Source of the DNA: Nereocystis luetkeana
Lineage: Eukaryota; Sar; Phaeophyceae; Laminariales; Laminariaceae
Length of the DNA stretch: 64,000 bases
Assembly: GCA_031213475.1 (NCBI GenBank)
Contig: JARUPZ010000005.1
Span: 7,808,988-7,872,987, forward strand
Direction of reading: 5' to 3'
The position numbers were made by a program, and so were the translations under genes. Below the pieces are notes generated by a model, which was not told the origin of the DNA, made no database searches, and worked only from the letters and a program-made list of their open reading frames with translations. Of this stretch, positions 1 to 64,000 are shown piece after piece (the stretch's first letter is position 1; each line of letters begins with the position of its first letter).

Positions 1-1576
1 CTCTCCCATGCGTGTCACAAAGCCCGCAAACAAGAGCCTACGTCTGCGTACCGTCGTCTCAACGCTCTCAGAGTTTGTCCTGAGAAGCGCGCTAGCATAG
101 GATAGAATGTGTCTTCGCGCTTTCGTTTTCGCCAGCCGATGCATCGGAGGAGCATCTTATGGTGGACCTCCCGTAGCCTCCCGTAATCAGTCTTGCTCGG
201 GCTCCAAGTAACGCAACCGTAGAGCAACGTTTCGATCACCTCGGCTCTCAGCATTCGCACCTTCAGGCGTAGGCGCACACCCGGGCGGTCATAGATTTCC
301 ATCTTATACCGCCCGAAGCATGGCCATGCCCTCTGGAGTCGACGCGTTACCTCGACACTTCTGCCCGTCCAATCTGCGCTGATAGCCCCGCCCATATACA
401 CAAACTCGGTCGTTCGTTTGTACAATTGGCCGGCTGCGGTGACGGTGAACGGCACGTTCCCCCCATCTTTCGTTTGCAGACACATTATCTCCGTCTTGGC
501 CTCCGAGGCCGTCAGGCCGAAAGCGGCACATGCAGACAAGATCACCGTCATCATCCTCTCCAGGCCGTTAGGTGATCTCCATACTATGCCCGCATCGTCA
601 GCATAGGGCATAGCCCACAGTGTCTGGGCCTCTTATTAATCCCCCTGTCCGTCCGCGTGCCCGGCCCGCGCCTTCCCCCGTTTCGTTTTCTTCTTCTCCT
701 GCTTTTGTTGGAGGTGCACCAAGCTGTCTGTGATGGCTTTATCAGCAGCGAAACGTTTCTCCGCCACACGCAGCACAGCTGTAAAACACACGTTGAACAA
801 CAATGGCGCGAGCACACACCCTTGCCGTAGGCCCTGTTTCACGTCGAACATATCTGAGCACTCGCCGTCATCCAGCCGAACGCTTGCTCGCATGCCGTCA
901 TGGAATTGTCGGATGACGGTGAGCATTCTAGGTGGAACGCCAAAGCGAGCCAAGACAGTCCACAGGAGGGTTCGGTCGACGGAGTCATAGGCTTTGGTGA
1001 GGTCGACAAATCACATGAACAGCGGGGAGTGTCCTTCGTCCTTGCCCATTCCTGCAAGCGTCGCACCACGAACATCATGTCGACCGTCGATCGTTCGGGC
1101 CTGAAGCCACACTGCTCCTCTGGCAGGGTACCTTCCCGTTCGTAGTAGTCGCTGAGGCGGCGCGAGATAACTTTGAGGAGTACTTTGCCGGCATGTGCGA
1201 CAAGGGAAATGCCACGATAGTTACCACGCTCCGTCCTGTATTTCTTCTCGTGCAGCATCTTAATCGTTGCATCCTTCCATTGCTGCGGTACGACCCCTCC
1301 CCTCCACGCAGCGACGACAATCTCGTAGAAGCTTCCCAAGGTGTCCGAGTCTCCTTCGTCGGCCAGGACCTTCAGAAGTTCAGCTGGGAGACCATCAGGC
1401 CCAACCGCCTTGCGGTTCGCCATCGCCCTGATCGCGTCTTCCACCTCGTATCTAGACGGGACGTCATCCACCGGACTGCACGAGGGCCAGACCTTGAGCT
1501 CATCGACGATAGTCGGGTCGAGGGTCGATGACTTGGTGTTAGGTGATCTTGATGGCTGCTGTTGAATATCCATAAA
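1..1576 (-). pseudogene. LINE-type reverse transcriptase, decayed and cut by window edge
   Basis: Reads right to left. A conserved non-LTR RT can be followed from the region before the palm (GNYRGISL, about 1230) through GFRPERST (about 1100) and RQGCVLAP (about 830) to the YADD catalytic box at 594-605. It matches the intact plus-strand copy at 54115-55789 nearly codon for codon. That copy shows the breaks: a one-base insertion near 1026, a Cys codon turned to TGA at 1011-1013, two adjacent TAA codons at 633-638, and a one-base deletion near 112. The 5' end lies near 1576, and the last part of the ORF and the 3' UTR fall outside the window. The endonuclease region is absent, so this looks like a 5'-truncated dead insertion. 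RT identity is sure; element boundaries are not. Confidence 0.9.
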
Positions 1577-1834
1577 AATCTACGATGCAATCATGGACAC
1601 CTATCTTTCTTTTTTTTACGTGCATGTTCGCGACACAGGATTCCCTCAGACCATGTGGTCATATGGTTTCTCGACTCGTGCCGTGCTAAGAGGGAAACCC
1701 AACAGGTGATGATTGGATGCCGTACAACCCTGGCCGCCAAAACGCACTCTCGAATGGGAGACACAGCGAACAGAAAAAACAACAAGGGACACGCAAGCGG
1801 CAACCATAGTTTACAATAGGGTTTTTGCCTAAGT

Positions 1835-1969
1835 CAGGTATACCTGGCCACGTTTCGGCCAAAATCAGTTACAGTCTGAAAACAAGTACTAAACACACGC
1901 CAGGAGCCCTGCTATTGGCCAAGCATGCATTGTAACTGATTTTGGCTCGAAAATGCCAAGTTATACCTG
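1835..1969. repeat. Foldback MITE-like element with ~40-bp inverted arms
   Basis: The left arm starts CAGGTATACCTGGCC and runs into AAAATCAGTTACA. The right arm is its imperfect reverse complement, TGTAACTGATTTTGG to TTATACCTG. The spacer is about 55 bp and has no coding capacity. Related fragments occur just downstream (about 1988-2010) and at 13765-13830. No clear target duplication. Confidence 0.7.
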
Positions 1970-2571
1970 TTTTTTTCTACTCTGTCTAGCTTTCAACTGA
2001 TTTTGGCCAACATTGAACCAATCAGAGAGGCCATACGTTCCCTGTTTCTTCTCTGCGTATACCTGGTATGCGTCTGCCCTCCCTCGGTTGAAATTCTTCA
2101 GTATTGACGCATAAACTCGTACGTCGCACGTAAAAGTACGTATTTACACATGCATGCATGCGTACGCTGGTTTCACTCTTTCTTCTTAAGGGTGTGCGTT
2201 TCAGTTATTTAATAGTTGTTGTGATATGGAATCGGCACGGACGCTGGTTGTGCTGGATGTCGACGGGTAGAAAGAACGGTTTAATGTGTGAAGAACACAC
2301 ACGCTCTGTGTATTGTTTTCTATGGCCACAGCAGTCGATACATCACCATGGTCTTTGTCTGCACCACCCCGCGTCGGGGTGGTCTCAGGTTTGGTAGGAC
2401 AATATAATTTCGTGCCAAGCAGGCGGTTCCGCGAGGACGGTCTAGAAGATTTAAAGCTGTCAACGGGGGGCGGGCGCCAGATACTCTTGGCGCCCCCGCC
2501 GTGACGAAACGGACGAAGCCTATTAATAGTGTACACCCTAAACCAAACAAAACATTGCAGATTTTGGAGGT
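1970..2571. other. Spacer without recognised gene
   Basis: A/T-rich spacer between the LINE fragment and the gypsy element. It contains a partial copy of the foldback arm near 1990. I see no supported coding region or RNA gene. Confidence 0.6.
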
Positions 2572-2575
2572 CATG
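2572..2575. repeat. Target-site duplication CATG (partner at 13677-13680)
   Basis: CATG precedes the 5' LTR and is repeated directly after the 3' LTR, which fixes the element boundaries. Confidence 0.8.
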
Positions 2576-3114
2576 TGTTACAGCGCCGAGAGACTGTTAC
2601 AGCGCGACGGCGCTACGAGGAGGATAATACGACGTGAGACGACTGTGTTGATCAGTGTCACGCGTCGGGTCTATTTGTATGAGCAAAGGGTAAGCTTTCA
2701 CAAGCTCCTGAGGCCATATCTTATAGTGGCAGGAAGGATCCCTGGCATGGGAACGCCTTCGGTTGCGTGTACAAAACCAGTAAAGCGGCATCGTAACCAC
2801 CCGGTGTTTACTCAACGCCACCCAGAGACCAAAGAAAGAGCAAAGCCAAGTGATCTGTGATACCCGTCCTGTTAGCCCCACGCCCCGTGGGCACTGCTGT
2901 GCCCGTCGTGCTCGTTATCGTTCTTGCCCCTTCGTTGATCGTCGGCATCAGCGTCATTGCAACTACTGCCCTGCTACGATTCACTCGTCAAAAGGAGCAA
3001 CTCTACTCATCCTGCGAGACACGTCACGAACAACAATACGAAAGGTTAGCCAACCTGAGACATGTGTAAGGAGCTTGTGCTTCTAGGGTCTGAGGGTTGA
3101 AGCCTCCCGTATCA
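2576..3114 (+). repeat. 5' LTR of gypsy element
   Basis: 539 bp, TG...CA ends. Same length as the 3' copy with five substitutions seen by eye. The U3/R/U5 limits cannot be placed from the sequence alone. Confidence 0.95.
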
Positions 3115-3132
3115 TGGTGAACCCAGAAAGAT
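3115..3132 (+). other. Primer-binding site candidate
   Basis: TGGTGAACCCAGAAAGAT follows the 5' LTR directly. The TGG would pair with a tRNA 3' CCA end. I could not identify the tRNA. Confidence 0.6.
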
Positions 3133-4180
3133 TGATGTGCAGTGCAAGGAGAGTGGAGTGTTGGAGTGTTGACAAGAAGGGGGACCCTTTGCGCGTACTC
3201 GTACGATGCACAAAAATAATACGAAATTGGAAATCACATTTCACCTACTACTGCTGTACTCGTACTCGAAGCTGACGTTTTTCATTTCTGTTTTCATTTA
3301 CAAAACATTCTCGTGATCACGTCACATGGTACCTTTGAGGGCACATCATACCACGTACCTGGTACCTCATATCACGAATGTTTGCTGGGTAGTCTATATT
3401 TCGCGTAGCTGTACGTAGGTATGTGCAGGCACTTCCTACGCTCGTACATACATGTATTTTGTGCTTGTAAGGGCACTTGTTTGCTCGACTTTCGGCCGTC
3501 GAACAATATGCGTGCTCACCAGAACGAGCAGGCGTTGTTGCATACCAGGCATGCATTCATATGCATGATATGCATGCTCGACGCTGTGGTATTCACGTAT
3601 GCTGCCAACGGTGCTCCGCCAGCTGTTTGCGTTTGTTTTTGAAATGATGTTTGGTCTCCGCATGCAGGCATACGTTTTGCTCGTGCCCCGTCTGTCCGTG
3701 CCCGTGCCCGTTCGTTTGCTCGTTGTTCATCGTGCACGCACGTTTGTTCGTGTCTAATAAATGCCTGCATGTCTCAGACCAAATGTTTTTTTTTAACCAA
3801 ATATAAACAAAAAGTGTTGAATACAAGCCAGAGGTGATGTGCATAATACCGCCCGCATACGCTCGTTTACCGATAGTAGAGTTGGATAAATCCTCTACTT
3901 CACAACTGACGCGTGTTTGTTTGTTTGTTTGTTTGTTCTTCCCTAATATAGAGCTCAGGCATGACTCTCGAGAATTTTAAAACACTACTCATACGATTAG
4001 TATCCGCATACTTAACATACAGATAACCCCGTGCGAACCCGAGTGCTGTGATTGCTCATGACTGTACGTTAAGGTTGGGTTATACATTCTTCCTTTCGGG
4101 ATCCCATCCTTCCCGTGCTGTCATACAATACCCCGAGCGGAAAAGCAGGGCCGGAACACCTACAACTGTGAAGCAAGGAC
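3133..4180 (+). other. Non-coding leader of gypsy element
   Basis: About 1 kb between PBS and the purine repeat. It is A/T-richer than the ORFs and includes a short (GTTT)n run near 3913-3936 and several ATGCAT palindromes near 3545-3575. No supported ORF. Confidence 0.6.
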
Positions 4181-4400
4181 AGGAAAGGAAAGGAAAAGAA
4201 AGGAAAAGAAAGGAAAGGAAAGGAAAGGAAAGGAAAGGAAAGGAAAGGAAAGGAAAGGAAAGGAAAGGAAAGGAAAGGAAAGGAAAGGAAAGGAAAGGAA
4301 AGGAAAGGAAAGGAAAGGAAAGGAAAGGAAAGGAAAGGAAAGGAAAGAAAAGGAAAGGAAAGGAAAGGAAAGGAAAGGAAAGGAAAGGAAAGGAAAGGAA
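4181..4400 (+). repeat. (AGGAA)n pentanucleotide tract, about 220 bp
   Basis: Almost pure AGGAA repeats with a few A-for-G changes, ending 17 bp before the gag ATG. One strand is purely purine. Long open frames through it on both strands are repeat artefacts. Confidence 0.97.
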
Positions 4401-4417
4401 GACAAAAGAGGAGGAAT

Positions 4418-6961
4418 ATGGGCGACCGCGAGGCCGCCAACGGCAACGATCAGGGCTCCAGCAACGGAGGCAGTGCACGCGGCGGCGACCCACCTCGCGG
4501 CAGGCACAACCGGGGTCGCGGCCGCGACCAGGACCACCATGGCAGCCGCAGCGGCCGCGGTTCGCCTAGCGGAGACGCCCACAGCGCCTACCGCGACCAC
4601 CCCAAAGGCGTAGGAGGTGGCGCGATGGGTGACCGCGACAAACCCAGCAGTCATGGTCATGGGCGCAATCAGGACCGCGATGGTAGCCGCCCTAGTAACT
4701 CCAGCCGCAGCCGTGACCGCAAGAAACGCCGCCGCCACAGCAGCCACGGTCGCGACAGCAAAAACCGCAGCCGTCGCCACCGCGGCCACGGTCGCGACAG
4801 CGAGGAACACAGCCGTCGCCACCGCGGCCGCAACCGCGACAGCAAGGAACGCCACCGCCGCCGCAGTCACAGCCGCGGCAGGGATGAACGCCGCCTCCGC
4901 CGTAGCGAGGATAGCAGCCACAGCCGTGCACCCCGCGGGCGCCGCCAACGCAGCAAAAAGGGGACATCGGAACAGCAACAGCCCCCAGCGCCGGAGCGTC
5001 GGAGGGAACAGCCGCCGCTGCCACCGCGACAGCTTCAGCAGCCGCCGCTGCCGCCGCCGCCGCCGCCGCAGCAGCAGCAGCAGCAAGGGGCGTCAACGCA
5101 GCCACTGCTCTCGACACCGGCGATAGGCCACCCGGTAGGCTACGCACCGCAACCATGGAGCCTGGGTAACATGGGGGGGTATTCTCTCGCACATTACCCG
5201 CTCGCACAGGCGCCCCAGGCGCAAATGTTACACCAGCCGCAGTCCTCGTCAACGGTATACAGTGGGCAACATGGAGCAGCACTAACGCATCACCTCCGTC
5301 CCACTCCCTGGATGTGGCGGCCGAGCCCGAACGCGCAGACGCCTCAACCAGCCGGGGTGGGACCGCCCCAGACCGCCACTCACCCAGGAGTGGGGGAACC
5401 CATCAGCCCGAAAGAGGCCCAAAGGGTTGTGAACAAGATCGTAAGCGACATGGGAATGTCCAAGGGCCAAGACGGTTTTGTGGGGCTGGTTGTAGACCCC
5501 CAAGGCGAGCTCTCATGGAGGAACGACCCAGTGCTGTTCGTCGACAAGTTTACGAAGACCACGGCACAGGTCGAAGGGACGGCGTGGGCCATGCCCCAAG
5601 ACCAGTTCTCCACAGATGGGATCAACCCTGCTCGGCCCCGAGCAGATAGGCTGACGCCGTGGAGAGTCGAGTGCTTTGGGAAGCTCAGCGCAGACACCCT
5701 GGCAACACGCGACCTGATGCGCCCGCACACTACGGTAGAGGTGCCTCTCGTCCAAGGAGGTTTATGCCACATACCTTTCGAGGAGGTTACGGCGAAGGAG
5801 TGGTGCAGGATGCTGGTAGCTGAGGTAGCACACTCAGGGCAGGCACAAAGGAGGGCTGCGGTAGCGCTCGACGAAATAAGGCTCTTGCAAGGGGAGTCGT
5901 GGATGGCCGCAGCTCGCAGGCTGGTGCTGCATGTGCGCGCGGCAACCGCAGACGAGACGAGGCCGCATGCGTCAGAAGAAGCGTATTTCTGGAGGTACGT
6001 TTCGGGGAGGCAAGTGGCGGAGTTATGCGAGCGAGCCGTCAACCTCTTCTTCGCCAGTGCCTCCGACCGCAATGGGATGGAATCTCTCTTCGTTCAAGTG
6101 GGAACTGACGTAAAACGGCACCTAACTCCCGTGCACGTGGAACCCGGCAAGCCTCTGAGTGACGGCATGGTGCGACGCGGGGTGGTGTCTCACGGGATAT
6201 TCTACGGCATTGTCGAGGCCCTGCTCACCCGGTGCAGTCGCTACCCCCTGGCCACGACACCAGCGGGACGGAGCCGGGGCAGCGTAGCGGTGTTATCGCA
6301 GAGCCAGAGACTACCCCTGGGACCGGGCGGGGCAAGCGACTATCCGCCGAGGGAGGAGCGGAGGGGAGGGGGTAAACCGCCCACCCGGGAACCGCCCAGG
6401 GCGTGGAGGAAGAAGGTAGAGGCGCTCCGGGACAGCGCGTGTGCGGCGCTGGCTGCGGTGGACGGGGGACTATTCTCCGAGGAAGAGGAGGAGGAGGAGG
6501 ACGAAACGCTTGGCAACCGTCCCCACGTCGCCGCCTTCGCCAACGTCCGCGCGTCCACCCCAGGGGCACACGGAACCCCGTTTGTAAGTCGTAAAGGCGG
6601 CCGCGACGACCGCCCGTACAACAGGAGCCGAGAAAAAGCGGACAACAGGAAGGAAGGGGAGGAGCTGCCGAGCCCAGAGGCCGAAGACAGGGTGATTATA
6701 GACGCCCTGCGTCAGCGAAGGGTTTGCTTCTTCCATGCGAGGGGCTCCGAATGCCCTCACAAGGATGCCGCCACCGGCAGAGAATGCCGCTTCTCGCACG
6801 ACGAGGACGTCGTGCCCTACGGGCTCTACCCGCGCAAGAACACCCCGACTCAAGGCCCGCAGCTAGAGCCAGGTATGCTCACGGCGCTCGAGATGTTGAG
6901 CGCGTACACGGGCGATGAGGGCGGGGCCAGCGCGGGTGCCCCCCAGGTCTCGCGGGCCTGA
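4418..6961 (+). CDS. gag: Gag-like polyprotein with RS-rich N-terminus and CCCH finger
   Basis: 847 aa, starting at an ATG just after the purine repeat. Residues 1-190 are low complexity, rich in Arg/Ser/Asp/His, like SR/RD splicing-factor tails. Residues 190-330 are Pro/Gln-rich. About 330-640 form a more ordinary, partly helical segment that would be the capsid region by position. An acidic Glu run lies near 690-700. Near the C-terminus Cys770, Cys779, Cys790 and His794 form C-x8-C-x10-C-x3-H, a CCCH-type finger where most Gags carry a CCHC knuckle. It ends at UGA 6959-6961, and the same frame stays open into pol. Gag identity rests on position and architecture because I see no classic capsid signature. 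It should bind and package element RNA. Confidence 0.8.
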   Translation: MGDREAANGNDQGSSNGGSARGGDPPRGRHNRGRGRDQDHHGSRSGRGSPSGDAHSAYRDHPKGVGGGAMGDRDKPSSHGHGRNQDRDGSRPSNSSRSRDRKKRRRHSSHGRDSKNRSRRHRGHGRDSEEHSRRHRGRNRDSKERHRRRSHSRGRDERRLRRSEDSSHSRAPRGRRQRSKKGTSEQQQPPAPERRREQPPLPPRQLQQPPLPPPPPPQQQQQQGASTQPLLSTPAIGHPVGYAPQPWSLGNMGGYSLAHYPLAQAPQAQMLHQPQSSSTVYSGQHGAALTHHLRPTPWMWRPSPNAQTPQPAGVGPPQTATHPGVGEPISPKEAQRVVNKIVSDMGMSKGQDGFVGLVVDPQGELSWRNDPVLFVDKFTKTTAQVEGTAWAMPQDQFSTDGINPARPRADRLTPWRVECFGKLSADTLATRDLMRPHTTVEVPLVQGGLCHIPFEEVTAKEWCRMLVAEVAHSGQAQRRAAVALDEIRLLQGESWMAAARRLVLHVRAATADETRPHASEEAYFWRYVSGRQVAELCERAVNLFFASASDRNGMESLFVQVGTDVKRHLTPVHVEPGKPLSDGMVRRGVVSHGIFYGIVEALLTRCSRYPLATTPAGRSRGSVAVLSQSQRLPLGPGGASDYPPREERRGGGKPPTREPPRAWRKKVEALRDSACAALAAVDGGLFSEEEEEEEDETLGNRPHVAAFANVRASTPGAHGTPFVSRKGGRDDRPYNRSREKADNRKEGEELPSPEAEDRVIIDALRQRRVCFFHARGSECPHKDAATGRECRFSHDEDVVPYGLYPRKNTPTQGPQLEPGMLTALEMLSAYTGDEGGASAGAPQVSRA

Positions 6962-6991
6962 AAGTGCGCCCCAGGGGGTTCTCTCCTGGGG
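6959..6991 (+). promoter_or_regulatory. Gag UGA stop followed by hairpin: candidate readthrough signal
   Basis: The gag stop is UGA followed by A. The codons after it (6962 onward) stay open in the same frame through the protease. Seven bases after the stop CCCCAGG (6969-6975) pairs perfectly with CCTGGGG (6985-6991) around a 9-base loop. The loop side CTCTCC could also pair with GGAGAG near 7030, giving a pseudoknot. Stop, short spacer and structure resemble gammaretroviral readthrough signals. Alternatively, the stop is an inactivating mutation. Confidence 0.6.
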
Positions 6992-9900
6992 AACAGCAGC
7001 CAACTCGAGCAGCGAGCGCAGGAGCGGGGGGGAGAGGAGGAGAGAGGCAGTATCACCAAGGGAGGACATGTGGACATTAGTGGAGAGGGGGCCGCAGATG
7101 ACGTATGTATCGTCCCCGCACAGCAGCACGACGAGCAGCACGGCGACCACGCGTTAGCCTCCCTAGGCGTCGATGACCCAAACGACGCGGCGGCCATAGG
7201 TGTGGGGTCTAAACAGGTGTGGGTGCGTGCGTTCGTGTGGCATCACACCAAAACTAGTTGCCGCATTCCGGTGGAGGTGTTGGTCGACACAGGGGCAGGA
7301 GGTGGGAATTACTCCTCTGCGGCATTCGTACGTTCCGTCGAGCGCAGCGGAAGAGGGGGGAAGTCGGTGATGAGCTCGAGGGGACAGGGGTGGTTGAGGG
7401 CAGCCAACCCCACGAGCAGTGCCGTCCCTCCCATGAAAATTTCGGGGTCGTGTGAGCTCCCACTGGTGTTTGGCCCAGAGGACAGGGTGCGCAAAGTACT
7501 GGTGCGGGTAGTCGAGGGTCTCCCATACGGCCTAATCATAGGGGCGGCGTTTTTGAGAAAGAATGGAAGCATTATCAGCTTTGCGGCCGGCGGGGGTTTC
7601 AAACCGGCACCAGAGTCGCCGTGGGTGCCCTTTATCTCGTCAACGAGCGTCTCCAGCTCGAAGACGGCGGAGCGGAAGGCGGTGAGCTGGCAGGCATCAG
7701 TCCGACCGAACGAAGAAGTAGGGCCGGACACGATCGGGAGCAGGGCAACGTGGGAGCAGTTCTGCGCGGTCAAGCCGCCCCATGGAGAGGAAGAACCAGC
7801 GGAAATAGCCGAGCTGCCAACTCAACCCAGCGAGGGCTCGGCGGCCTGGGAGGACGATGGAACCCTGCAGTGGGAGTTGCGACCAGCCCGACAAACGGTG
7901 GTGCCGGGTTTCGTCAGCGTGCAGGTGGACGCTTATGCCAAGGGAGCCCAACCCCAGGACAGGCAGCTGGTTGTGGTAGAACCGAAGGCCTCGTATGACA
8001 TGGAGACGGGAGCAGAGCTGGGAATTGCGCGCGGGGCGCAGTGGTGGTACCCCGGAACGCCGCTACAGTGCAAGGTGGTGAACCGTTCGAAAGTGCCCTT
8101 GACCCTGATCCAGGGCGGAGTCGTTGCTCGGATTTACGCCGTCAACACGAGCGACAAAGAACGCATGCGGATGCTGTTAGACCCCGTCGTGCCGGCGGAC
8201 GGCACAACGGGGAGGAAGGAGCAGCCAGCACTGGTGACTCAGGAGGAAGGTGGGGGGGCGGGTGCCGACGTGGTGGACTTGACCCTGGCCAACATTGCTC
8301 AGACGAGCGCACCCGTGAAAGCAGCCCTTATTCGAGTGCTGGAGAAGTACCGCCACGTGTTCCCGGCAAATCCGAAGATTGTCCCGGCGTGCAACCGCGC
8401 TAAGCTGCAGTTGCCTCTGATCGACAGCAGCTGCAAGCCCCACGCGGCAAAACAGCGACGGTATTCGCCGGAGGAAACGGCCATGATCCAGAGCGAAGTG
8501 GAGAAGCAAAAGAAAGCAGGGACCATCCGCCGGTCGCAGTCAGCGTGGGCGGCAAACTGCGTGGTGGTACCGAAGAAGGATGGCACGGTGAGGGTCTGTC
8601 AGGACTTTAGAGGGCTGAACGTTTGTCTGGAGTCCAACAGCGGGTTGCTGGGGGACATCGCAAGTATCTTCGACAACATGAAGGGCGCCACGTGCTTCAC
8701 GTCCATCGATCTAGCGTCGGGTTTCACCCAGCTGGAAATTGCCGAGGAGGACAAGCACAAGACAGCTTTTCGCGACGCCCACGGTGAGCTGTGGGAGTTC
8801 AACCGGTGTGGCTTCGGGCTGAAGACCCTCCCTGCGGGCTTCGCCGCCTATGTAGGGGAGACGCTGGGTCCTCAAAAAGGAAATGGCGTTCAGAACTGGC
8901 TCGACGACATCATTATCCACACCAGGCACGTCGACGGGCACGTAGATCTTGTGGAAAAGGTACTGGAGCGGCTCCACCAGTTTGGGTTGTCGGTGAACTT
9001 GCCCAAGTCGATTTGGTGTGCCCCGCAGCAGGAGTTCGTCGGCATGGTGGTCAGCAGACTGGGAGTACAGCCATCACAAGCGAAGATCGAGGCGGTGGCT
9101 AAACTCTCTCGCGCCAAAACGGTGGAGGAGGTCAGGGCGCTTTTGGGCATGGGCAGCTATCTCAGGAAGTTCGTGCGCGGATACAGCTCGCTCGTAGCGC
9201 CTATTTCGGACCTGCTCAGGGACAAGCGGTTCGCATCAAAAAGGGCAAGGAGGCTCCCAGTGCCGTGGGGTGAGGAGCAGGACAAGGCTCTGAGGGCGCT
9301 GATCGAGTTCCTAACATCGCCACTGATCCTGGTGTTGCCCAACTGGGAGGTCATATTTCGGCTGCACACGGACGCCAGCGAGCTGGGCGCTGGGGCCGCG
9401 CTTACGCAGGACACCAGAGGAGCAGAGCGCGTTATCGGGTACGCGAGCCACAGATGGTCAAGGACGGACGCCAAGCGGTCCGCAACTGAGCGAGAGGTTA
9501 TGGCGGTGTTGTGGGCCATCCCGCATCACAGGCCGTACTTGTGGGGGAGGAAATTCGTTCTGATCACCGACTGCTCCGCGCTCTTGTGGCTGTTCAAGAG
9601 TCAGGCCCTCTCGGCGAAGCTCCACCGGTGGGCGCTCAGGTTGATGGAATACGACATGGAACTCCAGTGGCGACCGGGGGCAAACCACCAGTTGCCGGAC
9701 GCCCTATCGAGGCTGCCACTGGGCGACGCGCCGGGCACGGACATCGACGACTCATTCCCAGACGATTCTTCCACCAGGTCCACATACCGAGGCCCCAAGG
9801 GACCGGTGCTCGACGGCGTGTTGCTCAGCGAACTGGGGGCGGACGAGGTGGACAAGCCAACGGGGAAAAATGCGGCGGTTGCGGCCAGCGTGATTTTTAC

Positions 9901-11680
9901 CCTAGACAGCGTCGCCGACGCAGACGCTGAGAGCGCCGCTATAATGTCTGCAACAGAAGAGCGCCCAGTGGCCGTGGTGCTCTGCTGTGGGGGGGGAGGT
10001 GGCCTCATGGCGGCGAAGGGGCTGGTTGCAGTCAAGGGGGCAACCGACCACGACTGGAGGGCACTCGAGTGCGTCAGGGCAAACGGATTGGATGAAGGAG
10101 TTCGACTGGTGAGAGCGGAACCTGGGGGGGAGGATTGCAAGAGGCTCCTAAGCGACTTGAGCCCGAGCGTAGTGATGGGAGATGCGTCCAGAAAGCCAGC
10201 TCAGCAGGGGCCCGGTGGAGCAGCAACCTTGGCAAAGAGTATGGTGAAGGCCTTCATTGACTCCACAGCCAGGGTGCTTTTGCTGGAATGTCACCCGAAC
10301 CTACTCCGTTCGACGGAATGGGCGCAGGCGGTGCTGCCTGCGTTGAGGGAAGCAGCGTGCACGGTGGGGACAGTCGAAGTCGCGGCGAGCAGCGTGGGGG
10401 TTCCGTCGGGGAAGAGGAAAGCGTTCGCTGTCGGCGTAAGGAGTGGGAAGCCAGGAGGGGAAGGTGAGACATTAAGGGAGTGGAAGCGGGACCTCGAAGG
10501 GCGCGACTCGGAGTGCACTTCTCTAGGGGGATTCTTGGGGAGGAGTGGGACCTATTTCCTCAAGCGGGGGACGGAAGAGAAAGGGATCTTTTCTTTTCAT
10601 GATCCCATTCTTTCCATCACCCGGGCGCACGTCATGGGCGAGAAACCCCTAGACGGATCGTACAGACCACACCCCTTGGACGCAGGCGAGATTGGCCAAG
10701 CAAGCGAGCTGAGCCTCGCAGAGTACAAGAGACTTACCCCCGGACGATCGGACTACAGGATTCCCCCAACTGTCAGCAGGGGAGCAGCGGCCACGATACT
10801 GGCAGACTTTGTCGTACCACTCATGGTAAGAGAGGTCCTGTTGGGGTTGTGGGCAAAAGGGCTGTTGGCGGAAACAACCAGCGAGAGGCAACTCCACGGA
10901 ACAGGATCGCTTGAAGGTTTGCAGGCGCTCTTTGAGGAAGATCTAGCTCAAGTCACGCCGGCGGTTACGAGGTCAAAAGCGGGCGCGGGGAGGGGCAGGG
11001 CAACAGAGAAGCCAGCGCAGGGGCCAACGCCGCTCTCTACGCAGCCGGTGCCGTCGCTACCGCCACCTCCACCATCGGTGCAACCCACAGGAGGCGCGCC
11101 GCCGCAGTCAACATCCCAACCTCAGCTGAGGCGGCAAGCACCGAGCGCGGAGTACCTGGGGCCGCTTCCTTCCATGATAGATCAGGTAGCGGAAGTGCTG
11201 CGTGATGCGTCCCGACTGGCACGGCGGCAGAGGGAGGATGCGCGACTGGGCCCGATTGGGGGAAGACTGCGAAGGGGACGGCGACAGACAGACACCAGAA
11301 GGGACGGTGAACTATGTTCTCGACGACAACGACCTACTTTGGAGCACGCCTCAGGGGGAGGCCCCGAAGTTGGCTATCCCTCGAGCGCTAGTGCCGGGCG
11401 TGCTGGCACTCGTGCACAGTACCTACCACCCTGGCGTGGCGCGGACTCTCCTGCTGGTCAAGGGCAAGTACAGATGGCCGACCGTAGCCCAGGATGTCAG
11501 GGAGTACGTGCTATCGTGTGGGTGCAGAAGGAGGAAAAGAGCGCGGAGCCAACGAGTGGCCATGATGCCTGCCCGGTTACTGTGGCCGTGGGAAGTGCTC
11601 GAGATGGACCTGCAGGATATGAAGCAGGTCTCCAGCGCGGGGATCAGGTACCTGCTGGTAGTGGTGGATCGGGCCAGTAG
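6962..11680 (+). CDS. pol: Gypsy Pol: protease, RT, RNase H, methyltransferase-like domain
   Basis: Open in the same frame as gag. No ATG is needed if it is made by readthrough; an independent start would have to use GTG at 7070. Protease: DTGAGG with the Asp at 7286-7288, and LIIGAAFL near 7535. RT: about 8480-9215, with SIDLASGF as motif A and WLDD at 8897-8908 in place of the usual YxDD. RNase H: about 9340-9725, with HTDAS, the Glu of ATEREV, and TDCSALL, ending in the usual PDALSRL. A cytosine-methyltransferase-like domain follows (9960-10850), then a Pro-rich linker. Past about 11.21-11.29 kb this frame loses sense and integrase continues in another frame, so the last ~400 bases of this ORF are not real protein. 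Confidence 0.93.
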   Translation, partial: KCAPGGSLLGNSSQLEQRAQERGGEEERGSITKGGHVDISGEGAADDVCIVPAQQHDEQHGDHALASLGVDDPNDAAAIGVGSKQVWVRAFVWHHTKTSCRIPVEVLVDTGAGGGNYSSAAFVRSVERSGRGGKSVMSSRGQGWLRAANPTSSAVPPMKISGSCELPLVFGPEDRVRKVLVRVVEGLPYGLIIGAAFLRKNGSIISFAAGGGFKPAPESPWVPFISSTSVSSSKTAERKAVSWQASVRPNEEVGPDTIGSRATWEQFCAVKPPHGEEEPAEIAELPTQPSEGSAAWEDDGTLQWELRPARQTVVPGFVSVQVDAYAKGAQPQDRQLVVVEPKASYDMETGAELGIARGAQWWYPGTPLQCKVVNRSKVPLTLIQGGVVARIYAVNTSDKERMRMLLDPVVPADGTTGRKEQPALVTQEEGGGAGADVVDLTLANIAQTSAPVKAALIRVLEKYRHVFPANPKIVPACNRAKLQLPLIDSSCKPHAAKQRRYSPEETAMIQSEVEKQKKAGTIRRSQSAWAANCVVVPKKDGTVRVCQDFRGLNVCLESNSGLLGDIASIFDNMKGATCFTSIDLASGFTQLEIAEEDKHKTAFRDAHGELWEFNRCGFGLKTLPAGFAAYVGETLGPQKGNGVQNWLDDIIIHTRHVDGHVDLVEKVLERLHQFGLSVNLPKSIWCAPQQEFVGMVVSRLGVQPSQAKIEAVAKLSRAKTVEEVRALLGMGSYLRKFVRGYSSLVAPISDLLRDKRFASKRARRLPVPWGEEQDKALRALIEFLTSPLILVLPNWEVIFRLHTDASELGAGAALTQDTRGAERVIGYASHRWSRTDAKRSATEREVMAVLWAIPHHRPYLWGRKFVLITDCSALLWLFKSQALSAKLHRWALRLMEYDMELQWRPGANHQLPDALSRLPLGDAPGTDIDDSFPDDSSTRSTYRGPKGPVLDGVLLSELGADEVDKPTGKNAAVAASVIFTLDSVADADAESAAIMSATEERPVAVVLCCGGGGGLMAAKGLVAVKGATDHDWRALECVRANGLDEGVRLVRAEPGGEDCKRLLSDLSPSVVMGDASRKPAQQGPGGAATLAKSMVKAFIDSTARVLLLECHPNLLRSTEWAQAVLPALREAACTVGTVEVAASSVGVPSGKRKAFAVGVRSGKPGGEGETLREWKRDLEGRDSECTSLGGFLGRSGTYFLKRGTEEKGIFSFHDPILSITRAHVMGEKPLDGSYRPHPLDAGEIGQASELSLAEYKRLTPGRSDYRIPPTVSRGAAATILADFVVPLMVREVLLGLWAKGLLAETTSERQLHGTGSLEGLQALFEEDLAQVTPAVTRSKAGAGRGRATEKPAQGPTPLSTQPVPSLPPPPPSVQPTGGAPPQSTSQPQLRRQAPSAEYLGPLPSMIDQVAEVLRDASRLARRQREDARLGPIGGRLRRGRRQTDTRRDGELCSRRQRPTLEHASGGGPEVGYPSSASAGRAGTRAQYLPPWRGADSPAGQGQVQMADRSPGCQGVRAIVWVQKEEKSAEPTSGHDACPVTVAVGSARDGPAGYEAGLQRGDQVPAGSGGSGQ
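9960..10850 (+). other. C5 cytosine DNA-methyltransferase-like domain inside Pol
   Basis: Lies between RNase H and integrase. Order and spacing follow the C5-MTase family. VVLCCGGGGGLMAAKG (about 9974) aligns with the cofactor-binding motif I. PSVVMGDASRKPAQQG (about 10162) aligns with the motif IV GGPPCQ loop. VLLLECHPNLL (about 10276) aligns with the ENV motif VI. SVGVPSGKRKAFAVGVR (about 10390) aligns with motif VIII GVPQxRxRxF. A tail with ILADFVVPLM (about 10797) resembles motif X. The catalytic Pro-Cys is replaced (DAS where PPC is expected) and ENV is ECH, so methyl transfer seems unlikely. It may be a binding domain or a decaying enzyme. Not a standard part of Ty3/gypsy Pol. Confidence 0.72.
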
Positions 11681-13016
11681 GTTTGTGTTCGCGTACCCGT
11701 TAGAGTCCAAGGATTCCGTGGGCGTGGCGAGGAAACTCCTGGAGCTGGTGCTTACGTTCGGCGTGCCGCTGTCGATTGGAAGCGATGCCGGGGGGGAGTT
11801 CACAGCCAAGGTAGTCGCCCACCTGTGTCAGTGGCTGCGGGTACAGCTGGATCACGGTCCGGCCGACCACCCCCGCAGTCAGGGAGCCGTGGAAAGGATG
11901 GGCGGGTGGCTCCAGGAGGTATTGGCGGAGCTCTGCAAATCTTGGCCGGCGAGGTAGGACGAGTACGTCAGAGCGGCCTGCTGGATTCAAAGGACCACGC
12001 CGGACCCGTGCCTCCCTTCGGGTGGAACACCCTTCAGGATCCTGTTTGGCCGCGACGCGCGCACAAACTTGGACGCTCTTACTCCGGCGCTGGACGGCGA
12101 TGGCTTTCGCACTGGCCTGGACAATTTCGTGGCGGAGAAGCAACAGATGTTCCTGGAACTGCGGGGAATCCTGAAGAAGCGGCAGGAGGACAAGAATAAG
12201 CGACGCGTACGCCACAACGCAGCCATTAGGCGGCACTCCTCGGGTGAGCGGGCGCGAGTGGGAGACCTGATGCTGGTAAAGGAGGCCGACAGTAAGATGG
12301 CGCGGGAGGGCACTCACGCCAAACTAGCGCACGAGCATTGGACGGGGCCGTGGCAGATGACAGCCATCGAACAGCCAGGCATCAGTTACCAGGCGACGAT
12401 GAGCGGCCGCCGGATCAGGAGGAGGACTGTTTCGGCAGCCAACATCAAGACATTTCACTTGCGGCCGGAACGTCTACGCCACGCTTTCGAGGACGAATTC
12501 ACGCATCTGGCTTGGGGTGCGGACTTGGGGTTGGCGGACACCTCGACGGTAGCGGTGCCACTTTACACTCTGACAGACCGGCAAGCCGTTGAGAGCACGG
12601 GAAGCGGATGGGAGTGGCAATACCGAGGACTATACCAGAGTGGGACAGAATCGGAGTGGCTACCGGAAGAGGAGGTGCGGGACAGCTTCACCCCGCTGCA
12701 ACTCGACGTCTTCCATGCCCTATGGGAAGCGTACAAGGGAAGGGACTGCCGCCCTCGGCCGCCGGAACCACCGGCGAAGGGGGAACGTGACCAGGCGCTG
12801 CGAACGAGAGCGCTGCAGGATTTTCCGGCAGGCACACAAGTCAGGCGGTCGTTCGTGGGATCTGATGGGGTGAGCCAGGTGGCGGTGGGGCGAGTTTACG
12901 ACTTCCAGACGCCGTACTGGCGAGTACGGTACCCGGACGGAGACTGGGAGGAGCTGAGTCGCAGCCAAGTGACCCGCGGAGCCGAGAAGCACCAGAATGC
13001 CGCCGGCCGGGGATGA
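11202..13016 (+). pseudogene. Gypsy integrase with chromodomain-like and Tudor-like tail (frameshifted, one nonsense codon)
   Basis: This frame is +1 relative to the RT part. It holds HSTYH and CGC (a modified HHCC finger, about 11413-11525) and the catalytic Asp of EMDLQ (about 11605). It also holds the Asp of SDAGGEF (about 11784) and the Glu of QGAVERM (about 11890). TAG at 11955-11957 interrupts it; the same frame resumes at once with DEYVRAA and TPFRILFGRD, typical of an integrase C-terminus, so the stop is probably Trp TGG changed to TAG. Downstream, WEWQYRGLYQSG...EWLPEEEV (about 12612) resembles a chromodomain, and YWRVRYPDGDWEELS (about 12916) resembles Tudor-like ends of other algal elements. 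It ends at TGA 13014. Confidence 0.88.
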
Positions 13017-13125
13017 CCTCCGCCAGCAACAGGCGGAGAGCGGTAGCGGTGGATCGGTTAGGGTGGGGGGGGGAGACGCAGTCGGCTGCTGGAGTGACCG
13101 TTTTGCTCCGACGCAAGATTGCGCC

Positions 13126-13137
13126 GGGCAGGGGGGG
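13126..13137 (+). other. Polypurine tract
   Basis: GGGCAGGGGGGG directly before the 3' LTR, where plus-strand priming occurs in LTR elements. Confidence 0.75.
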
Positions 13138-13676
13138 TGTTACAGCGCCGAGAGACTGTTACAGCGCGACGGCGCTACGAGGAGGATAATACGACGTGAG
13201 ACGACTGTGTTGATCAGTGTCACGCGTCCGGTCTATTTGTATGAGCAAAGGGTAAGCTTTCACAAGCTCCTGAGGCCATATCTTATAGGGGCAGGAAGGA
13301 TCCCTGGCATGGGAACGCCTTCGGTTGCGTGTACAAAACCAGTAAAGCGGTATCGTAACCACCCGGTGTTTACTCAACGCCACCCAGAGACCAAAGAAAG
13401 AGCAAAGCCAAGTGATCTGTGATACCCGTCCTGTTAGCCCCACGCCCCGTGGGCAATGCTGTGCCCGTCGTGCTCGTTATCGTTCTTGCCCCTTCGTTGA
13501 TCGTCGGCATCAGCGTCATTGCAACTACTGCCCTGCTGCGATTCACTCGTCAAAAGGAGCAACTCTACTCATCCTGCGAGACACGTCACGAACAACAATA
13601 CGAAAGGTTAGCCAACCTGAGACATGTGTAAGGAGCTTGTGCTTCTAGGGTCTGAGGGTTGAAGCCTCCCGTATCA
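13138..13676 (+). repeat. 3' LTR of gypsy element
   Basis: 539 bp, same ends and length as the 5' LTR. CATG follows at 13677-13680. Confidence 0.95.
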
Positions 13677-13764
13677 CATGTGGCACGGTTTATGCTTTAA
13701 GCGTTCTTTTTTACCGGACTTTTTCATGGACAGAAAACCGCTCGAGGCGGGCGTTTTTACTTGG

Positions 13765-13830
13765 TTTTAATATGTAACTGATTCTGGCAAAAACGGATCA
13801 GGTATATATACCTGATTTTGGCATTATTTT
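13765..13830. repeat. Fragment related to the 1835-1969 foldback
   Basis: Contains GTAACTGATTCTGGC and a CAGGTATATATACCTG palindrome, the two halves of the foldback arm in a different order. Confidence 0.5.
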
Positions 13831-13844
13831 CCCTATTTTTTACT

Positions 13845-14805
13845 ATCACGGAAGCAGATGGAAGCTCACATGGAAGTAACTGAAAGTATTGATAGTGGAA
13901 GATTAAGGTTTCGTCGGAGCCTCCGTGGAAGATTCCACCACTTCTTTCGAGGAAGCTTCCACCATTAATGATTTCAGCATCGGAATACCTGCTGCGCAGA
14001 AACTGCTTCCATGGAATACACCACCGGCAGGGAAGCTTCTGTGCACTAATAATGCATCCATGGAAGCTACTCGTATAATCTACCTGCATGCAAGGCCCAC
14101 TCTATTTTGAAGTCTTCAAAGCTACAGCGACCTCGAGTCTTTCCATGCACAGCGACCCGGGCAGTTTTTCCAAGCACGGCGACCTAGAGTATTTCCAGAG
14201 TACACCAACCAAGCGGACGCCCCGGGCTTCTTGTAGTACATAGCTGTAGGGTCAATTTGGGTCTAAACAACAGTCTTGGAAAAGCATGGAGTCCAAGGAG
14301 AGTTTGTTGAAGTACCTGGAAGTAGATGCAAGTTTGTGGAAGCCACGCAGTGGAAGTATGTATAGGAACCCGGAAGATTCCGGTGCTTTCATGGACGCTT
14401 CCACCACTCACTCCCATGGAAGCTTCCCCTACATCCATGGAAACTTCAATATATTTCCGCGATTGACGTTCATGAAAGCTTCCCTCCATTTCGACGCAAA
14501 GCAACCAAATAAGAAGGTGGTGGAGGCCAGTGGAAAAACCACAGTGAAGGTGAGTGGAAGTACGTTGATGTCGATGGCAGTTAGTTGGTAGAAGCAGCCA
14601 GTGGGAGTAAATATATCTCCTCGGAAAGTTCCGTGGGAGTCATTGGAAGCTTCCGCGGGGGGTCCCACTTCCTCCTGGATTCCACGAAAGTTGAAAGTTG
14701 CCATTGCGTCTATCGAAGTACTTCCACCAAATCCATGAAAGCTTTCACTGCTTCCATGAAAGATTCCACAAACTATACTGGAAGCTTCCATCTACTTGCA
14801 TGTAG
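13845..14805. repeat. Array of TGGAAG / CTTCCA motifs
   Basis: More than 25 copies of TGGAAG or its complement occur in under 1 kb. Several are joined as GGAAGCTTCC palindromes (for example near 13952, 14421, 14646 and 14780). Spacing is irregular, about 25-50 bp, and both orientations mix. ORFs through it look like by-products. Confidence 0.7.
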
Positions 14806-15336
14806 GTGACCTTACTTAACAACGGGTTATAGGATATTAATATACCAAGTATCTTCCAGAGGTCGGGCTGTTGGTTTTTCACGATTGTGCCGGCTAGAAA
14901 GCAGATTCGAAAGTAGAACTAAGACACTTTGTGTAGACCCGCCACTCCTAACTCATAACCCTGCCCCCAACGCGGACCCATACGAGCCCAAAGGGGGTAA
15001 GAAACGCGGATACGCCGCTTCCAAGCTTTATAGACTATCGATCTCACAGCTAGCTGAAGTATTTCATCATTTTATTATTAATTAAACGCATTCCACACTA
15101 ACTGTGCATCACAGATGGCAAGCTGCAGACCACGACATGCCTCACCACAGTGCGTTTGTTGTCTCCACGTTAAAACGTATTTTCTACCCAGGTTATAGGG
15201 CAGCAGCAGTACAGCAGCACTGATAGTAGTCACGGACCAGTCCGTCGCTTGCACACAACATCAATTGATTTTTATGTAATGCAACGGGGACCCCGTTCGG
15301 ACCGAATGCGCTCGTCCTCGAAAAGGTAATCGCATC
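14806..15336. other. Spacer, no gene seen
   Basis: A/T-rich, with short scattered frames only. I see no motif or repeat that I can support. Confidence 0.5.
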
Positions 15337-15600
15337 GGAGGCGTTCTACGATAATAGAGTTCACCTTCATTCTTCTGAGGCTGCTCACTTAAGGAGCTCA
15401 ATATCTCACTCGAAAGCTGACTTCAGCAGAAATCAAATTGCATCGCGGCGAATAATCCCATGGCCCGAGTCTAGAAAACGTTTTGCTTCGAAATCAAGAT
15501 TAGCATTCCGATGATTTGGACTCAAGGAACCCCGTCTTTCAGAAACAAAATAGCGGAAATGTGCTACCTCTATCGTAGAAAGGGCCATCGTCTCTTACTT
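15337..15600 (+). repeat. Dispersed repeat B, copy 1
   Basis: Runs from GTTCTACGATAATAG through AAGGAGCTC, TCACTCGAAA and CATGGCCCGAG to CAAGATTAGCATTCCGATG. The same word order recurs at 24815-25060 and 49482-49660. Non-coding; no terminal repeats recognised. Confidence 0.65.
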
Positions 15601-16335
15601 CAAGAGACCTGTTTAACCGTTTCGAGATTTTTACAGCAGAGCAGCGGTACTCGTACTCACAATCCGGGATTCACGCAAGAAGTGCGCAATAGTACTGTAG
15701 TTTACTCGTGCTTTGTCACACCAGCTCCAGATGGCGATGCTCGCGTTAGCTGTGTGCAGTCCTTGGTAACTGCAAGCATCTCCCGAAAGCGATGATCGTG
15801 GCATCTCTGTGGATTTTCTTCCTGTTGTCCGTGGTCGTTTTTATACTTTTGCCAATGTACACGCAAATTTGCTGTAAAAAGTTCGAATTCTAAATATACC
15901 CGCGAGACTTTTTCAGGTACAGCTTGCTATGAGCACTACTATCCCTAAAACGGAAAGCTCAGAACTTTTGGAATACCCCAAAACAGTTATTCTGGAGTCG
16001 ATGTTGGGCCAAAGTCGGCTTTAAAAAAGACTCCGGTGAATGTCTACTTCGAAGCGGCGAGATCCCGAGTCCTCGACAGACATCGATCGACGGAAACAAC
16101 GACTGCGTCATGAATTCTCTAAACGGAATGCGCTTGTTAGAGGTTCCGATCCACCCTAGGGTCACCGTGTCCCCACACAACGGCCGGTGACATGTGACGG
16201 GCGTCGGCCAGGCATAATATGATTAAAAAAAAAAATGACCGCTGGTGTGTAAAACAGATGACAAAATTTGTCGATTCGCCTCGAATAGTTTTTTTTCAGG
16301 TTTGGGAGAAGATCTTAGGACGCTGCCGGCAAGCT

Positions 16336-16343
16336 CTCGCCCG
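16336..16343. repeat. 8-bp target-site duplication CTCGCCCG (partner 17599-17606)
   Basis: Exact direct repeat immediately outside both ends of the hAT-like element. Confidence 0.88.
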
Positions 16344-17598
16344 TAGAGGTAGAACCCTGACTTCAATTACCCGGGTACCGGGCGGGTATACCCGTTAGGG
16401 TCCTACCCGTTTGGCGGGTAGGGTCCGAGCTCCTTACCCGCGGGTAATCGGAGCCTGAAGGGCAATTGGGTCGTCGGGTACCGGGTACCCGGGTACCCGC
16501 GGGTTTTAGGGTACCCGCGGGAAATTGGTATTCCCGGTTCATTTTGCCTTTCAAAACACGCACTCACACAACAAGCCAGGCACACAAACCATCAACTAGC
16601 TACATTCAACGCTCAAGGGAACGCCCACCGCACACGGCAGTATCGTCACACGGCACCAGCTGTGCACAAGGAGCCAAGAGGTGAGCGATGCTTACGCGGT
16701 CTCTCAGGAAACTGAACTGCTGGTGGGGGGCGATTTTTTCTGAGAATCCTGCTGAAAGTTCCAAGCCGCTTGTCTGTGCAAAGTGCAAAGCACCCTCGAA
16801 AGCGATGCAGACAGCAGCACGGCGACGGCTCTGCAGGCGCCGGCTCTGACAGCAGTAGCAGTGGAGAGTCGTATCGGAGTGTGCTCCTGTGATGCTTGCC
16901 CCTTGCCCCTTCTGAGTTCAGGGGTGTAGGTGTTGGTAGCCGCTTCTTCGCGAGCAACCATGTACTCGTTTTTTTTATGCTATTCGTTTTCTATCCGTCC
17001 ACGAGTCCTTCGATTTTCGAGCGCAGGCGGCCGTTGATATGTTATCGACGGTACAGGTAGTTCGGCATTACTATGCTATGATACAACGGATTGTCAGTCT
17101 GCGTTACATGATCAATTATCTTGCTGACATAGTAGTTCTACTTTCCGATGCCTGCCACGTAGCAGTGGGTCGAAAATGAAAAATGGCCACAGCAGTCTTC
17201 AAAGCGGGAGACCGTCAACCATCTCGATCGTACATAATATTCTCACACTTTCCGCGGATTCAAACCCAAAATATCACGCCAGCGCAATGAAGTAATACAC
17301 GACACGGCAACTTTAGGCGGCTTGTGTATCGAATCAATCATAGAGACTGTTCGTACTCCTCGTTTCGGCAAGAACACAGTACTGCACACTATCCTCCACT
17401 TAAATTTCATTCTTTGTGGCACTGAAATTATGTGAACAAAATTAAAAATATGGCCGGGTACCCTGTACCCGGCAAAAAAACGGGTACCCGGGTACCCGGT
17501 CGTCAAAGTGGCATTACCCGGCGGGTAGGGTAGGGTCCGGGCTCCAAAAAATTGGCGGGTACCCGTTTTTGGCGGGTACCCGCAGGGTCCTACCTCTA
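16344..17598. mobile_element. Non-autonomous hAT-like transposon with 8-bp TSD
   Basis: 1255 bp. The ends are inverted: TAGAGGTAGAACCCTG on the left, and TAGAGGTAGGACCCTG reading inward from the right. A perfect 8-bp duplication CTCGCCCG flanks it (16336-16343 and 17599-17606), the size typical of hAT insertion. Both subterminal zones (16370-16530 and 17450-17590) are crowded with GGGTACCC-type palindromes, as hAT subterminal binding sites often are. The centre has no recognisable transposase. The uninterrupted counterpart at 48095-48120 confirms the insertion point. Confidence 0.85.
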
Positions 17599-17742
17599 CT
17601 CGCCCGTTAGACCATGGATACAAACATGTTTTTTTTTTTATTTTTCCCCACACACAGCGGCGGTACGAGGAAATCTTCGGCTGTTGTATGGAAGTCATAG
17701 TTTTGACAGAAAACATTTTGATTCGCGGTCCCATTGACATAT

Positions 17743-18529
17743 ATAAGTCTTAGTACAACAGCTCGATATGTTGATGATCACCACCGTCCAGTTTGGAGAA
17801 GCCCAGTGTGGCAGCAGCCCGGCCTCAGTGGTTGTGGTTTCTCGATGGTGCTGACGGCTCGCGGCTCTGCGGGGTTCACGTAAATCGGAGGCTCACATGA
17901 CCTCTTAGCGCAATCCCTGCAGCAAGCCTGTGTGCGCGGCTCCTGAGTTAGATAAGGCAGCCCGCCTGAGAGGTAAGCACACCGACCGGTTTCGAACCGA
18001 CTACTGGTTGTTGTTTACGCTTCACCTCTCGGAAGAACACATGAAAGAAAATGGCGCTCAAGGCCAGTGTCGATTAACCGTATTGTCCTACTACAGGACA
18101 GGGCAGGATGACGAGGAGGAGCAGAATAGAAGAGATGGGATGTGAAGTATGTGTGGACGGTCGATCGATCACGAAGATCTCACGTCCCCAGACCCTCAGT
18201 ATGCGGTGAAGACTAAAACCCGAACAAAAAACCTCGGCTGAACTCGAAACGATATTTCGAGGTTCTGCCCGATGTAAACCCGAGACAGCTGATCCGACGG
18301 TCCAACGGAATTCCGCCACATTATTAGCCGACACCACATACCACTGAATCGGCATTGGACGTACCGCCCTGGTAGTACTGTCGTACAACTTTGTACTGCT
18401 GTTGGTGTGGCTTACTCGCTACAGGCGACTATGTTTCCGATCAGTGACTCGGTATAGACTACTGGATACTGCCGGGTAGTACGGCCGCTATATTAAGGCT
18501 CATGGCGCATAACCTACTAGGTATGGCGA
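17743..18529. other. Spacer, no gene seen
   Basis: Only short unrelated frames. GT/AC-rich words such as GTAGTAC are frequent. Nothing recognised. Confidence 0.5.
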
Positions 18530-19312
18530 TTGGCGTGTGTACCAGCTCGTAGCTGGTGTGTACGCCTAGACTCGATTGCCGATGGCCGGCAATACACAGT
18601 CAAAATGTTCGAGGCAAACACGTAGTCACTGTCAGGTGACTTGTACGTGAAGCTTCAACATAGAAGAGAAAACGAAGATGGTGTGGTGACCCCAAGCCAC
18701 ATTGTTGATTGATTGCTCAGCTGGAAGCTGATGATGGTGAGCAAAAGTAGAGCAAAAGTAGAGTGAGCTCAAAGGGGAGGGCGGTGCGCGTGTGCGCTCG
18801 CAGCTCGCAACAAAGGACGACCCTTGCACTTCGGCCAAACAAAAACAAAATGAGGGAATGCCCTCGTATTCCGTTCAAAATAAAACAACGAAGAGAACCC
18901 CCAGATTTACTGTAAAGAACAATATATCTTGGGGTACATATCCATGACCCCAGTGTAGCCTATGTTGTTTCTCCAACCAGAACTACAGTAAAACTATGCT
19001 ACCGGTCTCGGAGGGATACTGAAGATATCCTTTCCATTATTTACCAATGATAGCACGTACTAAATGTGCTGTCTACCGTATATCATGTACGTACGTACCA
19101 CAACAACAGTAGATCCATGGCACTACTCGTCATTGGTACTATATTCTGTGCGTACGGGTGCACAGCAGTATATGTGTAAAAAGACAGCTGCTGCTATCCT
19201 ACTATAACTCAGACTGGAAAACTGTCTGTCGTACATAGAATGCGTAAATGTATACCAGATGACGTAAGTGTAATCGAGTAACGAATATGATGGTTACTGA
19301 CAAGTAAGTATC
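18530..19312 (+). repeat. Diverged 0.78-kb duplication, copy 1
   Basis: Shares an ordered series of blocks with 21463-22245. Among them are GTGTACGCCTAGACTCGATT, CTGTCAGGTGACTTGTACG, TGCTCAGCTGGAAGCTGATG, AAAGACAGCTG and TATACCAGATGAC. No conserved protein across the pair. Confidence 0.75.
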
Positions 19313-21462
19313 ATCTCTAATACCTCCTCCCGTTAAGCGTACACTTTCTTACTCTGCGTTACATGCTAAAACTTCTTAAAAAGAAACACACATGCAACAT
19401 CAAGGAGTGATATTGTTTTGGGAACACTTACTTGTACATAATGTACCTGCATGATGGTTCCAAGGATAATCAGTTGTACATGATGTACCGACCGTATGAG
19501 ATCCAAGGAGTGAATTCAACACATAAAGGGCAATAAAATTACCGAACATAGAATCGTTCTGTTCTATTTAATACTACTGCAACACCGGCTTGTATGAGGT
19601 GGGTGTGTATACCTAAACTACATACGAGGGTCGCTACAGGAGTAGTACCTGGTAGTCTTTATGAAGTGAAAGTGGTTTGTCGATCCGCTACAATCACAGG
19701 AAAGAATAAACCTGGTCGAAAGTTCCTGCCGCCCCAAAAACAAACAAAGGAACAATGTGGACGATCACTGCCAGTGGTTTACTGCTTGCTCAAAAGACAA
19801 CCAGATACAGTAAGTAGTACTTTACCAGCGTTCCCTGCTGTATCCCCCAGGTGTGTCCCCGGGTAAAAAAGAAGATGCACACGATGATACATCCTGATGA
19901 TGATGACACTTCAGCATGTTGCGGTGGTAGTGTTCCATTCTCTGATGATGATGACGTTCCGGTCCCTGATGAGGAATCTTTTGTTAAATATTGTAGTTCT
20001 TGGTGTAGCTGCCGCACGATGCTCGGGGATCCCGAGGCTTTTCATATTTGCCGTATGTATAATACAGCAGTCGACAGTGTACTGCTGTAGTATCATCCAG
20101 ATATATGTAGGTGATGATACGACAGTACACGGGTTCCTTCTTGAAGATACAACAAGCAGAGTTCAGTCACCACAGGCAGCGATGGCCGGGAGATGCTTCC
20201 TATAATAGTTTTTTTTTTTTGCTCGTGATTCACGAGGCTGACTAATCCACAGTAGTAGTGGATGGCGCGTAGCAATGCCCCTAATCTACAGGAGTACTGT
20301 GATTGTCTTTGGAGTAGCTATTAAAACAGCACCAAGCTACGTAAGTACTCGACGCGATGCACTATCGAGATTTGAGTTATTTCCAGGGGTTTCTCCTTGA
20401 TGATCCCGCGGGGAGGTCCCTGTTGGAAATTTTTGAGGGTCCCTTTTTACAGACGGTGGTACCGCCGGGAGTTACTTCTATACAACTGCAGCTCGGATTG
20501 CCCGAGGCTGACGATCCACGATGTGGACTACACTAGGCAGAGCTCCTTAACCCCAGCGGTGCTGTGAGTTGTGGCGAAGTTGTCCTTAACAGCGTACAGC
20601 AGTATAATAATACTCGACGTTGAGTCAAGATTTTTCGAGTCCACACTTCGTATGAGAAATATGGCCGGAGGTGAGATGCACACAGTAGATAGCAGTACTG
20701 CTCTGTGCTGTGTGATCAAGACACGAAACTAAACTGTTGTCGTACGTATCCTCCTCGGAGAAACTATTTGCTATTATTATAGTTCTTGTTTCAACGGTCG
20801 TGTGGGGTCACGGATCAACGTAGGAGTCCAATGACGACTGTCGAAACAAAATCTCTCTGGGGCCGATGGCCCTCTTCTTGGAGAAAACAAAATCTATCTG
20901 GGGCCGAAGGCGCTCTTGGAAATGTATCGAAATAAGTTCAGAGACAGCGCTATTCCTTCTGGTGACACCATCCTGGATGAAAAATCTTGAGCATGGACTG
21001 ATACAAACTTACTGACACCTGCCTTTTTTGTCTTTCCTTTACTTCTTGAATATATATGCACCTGCTTAGGGCTCAGCGAGTCTACGACAAAATATCGCTG
21101 CTTCTACGATATTTATTTGGGGTTTTTTCGCTTCTTTGCGTACACTTGCTTGTCGTGCCACGCTTTTTTCTCGGAAAAATAGTTGCTTTCTTCGCGCGTT
21201 GTTTGCATTATTTGCTCTCTCAGACTACCCTCAAGATAAAAATCCCCACACGGAATCCAAGATAATAAAAAATCCCACACTAATTTCAATATTACAAAAA
21301 TCTGACAAGAAGACTCATTCATCCGAAAAAACTCAAAATGATGGGAAAAAACGAAAAATGGACGCGCAATACTCGCCTCGGAATCCAAATTCCGCCAAAA
21401 CTGAGCGATATAGACGATCCTGCAGTACTTTCAGGATCATTAATTCCAGTTGACTATTGGCG
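19313..21462. other. Spacer with small local duplications
   Basis: No supported gene. A GATGATGATGAC run lies near 19896-19955. A tandem near-duplicate of CTGGGGCCGA-x-GGC-x-CTCTT lies at 20850-20918. The rest is A/T-rich. Confidence 0.5.
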
Positions 21463-22245
21463 GTTGCCGTGTGTACCAGCTTGTAGTTGATGTGTACGCC
21501 TAGACTCGATTGCCGATGGCCGGTCATTACAACAACAACAACAACAGTCAAAATATTCGAGGCGAACGTATAGTCAGTCACTGTCAGGTGACTTGTACGA
21601 GAAGCTTTAGCTTCAATAATAGACAAAACGAAGAAAGATGGCGTGGCGACCCCAAGTCACAGTGTCGATTGATTTGCTCAGCTGGAAGCTGATGATGGTG
21701 AGCGAAAGTAGAGTGAGCTCAAAGAAAGGGGAGCGGTCCGCAAGTAAGTGCGCTCACGGCTCGAAACAAAGGACGACCCTTATAATTTCGGTCGAAAAAC
21801 GAAAGCAACAGGGAGACCCTCAAGTTTTACTGCAACAACTCATATCTCTTGGGGTACGTACTTATGACCCCCTACGATCTATGTTGTTATTTCAACCATA
21901 ACAAAGTACTCTGCAACTGGTCCCGGAGGTATACTGAAGACATTTTTTTTTTATGATTTACCAGTACCCGTGTACTATGTGCTGCCCTAGAATATCGATA
22001 TGTGCACGTTCTACAGTAGATCCACCAATACTACTTTTTATTGATACTTATTCTGTGTGCGAGTGCACAACAGTAGGTAGGTAGTGTAAAAAGACAGCTG
22101 TTGCTGTATACTGCTGTATTTAAACAAAAACTTTAACCCACAGACTGGGAAACTGTCTGTTGTACCCAGAAACGCGTAAATGTATACCAGATGACAACGT
22201 GCTATCGAGTAACGACTATAATAATGGCTACTGACAAGAAGAGTC
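21463..22245 (+). repeat. Diverged 0.78-kb duplication, copy 2
   Basis: Direct-orientation partner of 18530-19312, about 2.9 kb away. It carries an extra (AAC)n block at 21530-21547 inside otherwise collinear sequence. Confidence 0.75.
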
Positions 22246-24026
22246 AACTTTATTATTGTTTTTTTTTCATGGGTGCGTTTTAAGAGGTGAGACAGGCTAT
22301 CTTTCGTTTTGAAGTTGGTGCAGCTCGCTCTCCGCACAACAACACAGAACGTGCAAGCCCGGAGCAGCGAGTAGCATGTCCGCTATTTATTTACCGTTCA
22401 GGCATTCCCGCTAAAGCGATATCCAAGTCGGTTGCCCCAGCTTCTGGCGGAGTGAGTTCTTGAGGTGGCGATGGAGGAGCACCTTGAATGGTTGTGGGGG
22501 AAGAGCATTCTAAAAGGAATACCTGGTACTAGAGTATTCATACATATATATGGCGGCGCCCGAGTTGACTTTCCCTGAAGCATGGTGGCGGGAGTATTAC
22601 CATTGTCAAGTCGCCAGTTTGCAACTAACTACAAGAAAAATAATGATAAACTTACAATTCCATCATGAATATATGTCCGGTTCACATGGTTTGGTGTGTT
22701 TTCCCTTCCTGAGCAAGGGTGGCCGGCGGCAAAGAAAGGCCGCCCGCGGAGCGAAGTGCCTTGTATACTGTACCAAGTAGCATTCAGTGTAGTAGCGTTC
22801 GCCTCAGAGCACGATTTTTCTCTATCCGATTTCTTTAGCTCACCCCGAAATAAATGAGCTTTGCATATATATTTTGTTTCGGTTCTTTCATATATTCGTG
22901 GGTCTATTCTGCAGCAAGCAGTACATCATACATGCGTGCTACACTCGTAAAACGTGACAACTCACAAAATATAGCAGATCCTCGGGAGATTCAGTGCTAG
23001 TGCAAGCTTCACGAAGCATCATGATCGCAATCCCGACCCGGGCTGTCACCACATCCCCTTGTTCCGCCGACTCGTGGTTTGCGGACCTCCAGTATGCAGC
23101 CTTAGTCTCGATACACGTAAAGCCTGTGTCTCCAAAGGAGCAGAGGAGTCCAACCAAGCGATCCGTATTTTCAGTGTCGTGGGAAGCACCTCATCAACTC
23201 TTGGTTTTCCTCTTTTTTTCGGCATCATGCAGGTAGGTATCATGAGTCTCAGGGGCCTCGAAGGTCGTTTCCCCTGCGTCACAAGCCGCACTACTATATA
23301 ACATTTATTACCGAGGCCGGATATAGTATGGCGTAGCTGGGTTAAACCAAACGGCAGCTATAATATTAGGTGATTCCGTTGCTACATGCACATTATTGTG
23401 CCATATTAGGCTCATTCTTATATCGGAGAGGTTTGTTTCACGTTTTCCAAAGTTTGGAAGTAATGGGAGATATGTATCAATATCCGGAGGCGTTCTGTCA
23501 CTATTCGTGAAAATCTCCAGAAGAAGCAAAAAAAAACAAGTTCGTTCAATTTCACATGCTATGTATTTGGGAAAAGAAATCAGGAAAATATGAAAGATTG
23601 TCAAACTGCGCGAAAACAATGCGGAAATTATGGGAAAAAGCTCTCCTAGTATAAGAATTACCCTTATCCGGTTGTTCTAGACGCTACATAGCCACAACTA
23701 CTAAAACCCACCAAGCACATATTATTAGAGCAGGGGATGTTGGTAAATCATCCGCGCATTTTTTTTTTTTTTTTTTTTTTCCATCCCATTCATTATCTTC
23801 GCACATCTTCTTCTCTCTCTCCTTCCAACTCGTAACTCAGATCCGGGGTCACATAGCAGGCTCTTCTCCCCCCTTCCCGCTACGGTACGTGCCTTCATTT
23901 TTTATCGCGAGAAGATTTCAGCCTTTTCTTCCCTCGTCGACTCGCATCGAATTGTGCCTACCCACGCTGCAAGGCGCTCTCAACAATTGAATCCCTTTTT
24001 TTATTTTTGCAAATAAAGTCAAAGTC
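22246..24026. other. Spacer, no gene seen
   Basis: A/T-rich, with short frames only. A run of more than 20 T lies near 23760-23780, followed by a CT-rich patch. Confidence 0.5.
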
Positions 24027-24098
24027 CGACCCTCCTAGGGCTCGAACCCAGGACTCAAACAAGTAGAATTCGAGGTTAACCACTTGAACCACCGGGGC
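24027..24098 (-). pseudogene. tRNA-derived sequence (pseudogene or SINE head)
   Basis: On the minus strand TGGTTCAAGTGG matches the tRNA A box, and GGTTCGAGCC matches the B box with A58 intact. The D stem GGTT/AACC and a T stem form. Only about four of seven acceptor pairs form and the anticodon loop lacks the usual T33, so the anticodon is uncertain. Better read as a tRNA relic or RNA polymerase III-type SINE head than as a working tRNA. Confidence 0.5.
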
Positions 24099-24814
24099 GA
24101 CCGGCATTCCCTAATAATGGTAATAGGCACGGCATTCCATACACTAACGTGCGGGAACTTGCGACGCGGATTTGGGGGTCTTTAATTAAAATGTTACGGG
24201 TATTGGTATACCAAAATTGAGAAAAGCTACACTCTACATCGGGGAGCTCTTAGCAGGAGCTTTCGGATGACCCTGTGAAAACAACAGGGAACGCGCTGTG
24301 AAGCTCACAATCGAGTGTTGACCGTCGTCCCAGAAGGCACTTCACCGCACATAAAACATCGCCGTATCTCAACAACTATGGCGAGCCCGCCAAAACAAGT
24401 TGCAGATATCGACAGATAGCTCGCCCAGCCATTTTATGGCATCACAACCATCCCTGATCTCCTGTGTACCAGTCCAGACTAATTCAAAACAAAATTAAGT
24501 TATTTGTTTGCCCACTTTCACTCTAACAATGAGATAAAAAAAGCTGTGGATGCATCTTGGTGAAAACGTGGTAAGGGGAACACGACCTCAGTCAAGCCTT
24601 GTACTATAGATCAGAGAAGTGGTAGGAAGGAAACACGAGGAGGACGGGCAGGAAGTTGGTGAGGTAGGCGAGACAAAACGCGGGCGTGGAGGTCAGGAAT
24701 TATTAGGGGTGGCAACGCCTTATTATTTCGTCGTGAGCAGGACCGGGCGGTGTTGTAATACGAAGAGTCAATGGAGTCGGTTGGATTGAGATGTGGTACA
24801 TGTGAGGCTTTCCA

Positions 24815-25060
24815 CAATAGAGGTTCACCTATAGTATTTCTGAGGCTCCTCGCTTGTGGAGAGCTCCATACCTCTACAAAAAAAACTGGTATCAGAAATA
24901 ATACAAGGTGTATCCCGATGAACAATCCCTGGGCTCAGGTATACGAAAACGTCATTTATTTTTCGAATCAAGATTGGCATTCCGACAATGTTGGGCTGAG
25001 GAATCCCGTCATTCAGATGACAGTTTAGCCGGAAAGTGCTGCCTCTATCCTACAACGCGT
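24815..25060 (+). repeat. Dispersed repeat B, copy 2
   Basis: Same ordered blocks as 15337-15600 (GAGGCTCCTCGC, GAGCTCCATACCTC, CAAGATTGGCATTCCGA, TGCTGCCTCTATC). Confidence 0.65.
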
Positions 25061-25161
25061 CACATCGATTTGTCTTGAGAGTGTTTTCGATGAAATTTTT
25101 GTACTGACTGGTCCATCGTGGAGAAATGTTGAGGTACTGTAGTCGACGTAGTACTGTAACG

Positions 25162-25240
25162 TGGCGGTCCCGGTGGCTTGGTAGGTGATCCGCGTGCCTT
25201 CGAAGATCAATTCCTTTTCGTGCGTTCGAATCTCACCGAG
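25162..25240 (+). pseudogene. Weak tRNA-like sequence
   Basis: TGGCTTGGTAGG resembles an A box and CGTTCGAATCTC a B box, 45-50 bases apart. The stems are poor. Could be chance or an old tRNA-derived repeat. Confidence 0.25.
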
Positions 25241-25575
25241 TGCATACTCTTGAGGGTTTTTCTTGCAAAAAAACAGAATGGAGGAAAGCGCGAGAGCGTG
25301 ACTTAGCACCATTCGATGGAGATCGACCAACAGTGGCAAAATGCCGAATCATATCCGCGATAAAGATTATGGTACGTACCGGGGGGGAGAAGGGACCACA
25401 CCTACCAGTGCCCACGGCTTGTTCAGAAGACTGCTTAAGGTAGAACCTACCACGAGTTGATGAAAAAACTAAAGTTGTAGGAGTGGTAATGTGGTAGGCG
25501 TGATGGTTGTTACGTCGACCTTCCACCCAGGCCCGCCTGCCGATATATTTCATCACAACAGTTTTCCCCCCCCAA

Positions 25576-25851
25576 TGTTATGATACTGCTTTGTATGAGG
25601 TTGAAATCCCGGTAATTCCCTGGGTTCTGGCACTGGGAACGTATTTGTAGCACTTGGAAGGCGTATCTTAGGTGGAAAACCAGGGGTTTTCCAGAGAGGC
25701 ACGAGCGTGGTCCCAGTCTTCGTCGTGCACGAAAGGAATGAAGTGGCTCTTCTATCTCTAAGCGAACATCAACGTGAGTACCAATGAGTACCCGCTTAAT
25801 AGGCAAACCTGCCCAGGGATACAAAGTGTCCCGTTGTCCTTGATCTTAACA
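25576..25851 (+). repeat. 5' LTR (276 bp)
   Basis: Ends TGTTA/TAACA form a 5-bp inverted repeat. Same length as the 3' LTR. Confidence 0.9.
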
Positions 25852-25853
25852 AG

Positions 25854-25937
25854 TGGCGTCGTCGGCAGGACACGAACCTGCGCGTGAAATCACAATGGGT
25901 TTCGAATCCATTCTCTTAACCACTCGGGCACGACGAT
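25854..25937 (-). other. Full-length antisense tRNA-Ser(CGA) copy, including CCA, at the PBS
   Basis: On the minus strand this reads as an 81-nt class II tRNA plus CCA. The acceptor forms six of seven pairs. The anticodon loop is TTCGAAA (anticodon CGA, serine), the variable arm GTGA-TT-TCAC, and the T stem GCAGG/CCTGC is perfect. CCA is present as TGG at 25854-25856, two bases after the LTR, exactly the PBS position. Eukaryotic tRNA genes do not encode CCA. Base 58 of the T loop, almost always A, is T here. This suggests a reverse-transcribed copy of the primer tRNA rather than a tRNA gene. Confidence 0.8.
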
Positions 25938-26219
25938 TGGCTCCGCCGATACTGCAACTCCGTGCTTCCCAACGGGGCCCATTTTTGGTACAAGGGCGAC
26001 GACGGGCTATGGTGGCTCGGGAAAATCAGCGCGACTACGCACACAGATGGAGTATAAATACTTCTAATTTTGGACGACCCGGGACCGATCAAGCTTCCTC
26101 TTTCTCCGGCGCGCTACACGACTTCGACGAGAGCCGTGCGTGGCTCTTGGTGTCTACAAATTCACTTGGCTAGCACATTTGCACGAGGGGTCCAGCGTAA
26201 CGTAGACGAATCTCGAGGC
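25938..26219 (+). pseudogene. Remnant of a pol C-terminus (Tudor-like tail)
   Basis: Frames here, with one shift near 26060, give DDGLWWLGKI, then a GVYKY segment and a stretch reading like DDPGPIK and YTTSTRAV. This is a pattern resembling C-terminal Tudor-like tails of gypsy Pol proteins. It joins directly to the antisense tRNA copy, so almost all of gag-pol is missing between them. Identification is by eye and tentative. Confidence 0.4.
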
Positions 26220-26381
26220 GCCGCCATGGATAGCTGATCTTCGGTTCTTGGCTGCGCTCGATTTTTTTTCTTTACGTTTTCCTGGATTTTGGGCGGGGGT
26301 CTTTCAATTTGTTGACGTTTTCCGAGTTTTCGGGTCGATTTGTTTTTTCTGGCAGGTGTGTTCCTGGGTTGTTTGTTTGAG
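26220..26381 (+). repeat. 3' UTR segment, first copy (second at 30138-30301)
   Basis: Both copies share GATAGCTGAT, TTGGCTGCGCTCGAT, GACGTTTTCCTGGATTTTGG, TTTCAATTTGTTGACG and TGTGTTCCTGGGTTG. In the second copy it lies upstream of the 3' LTR, its expected place. Confidence 0.8.
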
Positions 26382-26385
26382 TGTT

Positions 26386-26537
26386 CACGAGCGTGGTCCC
26401 AGTCTCCGTCGTGCACGAAAGGAATGAAGCAGCTCTTCTATCGCTAAGCGAACATCGACGTGAGTACCAATGAGTACCCGCTTTATAGGCAGACCTGCCC
26501 AGGGATACAAAGTGTCCCGCTGTCCAGGATCTTAACA
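26386..26537 (+). repeat. Middle LTR fragment: last 152 bp only, with PBS at 26540
   Basis: Matches 25700-25851 of the 5' LTR and ends at the same TTAACA followed by AG-TGG. The first 124 bp of the LTR are missing. The fragment is what R-U5 of a genomic RNA would look like. Confidence 0.8.
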
Positions 26538-26639
26538 AGTGGCGTCTTCGGCTTAGGTCTCTTTACCTTTTCACGTTTTTTCACTCTGTTTTTGCTTTCG
26601 TTTAGTTTTTTATTTTGAGTCAGTTTGCGCCACTGCACG

Positions 26640-27029
26640 ATGGAGACTCACGAGGAGGGAGGGTCCGCTTCCCCTCGTGGTGGACGAGACACTGAGGCCC
26701 AGAGGCCCCCAGTGCCCCCCCGCCCAAGGCTCGTCGATGAAGATCGAGCGCCTTGTACAACAGACCACCAAGCGGAGCGCGTGTCTCGGCAGGAGCCCCG
26801 TGAGGACGACGTGGATCGCGCGCCTTCTACAACACGCCCGCCCGAAGACCCAGGGCTCGGGCCCCTTGGCGAATCTCGAGCAGCTTCCGGCAGACGGACC
26901 TCGTTCAAGACCTTTTCCGAGCCTTCTCGCTCGCCGGGACGAGCTCTGCCGTCCAAGCCACCTGGCTCCGCTGAGAGCGTTGAGCCAGCTTCTTCTGCTC
27001 TGGGCCGGAGAGCGTCGGACTCTTCATAG
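26640..27029 (+). CDS. Small ORF of the pol-less LTR element, unrecognised
   Basis: 130 aa from ATG 26640, about 100 bp after the PBS. Rich in Pro, Arg, Ser and Glu and without a recognised domain. By position it could be the start of a Gag-like protein. It stops at TAG 27027. Its last part lies in a segment duplicated directly (about 26945-27020 and 27085-27165), so the reading frame may have been changed by that duplication. Confidence 0.4.
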   Translation: METHEEGGSASPRGGRDTEAQRPPVPPRPRLVDEDRAPCTTDHQAERVSRQEPREDDVDRAPSTTRPPEDPGLGPLGESRAASGRRTSFKTFSEPSRSPGRALPSKPPGSAESVEPASSALGRRASDSS

Positions 27030-27165
27030 CGCGTGGCGTGCGTAACCAGCCAGGCCTTGGGTTTTGCAGTTTTGACTCCCCACTAGTGCCTACTGCCGTC
27101 CAAGCCACCTGGCTCCGCTGAGAGCGTGGAGCCAGCTGCTTCTGCTCTGGGCCGGAGAGCGCCGG
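26945..27165 (+). repeat. Direct duplication of ~75 bp
   Basis: GCCGTCCAAGCCACCTGG to CTCTGGGCCGGAGAGCG occurs twice, about 140 bp apart, with few differences. Confidence 0.8.
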
Positions 27166-27369
27166 GCAAGCCTGGACGTAGCGTTTTCCACGCCACCCAG
27201 CTGCGCTCTTCGCTTCGAATTTACCTGTTTCTAAGCCAGATGAGAGAGTGGTTGAGAGTGCTTTTCCGCCTCGTATTCCACTGCTGCCTGACCTCGCTCG
27301 TACGCGTAGGATAGCCGCGAGCGATGCTGCCTCTCATAATTTTTTCCCCGCAACACGAGCGCACGATGT

Positions 27370-28310
27370 GATTTTTTTCCGTGCCTGAATCACACGATGA
27401 CACACTGGATTTCAGTACGAGTATTGAGCCCGCTTCCCTCACTGCTGTAGCTGCAAACGACGATTTCGCGTGGAAATTCCGTACTGCTGCACGTTTCAAT
27501 ACTGATGTTTAGAGGGGGCGATGCGGCCGCTCGTGAAAGTTTTCCGGCGCCTCGCCCACAAGACGGCACACTGGATTTCAGTATTGAGCCCACTTCCCTC
27601 GCTGCTGTAGCAACAAACAGAGATCCTGGCAGCTCCAGTACTGCTTCGAGTTGTACTGCTGTTAGAAGGAGCGATACGGGCTATCGTCATTTTTTTCCAT
27701 GCCTCGCACACAAGACGGCAGGCACCCTGGATTTCGGTATTGCACCTGCTTTGCCCGCTGCTATGCCCACCGGCGCCGTTTCTGCAGAAAATTCTACTAC
27801 GGCTGTGAGTGTTGATGCTGCTGTTAGCGATACGGGCGCTCGTGAGTTTTTTCCCACGTCTCGCCCACAAGACGGCACACTGGATTTCGGTATTGCGCCT
27901 GCCTTGCCCGCTGCTGTGCCCACCCGCGCCGTTTCTGCTGAGAATTCCAGTACGGCTGCTAGTTTTGATGCTGCTGATGGAGGGAGCGATATGGTCACTC
28001 TTGATTTTTTTCCCACGCCTCGCCCACAAGACGGCACAAAGCATTTCAGTAGTGCACCTGCCTTTTCTTCTGCCGTAGCCACCCACGCCGTTTCTGCTGG
28101 AACCTACAGCACTGCTGCAAGTTTTGAGACTGCTGCTAGAGGGAGCGAGACGGCCGCTCGTGAATTTTTTCCTGCGCCCCGCCCACAAGACGGCATCGTG
28201 GAGTTCAGTATAGCGCCTACCATACCCGCTGCTGTAGTGACCCGCGATGATTCTGCTGGAAAATGTGCTGAGAAAAAAAATAATACTGCTGTTGGAAGGA
28301 GCGATGCTTA
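27370..28310 (+). repeat. Tandem ~155-bp coding repeat, about six copies
   Basis: The core encoding FFPxPRPQDG recurs near 27540, 27692, 27847, 28005 and 28164, with a decayed copy near 27375. Spacing is 152-159 bp. Each unit continues with a variant of FxIAPxxPAAVxT and SAxxSSTAAS. Confidence 0.85.
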
Positions 28311-29536
28311 TTATAGCCCCCCCAGTACCGGCGACGTACCTGCACCAAACACACTGGATGTTAGTACACGTACACCCCGTGACGACCGCATATCTATCGC
28401 GCCACCTTCTCGGATCGATGCTGGCTCCCCAAGCGCTCGTAGTGCTCGCCGAATGGCTCGCCATGCCCTCATCACCGCTAGACAATTTTCTGAAGCACGA
28501 GCCGTGGATACTGCCACCGCAGCTCCTTCGTTACACGACCCTGAGTTCCACCGAATGCCGCCCCCCCCGGCCCCGGTGTCCCCCCCTGCCGCGGTGCCCT
28601 CTCCAGCCCCGATGTTTTTCGCCCGTCCCCGACTCAGCATGCCACGGACACCAAAGGCGAAGGAGGAGTCCCCCAGCCCCGCCAGGTCTGCCAGCGGCCT
28701 GAGGACTTACGGCTCCTCTCCCTCGTCGGGAGAGCGAACACCCCAGCGGCCGGGCCGGATGGATTTGGACGACGCTGTGGACTACGAGGCCCGCAGTTCC
28801 GAGGACGAGGAGCGGACGACGGTGCAAGGCGCCGCTAGAGAGACAGCGCTGGACGGGGATCAAGCCCCGCCCCCCCCAACTACCAGATGCCTGGACCTCC
28901 CTCTCGGTCGAGGTCCAGGCGGCCCTCATCCGGCGCTGGTCAGACGTGCCGGGCCTCGGCGGGGGATCATGGCCTCTTGCAGCCGACGATCCCCCCGATG
29001 TCGCGACGGCCGAACGGGCCTTGACTGCCGCCGAGACCCTCGGAGCGACCTCGACGGAAACCGCCCACCGCCGGGCGCAGGCGCTCACGGTGGCCGGGAA
29101 TGAGGCATCAGCGGCCGCTCGCACCGCCGCCGACGCTACCACTGCTTCGAAGGCGGCCGCCGTGGTCTCGGCGGACGCCGCGCGCTCCGCCTCCTGCGCC
29201 CAGGAGACTATATCCCGCGCCAGGGAAACTCTGCGGGTGGCGCGGGCGGACAGCAGCACGAAGCCTCGTCGTGTTGCCGAGACAAGAAACTCAGGGGAGC
29301 GCCTTCCCCTCGCCGAGGCCGCGATAACTGCCACTCCAGTCCCCGGTTTTGGCTCCTCCGCCACGCTCCCTCCTGGCGCCATCGCGGTCGACGCCCGGAT
29401 CAAGCATACCGGGGATCTGGATTTCTTCCAGGGGGGTGTCGCCTGTATGGCCGCCGGCCCAAATTCGTGTTTTCCCCTTGAGGCGGCTTCGAGGGTCGTC
29501 TCTGCCGCTCGCGAACTCCGCCTGGACATGCCCTAG
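27505..29536 (+). pseudogene. Gag-like ORF with internal repeats, frameshifted near 28.9 kb
   Basis: A first frame runs 27505-29103 with no clear ATG start and contains the ~52-aa FFPxPRPQDG repeats (residues 9-260) and a Pro/Ser-rich stretch. From about 28880 the meaningful frame seems to switch to the one ending at 29536. It begins WTSLSVEVQAALIRRW and is followed by an Ala-rich, probably helical segment with many AA-x-A repeats. No zinc knuckle or enzyme motif is visible. The position between PBS and 3' UTR suggests Gag. It could also be an unrelated captured ORF. Confidence 0.45.
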
Positions 29537-30137
29537 GACGACCTCTCCGTGCTCGACGCTTGGCTCATCATGGCGGGCGACAATTGGAAGCTCAGCGACG
29601 CCGGGAGCACACCATGGCTCTCGTGATAAGCCTGCGGGAGACCCACGACTTGTGCTCCACCACCGTGTTTTGGCTGATCCCGACGGAGTATGGGCGCCAC
29701 TGCAAGCGTCAGGCCGACTTCGGCGCGCAGGGACAACGGCTCCCGGACGTCGGACAGGGCTCGGGTCAGGCCCACGCCCCCTCCAACCCCCTCTCGGACG
29801 ACCGGATTCACCGACCCCTGGGGCACCAACACCGGGGAGTCCTCGACGGCTCTGGGACCCACGACCACCCCTACCGCCGCGATGACGACCGGGACCGCCG
29901 GCGCCCAAGCACGGGGGGAGCTTTGGCAGGCCATGACGGCAAGGCCCGCCGTGGAAAGGGTTCAGATCACGACAGGGTCACATTTCGGCGAAACGGGGCT
30001 GGAAGACGGCGGAACCGGGGGGCCAGGGGAAGGACAGCTCGAGCGACGGGCGAAATCGGAGCTACCGCCCGCGGGGAGACGCGTCTCAGGCCAACTCTTC
30101 GAGGTCCTCCACGGACGGCAGCGGCGAAAGCCCAGGC
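29537..30137 (+). other. G/C-rich tail of the internal region
   Basis: Overlapping frames give Arg/Gly/Thr/Pro-rich peptides with no recognised motif. Probably a decayed continuation of the gag-like ORF. Confidence 0.4.
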
Positions 30138-30301
30138 GCCGCCGTGGATAGCTGATTTTCGCTTCTTGGCTGCGCTCGATATTTTTTTCTTGACGTTTTC
30201 CTGGATTTTGGGCGGTGGTCTTTCAATTTGTTGACGTTTTCCGAGTTTTCGGGTCGAGTTTTCTTTTCTGGCAGGTGTGTTCCTGGGTTGTTTGTTTGAG
30301 T
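30138..30301 (+). repeat. 3' UTR segment, second copy
   Basis: Partner of 26220-26381. About 460 bp of T-rich sequence follow before the 3' LTR. Confidence 0.8.
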
Positions 30302-30763
30302 TTTTTTCTTGGGCTTGAATAGGGATATGTTTCGCGTATTCTGTCCTGCCTACCCCCCCGCTTAGTGTCGGGGCTGGTTTGGGTAATCGTGCCACTCATT
30401 TGTGGCACAGGACACGTTTCCCGAGTAGTAGGCTGGGTTTTCGATGTCTCTTGACATCTTCCGAGATATTTTTCTTCTCGTCTTTTTTTATGTTCCCTTT
30501 TCATTTTCCCTGCATCTTTTTCGCCCCCCCCTGTGGCGGGTGACATGGCGATGGTTTTTCGTTGACGATTTCTTCCTGCCCCTTGAGGCTACGCCTCATT
30601 TCATTCTTTTTTTACGTACTTTGCCGGCTTCGTTGCCTTGCCGTTCAGAGGTGTGGGAGTGCGTTTTGAGGAGCCGCATCTTCGACTCATGTTCTAGTTG
30701 TGGAATCGGGGTTTCCATGAATTTCCCATAATTCTACATATACGGCTCATCAGAGTGGGCTAG

Positions 30764-31039
30764 TGTTATGATACTGCTTTGTATGAGGTGGAAAGCCCGG
30801 TAATTACCTGGGTTCTGGCACTGGGAACGTATTTGTAGTATTTAGAAGGCGTATCTTAGGTGGAAAACCAGGGATTTTCTAGAGAGACCCGAGCGTGGTC
30901 CCAGTCTCCGTCGTGCACGAAAGTCATGAAGTGGCTCTTCTATCTCTAAGCGAACATCAACGTGAGTACCAATGAGCACCCGCTTAATAGGCAGACCTGC
31001 CCAGGGATACAAAGTGTCCCGCTGTCCATGATCTTAACA
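30764..31039 (+). repeat. 3' LTR (276 bp)
   Basis: Same ends as the 5' LTR, followed by CCAA. A short purine-rich stretch AGAGTGGG lies just upstream as a possible PPT. Confidence 0.9.
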
Positions 31040-31043
31040 CCAA

Positions 31044-33323
31044 CATGATATATGTGTTGTTGCGTGTGCCTCGTGTGGCGAGTGCGGTGGTGGATCTGAA
31101 CTCCCTACCCTCCCGACCGCATGAATGAACACATTCCGTGTACCAGGTATTTGCCTACGGTCATTCCTTGAGTATACCGGAATGAAGTGTGTAAAGCCTC
31201 ACTCACTGCGCATTACGATGCTACAGCGCTAACTGTTCGCAGTACTACCAGTTTGTTCGCGTGCGTTGATTGCTTGTTTCTGTCGAACATTTCGCTTTGT
31301 TTATGCACACCCTCGTATACGGCGGAGCCAATATCTAAACTCCAATCTGCACACACGTATTTTATTATGTCTAAGCGAGCTACCTCTTACTATAGTTAGA
31401 TGTGTACCTATTCGAGAGCTCTTATCGATTTCCCTTGTAGCCTTCAACGATTAGAGTTCGCGATGAAACCATGGTCATCTACCGGAGGACAATTTCCACA
31501 CTACATCCATGTCGTGGTTTCTCCTTAAAACCGTGTTTGTGTAGTCAGTGTCGTTGTATGATATATATTTCAAGTATTCAAGTTTCCGATCATTGTTCTC
31601 ACATTTTGCACTCGAAACAATGAACTGGCGTACATGTTACAATCTATTCCAAAACAAAGCAATAAATATAGTCGAAAACTAAGGAAGAGTACACGCCTAG
31701 ACACATTTTAGAATGCATTAGCAGCTTCTTCAAGCGTGTGAAACAAACAAGAAAAAGTCGATTTTTTTTTTCTGGCCCTCTAGTCTATTAGGGCGCTGAT
31801 ATCGGGGGTTGGTAACTGACTAAATTCGCGGAACAGCGACGCAATATGACGCCCAAGGCCCATTATTATCGGAGGTTCAATTCCCAAAATTTGGATTGTT
31901 TTTCGTCACGACTCACGCCAAAAAAAAGACCGACGATTCGCCTGTCAAAGCTGAACTACTATAGGCAGGCTGTATTTACAGTGGATGGATACACTACGCA
32001 AGGGAAGGATGCGCAATAGAAGTGGGGCGGGTAAAGTGGCGTCAAGGGATTCAGTGCAGCGTGCGCACACGAAAAACCATACGAGGTGTACGTAGGCCTA
32101 TATCCTGTAAATAAATGCCAAACGCCCAGTTCACACCTCGAGGTATTCTACACTAACTGAATAAATGAGCTATAACAAAACTCGAAAACGAGCACGTACT
32201 CCACGAAACAAAGCGGGCGAAAGAAAGTCAACCATTTGGAGTAATCAAGAGTAGTAGTCAATATATATACTCTGTTTTGTTTTTCTTTTTGTTCACTCAT
32301 TCGTGACGTGTTGAAGCAACGGTTCAAGTACCCCGGACTAAAACATAGGGCCTGCTTCAACCTTGAGCCGCTCACCATCTCTGGCCTCTCGTATCACCGC
32401 CACAAGCGGGAGAGGCTCAGCATTTATTGGCGTTGCAGATCGGAAGGAAGCTACGCAGGTGAGAACGACGCGCACGTTAGCCCGCCAGGGTAGTACTGCA
32501 GCAGCTAGGTAAATCCTCGTCGGGAAAACGGTTGTGCGCTGAACGAAAGACGAGCACAGCGAGCAGCAGCGTACCGAGTCGTAGCTTCAAAGCGGACACA
32601 TCCGTCGCGGCCTCGGCCTGAAACAACTGAAACAACAGTAGTATCGGGTTCAAGCCACAGTATAGTCGTTTTTTCAGCAGCGGCAACAGGTTTTGTCTCA
32701 GGAGGGCGTGAAGGTGGTAGTGGCGAGGTATTTCCTACAAAGAAGAGCGGGGCGCCCGAGCTACGCATGCGTGTGAGCTCGTACACGGAGGCATCGGCGT
32801 CGGTCTACTATTGCTGTACGGTATACAGTGCATTCAGATAGAAACTGGAATCCGGACTCAGGCTGGACTTGCATGTTTTTCCCTTTTTCTGAGCCTCTTG
32901 CTCCTTAAGCTTCTTCCTTATTTTGGCCTGAAGCAAATAAATCGAGCTGAACGGTACTCTGAGACTGACATGGTGTTGATTGTACTCCCGTCAACGGTCT
33001 CGCATGCGCACTTTCAGCGTCCGAACCGTTTCGCTTACTCTCTCTCTCTCTCTCTCTGGTGGGCACTGACGCCGAGGAAAGGTGCTCTGTAAATGAGTTG
33101 GATCGTAACTTCCTACGACGGAGGTCGCTGTTGCAATGTTCGTCGCACGGCGTATTTCATCAACCCCCCATCGTCGGGATTCCGCGTAGTACGTATAATA
33201 TCTAGATACCAAGACTTCGGTGTATTTTAACGCGCCGCTTTTGTGACGTGCTGCCTTCGAACTTGGTCTGGTTCGTGCGGTAGCAGAGAGAGAGTGGCTT
33301 GTCTGCCCAGTGTTTCATCTACT
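31044..33323. other. Spacer, no gene seen
   Basis: About 2.3 kb of mixed composition with only short frames. A (CT)n run lies near 33038-33058. I cannot support any gene or repeat. Confidence 0.5.
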
Positions 33324-33434
33324 ATTACGAGGGACCATAGTTAATAGGACATACATGCGGTACACATAAAGTCCTATCTATTCAACCATTTTTACTAACA
33401 ATATTTGGTCCTATTAACTATGGTCCCCCGTAAT
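33324..33434. repeat. Foldback MITE-like element, ~27-bp arms
   Basis: ATTACGAGGGACCATAGTTA... on the left and the near-perfect reverse complement on the right (TAACTATGGTCCCCCGTAAT), with a spacer of about 57 bp. Confidence 0.75.
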
Positions 33435-34204
33435 TCAACACTGCATCACTTATCATCACCTCATCAGTGTTTGTGGTTCTCGCAAGATTGGCATGCTCTT
33501 CGCACCTTCCGCACACCTCTTCGATAGAGGACTTAACCCTCTTAGGACCGCGGTCCGGTTTTGCGGACAAACCACTCAAACTATCAGTAGTTTTTCACAA
33601 ACGAGACTGCGGTCAGAAAAGGGTCCAAGTACATACCGTATTTGTGAAAAGCAGTGCTGCTCGCGACCACCAGGGGCAGGCAGTAGGCGGGCCCAAAGTT
33701 GCGCAGGCGAGGCATCGCCCCAGGGGGTAAAAATAATATTTCTTACTTTGCAGCAGAGGCCCAACCTGAAGGTTCTCCCTACTTGATTCGACATATTTTT
33801 GTCTGGCGTTTTCTTATCGGCATGATACCTGTCAGGTGTCCCGTATTGTAGTGCCAGTTCCGATACGTACGTGCTGTACTACTGTCGTACTATACTTGCT
33901 ACAGCTATGCTGTATAGTATATATATATATATATATATATCGTATACTCGTATGCTGCGGTACCACCAAACGGTACGGAGCACACAAGAGCAGACCAGAA
34001 CACCACCACAGATAAACAGAACAACAGCAGTGAGTGACGTACAGCAGTGGTATTAATGGGTGTCTGAGTGATGCATACTGCTGGTGGTGGTGGTATGGGT
34101 TGCCATTGCCTCGACGTACTTGCTGTACTGGGCATACGGACGGGAGCATGGGGTTGACGATGACATGGTTCCATATCGGTTCACGCCTAGAACATGAAGC
34201 CCAG
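33435..34204. other. Spacer with (TA)n microsatellite
   Basis: An alternating AT run lies near 33917-33941. Frames on both strands are short and unsupported. Confidence 0.55.
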
Positions 34205-36345
34205 ACAATGGGGTTTGGCGACTGTGCCTATTAATTGGGATTTTCAAGATTGATTCCGGCGAGTGTCCCCTCCTCGGAATTGTCCAGACAGCTGATTTCG
34301 AAGACCATGTATTAATTGGAATTGTATGAGCAATAAATAGGTTTCGAGTGTTGTCTATGATTTGGAGTGGTCTGAGCAACTGATTTCGGAGACTGACTGC
34401 CGATTTATTGTGATTATTCACCCATCATTGGATTTGGGGTGCTAGTCCATGAATTGTCCAGACAATGGCGTTCGGGTGCTGTCCTCGAATTGAAATTGTT
34501 CGAACATTTTTTTTCGGGATTTGTCCCTTGATTGTGGATTTTGTCTAAACGATTGATTTCAGGTGCTAGCAGCTGCCTATAATAGAAAGAATGGAATTGC
34601 CCACACAATTGATTTTGGGAATGAAATAGTTCAAACGGGCTTTGGCGACTGGAAAGTATAGTTGGAGGTGTTCGCACAACTCATATCAGATTCCGCCCAA
34701 GAAATATACCAGGTATTTTCCAAGGCCTTGTGTACCCATTTATTGTATTCTGATAAACACTCGCCATTGGATTGATGCTACTCGTAATAAGGCACACTTC
34801 TTGCAAATGATTGAGTATGCAAGGAACCTCCCAATCTTGTGGTGGAGGCAACACTATCAAAACGTGGTCTTGAAGTCTACTGACCAAAAAGCAACTGTTG
34901 CTCTGCAAGTAGCCGGCAGCTCTCAACCAACAGAGCCCACTATAGTTAAAACTCGATTGTCAGGATCAGGATCCTTCCAAATAAATAGTAGATTGCTTGC
35001 GAAACCATTTTTCCGGACACTTTCCAAAATATTAGACGGTCTTCCGAAACAGCTGCCCCGACAAGTCCAATTCACGTATGTCACCCGAAATCAAGTGTCC
35101 AAGCAAGCCCAATCAATCGCCTGTGAAGTCATTTTTGTCTGGAAAATCCAATTAATAGGTAGGTGGTCTCCGCGTTCATTTGTCTGGACATTTTCAATTT
35201 TTTGAAAGCACGAGGCATCAGTTTTGCAGACAATTCCAATTATCGGACCTTCTCCGAAAATCCTTTGTCCGGACAATTCCAGTTATTTCAAGGCGCCAAC
35301 AAACCTCAAGTGTTCAGGCAGATCAAATTAAACGTCAGTTTTTGAAATCAATGATCAGGACAATTTTTAAATAGTAGAGAGTCTCCAACGTCATTCCTTC
35401 AGAAGATTCCTGTTGCTGGCAAGCACCAAATATCAATTGTTCATACAACAAGTCTGATTCATCAAGTCTCTCAAGTCAATTGCCCGAACAAATCTAATTA
35501 ACAGACAGTATCCATTAACAATTGTCTAAACAATTTCAATTGCTATACAGTTTTTGACATCACTTGCCCAGAAACTTCCAATGAATAGACAACTTCGTGA
35601 CTCTGCTGTAGGGGCAATAGTCTATTGATAGGTCTGTAGTCCAAGGCATAGGCGGGAAAGCGCGGGACACATCAACTGTTTAGGCATGTATGTGTTACAT
35701 GTTCGCATTTATTTAGGACTTTTTTATACGCCTACCAGGTAGTCCATGTGTTCAGATGTAAATCATCAGCAAAACGTTTTGCGAAACAAAATAATCCGTA
35801 AGCACTGATAGTTTGAAGTGTGCGGGCTATTGATTTACGAAACTGTCTGAGGGAGTTATCCTGGAGATTTTATATTGCTTGAAATTGCCCAGGCAATAAT
35901 ACTTGATGGTTTATACCGTCCATTAATTGGAATAGCACGGATAATTGATTTAGGAGGCGGTCTGCCAATAGAAGTTGTCTGGACAAATGATTGTGTATAC
36001 TGTCTATAGATGTGGGAGACTGTCGATCAATTGGAAGTGTCAGGACAATTGAGTTAAGAGATTTTCTAATAATAATGGGAATATAGTCCGGATAATTTAA
36101 TATGTACCAGGTAGACGGATACTGTAGGCAGAGTCTATCGATTGAGTTTGTCGACCTAACTGGTTTAGGAGACGGTCTATTAATCAAAATTGGCTGGATA
36201 ATTAATGTAGGCGAAGGTCCATTAATTGGAATTGTCTGGACCAATGATTGCGGAGACTGCCTATAAAATGGAATTGTCTGGACAATAGGGCCAGCTAGGG
36301 GTCGTTTAATAGAAATTGTCTGGACAATACGTAGAGCTCGATGCG
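34205..36345. repeat. Diverged minisatellite with a TTGTCYGGACAA palindromic core
   Basis: Variants of AATTGTCTGGACAATTGATTT and of GGAGACTGTC...ATTAATTGG recur roughly every 50-65 bp. The word order is forward at about 34205-34650 and 35830-36345, and reversed between about 34950 and 35400, so the array has at least one inverted block. No unit encodes anything recognisable. Confidence 0.7.
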
Positions 36346-36534
36346 TGTTGATTACCTGCAAAATTAGGGATCACAATAGACAGAAAATTGCAATAGGAAG
36401 CCATTCATAGACAATTGGACTATTTAGTAGTGCCCTTTGACCAGGATGTCGAATTTCTTCATGAAGCACTCCGGCTACAATTCTTTGTCGAAGGTGAAAC
36501 ACCATCATCATGGGAGGGGGGGGGGGGAGCTTGC

Positions 36535-36912
36535 TGTTGGTCATAACCGTTCGTCATAAGTCGCACACATGTCTGATGTGTCTGATCGTGGATACGTGTG
36601 ACTTGTGTAGTAAGTGGATACTCCGCCAAGCTGATGTGTCTAATCGTGCGGATACGTGTGATTTGTGTAACTGGAAAACTGCGGCGGGATTTATGATTTA
36701 TTTCCCGAATGGGTTTTGGTATAAACATCATCTGGATACCTTTTTATGGGATCCTGGGACGAAGGGATTAGCCCCCTTCGTTCACTTGACCTTTGGTGGT
36801 TTCTAATATACACCTAGTTCAACATCTTCTCTCTGGCCTCATGGCAAACTCCCGGGTGTTCACCCACTGCCCCTCCTAACCGAGGCAACCCATTACACGA
36901 GGTGATCGATTA
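36535..36912 (+). repeat. 5' LTR of copia element
   Basis: 378 bp. The 3' end is TA rather than CA, fixed by the flanking CTTGC duplication on the far side and by the point where the two copies diverge. Confidence 0.9.
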
Positions 36913-36944
36913 TGCTAGCACGATTGATATATCAAATATAACTC

Positions 36945-37995
36945 GTGCAAGACCGTGCCGCCAACCGCGAGGAAGCAGCAAGAAGAGACAGAGAACGAGA
37001 GCAAGCCCAGGAGAACACGCCTAGGAGCAGCACCGTTCAGTCCACAGAGCAATTCCCGCAGGACTACGCTCGAGCTCAGCAGCAGGGATGGGCTGCAGGC
37101 CCCCCGTCAGGCGCGTTTCGTATTAGCAGCAGCAGTAGTCCTAAGAGTGTTTAGTGGTACTTTCAAGAACGCGGAGGAGGTACAGCAGAGAGTTATGGTG
37201 TTTGAGGGTCAGATGATAGCACGTTTTGGGGAGGAGGGTTGCCTAGAAGCCATAAGCACGGATGTTCCTATTAAAATAGGATTGAAGGGGGCCAATAGTG
37301 AGGCCCTCAATAGAGATTTTGGGGCGGAGGCGGTAGCCAGGGCACGCGTAGCATGGAGGATATTGATCAACCAGATTACATACTTGCCCATGCTGAACCT
37401 GATTTTGGCGGCCGGTAGCCCAAGTGAGGGATGGAAAATCTTCACGAATTTTTATGCTCCTCAATCTGCTGCCGAGAAGGCCAGGCTGACTCAAGCGTGG
37501 TACAGCCTGAGAATGAAGGAGAACGAACCCCCCAACGAGTACTTTGCGAGAGGTAGTGTCCTTAGAAGCCGGCTTGCTTTTCATGGGGTAGAATTCTCTG
37601 ATGTAGATGCTATCCAACATTTTGCCCGTAACCGTTCATCCGCCTTCGGAGTGCAAAAGAGCATTTTTCTCACGAACGCAGAGTTGACTTGCCAAGTCCT
37701 TGAAGATGTGGTGCTCAGCGCTCATGGCGAGAAGGAGATGGCGAGGGAGGAGGAGAAGAGGACTGGGACGGGGCACGCCCTCGTTGCTCCCTACTGGTCT
37801 GGCCGGGGCAACGGGGGTGTTCAACATGGCGGGAGAGGAGGACGCGGCGGACGAGGCAGGAGCCGGAGAAACGACAATAGGGGCGGACAGCAGCAGCAAA
37901 ATCAACAGCAGCAGCAGCAACATCAGCAACATCAGCCTCAGCAGCAGCAACAGCAGCAGCGGCAGCTACAGCAGCAGCAGCTACAACGGCAGCAG

Positions 37996-38026
<31 letters not shown>

Positions 38027-38677
38027 AACAACAGCAACCACAGCAGCAACACCAGCAACACCAGCACATCAGCGGTCGCGGTGGTGGCGGTTTGAGCGGA
38101 GCATCACAGCCGTGGGGCCCTGGAGGAAGAAGGCCCGGCGGCAGGGGAGGCAGAGGAAGGTATGTGGGCGGTCGTGGGCAAGCGGTCGGGGGTAGGGAGA
38201 GAGGCTTGCCATCATACCCCCCCCCCCCCCCCCGGCGGCTACGACTACTCCCGATACCCACCGAACCTTCCCCGCCCGTTTGGTAATCAGCCGCCGGTGC
38301 ATGGAGCGGACCCTCGCAAACGATGCCAGACCTGCAACGAGTTGGGGCACGTGCATCAGTATTGCGCGTGGCGAGTGGACCCTCCAGGGTACCCTCACCC
38401 CCACGGACCCGCGCCACCTGTCCCCGGACGTACCGCCCCCGGCGGGGCCCCCCACTTCTCGTTTGCAACACCTGGCCGGCAGCAGCCGTGGTCACACTCG
38501 TACGGTCAAGCAAACGTTGCCACCGTCGCCGCCGCCTCCGCTGCCGCCGCCTCCGCTGCCGCCGCCGCCTATGGTGACGCCTATGGTACTGACACTACCG
38601 CTGCCGCCGCCGACGGCAGCTACTACGAACACGACGACTACGGTGACTACTACTACTACTACGAGGAAGAGCAGTAG
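36945..38677 (+). pseudogene. Copia Gag, frameshifted
   Basis: No convincing ATG; frames opening at 36945 and 36955 both lead in. The capsid-like core (about 37150-37740) has copia Gag features such as AWxxLxxQ-type helices and WYSLRMKENEPPNEYF. A Gly/Arg-rich and long Gln-rich stretch follows. A CAA-to-TAA stop at 38026-38028 and a frame change at the poly-C near 38216-38233 break it. A classic CCHC zinc knuckle then follows: Cys 38324, Cys 38333, His 38348, Cys 38363 (C-x2-C-x4-H-x4-C). An Ala-rich and Tyr-rich tail ends at TAG 38675. Confidence 0.85.
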
Positions 38678-40905
38678 CAGTACCAGCCATCTCCTTCGCA
38701 GCAGTATCAGCCACCACCTTCGCAGCAGTACCAGGCACCGCCACCACCGCCGGCGCCGCACCAGCAGCAGATCGCGCCCTATACCTACGAACAACATCAA
38801 CCGCTGCCGCCGCCGTCCCACCAACATCATAACCCCCCCGGCCATGCCCCGTTCTCTTCCTTCTCGCCTTCTCCCGGAGCATCTTCATCTCCCCAGAGCG
38901 CTCTGCATCTACTCATGGCACGTTCAGTGTCACAAGGCGAGTTGTATTCTACTTTAGAGGGGGTAGGAGCTGGGTTGGGGCTTGCTAGTCAGTCTCCCAG
39001 TGAGACAGTCGGGGGGCGTGGGGTAGACCCAGCACGTAGTGAGTTTTGGGTTTCGGATAACGGGGCCACTAACCACACTACCAGCAGCTCTCGTAACATG
39101 TACGACTGGGTAGAGATCCCTCGTGGTAAAGAGAAGGTTTTGATTGGTGATGGAAAGGCTATGCGAGTGCTTGGTGTAGGTAGCCTCAATCTGAAGATGC
39201 GCTCCAAAACTGATATTAATGTCAAGTTAAATGACGTGCACGTGACGGAGGGGGTCGGATTCAACCTGTTTTTCCTCCATGATGCACAAGCGAGACAACC
39301 CATCACCCTTGACAAGGATGGCGCGCATTTTTGTTCGACAACCGTCTGACTTTCCCTCGTGACGCGACTGGGTCAAGTTTGTTTGCGACTCGCATGGACC
39401 CGACCCCAACTACAGGACTTATAGCTGTTTCTGCTTTGTCTGGTGTTGCCCCCCCCACCCTTTCTGAATATGTTGTGCCTGATTTCCCTCTTGCCCCCCC
39501 CTCGAACCCCCAACCCCCCTTAAATGTAGGTGGGGCAGGGCCCTTGGATGATGGTTCCCACCCCCTTTCTCCCCTTAGTATAGGAGGGGTAGTCCCTGCG
39601 GATAATGGTCCCCGCCCGCCTCTAGAGGCGTAGTGCCTGCGGACATTGGTTTCCCGCCCACGGCTTCAGGTGAAGTTCGTGTAGTACCATCGGCGCAGCT
39701 CCCGACGGAGCCGACCACTGTGTCGTCCCTAGGAAAAGAGCACGGAGTAGTAACGATTAGGCCTCTTGTCGTTGCCCCCGGCACGCAAGAGACAAACATG
39801 AGCTTTTTTTCGGACGTTAGACATATGGATGGTTACGATGACACTGAGTACACGGCATGTTTCCCTTACCCCCTCAACCTAGCGGCAGCGCAAGCCCTAA
39901 CAGAGTCAGATCGGAATGATTTTTATGTTGGGAACGTAGGCATGACTGCTGCAGCTGTGCTCGCTCCGGGTAGGCGTCCGTTTACCGTTGGGAAACCTGC
40001 CGAGAATATTGATATTAACCACTTTCATTTCTCCTCCGGTCACCTGAACGAACCTTTGTTAAGGGAAACGGCTTGGCAGCACGGTATCATCTTGACGGGA
40101 GTACTGCAGCCATGTGGTGGATGTTTGGAGGCCAAGGGTGTGCGAGCTGGGGTGCCGCGGAGGACGACATCGCGCGCGGGGAGGCCCATGGAGACCGTGC
40201 ATATCGACCTGGCCGGCCCCTACGAGGCGCCTATGGGCGGGTCTGTTTATCTGATCATGTTCGTCGACAGCGCCTCAAGATGGATGCGGCCGTACGGGAT
40301 GAAGAAGAAATTGGAGACCACCGCGTATGTGAAGAAGCTCATCGCCGACATGAACCACGTGGGTCCGCCGCTCTGCTTCCGCACGGACAACGGCGGGGAG
40401 TCCACCAGCCGCAGCTACATCGAATTCTGCGACAACGCTGGGATCCGCCGCGAACACACAGCCCCGGGTAAGCCAAAACAGAACGCGGTTGTCGAGAGTG
40501 CAATTTGGCGCGCTATGAAGGGGGCCATGCGGCTCGTCGATAGATTCGGCGACTTTTCCCGAGCGTCGACCTTGGCCGAATCCCCAACATCGGCACCAGC
40601 GGTAACCGCCTGTGGCTGGAGGCTGTGTTTTGGGCTGCCGACTGTTTTAACCGCTCCGCGACCAAGGCCAACATCGGTTGGCGATCATTGTACGAGGTGT
40701 TCTTCTATCGGCTTCCCGACCTGCAGGTGGTACCGTTCTTCCAGGAAGGCATGATGCTGGTGGACCGCAGCACGAAATCCGACGTCCAATCGGTGCCGTG
40801 CTACTATCTGAATAACGGCTATACCCACCCTCGTCCGCCGTATATGTGATCAGGGGGCCTCGACGGGGGGTGTATGCTACCCCAGTGACGTTGTGTGAAC
40901 GGTCC
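38678..40905 (+). pseudogene. Copia protease and integrase, frameshifted
   Basis: Protease: WVSDNGATNH with the active-site Asp at 39056-39058, in the same frame as the zinc knuckle. The frame breaks near 39340. Integrase in another frame from 39633: a HHCC finger (HFHFSSGH near 40022 and CGGC near 40114), the Asp of HIDLAGP (about 40206), the Asp of RTDNGGES (about 40384), and the Glu of VVES (about 40492). A further frameshift near 40550 moves the C-terminal part (FWAADCFNRSATKANIG, LPDLQVVPFF) to the frame ending at 40849. Confidence 0.9.
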
Positions 40906-40916
40906 ACCGTGCCCCC

Positions 40917-43117
40917 GTGCTGCCATTGCCGGCACCGGCGGGCGCGGGGTGGTTAGTGGACGCCACCGCGCCGGCAACGCAGGGCTTCAGCATCAGCTAT
41001 GTGCAGTCACCACCGACGCTCCAGTCACCGCCGCCGCCACTGCCGATCCAGTCACCGCCGTCGCCACTACCAATTCAGCCATCGCCACCGCCGCTTCAGC
41101 CCCCGTCACCGCCGGCACCACCGCCCGAGAACTCACCATCGCCCCTCACCGACGCTTTGCCACGGCCGCACACGGAGCCGCAACGGATATCAGGGCGTAC
41201 CCGTTCGAAGACGGTTCAGCTCTCAGCCACGCCGGAGGAGCCTCCGAAAAGCGACCAGGGATTTAACCATAGCGTCGGACTCTTATCGATGATGGGCAAG
41301 ACGGAGCTGCTGTCAATGTTGACTACGCGTGGAGCCGTCGACGCCGGGCGCCGCAAGGAGTCGCCAAGTGTTGGGGGTCGCGGGCAGCTGTCACGCACTA
41401 TTGGGGACCGAGAGCGAACATCGTCTGCTGGGGGGCCCGGGAAGATACCGTGTGCCTTGGCGGCACTGCTTGCCACACGGGAGGACATCGACGCCGCCCT
41501 GGGCGACCAGCGGCCGCCCTACAAGCCCCCGGATTTGCCACACTGCTACGCCGCTGACCTCAAGGTCCCACGGAGCCACAGGGAAGCCATGCGGTCGGAG
41601 CACGCCCATCTTTGGTAGGATCCGATGGGGAGGGGTTTTTACGGATTGCTGGATCCGGGGACTTGTGTGCCGGGGTATAAGTCAGTGGACAACTACATTA
41701 ATACAATGTGGGTTTTTGATTGGAAAGCTGATGAGTACGGTTGGCCTACGAAAACTAAGGCGAGGCGTGTAGCGCGGGGGGATGAACAGAGAGCTAATAT
41801 TGATTTCAGAGAATTGTTTGCGCCTACTGTTGCTGTTTCCAGTGTCCGTTTGTTGACAGCGATGGCGTGTGAGCTGGATCTTGGCTTGTGCCATCTTGAT
41901 ATTGAACAGGCGTTCGTGCAATCTGATTCGAGGAAAACATATGGGTTTGGGTTTGCCTCAGGTTTGCGGGGGGTTGTCGGGGAAGAAAGTCAGGCCGAAC
42001 AAGAGCTTGTACGGCTTGAAGCAGGCATCGAGACAATGGCATGCGCATTTTACTAGGTGTATGCTGTCGTTGGGTTTTATTCAGTGCCTGGCTGATGCGT
42101 GTGCGTGTTTCGTTTGATGGAGGAGGGGAGTGTTGTGATGACTATAGTGGTACACGTGGATGACATATTTGCGGTAGGGGAGAAAGCCAGGTGTGATCAG
42201 TTTGGAAATGGATAGAACCAGATGGTTCCGGTCAAGCACCTGGGAGAGTTGCGGTGGTGTTCGGGGTGTTTTTATGAGAGGGATTGGGACAAAGGAGTTT
42301 TGAAGATTTCCCAGCAACCATTCGCTGAAGAGTTGGCGGACGAGTACGGGATAGAGTTTGGGAAGAGTGTTCCGCTTTCTGTAGGCACGAGGCTTGCGGA
42401 ATTTGACAAGAACGAAGCACCAGGGAACTGCCCGTTTCGTGAGTTGGTAGGCTCACAGATGTGGCTTTCAACCCAGACTCGGCCAGATATCTCAAACGCA
42501 GTAAGAGCAGTGGCTAGGTACTGCGCTGTGCCTAAGTTTGTCCACTGGAGGGCAGCGCTTGGTATTTTAGGGTATGTGAGACGGACTAGTTCCTTTGGGA
42601 TTACCTTTCAGAAAGGTACGGTAGGGGGCCTGAGCTTGCAGGTGTTTGCTGACGCAGACTACGCAAGTGTGGCGGCTGACAGGAGATCAGTTTCAGGGGG
42701 GTTAGTGATGTGTGGGGGTGCTTGTGTGTCTTGGTTTTCTAGGACACAGAAATGCGTCACACTCTCCACGACGGAGGCGGAGTACGTGGCGCTTGCAGAC
42801 GTCGTTAAGGAAGTGTTGTTTTAGAGGCAGGTTTGGCGTTTCATGTTGCCTGATGTCGGCGTGACCTGCATATCGGTGTTCGAGGATAACCAGGGTGCGG
42901 TGCAGCTTGCGCAGAATCCTATCACCAACTCCAACTCTAAGCACATTGACGTACGGCACCGTTTCCTCAGGGAACTCGTAGGAAGGAAAGAAATATCGAT
43001 CATCCACGTACAATCCCCTTACCAGCATGCGGATTTCTTAACCAAAGCGATACCGCGGGACTCATTTGAGTTTCACCGTAGTCTGGCAATGAACATGTGG
43101 TTGGATGGCATGCTTAT
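40917..43117 (+). pseudogene. Copia reverse transcriptase and RNase H, broken
   Basis: A Pro-rich linker leads to SHREAMRSEHAHLW and a TAG at 41616-41618. The same frame continues with the RT fingers (KARRVARGDEQ, FAPTVAVSSVR, LCHLDIEQAFV). Frame changes near 41930-42180 follow; SLYGLKQASRQW is recognisable near 42010-42040. The catalytic box is HVDD (42153-42164) in place of YVDD. RNase H (about 42630-43010) has FADADYAS, SGGLVM, LSTTEAEY and EDNQGA, with TAG at 42822-42824 inside it. Confidence 0.92.
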
Positions 43118-43147
43118 ACTGGATATACTGATTTTTAATTTTCGGAT

Positions 43148-43318
43148 TTGAGTTTGGGTTTTTCGACACTGATTTATATTTTTTGGGTTTAAGTTTGGGT
43201 TTTTCGACACTAATTTTATTTTCGGATTTGAGATTGGGTTTTCCGACACTGATTTTATTTTTTTCGGATTTATGTTTGGGGTTTTCGACACTGATTTAGG
43301 ATTTTTCGGATTTCACAG
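43148..43318 (+). repeat. ~40-bp tandem repeat in copia 3' UTR
   Basis: Four to five copies of a unit containing GTTTGGGTTTTTCGACACTG and ATTTTCGGATTT, spaced 40-41 bp, between the end of RNase H and the PPT. Confidence 0.8.
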
Positions 43319-43503
43319 CAGGGAGGCAGCTGTTTGTTTCTATAGTTTTCTTTTTAATTTCTGTGTTTGGAGTAATATAGCACCTCAGCAGTACTACGTG
43401 TAGTGTTACGACAAGAGGATTTATGTGTTGGATGATTGTGGACCTATTTGGAGTACGGTATATAGACACTATTATCCTTACAGTGTAATGCGACAAGGGA
43501 GGT

Positions 43504-43876
43504 TGTTCGTCATAACCGTTCGTCATTCGTCGCACACATGTCTGATGTGTCTGATCGTGGACACGTGGGATATATATGTATAAGTGGATATTCCGCCAGG
43601 CTGATGTGTCTAATCGTGCGGATACGTGTGATTTGTGTAACTGGAAAAATACGGCGGGATTTATGATTTCCCGAATGGGTTTTGGTATAAACATCATCTG
43701 GATACCTGTTATGGGATCCTGGGACGAAGGGATAGCCCCCTTCGTTCACTTGATCTTTGGTGGTTTCTAGTATACACCTGGTTCAGCATCTTCTCTCTGG
43801 CCTCATGGCAAACTCCCGGGTGTTCACCCACTGCCCCTCCTAACCGAGGCAACCCATTACACGAGGTGATCGATTA
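43504..43876 (+). repeat. 3' LTR of copia element
   Basis: 373 bp, followed by CTTGC. Shorter than the 5' LTR by small deletions. Confidence 0.9.
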
Positions 43877-43881
43877 CTTGC

Positions 43882-44974
43882 CACACGTGTTCTAGAAAAT
43901 GTTTGACGGTAACAACTGCTGTGTAAAGTACGCATACTACCGGAACCCTGACCCTTTGAACCCAAACCCACTCAGACCCAATCAACTACCAGTATTGGTT
44001 AACAAGAGCCCCTCTGTCTCGTACACGGCAGCAGTCAGTGTATATAATGACCCCTGCTACGATAGACAGAGGGACGAATGACACTTTTCGCTCAAACCAT
44101 TTCTGGATGACCGGGCTTCTTAGCTGAGGAATCACACAATCAATATCCTCGTTGGAATATCATTTACCGTATAGCACTATCACACTAGGGTGATAAGATA
44201 ACACCCCCCCCCCTCGGACGATTGCAACCCTGGGTTTCTCGGCAACGGGGAGGGCGTACTGACTACGCCGAGCAATGCGTCTATGCAACCTTCTCGACGA
44301 AATATTTCCAAAGCCACCATTTTCGTCGTGTGTGACCCCCATGTTTTGGAGGAAACCGGGTCTGTCTGAAGTTCGTACCAGGGGACGTGTTCTCCGGAAT
44401 ATATTAATATTAATAGTATACCGTATGATTCATTCACAAAACTTTGATATCCCATGTGCCGTCTGACAATGTGCAACGCGTATTCGTTATTCCAGTCATT
44501 TACTTATTTTTCCCACTCATTATATATCATCCACATCAAAAGGTTACCTATAATCCATGGGCGTAACGCACGGGAGGTAGGTGCTATCAATTAGACCTGA
44601 ATACTTGGCAAAATTGTGAGGTTCGTTGTAGACTGTAGACCAATTAAATGCAGTCAGTAGACCACGCACTCATGGGATATATCGCTCATTTTGATTTGTT
44701 TTTGTCGGCTGTTTCGGGGTGAGGTAAACAGCATCATCAGGCGAGAGAGGCCGAGGGCCTAAAGAAAATTGGGGTCTACCCCTACCACCGTGCGTACCAT
44801 ACCGCGTGACGTACGCCAATGGCAATAATACCGATGCCTATCATTCTATCGAATAAGTGGTAAGTAGAGTGGCTGCAGATATTATCGCTATGCCACTTAA
44901 TCGAGGAATTGGTCGAGGTAGACTGCTGTGTACGAGATAAAAATGTGAGGGGATAATCAAGACTTGTCACGGGC
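43882..44974. other. Spacer, no gene seen
   Basis: Only short frames, A/T-rich, with a C run near 44205. Nothing recognised. Confidence 0.5.
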
Positions 44975-45205
44975 CGGTGCTGGTGACCCTGCGCGGCCTA
45001 CAACCTCTTTGGACGATGGGACGCGGCCGGGTTCGCCCCATTAAACGGTCATCTGATGAGCTGCGGCCCAGCCTGGTCCTTCCAGTTTTCAGAAGATAGG
45101 CCGCGATCTAACCCGGCCCATCAAAAGTTTAGAACGTGGGTGGTGGCCCTACCCGGCCCGTCAAATTTCCAGAGGCTGGGGCGCGTCCCGGTCCGGCCTA
45201 TGACG
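44975..45205. repeat. Short G/C-rich tandem repeat
   Basis: About four diverged units of roughly 55 bp built on CCCGGCCCRTCAAA and GCGCGGCC-like words. The overlapping frame at 45056 is a by-product. Confidence 0.5.
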
Positions 45206-45714
45206 TTGTCGAATTTGTCGGCACCAGGGCATGTTTGGGTATGCACTCTTAGATACTAGCTCATGAAACAAAGATGGACTCTGCAAAGATATCGAATCAG
45301 ATAGACCTTCGCGCGGATACAAATTCATGGTATACGCTTGAACGTCAGTGTTTTCATTTGTTTATAGCGTTGTTTCGCATTTTTATGGATATTGCCAGCA
45401 TTATAGGTATTATTAAAGACTAACAATTCATTATTTCATCGTGGGCAAAGCCCAAAATAAATGTAGTAACAAGCTACGAGACCGCACGCGAGTACGGCGA
45501 GCGCCCGTGCCCGCTTGCTCCTCATCGTCATACACAGAGCTGTGTCCCAATACGAGCCGGCTCAACAGACCAACCAGGCGCCCTTAATAGGTCATCCAGA
45601 GCTCTTTGTTCGTGGATTATTTGGAGCACCCAGGCCATATTCGCATGGAAAATAGATGTCAGATACATGCAGACTGGTACGGAGCAGGGTATGATCCTCT
45701 GCCACCACCCCCTC
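45206..45714. other. Spacer, no gene seen
   Basis: A/T-rich, with short frames only. Confidence 0.5.
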
Positions 45715-46330
45715 GCCTTTGCTGTGATGACAGCACCAAACCCGACGTCGTCTGCGCTAACGAGGTAAATCCTTTGCCGCAGCAACGGCCAAAAACCTCA
45801 CGTCGTCTAGGCCAAAATGGCATACATAGCCGTTTGCCACAGCGATGGCATATTATCACTACCTCATGTCGTCAGGGAAAAAGTGGCACAGTCTTCGCAA
45901 TAGAAATTAGAAAGCGCACTGCCACGGCGCACGGTGCGATCTTCTGCCTCTCTCAACCCCTGCCTTTGCTACGACGACGGCGCACAACCTTGCGTCGTCC
46001 GAGCGAACAAGGCAAACGCTTTGCCGCAGCGACAGCAAAAACCTTACGTCACCTCGGCCGACTACAGAACCACGTGACAGCGACTTTATGACACCTCATG
46101 TCTTCTGGGAAAGAGTGGCGCAGCCTTGGACCTAACGCGGCACACGGGGGCACAGCCTTAGCCTTGGACATAACGACGGCACATAGCCTCACGCCGTTTG
46201 AGGGAAAGTGGCACAGTCCTTTGCCACAACGGCGGTACGTAACCTCATGTCGTCTGAGCACAAGCGGCACAGTCTTTTTTCATAGCGACGGCACATAACC
46301 TCATGTCGTTTGAGCAAACGCAAGTGCTTC
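45715..46330. repeat. Minisatellite with CCTCATGTCGTC core
   Basis: Eight or so diverged copies of CCTCATGTCGTCTGAG (near 45796, 45862, 45992, 46042, 46085, 46187, 46242 and 46297), each followed by AAGTGGCACAGTC-like and CGACGGCACATAA-like words. The last copies are about 55 bp apart. Confidence 0.7.
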
Positions 46331-46469
46331 TAAGTTGTTGGTGATACGGTGCTGTAGTGTCCGTTACCGACCATGTAACGGCGTGCACAAACCCAAAGTA
46401 ACGAGACACACATCTCAGGGGAGAACTCACCATCATCTGCCCCTACGATGTCACTTGCTCAACTTTCAA

Positions 46470-46745
46470 GGTGCTACGCCCTCAGTGTTTACCTTCACTG
46501 ACCCCAACCTAAGGGGGCACTCACCTCGCCAAAACGCCCGATCCCAGAACACCCAACAGCAGACAACGCTATTAAATCAAGGCACCCCACACCTTTCAAA
46601 CCTCAGGGAGGGGCTCACCTTCACCTCCCTTCTCGGCGACAGCAACGACAAGGGCGTACCTCCACTTACTTGCGAGGAGTTGTGCTCATCAGTGCTCACC
46701 TTCGCGGAGGTCAATCTGAGGGGGTGCTCACCTCGCCATCCCGCC
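46470..46745. repeat. Small diverged tandem repeat
   Basis: CTCACCTTCACGGAGG-like and GGGGGCACTCACCTCGCC-like words recur at about 46485-46530, 46600-46640 and 46690-46740. Confidence 0.5.
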
Positions 46746-47459
46746 TGCTAGTGATAACATCATCAGCAGTGAGTGGTGTACCCACACCAGTAACAGTAAT
46801 GTACGAACGGGACTATACTCGCGTTGTCATCGGCGGTATTTTATGGCGCAATCGTAAACTACAAACACAACCTGTGGCGCACCTGACTCAGCTGAGCACT
46901 CTTACTACAAATCAGTTGTATTTCCGACGGGCTTCGTACTTTGTTCTTCAGGTGTTTGAGAGGTTAACGCGTACCAGCACCCAATTGTGTGCATCGCTAT
47001 CGCTACCCTCGCACGCAGCATTCGGCCTATATATACCGCAACGAATGCAATCAAGTACACCAGGGGTATCTTAGTGTGGCGCTCGACATAGGGTCTCTAT
47101 TGTTCGTAGATTTCTACTTCTGTACTGTTCATACAGAATGCTACTTTGATGATTACGTGATGCCGCTGAACAATGATATATTTTATTCAGGCGCCGTTAT
47201 CGCGAGGCCACAACTTTATGGGGGTTTTCAGATAATGTGAAAAAAATGTTGTTGACACGCTGGTAACCACAACAATGATGGATCGTACGAGAGCTAAACT
47301 GCTGTGTAGTTCAAACATACCAGTGCACTATCAATACATACATAGGGCAGTTGTAGTTGTACACACGGTGTAAATACTGCTGACTATATGCCCTTATTAT
47401 TAAATAATATGTAGGTTCCCCTTTCTTTACAGGCGCCGTCTTCCCGGGACCCCGGCTGT
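46746..47459. other. Spacer with weak exon-like traces
   Basis: Short frames only. An AG-GCGCCGT word follows a T-rich stretch both near 47197 and near 47431, each continuing in a similar 30-base block, which looks like a diverged duplicate. Not enough to call exons. Confidence 0.35.
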
Positions 47460-47771
47460 ATGGTTGAATACTATGTTGTCAATGAGGGTCAAATAATGGT
47501 TGGCGGGACCCATGAGGTTAAAAATAATTTTGAAAATACATTCCTGATAGGTGTCGGTTTGCCCTCTAGAGTTCTAGAGTATTTGTTTACCCCGACCAAA
47601 CAAAATCAAATCATTGTTATAGACGAGAGATTGAACCAAAGACTCTTAATACATTGGTTCCCTGGGACCCGTACAAACCCTATCAGGTTATTCGTTTACA
47701 AGGAAAACAACTCATTTTTGGAAGGGGCACATCTGTGGTTGTTGGTTCTCTTAATCTGTGTATATTTGTAA
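47460..47771 (+). CDS. Hypothetical 103-aa ORF
   Basis: Begins at a true ATG, with a pyrimidine-rich stretch and CAG 30 bases upstream that could be a splice acceptor. The composition is ordinary for a globular protein: mixed hydrophobic and polar, low complexity absent, with a hydrophobic C-terminal end (LWLLVLLICVYL). I do not recognise it. It lies directly upstream of TIR element A copy 2 and is A/T-richer than the retroelement ORFs. It may be a chance ORF. Confidence 0.3.
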   Translation: MVEYYVVNEGQIMVGGTHEVKNNFENTFLIGVGLPSRVLEYLFTPTKQNQIIVIDERLNQRLLIHWFPGTRTNPIRLFVYKENNSFLEGAHLWLLVLLICVYL

Positions 47772-47787
47772 AAAAAGACCATTGCCA

Positions 47788-48740
47788 ATGGAAACGCGAA
47801 GTTTAAAAGTGTTTTTTCAAAAATATTGCTTTGAAAAAACAGGCGAAAATTTTCTCGTACCGCCGCTGTAGGAGAAAAAGAGAAAAACGTTTTAGTTTTT
47901 ATTTTTTTCCCCCCAACGGCTGCAGGCAGCGCAATTTGTTTTTTTCTGGTTGCAAGTTGTCAACACGGTGACAGAAACTAGCTCGTGCGACGATCGACGC
48001 TCGATCTCGACATAGACTCAGCCCACGGCCAACCCGCTCGGTATCTGGCAAGGCCAACGAATATAGACGACGGCCTCGAAGATATCAGGCGGGTCCATGG
48101 TCTAGGGGGTGAGAGCTTGCCGGCGGCGTCCTACGGTATCCTCCCAAACCTGAAAAAAAGTCTATTTTTTGCCATTCGAGACGGATGGAGAAGTTTTGTC
48201 TTCTGTTTTGCGCAAACCAGTGGCAAAAATGTGTTTTATCATATACGCCTGGTCAGCTCCCGCCACATGCCACCGGCCATAGTGTGAAGACGGTGCCCCT
48301 AGGGTGGGTCGGAGCCCCTAACGAGCGCACTCCGTTCAGAATTCATGACGCAATCGCTGGTTTGTTTTATCGATGTGTGTCGAGGACTCGGAATCTCGCC
48401 GCGTCGACCCAAAGATCGGCCTGAGTTTTTCTCAAGCCGATGTTGGTTTTTTCGGGCTTTTCCAAAAGTTAGGAACTTTTGTTTTTTTCAAGTGGCCCAT
48501 AGGAACCTATCTATGCCAATGGAAACGCGAAGTTCAAAAGTTTTTTTTCAAATATATCGCTTTAAAAAAACAGCCGAAAAAATTCTCGTACCGCCGCTGT
48601 GGGGAAAAAAGAGAAAAATGTTTGATTTTTTTTTTTTTTTCCCCTCAACGGCTGCAGGCGGCTCTGATTTTTTTTGGCGGGTATCTTTGAAATTTTAACT
48701 TTTTATTGAAACTTCGCTGTCCCATTGGCATATAGGTCTA
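47788..48740 (+). mobile_element. TIR element A, copy 2
   Basis: Left end GCCAATGGAAACGCGAAGTT, right end the inverted AACTTCGCTGTCCCATTGGC. The 47792-47955 segment recurs at 48518-48690, so the right end also looks like a stand-alone ~237-bp foldback (48504-48740, TIR ACCTATCTATGCCAATGG). The middle matches copy 1 at 15960-16343 reversed. No transposase found. Confidence 0.6.
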
Positions 48741-49089
48741 AGAAGTATTTATTTATTTACCCCGACAAAAAATGTATTATATTTTCAGACCACAGATTCA
48801 ACCTCAGCGTATCCCAATATTTCGCAAGGTCCTTCGTATGTATCTACTGAGTATGTATGTATATATAATATGTGTTAATCTGTTTACCAGAACCATTAAT
48901 ATTTTTTGGCTGGTGACCATATCCACGGAGGTGCTCACACATACATGCGTGTAGAGTATAAGTTGTACGATCCCGTACTGCTGTGCTGGCCGCCAGTTTA
49001 CGATGTTTCCCATCGTGAGACGTAAACCCGCTACGAGTACCCCTTATTTGTGTTCGTGAGACACACCCTCGACTATAATGTTTTTCAGG
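48741..49089. other. Spacer, no gene seen
   Basis: A/T-rich, with no supported frames. Confidence 0.5.
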
Positions 49090-49470
49090 TCAACAGGCAA
49101 TCTCGATAGGTTCCTATTTATTCCAATAGGAGGGGTATTGTTGCTTGCGATAGACATCGATCGGCACGTTTTGACCCCCATGTGTGGGCGGCAATGGGCA
49201 TCGATTGGCATAGTCACTGACACACTGTTCGGCCAATAATAGCCTATTGTACCTATCCATCTCAACACATTGATCAAATAAATAGGTATCGATCGACAAA
49301 ACCACACACACACGTTTCTTTCCTAAAAACAATAGGTTATGCCACAAAATTATCTGAACATATTGATCGAACAGATTGGTTAGGTATGTATCGATCGCTA
49401 CGTCTCTGAGCATACTGGTAAAATAATGGGCATCGATAGACAATTTATCCTACCTAATCCTAAGAACAAA
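49090..49470. repeat. Diverged short repeat with TATCGATCG and CCTATTG words
   Basis: Variants of GGTATCGATCGACA, GGGCATCGAT and AATAGGTA recur about every 50-70 bp in both orientations. Confidence 0.5.
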
Positions 49471-49481
49471 TACCTATTGTA

Positions 49482-49660
49482 GAGGTGTTCTACGATAAAG
49501 GGTGACCCGAAACTTTCAGAGGCTCCTCGCCTAAGGAGCTCCATACCTCACTCGAAAAATGTCTGCAGCAAAACTCAAATTGCATCCCGATCAGTAATCT
49601 CATGGCCCAGGTATATTATACAAAAACGTTTTTTTTCGAAACGAGAATGCCATTATGAAG
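49482..49660 (+). repeat. Dispersed repeat B, copy 3
   Basis: Same blocks as copies at 15337 and 24815 (GTTCTACGATAAAG, TAAGGAGCTCCATACCTC, TTGCATCCCGATCAGTAA, ATGGCCCAGGTA). Confidence 0.65.
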
Positions 49661-49915
49661 CTCGTTTCGATGGGTTTGAGCTCAACTCAAACTCCTCGGA
49701 CACGGGACGGAAACGAACTGCTGCACGAAGTAGAGAGAGAGTGCGACAGCGCCGCGCGCATACCAAAGTGTAGCCTGTGCCGCTGGCACAAAGACGGGCT
49801 TGATCGGCCTCGAGCAGCGCTCACACGAAGCATCTAAAAACAGATTCCACAGCCAAGTAGAGGCTCACCGAGGAGCAGTGGACGATGGAGCGGATTCACA
49901 TTGTTTGATTATTGA
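49655..49915 (-). repeat. Repeat C, inverted partner of 59430-59700
   Basis: Reverse complement of one unit and the left flank of the 59.4-60.3 kb tandem array, including the GATGGAGCGGA and TTGTTTGATTATTGATATTA words. Confidence 0.75.
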
Positions 49916-50689
49916 TATTAAACAGACAAAACGGAAAAATGGGAACGGAACAAAAAATAAATGGGAACGGACGGGTTTTTTTAGAAAGCAAACCAATTGT
50001 GTACAACTCCAAGAAAAAAAGTTGACAGTCCTGTGGGGCTGTACAGCAGCCTTCGAATGAGCTGTCGCTCAGGCTGGAAGTCCTCGGCATCGCCGCGGTA
50101 GCCAGCATCTAGAGAAATCTCAATAGAGCCAGCGTATATCGCTTTTTGCGCCCACCCGAAGGCACGAGATGGAGCATGACCGTTCTGACGAGCTCCTCTC
50201 ACAGGGATGGCCAAGGGGTTTCGCAGGATCATTTTGGTTCTCTGATACACCACATGGTTCTGGAGATACGGCTTGGTTCTCACTTTAGGCTTCGTTCCCT
50301 TTTTTCCGATTTGTCTGTTATTAGTAGTGGTACTACTGCTGTATATATGAAAGCATACGATCGCAGCATTATTACGGGGGATCATAAGTGAGGAGGGTGT
50401 GTTCACGTGTTTTGGAAAAAGGCCGTGTGGCAATCACCCTGCTGCTGGTGCAGTTTACACGCAGCAAGGTCGACGGTCGTGGCCATGATCAGCGGAGACG
50501 GCTGCGTGGACGGCCGGGAATGAGGAACCAGATAATTTGTGGGGTGCTGCTTGCTGGTGCGTTGACGATCTAAATCATTGCATTGGGCTCCAAAATAGAT
50601 ACAAAATATTTTCGTAAGTAAAATAGAAAGACATCTTCTGTAGGGTTTGTGGATTTAGGGTGAGGGTATGGGTGTCTTACCGAACTTTC
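49916..50689. other. Spacer with one unrecognised minus-strand ORF
   Basis: A minus-strand frame at 49981-50433 (150 aa) has fairly balanced composition in its middle (for example YQRTKMILRNPLAIPVRGA). I do not recognise it and the ends look random. Possible exon or old transposon piece; weak. Confidence 0.25.
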
Positions 50690-51295
50690 AGAAGTTCCGG
50701 GTTAAGGTATAAAACCCTTACAGAACTCACAGAAGTTCCGGGTATTGTGGCCCGGGCGTACAGAACTCACATAAGTTCCGGTCAGGCATAAAAACGTTGT
50801 ACCGGTACCCCGGGTATTGTGAAACCGGTCGTACAGAACTTACAGAAGTTCCAGGTACGGGTATGAAGGTCGTACAGAACTCACAGAAGTTCCGGGTACG
50901 GGTATAAAATCCTTACAGATAACACAGAAGTTCCGGGTATTGTGGCACGGGCGTACAGAACTCACATAAGTTCCAGCCAGGTACAAAAATGTCGTACCGG
51001 TACCCCGGGTATTGTGGCTCGGTCGCACAGAACGTACAGAGGTTCCGGATACGGGTATGAAGGTCGCACAGAACTCACAAAAGTTCCGGGCATTGTGACA
51101 CGGGCGTACAGAACTCACAGAAAGTTCCGGGTATTTATTGTGGAACGGGCGTACAGAACTCACAGAAGCTCCGATTGTGGCCCGGGCGTACAGAACTCAC
51201 AGAAGCTCCGATTGTGGCTCGGGTGTACAGACCTCACAGAAGTTCCAATTGTAGCACTGGCGTACAGAACTTACAGAAGTTCCGGGTAATACCCT
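50690..51295. repeat. Minisatellite with ACAGAACTCACAGAAGTTCCGGG core
   Basis: About 14 copies of ACAGAACTCACAGAAGTTCC, spaced 35-60 bp. GTACCGGTACCCCGGG occurs at 50799 and 50994, suggesting a higher-order unit near 195 bp. A second array of the same family lies at 58262-58590. Confidence 0.85.
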
Positions 51296-51860
51296 GGTAA
51301 ATACCCACATCAAGGGGGCGAAAAAACAACGAATCTACTGGTAAAACAAATACCCTGGTACATAAAATGCATTTCGAACTACTACTGCGATTGGTGCACT
51401 GCAAACACGGCACGCAATAATACCGGCAGTAACGCGTATATACCATGCACGTACCATTGTAGCTCATTTCTGTTATAGCTGTCTTTCACGATTTTCACGG
51501 TAAGGACCATTCGAATTTCATGGGAACGACTTCGGCGGTCATAGATTTACCTCCCAAATCAACGTATTTGTATGCCGTTCCACAAGAACAAAACCTTGTA
51601 ATATTACTCTTAATGATACTCCTGCAAGTACTTACAGTATTTCAATGGAAAGCCTGAAAGTCCTTCCAAAACCGACAAAACAACAACTAAAAATGAAGCC
51701 ATGTCGATCACAACTATCAATACTAATAATGTATTGAAATCTAAAATTACACACAGCGGTGTTGAGCCCACGATCTAGGTTGTCGAAAAATATCAGGCAA
51801 AAATACTAATCTACAGTACAGCTGCAGGAAGAACAGCAGCCCCCCCCCACCCAGACTTCG
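51296..51860. other. Spacer, no gene seen
   Basis: A/T-rich, with a C run just before 51850. No supported frames. Confidence 0.5.
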
Positions 51861-52197
51861 TCAGCCCTCGTCCATGCCCATGTCTTGAGTAGTCGATGCC
51901 GCAGGATTGTTCAGCACGTCAAAGGCGGCTTTAGCCGCCACCAAGTCAGCGTCCTTCCCGGTGAACCGCGCCGGGAGACATGCCCGAATATCCTTCTCAG
52001 CGAGCATGGGGTTATCCCCGTAATCGGGGATGTGCTCGAAGTTGGCCTTGAGGAACATCACCATCTCCACCCAGTATGTGTCGATGCGGCTCCGGTTTGG
52101 AACGAGGAGGTTACCGCAAGCACTGAAATCGCGCTCAACCGTCGGTATAATCAGCGTGCGTTGCTTCAGATATTTTGTGTAGACGAAAACAAATTAT
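51861..52197 (-). pseudogene. hAT transposase C-terminal (dimerisation) fragment
   Basis: Reading leftward from about 52195 the frame gives YTKYLKQRTLIIPTVERDFS, then ACGNLLVPNRSRIDTYW and MVMFLKANFEHIP, and ends with a stop at 51861. ERxFSxxG...RxRxxxxxW...FLKxN is the C-terminal dimerisation signature of hAT transposases. About 112 aa remain, and in-frame stops lie upstream near 52198. The rest of the transposase is absent and the decayed LINE starts close by at about 52225. No hAT-like terminal repeats were seen next to it. Confidence 0.75.
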
Positions 52198-53548
52198 AAT
52201 TAGAATCGGCTTTGAACCACCACCCCCCCCCGACAGACCAAATAGCGAATGAATTTTTGAAGTACGGGGGAGAAGGAATGTTTACCATGATGCTCGTCAT
52301 GTTGTATAACTGGACATGGAAAAACTAGTGCGTACCTAGGAGGTGGAGAGAAGGAGTAGTAGTAAACTTATTAAAGAAAGGAGATAAGGCTGACCCGGAG
52401 AACTATGGAGGGATAACGCTACTATGCATAGTAGTAGTCAAAACATTTTGTAAGATTTTGAACGATAGAATGGGCACGATGATGGAGAAGGAAGACAAAA
52501 TAAGAGAAGGGCAAGCAGAGTTTAGGCCAAACCGTAGCTGCGTAGACCATGCGTACACCTTAGGTAAGATAACCCAAGGCAAGGTAGGAAAGACGCGGGA
52601 ATACCAACGTACTGTTTCTTTCTAGATGTAGAAAAGGCCTACGACACAGTATGGAGAAATGGATTGTGGAAAAAACTATTGGAAATAAGAATCAGAGGAA
52701 AGATGCGGAGAATGATGAAAAAAATGACGGAATGAACGAGAAGTCCTGTGATGCTGAACGGGGAAATATCGAAGTATGTTGATATTTTACAAGGAGTTGC
52801 ACAGGGATGCACGTTGTCACCTAACCTATTCAAGATATATATATATTAACGACCTGATGGTAGCTGTCGAAGCAGCAAGGCAGGGAGTCACGGTAGGGGA
52901 AGATACGGAGTCGGGATTGATGTTTGCGGATGACTTCGTGGGGATATCAGAAACACCCGCAGGATTGCAGGCACAAATAAATAGAGAAGGCGCTAGAATA
53001 CACTAGAAAATGGAGGGTGACGGCGAACGTCAAGAAATACGCAGTAGTTCAGTTGTTTATAACGAAGATAAGGTTAACCCGATAAATTTCAGCTGGAAGT
53101 GGGGAGAAGATGAATTGCCGATCGTAGACCAGTATACGTACCTTGGCGTAGAGATCTCAAAGACTGCTCTTAGGATACATATATTATATAGCGAAAGTAT
53201 TAGGCAAAGGTAAACCACACACAGGCAAGATGGATGTGATCCTGATAGACTCGCACCTTGACACCAGGATTAAGATATGTATCTTGATTACTGTGATAGT
53301 ACCAAAGCTAGAATATGCAGGAGAAGTATGGGACGGGAATGCGAAATTCGCAAAACAGTTGGAAACAGTACAGATGACAGTAGTAGCTAAAAAAATCCTA
53401 ACATGCTCAAGTACGACTTGAAATACAGTCTTAAGAACAGTGGAACTGGGAATGCGCCCACTCAAGACAAACAGGGATAAGATATATTATGAGAAAGTTG
53501 AAATGGCAATGTAAAACAAGGAACATGCCAAAAAAGAGGTTGCCGGCC

Positions 53549-54040
53549 AAACAACATTTTCGCCTGATTGAGAGCGTAGTATCTGATTGAGAGCGAGATT
53601 GCGCGATACGCTGTAGCTGGACTACCGCTGAGAGGTGGAGCTTGCTGTGTAGCTTGAATTGAAGGGCTAGCCCGTAGCTTCAAGCCGCTACCCTGGTCAT
53701 CGTGTGGGAGTCTCTCGTTGTGGAGCTACAGCCGGGAGCAGAAGCTACAGTAGAGCCCACCGCCCGAGGCGAAACAGTTTGAGGCAGGAATAGCCAATCT
53801 GGGGAAATCTAGCAACTTTTCTAGCTCCTAGCTGCAGCATCTGATGACGATGACACGCATATATATGCTCGCGACGCTGCTGACGAGACCTTCAATTTGC
53901 GCCGTTTCTTGGAATAGCCCGTCCCCTACTTACCAAGAAATGGCAAGAAGAGGCGTCTGGACCCGAAATTTCAATTTATTTGGCTCTCGCTCTCAATCAG
54001 ATACTTCGCTCTCAATCAGGCGAATATCGGATATGTTGTT
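53549..54040. mobile_element. Foldback element nested in the older LINE
   Basis: About 492 bp. Its left end has AACAACATTTTCGCCTGATT followed by two copies of CTGATTGAGAGCG. The right end is the inverted form with the same doubled word. Host LINE sequence stops at GCCGGCC and resumes at ATAGTTGATAGAG, as seen by comparison with the continuous copy at 56622. No ORF of note. Confidence 0.75.
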
Positions 54041-54114
54041 CATAGTTGATAGAGCTGTATGGGAGAAAGTAACAAATGGATGCGATCCTGACGGACTCGC
54101 ACCTTGACACCAGG

Positions 54115-55789
54115 GGTCGTGCCGCAGCAATGGAAGGATGCAACGATTAAGGTGCTGCACAAGAAGAAAGACAGGACGGAGTGTGGTAACTATCGTGGCA
54201 TTTCCCTAGTCGCGCATGCCGGCAAAGTGCTCCTCAAAGTCATCGCGCGCCGACTCAGCGACTATTGCGAACGGGAAGGCATCCTGCCGGAGGAGCAGTG
54301 TGGCTTTAGGCCCGAACGATCGACGGTCGACATGATGTTCGTGGTGCGACGCTTGCAGGAATTGGCAAGGAAGAAGGACACTCCGCTCTTCATGTGCTTT
54401 GTCGACCTCACCAAAGCCTACGACTCCGTCGACCGAACCCTCCTGTGGGCTGTCTTGGCTCGCTTTGGGGTGCCACCTAGAATGCTCACCGTTATCCGCC
54501 AATTCCACGACGGCATGCGAGCATGCGTGCGGCTGGATGACGGCGAGTGCTCAGATATGTTCGACGTGAAACAGGGCCTACGGCAAGGGTGTGTGCTCGC
54601 GCCATTGTTGTTCAACATGTTCTTTACAGCGGTGCTGCGTGTGGCGGAGAAACGTTTCGCTGCTGATAAAGCCATCACGGACAGCTTGGTGCAACTCCAA
54701 CAAAAGCAGGAGAAGAAGAAAAAGAAGAGGGGGAAGGCACGGGTCGGGCACGCCGACGGACAGGGGAATGATAAAAAGGCCCAGACACTGTGGGCTATGC
54801 CCTATGCCGACGATGCAGGCATAGTATCGAGATCACCCAACGGCCTGGAGAGGATGATGACGGTGATCGTGTCTGCATGTGCCGCTTTCGGCCTGACGGT
54901 CTCGGAGGCCAAGACGGAGATAATGTGTCTGCAAACGAAAGATGGGGGGAACGTGTCGTTCACCGTCACCGCCGCCGGCCAAGTGTACAAACAAACGACC
55001 GAGTTTGTGTATCTGGGCGGGGCTATCAGCGCAGATTGGACGGGCAGAAGTGTCGAGGTAACGCGTCGACTCCAGAGGGCATGGGCATGCTTCGGACGGT
55101 ATAAGATGGAAATTTATGACCGCCCGGGTGTGCGCCTACGCCTGAAGGTGCGAATGCTGAGAGCCGAGGTGATCGAAACGTTGCTCTACGGTTGCGTTAC
55201 TTGGAGCCCGAGCAAGACTGATTACGGTAGGCTACGGGAGGTCCACCACAAGATGCTCCTCCGATGCATCGGGTGGCGAAAACGAAAGCGCGAAGACCAC
55301 ATTCTATCCTATGCTAGCGCGCTTCTCAGGACAACATCTGAAAGCGTTGAGACGACGGTACGCAGACGTAGGCTCTTGTTTGCGGGCTTTGTGACACGAA
55401 TGGGAGAGGAGCGTCTGCCGAGGAGGGTGATGTTTGGGGAGATGGTTGGGGGTAAGGGTTACTCCGGAGGACAGGAGTGGGACTGGATGAGGTACCTTGA
55501 GGAGGAGCTCAAGGAGTTCGGCATCAAGCTCGAAGGGTGGCGCGAGACAGCACAGAAAGCCGGCAGATGGTTCCAACGGGTCGAGGAAGGGGCGGAGGCC
55601 TTCATGCGGAAATGGCATACAGATGAGAAGGAGGCATCGGCAGAACGGCATAGAATAGCTGCGACCACGACCACAGCCGTTGACGCCAACGCGAGTGTGC
55701 AGAATGACAGGGAAGAGGGGGGGGGCGAAAGGGGGACGAGGGGGAATGGCGGGGGGGGGGGAGGGGAGGCGGTCTGCCCAACAGACTGA
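54115..55789 (+). CDS. LINE reverse transcriptase, N-terminally truncated but uninterrupted
   Basis: About 557 codons open from the 5' junction with no native start. RT motifs in order are GNYRGISLV (about 54185), [13 protein letters not shown] (about 54305), [12 protein letters not shown] (about 54400), [12 protein letters not shown] (about 54580), PYADDAGIV with catalytic Asp-Asp at 54809-54814, and YLGGAIS (about 55009). The downstream connection domain follows, with [12 protein letters not shown] (about 55190) and WRKRKRED. The C-terminal end is Gly-rich. Endonuclease and ORF1 are missing through truncation. The lack of breaks indicates a recent insertion compared with its host LINE. Confidence 0.93.
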
Positions 55790-56305
55790 AGCCTGGCTAT
55801 GGCCATCATCGTCATGATGCACTCCTTTCTTTGGGACCCAAGTAACTAGCATGGTGCCATCTGGGCAACTTTGCGTGTCTGTATGCTCCAGTGCCTGCCT
55901 TTGGTATTTTCTTTCCCCCCCGCCCGTGATTATCGCTTTTTTGTCCCTTCTTTGTTTTCATTTTTCTTTCATTCCCGTTTGTACCTCTTTGTGTCTTTGT
56001 TAGTATGGTCCGTTTTGCCTTGCCTTTTTTTTCGCGTTTTGCTATCTGCGTCTGTTTTAGTTTTGTTTTTGTTTTTGTTTTGCTTAGCTTCATCTTCTTT
56101 TTTTAGGTTTTTGTCTGCTATCAATAGTCTCCTTTTTGCTTCCCTGGTGTCCGCAGTGGTGGAGTGCGTATGCCTGTTTTTTGTTTTTTTTTTGCCTCTG
56201 TTTTTACTTGAGGTATTTCTTCCACTCCAGAGTTATTGGAGCCTGTCCTGCGACCACGGACTGCATTGTATTGTGAGTTAATGTGAGAACAACAACAACA
56301 ACAAC
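54115..56305 (+). mobile_element. 5'-truncated LINE inserted in older LINE, ends in (AAC)6
   Basis: Left junction is ACCAGG|GGTCGTGCC, right junction (AAC)n|CCAGGATTAAG. The uninterrupted host sequence at 56688-56700 reads ACCAGGATTAAG. A CCAGG or ACCAGG duplication therefore flanks it. It carries one long RT ORF, a ~500-bp T-rich 3' UTR and a terminal (AAC)6 tail (56288-56305) in place of poly-A. Same family as the minus-strand fragment at 1-1576. Confidence 0.9.
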
Positions 56306-56990
56306 CAGGATTAAGATGTATGTGTATCTTGATTAATGTGATAGTACCAAAGCTAGAATATGCAGGAGAAGTATGGGACGGGAATGCGAAACTCGCAAAA
56401 CAGTTGGAAACAGTACAGATGACAGTAGTAGTTACTGTAGTAGCCTGTAGTAGTAGTAGCTAAAAAAAATCCCAGTTTGCTCAAGTACGACTACTTGTAA
56501 TACAGTTTTAAGAGCAGTAGAACTGGGAATGCGCCCACTCAAGACAAACAGGGATATATATGAGAAAGTTGAAATGGCAATATAAAGCAAGGAACATACA
56601 TGCCAAAAAAGAGGTTGCCGGTCATAGTTGATAGAGCTGTATGGGGGAAAGTAACAAATGGATGCGATCCTGACGGACTCGCACCTTGACACCAGGATTA
56701 AGATGTGTATCTTGATTAAAAATGTGATAGTGCCAAAGCTAGAATATGCAGGTCCTGGAGAAGTATGGGACGGAATGCGAAACTTGCAAAACAGTTGGAA
56801 ACAGTACAGATGACAGCAGCAGCAGCTAAAAAAAATCCCAACATGCTCAAGTACGGCTAGTAATACAGTACTAAGAGCAGTAGAACTGGGAAATTCTGAA
56901 TGTACCCACTCAAGACAAACAGGGATATATATGAGAAAGTTGAAATGGTAATATAAAACAAGGAACATGCGAAAAAAGAGGTTGCCGGCC
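56305..56990 (+). repeat. Tandem ~370-bp duplication within the older LINE
   Basis: One unit (from CATAGTTGATAGAGCTGTATGG to AGAGGTTGCCGG) starts at 54041, is split by the inner LINE and ends at 56621. The next unit runs 56622-56990. An earlier related segment is 53229-53548. All encode the same region after RT (GEVWDGNAK, KTNRD). Confidence 0.85.
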
Positions 56991-57721
56991 ATAGTTGAAA
57001 TACGGTGGGATAGCGTAGTTGTATGGAAGGAGTATAGAGGGAAACCAAGATGAGGTGATGTCCGCCGGGAAGTTTGGGAAGTATAAGGCCCAGTAGAAGA
57101 AATGATAGAAAGAAGGGAAAGGCTAGCGCTACGAAACATGGTGGAATGGGAAAAAACACCTATCAATAGAGATATACGAGGGATTGAGAGAAGGAATAGG
57201 AATGAAAACGTATCTGCACCGCCCAATAATGAACTTCGCGAAAACGCTGAAACTGCGCTTTCGTGTAGGTGACCTGGACCGGCCAGAAAGAAGAAACCGG
57301 TATACCACCAGTAGCCGGGAAGAGGAGGAAATAGATGCACAGATGTGCCCGTGTGGCAAAGCAATAGAGAGTAAAACTCACGTAGTAGTAGGATAATGCG
57401 AAATATACAAGGAGGAACGGGGTGTGTTAGAAGAGGAGATGAGGGAAATAGACGAATGTGACATGGAGGAGTTTGACACACACTAGATAGCAGCGAGCAG
57501 ATGATCGTCATCCTGGGAGATAGATGGTGGCCACAGGCGGCGAAACAGGAAGGGAATAAGAACAACAAAACGTTTCTACCCTGGTATGTATTATATTATG
57601 GAAACAACGTGATGAGCTCCCAATGGTTGGAGGCGTCTCCACTAGGAGTAGGAACGGTGCTGCTCCGTCTCGAAAGGGATGCGTGGTCAATGGCCAAATG
57701 ACTAAGGCAAGCAACAAATGA

Positions 57722-58055
57722 GCACGCCCCCCCCCCCCCCCCCCCGACTCGGCCATGCGTAGCATGAGCACTGGTACAGTACATCCCACGACTATATAAT
57801 AAATAATAATATATTACTGTATACGAGTGAAAACACGAAACCTCTATATATATATATTATCCGTACGTACGTGCGTGTCATAAGTTGCGCTCGTTGTGAT
57901 GTTACTGTATTATTACTATACGCATCAAACCAGGTATATACTACTACTATATACCTGGTACGACGTACATACAACCTGTAATTTCGTCATATCGTTTTTC
58001 GTGTGTCACTGATGAGACATGACATCAGACTGCACAACATCACGCCTCAACAAAG
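57722..58055. other. Spacer with C run and A/T-rich tail
   Basis: A poly-C run at about 57727-57745 follows the LINE stop. ATAATAAATAATAATA near 57798 could be the LINE tail. No gene. Confidence 0.5.
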
Positions 58056-58221
58056 ATGTCGGGAGACATGTCAAGCAAGGCAAAGCATGCTGCGCTGTCA
58101 ATAATAAATAGTGTAGGGCCGGAGTGTTCCACACTAAAACCTAGTATAGCTTGGTGTCAGTCAAGACATGTCAAGGCAAAGCTGCTGCCTTTCAAGGGTT
58201 GAAAGTCCTGTCTCCCGACAT
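58056..58221. repeat. MITE D, copy 1
   Basis: 166 bp with inverted ends ATGTCGGGAGACA / TGTCTCCCGACAT. Related to 61794-61932 (shared GTGTAGGGCC-like centre and GCAAAGCTGCTG-like block). Confidence 0.75.
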
Positions 58222-58261
58222 ATTTGCTCCTCACCGCCATCCTATCTGCACCGACACCCCG

Positions 58262-58590
58262 GGGTATTGTGCCGGGGGTATACCCTTACCCCGGGTATTG
58301 TGCTGAAGGTCTTCCAGAACTTGCAGAAGTTCCGGGTACGGGTATGGATGTCTTGCAGAACTTACAGAACTTCTGGGGACGGGTATAAAACCCTTACAGA
58401 ACTCACAGAAGCTCCGGGCATTGTGGCACGGGCGTACAGAACGCACAGAAATTCCGGGTAGGTACAAAAACGTTATACCGGTATCCCGGGTATTTATTTA
58501 TTGTGAAATGGGTGTACAGAACTTACAGAAGTCCCGGGTACGGGTATACATGTCTTACAGGCCTTACATAAGTTTCTGTCTGTAGGGAAC
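58262..58590. repeat. Second array of the AAGTTCCGGG minisatellite
   Basis: Seven or so copies of ACAGAACTTACAGAAGTTCC and interspersed GGTATCCCGGGTATT words, as in 50690-51295. Confidence 0.85.
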
Positions 58591-59429
58591 TACCCCGGGT
58601 ATGGGTCTGTACGTACCCTACAGAACCTTCCCTTGGAAATATGTCTTTGGTGGTACGAGTATAAAACGCCAGGTATCAGTATACCCTCTCACCACAAAAA
58701 AAACGCAAGCGTCTGCACTCCCGAAGGTGGTGTGGTATATACTGTGCAAGGTAAGTCGCTCTCTTTATTGCAAATATATCGCGTCGTGTCAAGAAAAACG
58801 CAGCTTTCCTGAGAAACTAGGCGGCAGCAGGAGGCGGGCAGTGCCATATGCCCCGTCTCGGTCTTCTCGCTTTGTGGGGAAAGATGCTGCCTGGGTCCTG
58901 GTATCCTGGTATAAATATGATCACCGCGTTGGGCGTACGTACGCCTAAAATAAGACTTTATTTGCTCGTACGGCGGGGTCTTGTACCTTCTCTTGAATTC
59001 GCCCATTTTTGGTTGGCCGGAAAACTAAGAATAAAACACAAAACAAGAGGCATCGTGCAGGCGCTGCGTCTTTGTGCGAGGGAGAAAGGCTATGCACATG
59101 CACGTGCATGCGCCGTTCGCGATATGTCGCGGGCCGACTGCCCTGTTTGCGATGGGTCGCGGGCCTACTGCGCCCTTTCAGCAGCGTAGTCGACGCGGCA
59201 CGCTTTCTTCGGTGTTTGTGCCACATCCTAAGCTCACTATTAATAACAAGCTATTATTAATAATACACATCCTACACAAATAACAGTACGTTACTCAGGT
59301 GGACAAACTGTTTAGTACGCTCTCGTCTCACCTATATATATACCACGTATGTATATATATGCTCTAAATGCAGCGATCGTATGCTCTTATATATATACAG
59401 CAGTAGTACTATATATTAATAATACTAAT
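58591..59429. other. Spacer, no gene seen
   Basis: Short frames only. Two close copies of TCGCGGGCC-ACTG lie near 59127 and 59158. Nothing supported. Confidence 0.5.
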
Positions 59430-60345
59430 ATCAATAATCAAACAATGCAAGTCCGCTCCATCGTCCACTGCTCCTCGGTGAGCCTCTACTTGACTGTGGT
59501 ATCTGTTTTTAGATGCTTCGCGTGAGAACTACTCGCGGCCGATCAAGCTCGTATTTGCGCCAACGGCACGATCCCATACTTTGTCATGCGAGCGGCGCTG
59601 TCGCGCGTCTTCCCCACTTCGTGCTCTCCTCCGGCCCGTGTGCGAGGAGTTGGAGTTGAGCTCAAACCCATCGAAACGACCTTCATCTTGCAGAACTATA
59701 ACTCCCCGTATGTATGCGACAATTTTCGGTAGCCAACAAAAAATATACACTTTTTTACAAGCTTTGAGTGAGCGCTTCCCGCGGCCGATCAAGCCCGTCT
59801 TTGCGCCAACGGCACGGTCTGTACACACCCTACACTTTGGTATTCGTGCGGCGCTGTCGCGCGTTCTCCCTACTTCTTGCAGCCGTTCCTCTCCGTGGCG
59901 TGTCCGAGGAGCAAAAGCGCGTCCAAACAACGTTTTGTTGCAGAATCATTACTGTTTGCCTCACTTTTGCATGCCCAGAAAAAAAGACACTTTTTGACAA
60001 GCTTCGTGTGAGCGCTGCTCGCGGCCGATCAAGCCCGTCATTGCGCCAGCGGCATGGTGGGCACACAGGCTACACTTTGGCATGCGTGCGGCGTTATCGC
60101 GCGCTCTCCCGACTTTGTGCGGCAGTTCTTCTCCGTTCCGTGTCCGAGGAGTTGGAGTTGAGCTCAAACCCATCGAAACGACCTTCATCTTGCAGGATGA
60201 ATTTCCTGTTTGCAACAATTTTCGTTGGCAAATATACATTTTTTTATAAGCTTCGTGTGAGCGCTTCCCGCGGCCGACCAATCCCGTATTTGCGCCAACG
60301 GGATGACGGTGTGTGCACACCCTACACTTTAGTATGCGTGCCATC
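59430..60345 (+). repeat. Tandem ~245-bp repeat, about 3.4 units (repeat C)
   Basis: GCGGCCGATCAAGC starts units at 59535, 59781, 60021 and 60270 (spacing 246, 240 and 249). Each unit continues with TTTGCGCCAACGGCACG, GCGGCGCTGTCGCGCG and CGAAACGACCTTCATC-type blocks. An inverted partial copy lies at 49655-49915. Confidence 0.88.
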
Positions 60346-60814
60346 AATATAGATAGGTAGGCACACGGACGCTGAGTAGGTCAGGCGACGGTTACTCTGC
60401 CTACAGCACAGGATGGGGAAGGAAATGAGTGTGGGGATGTATTGTTCGCGGTAATTAATTGTAGGTCTCGGTCTTTCCGAAGCATCTCTGTGGAATGAGC
60501 GTACTGATACTTTCATGAGGAGGAACGCGACATGGTTGAGTTCGTCAAAAGATTGTTACAATTTACTACATATTTGGTTTGTAAGGCGTAAGTAAGTAAT
60601 TGTCTACTTTTTATATTTGATTGGTGAAACGTCGGTTAGGAGTCAGTAGCGCCAATGTATATGAAACTGAAAAAAAAACTACACGTCAGCTGTGAGTTCA
60701 ACCGATCGGTCGATACTCATCTTTGCACAATAGGTGCTTTAGGGGGGCTGCATTTTTCGTCTAGTTTTGTAATTATCGAGGCTTATCACGGTAATTTGGG
60801 AGGGAGGTAACAGC
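60346..60814. other. Spacer, no gene seen
   Basis: A/T-rich, with no supported frames. Confidence 0.5.
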
Positions 60815-61110
60815 GGTAGCGGCGGGACGAGACGTTAAAACCGCCGTCAAAATTGTCCCGCCGTCCCATCCCGCCGATAAATTCTCTGACCAGCGTCACT
60901 TACCGTCCCATCTCGCCGATAAAAATAAACTCCCGTTGAAAGTTACCGTCCCGTCCCGTCGTGACAACGTAAATTTACCTTCCCGTCCCGCCGTTAAAAT
61001 CCCTCCCCGCCGTTAGAAATAATCGCCCCGTCGTGACACCGTAAACTCACCGTCCCGTCCCGTCATCAAAAACTGCACCCCTGTCACAAACAGTCCCCTC
61101 CCGCCGACAC
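60815..61110. repeat. CCGTCCCGTCCCGCCGATAAAA minisatellite, array 1
   Basis: About nine diverged copies of ACCGTCCCGTCCCGCCG followed by A-rich bases, spaced 25-45 bp. Confidence 0.75.
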
Positions 61111-61793
61111 AACATATATATATATATATGCGCAACATACACTCGTGGCCGTCTGTTCCTATCCACATTCCCACCACGAATTAATTACGAAAATTAATAC
61201 CATGGTAAGAATTTCGAGTTTCACTAAAACTCAGAAGTAATTCCTATTTATATGGTGTATAAGTATAGAAGTACGTATAATAAATTGTGCACAACCCCCG
61301 CGTACTATAGATGGCATATATATAGACGAGACGTACTACGCAGCTTCCAAAGTCGAGTACCAGGTATCAACTATTTAATCATTCGAACTCACAGCTGATG
61401 TTTGTCATATAAATTATGAAATTGGATTAGCTTCGTTTTTTTTCAGCAGATTCTGAAGCTATGCTAGTGTCGGTGTATTAATTTATCAAACTGAACGTAC
61501 CAAAACACCCTAAAAATAACGAAAAAAATGAAAAATCACAAGTAAGTAGTGGTACCTCGTTTTGTTTTGTTTCTTAGGGTCGATCTTATACCGAAATTTC
61601 GGGAAAATACTGAAAAACCTGAAAAACACTCCTCGTTAAGATTGACCCTTAATGTTCAATTTTGTTCATGAATCTTCATACTTCATGTTTTCACGCGCAA
61701 CACCTGCCACAGCCACGCGCAAGCTCGCCACTACACACACGAAGAACACAGAGACTACCCAACTTGCGGCCACACCAGTGGTGTCGCCCAAAC
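61111..61793. other. Spacer, no gene seen
   Basis: A/T-rich, with a TA run near 61114-61128. Nothing recognised. Confidence 0.5.
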
Positions 61794-61932
61794 ATGTCAG
61801 CAGACATGCCACCAAGCGACGTAAAACGTGCGTTGTCAAGGATGTATAGGGCCGAGTGTTCTTCACTTAAAGTATGTCAAGCCAAAGTTGCTGTCTGTCA
61901 AGGCAAGGGGTGAGAGTGCTGTCTCCTGACAT
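61794..61932. repeat. MITE D, copy 2
   Basis: 139 bp, ends ATGTCAGCAGACA / TGTCTCCTGACAT, diverged from the 58056 copy. Confidence 0.65.
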
Positions 61933-62215
61933 CCTAGGTGTGGCCGGCACGCACGCCATGGAGGCCTTTATATCGGGCGGGGGCGATCAATCAGCAGCGG
62001 CACTACTACTGTAGCATCTGATGATCACCACCGCCGCCACCACCACCTCCACCACCCCCTCCACCTCCACACACAACCGCCAGCAACACAGCGCAAGCGC
62101 AACCACATCAGAACAGCCACCAGCTGGCACCACGACACTAACAGTGGTCGGGGAAGGGATGGGAAATAATCAGACGACATCGCCCGTGTGGCAACACTTC
62201 TCGGAATTTGAGCCG

Positions 62216-62830
62216 CCAAACCACGCCGACCTTGCGGTGGGGAAAAGAAGAAAACCGATATTTACCGTCCCGTCCCGCCGATAAAAGCAAAACGTCAAGT
62301 AAACGATTTGGCCACAGCGTTGGCTGCCTCGTGACTAGGGGGGACGGCTCCCTGCGCGCAACCAGCAGTGCGGGAAACTCTTCACGTACAACCACGCCGA
62401 CCTTGCGGTGGGGAAAAGAGGAAAACCTATATTTACCGTCCCGTCCCGCCGATAAAAAAAATATTTACCGTCCCGCCCCGCCGAGGAAAAAAACAAAAAC
62501 GCCCCGTCCTGCCCAGGAAAAAAACAAATACCGTCCCGTCCCATCGAAGAAAAAATGTATACCGCCTCATCCCACTGAGGAAAATAATAATTTACTGTCC
62601 CTACCCGCCGAGGAAAATCATATTTATTTACCGTGCCGTCCCGCCGTAACAATCTGCCCCGTTAATTTTTACCGTCTCGTCCCGTCGAGAAATTACGCAC
62701 TCGAGTCTCGCTGTCCCGTCCCGTCCCGCCCCGCCCCGCCCCGCCAACTTTATCTCATTATTTTACCGTCCCGTCCTTTTTTGTTCGTCCGCCAAACAAG
62801 CCAAGTCTGTCCCGTTCCGTTCCGTCACAA
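62216..62830. repeat. CCGTCCCGTCCCGCCGATAAAA minisatellite, array 2
   Basis: More than 12 copies. It includes a direct duplicate of the CCACGCCGACCTTGCGGTGG block (62219 and 62394). Frames through it are repeat by-products. Confidence 0.8.
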
Positions 62831-64000
62831 TTCTCAGTCACTACCTACCTGTGATTCATTAAGCCTTGATCATTTTGTTTGGCAAGCATTCAGGTCTGGT
62901 CGATAGGACATTTATTTCGTGTTCCAAGTCGTCATTGGATTGTACCTTCTCTTCAATATATTATATGTGAATGGTGCGATCGCCCTTTTTGTCAGACAAT
63001 GAAATAATAATTAATTGTATTTGTACCTGGTTGAGGCTGCCCGCAAAAAAATGTGTTGACAACCTCACATCGAATGTGCATCTTGATTCCTCCCGGCAGG
63101 GGGCGGTACCTGGTACCGTCCCCTCCCTATACGCCAAAACAATGTATAAATACATCATAGACTTAAGAGTAGACAAGCTGAAAGTTGGCACGGAAGGGAG
63201 GTAGACTTGGTGCATGGGTTTCCTTTTGTTTCCGAGGTTTTCTTCTTTCTTCGGGAAAGTTATGAGTGATCCATGCTGAAGATCATGCTGCACATTGTCG
63301 GATGGCAAGAGAAATAATAATATATACATCATCACTGAAACCAGGGGACGGTAGAGAGCCCCCCCCCCCCCCCCCGTCCCTTCTTGACATACCAGGTACC
63401 TGGTAATAAGGCCTTCCACCATAATATATGATACTACAATATTACTGTGAGGTGGCGACCGCTGACCTCTCGGCTTCAGGTGTGTCTGCTGCGAAGTTAC
63501 GGCCACCGTACCTGATATCTGGTATCGGTACCAGGTAGTACCTGGTATATATATATATACTGAAGTACTCGTAAAAGTGTTCACGTGCCTCGCTTTCTTG
63601 ACGGCCGAGCTGCAGCAGCATCCTTGGTCGTACAACAGGTTAATCTCGGCACCACACCAGCAGTAGTAGTGGCGCTTCCCGCAGCGACACCAATCGAACA
63701 CTGCGAGGCGTTGATTTGCGTGGTTGGGTTGCCGCTGGGTGGGGGGTTTTGTATGCCGAAAAACACGATGCTCCTACGAGTGTACTACTACTGCGGGTAT
63801 AGAGCCTCTTACTGATGACAGTAAAATAATACCTGGTATGTATTTTGTATATTTTAAACGAGTAGTTTGCTCGGTCTACCTTGCTTGGCGGTCCTGGTAG
63901 AAACTACATACTTCGAAGTATTATAGTATACGAGGTACTACTGCTGCTGCCTATTATATGCTATATATTATGTTGAACTGAACCCGCTACTACTATCGTT
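62831..64000. other. Spacer, no gene seen
   Basis: A/T-rich, with a C run at 63361-63375 and several ACCTGGTA/TACCAGGT words near 63100, 63390-63410 and 63510-63550. No supported coding region. Confidence 0.5.

Follow-up and report, generated by a model that had tools for sequence, protein, structure and literature searches.

The element and its Pol polyprotein

The window, a stretch of 64,000 nucleotides from the genome of the kelp Nereocystis luetkeana, harbors an LTR retrotransposon (2576-13676), and this element and all the features described below lie on the + strand. It is assigned to the Ty3/gypsy type (Metaviridae) by the two characters that define the group, its LTRs and the reverse transcriptase – RNase H – integrase order of its Pol, and both are likewise found in L070, a copy of the related lineage B introduced below. 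The 5′ LTR (2576..3114), which starts with TGTTACAG, and the 3′ LTR (13138..13676), which follows a G-rich polypurine stretch, show 99.07% identity in an alignment of 540 bp whose first base matches by chance. The element is flanked by the target-site duplication CATG (5′ copy at 2572..2575, 3′ copy at 13677-13680), and a putative primer-binding site, TGGTGAACCCAG, adjoins the LTR at 3115..3126.

The gag ORF (4172..6961, read from stop to stop) is in the pol frame, has a TGA at its end and gave no match in a Pfam search. The pol ORF of 1572 aa (6962..11680) contains the reverse transcriptase (RVT_1, 8567..9049, Pfam E 8.1e-15) and RNase H (RT_RNaseH_2 / RT_RNaseH, 9266..9652, E 7e-24 and 2.9e-28), followed by the integrase zinc-binding domain (Integrase_H2C2, 11376..11537, E 1.1e-10) and the integrase core (rve, 11592..11873, E 1.7e-11). 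The pol ORF departs from the integrase frame through a frameshift near 11.3 kb in the window copy, and an in-frame TAG interrupts the integrase at 11955..11957; in the relative P0001 the region around 11.3 kb continues in a single frame. C-terminal of the integrase there is a weak Tudor-like match (PTM_DIR17_Tudor, PF21743, 12831..12971), with E 2.6e-4 and 21.1 bits against a cut-off of 27.2; it recurs below the cut-off in P0001 (E 0.012) and L065 (E 0.0041), and a search of L070 for the same family gave no match.

An additional domain between RNase H and integrase

A C5-methyltransferase-like domain (MTL) of about 300 residues occupies positions 9956..10861. The sequence-only reading had proposed such a domain here from five motif strings, and all five are indeed encoded in the reading frame of Pol (ORF 6962-11680), with RNase H upstream and the integrase zinc domain downstream. 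In the motif I place stands VLCCGGGGG (9977..10003), assigned from order and position, without independent statistical support. In the motif IV place, alignment rows put VVMGDASRK (10169..10195), in which the Ser codon at 10187-10189 takes the Cys place and Ala the Pro place; this string pairs with GFPCQPF in the profile alignment when the window copy leads, but not when L034 leads. The motif VI place, LLLECHPN (10277..10300, Glu kept and Asn replaced by Cys), and the motif VIII place, SVGVPSGKRKAFAVG (10391..10435, with K-x-K, or R-x-R in lineage B), are supported by alignment rows and by profile comparison, and the motif X place, TVSRGAAATILADF (10769..10810), is assigned by position.

The inserted segment is slightly bigger than first proposed, as becomes evident from the sister copy L249 (A0), which has 41 aa by blastp where the window copy has a cassette of 336 aa (9902..10909). 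Since L249 is without the domain, MTL is an accessory cassette. The integrase of the L249 subfamily is 87% identical to that of the window element, and among integrase matches of 84-90% identity an MTL match lies upstream in 2 and is missing in 16, suggesting that more sister elements of this kind exist and that elements without the cassette have multiplied.

Relatives of the domain are abundant in the same genome (112 matching stretches at E<=10, 104 at E<=0.001), and a search of viral contigs with MTL gave no match. Two of its subfamilies, lineages A (that of the window copy) and B, share about 45% of 298 aligned residues of the domain. These genome matches, the two divergent subfamilies and the family-library matches of the siblings argue that the segment is more than a chance resemblance.

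Probable descent from C5 methyltransferases

The profile search that the sequence-only reading had proposed fails on the window segment itself and succeeds on its siblings. The window copy alone matches nothing in Pfam and NCBIfam, even at E<=10, and its sole match is to PHROG_363 (E 0.026). Across 14 sibling copies at E<=1, PF00145 is found in 8 (best E 5.6e-5), TIGR00675 in 8 (best 7.6e-4, yet far under its own cut-off) and PHROG_363, annotated 'DNA methyltransferase', in all 14 (best 2.1e-5). When nine proteins were scanned singly with PF00145, whose curated family cut-off is 22 bits, five matched, three of them just above the cut-off (L033, 22.4 bits; L034, 22.3; L065, 22.2) and two under it (P0002, 21.8; L062, 15.8). 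P0003, P0031, P0028 and P0009 gave no PF00145 match in these scans, so lineages C and D are C5-like only through their similarity to A and B. A PF00145 search of the whole genome found a lineage B copy above the cut-off (E 7.6e-4); the score of L003 in the whole-genome search, 26.4 bits, is above it.

Profile comparison locates the signal more closely. Motifs VI-VIII carry significant similarity (P about 2e-5, reached in 0/60 shuffles), and hhalign P values range from 5e-5 to 2.4e-4, with shuffle maxima far lower. For these comparisons a narrow Dcm-type profile (E 0.0011) was exchanged for a set of 94 sequences; widening the domain alignment raised the score no further, and global hhalign gave no useful alignment. 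The statistical support spans about 60-90 residues, from motif VI to motif VIII. Motifs I and X have the right order and place, and neither is significant alone, the score of the C-terminal part with the motif X region being equalled in 7/60 and 4/60 shuffles. Of the motifs originally read from the sequence, VI-VIII have statistical support, and I, IV and X are assigned by their order and place in the domain.

It could be argued that MTL is another Rossmann-like or an unrelated domain, and that the likeness in motifs VI-VIII reflects convergence or chance. This would accord with the lack of independent statistical support for motifs I, IV and X and with the AlphaFold models, whose pLDDT of 38.9 from the single sequence and 39.7 from a 27-row alignment is too poor to judge the fold; Foldseek with both models gave nothing at E<=0.001, which at this quality is uninformative. 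A phmmer search of the PDB with the domain found nothing, and a PDB profile search returned no methyltransferase and one weak unrelated match. Such an origin is nevertheless quite unlikely, as sibling scans give C5-methyltransferase families in Pfam and NCBIfam and DNA methyltransferase families in PHROGs, the remaining library matches are at E 0.15, and the PF00145 match keeps register with the profile from the N-terminus on (in L033, protein residues 105-188 correspond to profile positions 104-190). Sequence similarity therefore supports the descent of MTL from C5 methyltransferases.

Active-site residues across the lineages

The replacement of the catalytic Pro-Cys pair, noted before for the window copy, is real (Ala and Ser), and its siblings share it. 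The motif IV place reads GDAS in lineage A, GDAC in B and GNTS in C, and Pro is found at its place in 0/42 A, 0/44 B and 0/42 C rows; a motif loss confined to the window copy was accordingly rejected. No sibling with the Pro-Cys nucleophile of PF00145 was seen among the rows counted in the three lineages. Ser takes the Cys place in 37/42 A and 35/42 C rows, and on the A side a Cys is seen in two rows with unsure alignments, those of the broken copy L080 and of L082, which is 32% identical. The Glu of motif VI is widely kept (41/43 A, 37/41 B, 34/40 C rows), and the Asn place holds mostly Cys in A and B (37/41 in B) or Ser in C and Asn in no row, so that Glu-Asn-Val is absent from the A, B and C rows. 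In motif VIII, lineage A has mostly K-x-K (Lys in 38/44 and 39/44) and lineage B R-x-R (Arg in 40/42 at each place); the motif VIII Gln is absent from the reference copies. The loss of Pro-Cys thus looks old and family-wide rather than a decay of the window copy, and canonical methylation was probably lost before A, B and C split.

Lineage B deserves separate consideration, because Cys (38/44), the motif VI Glu and both Arg of R-x-R occupy catalytic places there, which makes activity possible. It has been proposed for known DNMT-bearing retrotransposons that they methylate their own cDNA, and lineage B, perhaps also the ancestor, could be an active unconventional C5 methyltransferase doing so without the motif IV Pro, with A and C as dead side branches. 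All singly scanned copies above the PF00145 cut-off belong to this lineage, which agrees with that proposal. However, conservation of the Cys column within B reaches only the 23rd percentile (the remaining rows read Arg four times and Ser and Trp once each), every B row lacks the Pro, the motif VI Asn place is mostly Cys, and the Cys itself may be secondary, given that A and C mostly have Ser. An active enzyme in lineage B is hence unlikely.

Selection on the domain

MTL is under purifying selection, as is the Pol around it. Its dN/dS against six old relatives is 0.27 to 0.47 (0.27, 0.27 and 0.38 for the three best-covered), all six being broken copies, in which decay raises the ratio. The values for RNase H (0.23 to 0.47) are comparable and those for the flanking linkers (0.16 to 0.67) similar, which ties the constraint to the Pol ORF rather than to MTL in particular. 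Between A and B, pN is 0.35 and pS 0.76, which is saturated, and identity is 44-46% in the linker before the domain and 45-47% in the domain.

Decay, which had been offered as one meaning of the lost catalytic pair, finds no support in these ratios and was rejected. In its strongest form it would make MTL functionless baggage of an old capture, a reading that draws on the lost catalytic residues, the many broken copies, the subfamilies without MTL, a constraint no stronger than that of the linkers and a pN/pS of 0.92 among young A copies. This last ratio, obtained among very young copies (pS 0.009) with mostly single-copy changes, is uninformative, whereas the dN/dS against relatives whose own decay inflates it, the identity retained between A and B despite saturated synonymous sites, and an open frame of 2018 residues through MTL in five A copies all speak against baggage, which is very unlikely.

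Possible role and relation to known systems

MTL is probably a pseudoenzyme that derives from a C5 methyltransferase and has been retained within Pol as an accessory module without methylating activity. The proposed model is that a Ty3/gypsy lineage carries this domain as a cassette between RNase H and integrase, and that the methyltransferase fold would be kept in the manner of DNMT3L, a vertebrate host regulator in which a catalytically dead methyltransferase fold is used for binding and regulation. The likeness is one of principle, both being methyltransferase-fold relatives without the catalytic motif, but DNMT3L does not belong to a retroelement, while MTL lies inside Pol. A 'binding or decoy' role had been suggested earlier; the likeliest job would be the binding of nucleic acid (or of a cofactor or partner) beside the integrase, which may bias where or how the cDNA integrates, jointly with the Tudor-like tail. 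MTL would then help the element without being indispensable, in line with the sister subfamilies that lack it. As regards the host, the remaining PF00145 matches in its genome are DNMT2-like only. It is suggested only tentatively that a captured cytosine methyltransferase has become a non-methylating Pol module, or a proline-less unconventional enzyme in lineage B, in a genome where the only C5 methyltransferase gene found is DNMT2-like. The sequence P0017 was considered as transcript evidence and rejected, its tail resembling what we take to be a sequencing adapter.

Retrotransposons with captured, working methyltransferases are already known. KnitGypsy-Dnmt3 of Klebsormidium nitens has a Dnmt3 domain in its Gypsy Pol polyprotein; this domain keeps its key residues and evolves under purifying selection, and retrotransposon DNMTs are reported to carry out de novo methylation of CGs (PMC5890265). 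The window element shares with it the Gypsy type and the presence within Pol of a C5-methyltransferase domain under purifying selection, but Pro-Cys is missing from all rows counted; the conserved catalytic residues that mark captured Dnmt3 domains are not found in the MTL rows. SymbioDIRS-Dnmt3 and SymbioLINE-Dnmt also have a DNMT added to a retroelement Pol, with key DNMT positions conserved, but are DIRS and LINE elements and not LTR elements like the present one (PMC5890265). In Ectocarpus, the Tudor-domain Gypsy lineage Gypsy-10_Ec32 has such a domain C-terminal of the integrase, where the window element has a sub-cut-off Tudor-like match; the passages on that lineage describe no methyltransferase domain (PMC12477816).

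What distinguishes the present family is that the catalytic pair is gone in every lineage counted, while the domain is still open and under purifying selection. As the window copy is without any Pfam match, surveys with strict profile cut-offs can overlook such domains. Elements with MTL and their sisters without it, with 87% identical integrases, offer a natural comparison for a non-methylation role of a methyltransferase fold. If the tentative reading of a captured enzyme turned Pol module is true, a fold derived from methylation would serve transposition and not host silencing; it might, for instance, flip or grip DNA near the integrase.

The retrotransposon and its extra domain

Positions 2576-13676 of the window are occupied by an LTR retrotransposon, whose 5' and 3' LTRs differ at 5 of 540 aligned bases and whose insertion has CATG on either flank. 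A putative primer site, proposed from the sequence, lies directly 3' of the 5' LTR. The gag ORF (4172-6961, forward strand) is followed downstream by the pol ORF (6962-11680, forward strand), in the same frame and separated from it by a single TGA, a layout that could use stop-codon readthrough. The open pol frame of five sibling copies is 2018 aa long, which suggests that the stop between gag and pol is kept in the siblings. Pfam places reverse transcriptase and RNase H in the pol ORF and the integrase zinc-binding and core domains in a different frame, and gives a weak Tudor-like match at the Pol C-terminus, below the cut-off (E 2.6e-4); Gag has no Pfam match. Two defects interrupt the window copy, a frameshift near 11.3 kb and, at 11955, a TAG in frame; the ENA protein P0001, 93% identical to it over the searched region, is uninterrupted at both places.

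The beginning of the gag ORF holds a G/A-rich tandem repeat (4120-4464) with a spacing of 10-15 bases, coding for KGKER-type units, and near the Gag end (6720-6815) there is a Cys/His cluster that looks more like a CCCH zinc knuckle than a CCHC one. Where reverse transcriptase has its active site (8900-8925), the sequence is WLDD instead of the usual YxDD; WLDD is also present in L249, a copy of the domain-less sister subfamily A0, and in L251, and YLDD in L250. The sole Rfam match within the window is a tRNA gene at 25857-25937, on the reverse strand.

The extra domain lies between RNase H and integrase, at ORF residues 999-1300 (9956-10861, forward strand), and every motif string quoted by the sequence-only reading, which had proposed a methyltransferase-like domain here, is found within it. 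A search of the organism's own genome (465 Mb, 1987 contigs) gave 112 matching stretches at E<=10, 104 of them at E<=0.001. Lineage A, that of the window, comprises 21 full-length matches that are 97-100% identical to the window domain, with 16 distinct DNA sequences, some of them on small contigs and perhaps duplicated in assembly. Identity to the window domain is 51-76% in several decayed relatives (A') and 42-47% in about 20 copies of lineage B; lineage C was found in ENA proteins from the long contigs of a different assembly. Pieces of the lineage C domain (P0031, P0047-P0156) are very numerous in that assembly, and their motif IV is often GNTSRR. One lineage B locus (L077, 1501-2663) has domain residues 15-80 twice in tandem. 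The protein cluster P0017 has 133 member sequences, a number that need not mean expression, since its end is presumably a translated sequencing adapter, which it resembles.

Relationship to C5 methyltransferases

The window segment alone matches nothing in Pfam or NCBIfam (E<=10), nor in PDB sequences, so that the Pfam PF00145 search proposed by the earlier reading is negative for this copy; it is positive for some of the siblings. The question of a C5 METHYLTRANSFERASE relative was put to 14 aligned stop-free copies, six of lineage A and eight of B, with two B copies beginning further in. PF00145 is matched by 8 of the 14 at E<=1 (best 5.6e-5), TIGR00675 by 8 (best 7.6e-4), and PHROG_363 'DNA methyltransferase' by all 14 at E<=1 (best 2.1e-5; window copy 0.026). 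Scanned singly, the sibling L034 reaches 18.7 bits against TIGR00675, whose cut-off is 100.65; PF00145 is matched by five of nine single proteins, three of them exceeding the cut-off by no more than 0.4 bits, and gives no match in P0003, P0031, P0028 or P0009. The match is in register, with domain residues 105-188 of L033 falling on profile positions 104-190.

The reference set for profile comparison comprised 94 C5 methyltransferases of prokaryotes and phages: 80 loci, 13 more and E. coli Dcm. With hhalign the domain aligns at E 7.5e-5 and a score of 40.0, the best of 40 column shuffles scoring 25.0; enlarged alignments give E 5.2e-5 and 5.8e-5, further ones 1.8e-4 and 2.4e-4 (scores 37.9 and 37.0; shuffle maxima 21.6 and 19.7), and a narrower, earlier reference profile 0.0011. 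The significant signal is that of motifs VI-VIII: the piece from position 91 onward scores 40.0 and 40.7, reached by none of 60 shuffles (maxima 22.1 and 21.8), residues 1-118, motif VI included, are marginal (18.0 and 18.5 vs shuffle maxima of 16.9 and 17.7), and the C-terminal third is not significant, its score being reached by 7 and 4 of 60 shuffles. Since significance in this split-profile test is confined to VI-VIII, motifs I, IV and X are candidate assignments made from order and position. With the window copy as lead sequence of the profile, the alignment starts at motif IV; with L034 as lead, it starts at motif VI. Two AlphaFold attempts gave no usable model of the domain.

With PF00145 as query against the whole genome, one lineage B copy was found over the family cut-off (E 7.6e-4). 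The remaining matches fall on contig C2, in two stretches separated by 16 kb and carrying SPPCQPF, FTKGYG and GNSVNVEVV, which we take to be typical DNMT2 signatures. This PF00145 search, whose sensitivity is limited by introns, found no other C5 methyltransferase. For Ectocarpus, two papers report that nothing beyond a DNMT2 homologue was found and that 5mC was undetected (PMC3145265; PMC12477816).

Catalytic residues

At the motif-IV Cys place, Ser stands in 37/42 rows on the A side and in 35/42 of lineage C among the matches listed (120 of 174, counting those >50% identical to P0031), and lineage B has Cys in 38/44, Arg in 4, Ser in 1 and Trp in 1. The two A-side Cys rows, L080 (a broken copy) and L082 (32% identical), are both unsure alignments. 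The preceding Pro place holds Ala in 34/42 (A) and 41/44 (B) and Thr in 33/42 (C, among the matches listed); Pro occurs in no row of A, B or, among the matches listed, C. The rows include some frame-broken pieces, L027 being read out of frame at motif IV, one lineage C row is gapped, and P0031 enters the A-side table as well as that of C. The motif VI Glu is kept in 41/43 (A), 37/41 (B) and 34/40 (C, among the matches listed), and its Asn is absent from every row of A, B and, among those listed, C. Motif VIII reads R-x-R in B, with 40/42 at both positions, and for the most part K-x-K in A. The lineage B Cys shows no special conservation, its column lying at the 23rd percentile and those of R-x-R near the 80th. 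From these residue counts and the unremarkable Cys, canonical catalysis is read as probably lost family-wide before A, B and C split, and lineage B may have some activity.

Selection on the domain

Comparison with L030, L032 and L073, which are old and broken relatives, gives dN/dS of 0.27, 0.27 and 0.38 for the domain and of 0.24, 0.30 and 0.23 for RNase H; three further decayed relatives give 0.45, 0.47 and 0.45 for the domain and 0.47 (30 codons), 0.26 and 0.43 for RNase H. All these values are inflated by post-insertion decay. In the flanking linkers the ratio spans 0.16 to 0.67, which means that the domain does not stand out in constraint from the sequence around it. Between A and B it is 45-47% identical, with pN 0.34-0.35 and a saturated pS of 0.76; identity elsewhere is 44-46% in the linker before it, 26-32% in the linker after it, 60-66% in RNase H and 53% in reverse transcriptase. 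Among five lineage B copies pN/pS is 0.53; among young A copies it is 0.92, little informative at a pS of 0.009.

Presence and absence of the cassette

Integrase matches were paired with domain matches upstream, 150 of 1640 candidates being scored and 107 matches of at least 60% identity counted (43 rows at 52-59% were left out). Among those scored, an upstream domain accompanies 24/24 integrases at 97-100% identity, 2/18 at 84-90%, 4/19 at 66-83% and 23/46 at 60-65%, counts that are approximate because degraded copies can miss a domain match. The A0 copy L249 aligns with window Pol residues 761-980 at 83% and picks up again at 1317, with 41 residues in place of the window's 336 and no tblastn domain match better than E 1.7; the more distant L250 has one 37-residue domain stretch (E 0.018, tblastn). 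Four integrase matches of the 87% group have open 1754-residue frames, three of them with equal score, and no domain match, from which we infer that elements without the cassette multiply.

In the RT-RNase H tree (17 sequences, rooted on L251, with L066 and L067 excluded as too short), the group of A plus A' (support 100) has A0 as its sister (support 99); the domain-bearing B falls outside them, and the domain-less L250 and L251 farther out. Counted as events, one gain with loss in A0 does as well as two gains at the same site; the shared position and linker favour one gain and a loss in A0.

Relation to known systems

Retrotransposon capture of a methyltransferase is already known from KnitGypsy-Dnmt3, the nearest known system, in which key residues are reportedly conserved, unlike in the window family, and CG methylation by retrotransposon DNMTs is reported (PMC5890265). 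For Ectocarpus Gypsy-10, the consulted sections describe a Tudor domain at the C-terminus and mention no methyltransferase; the same paper reports that a DNA transposon has a methyltransferase gene, of N4-cytosine or N6-adenine type (PMC12477816). No description of such a domain in such elements was found in titles and abstract openings of the open-licence papers searched. What we rate as new is a captured methyltransferase that is catalytically stripped and kept under selection, with sister subfamilies differing in whether they have it. Its role may be one of binding next to the integrase, or in target choice.
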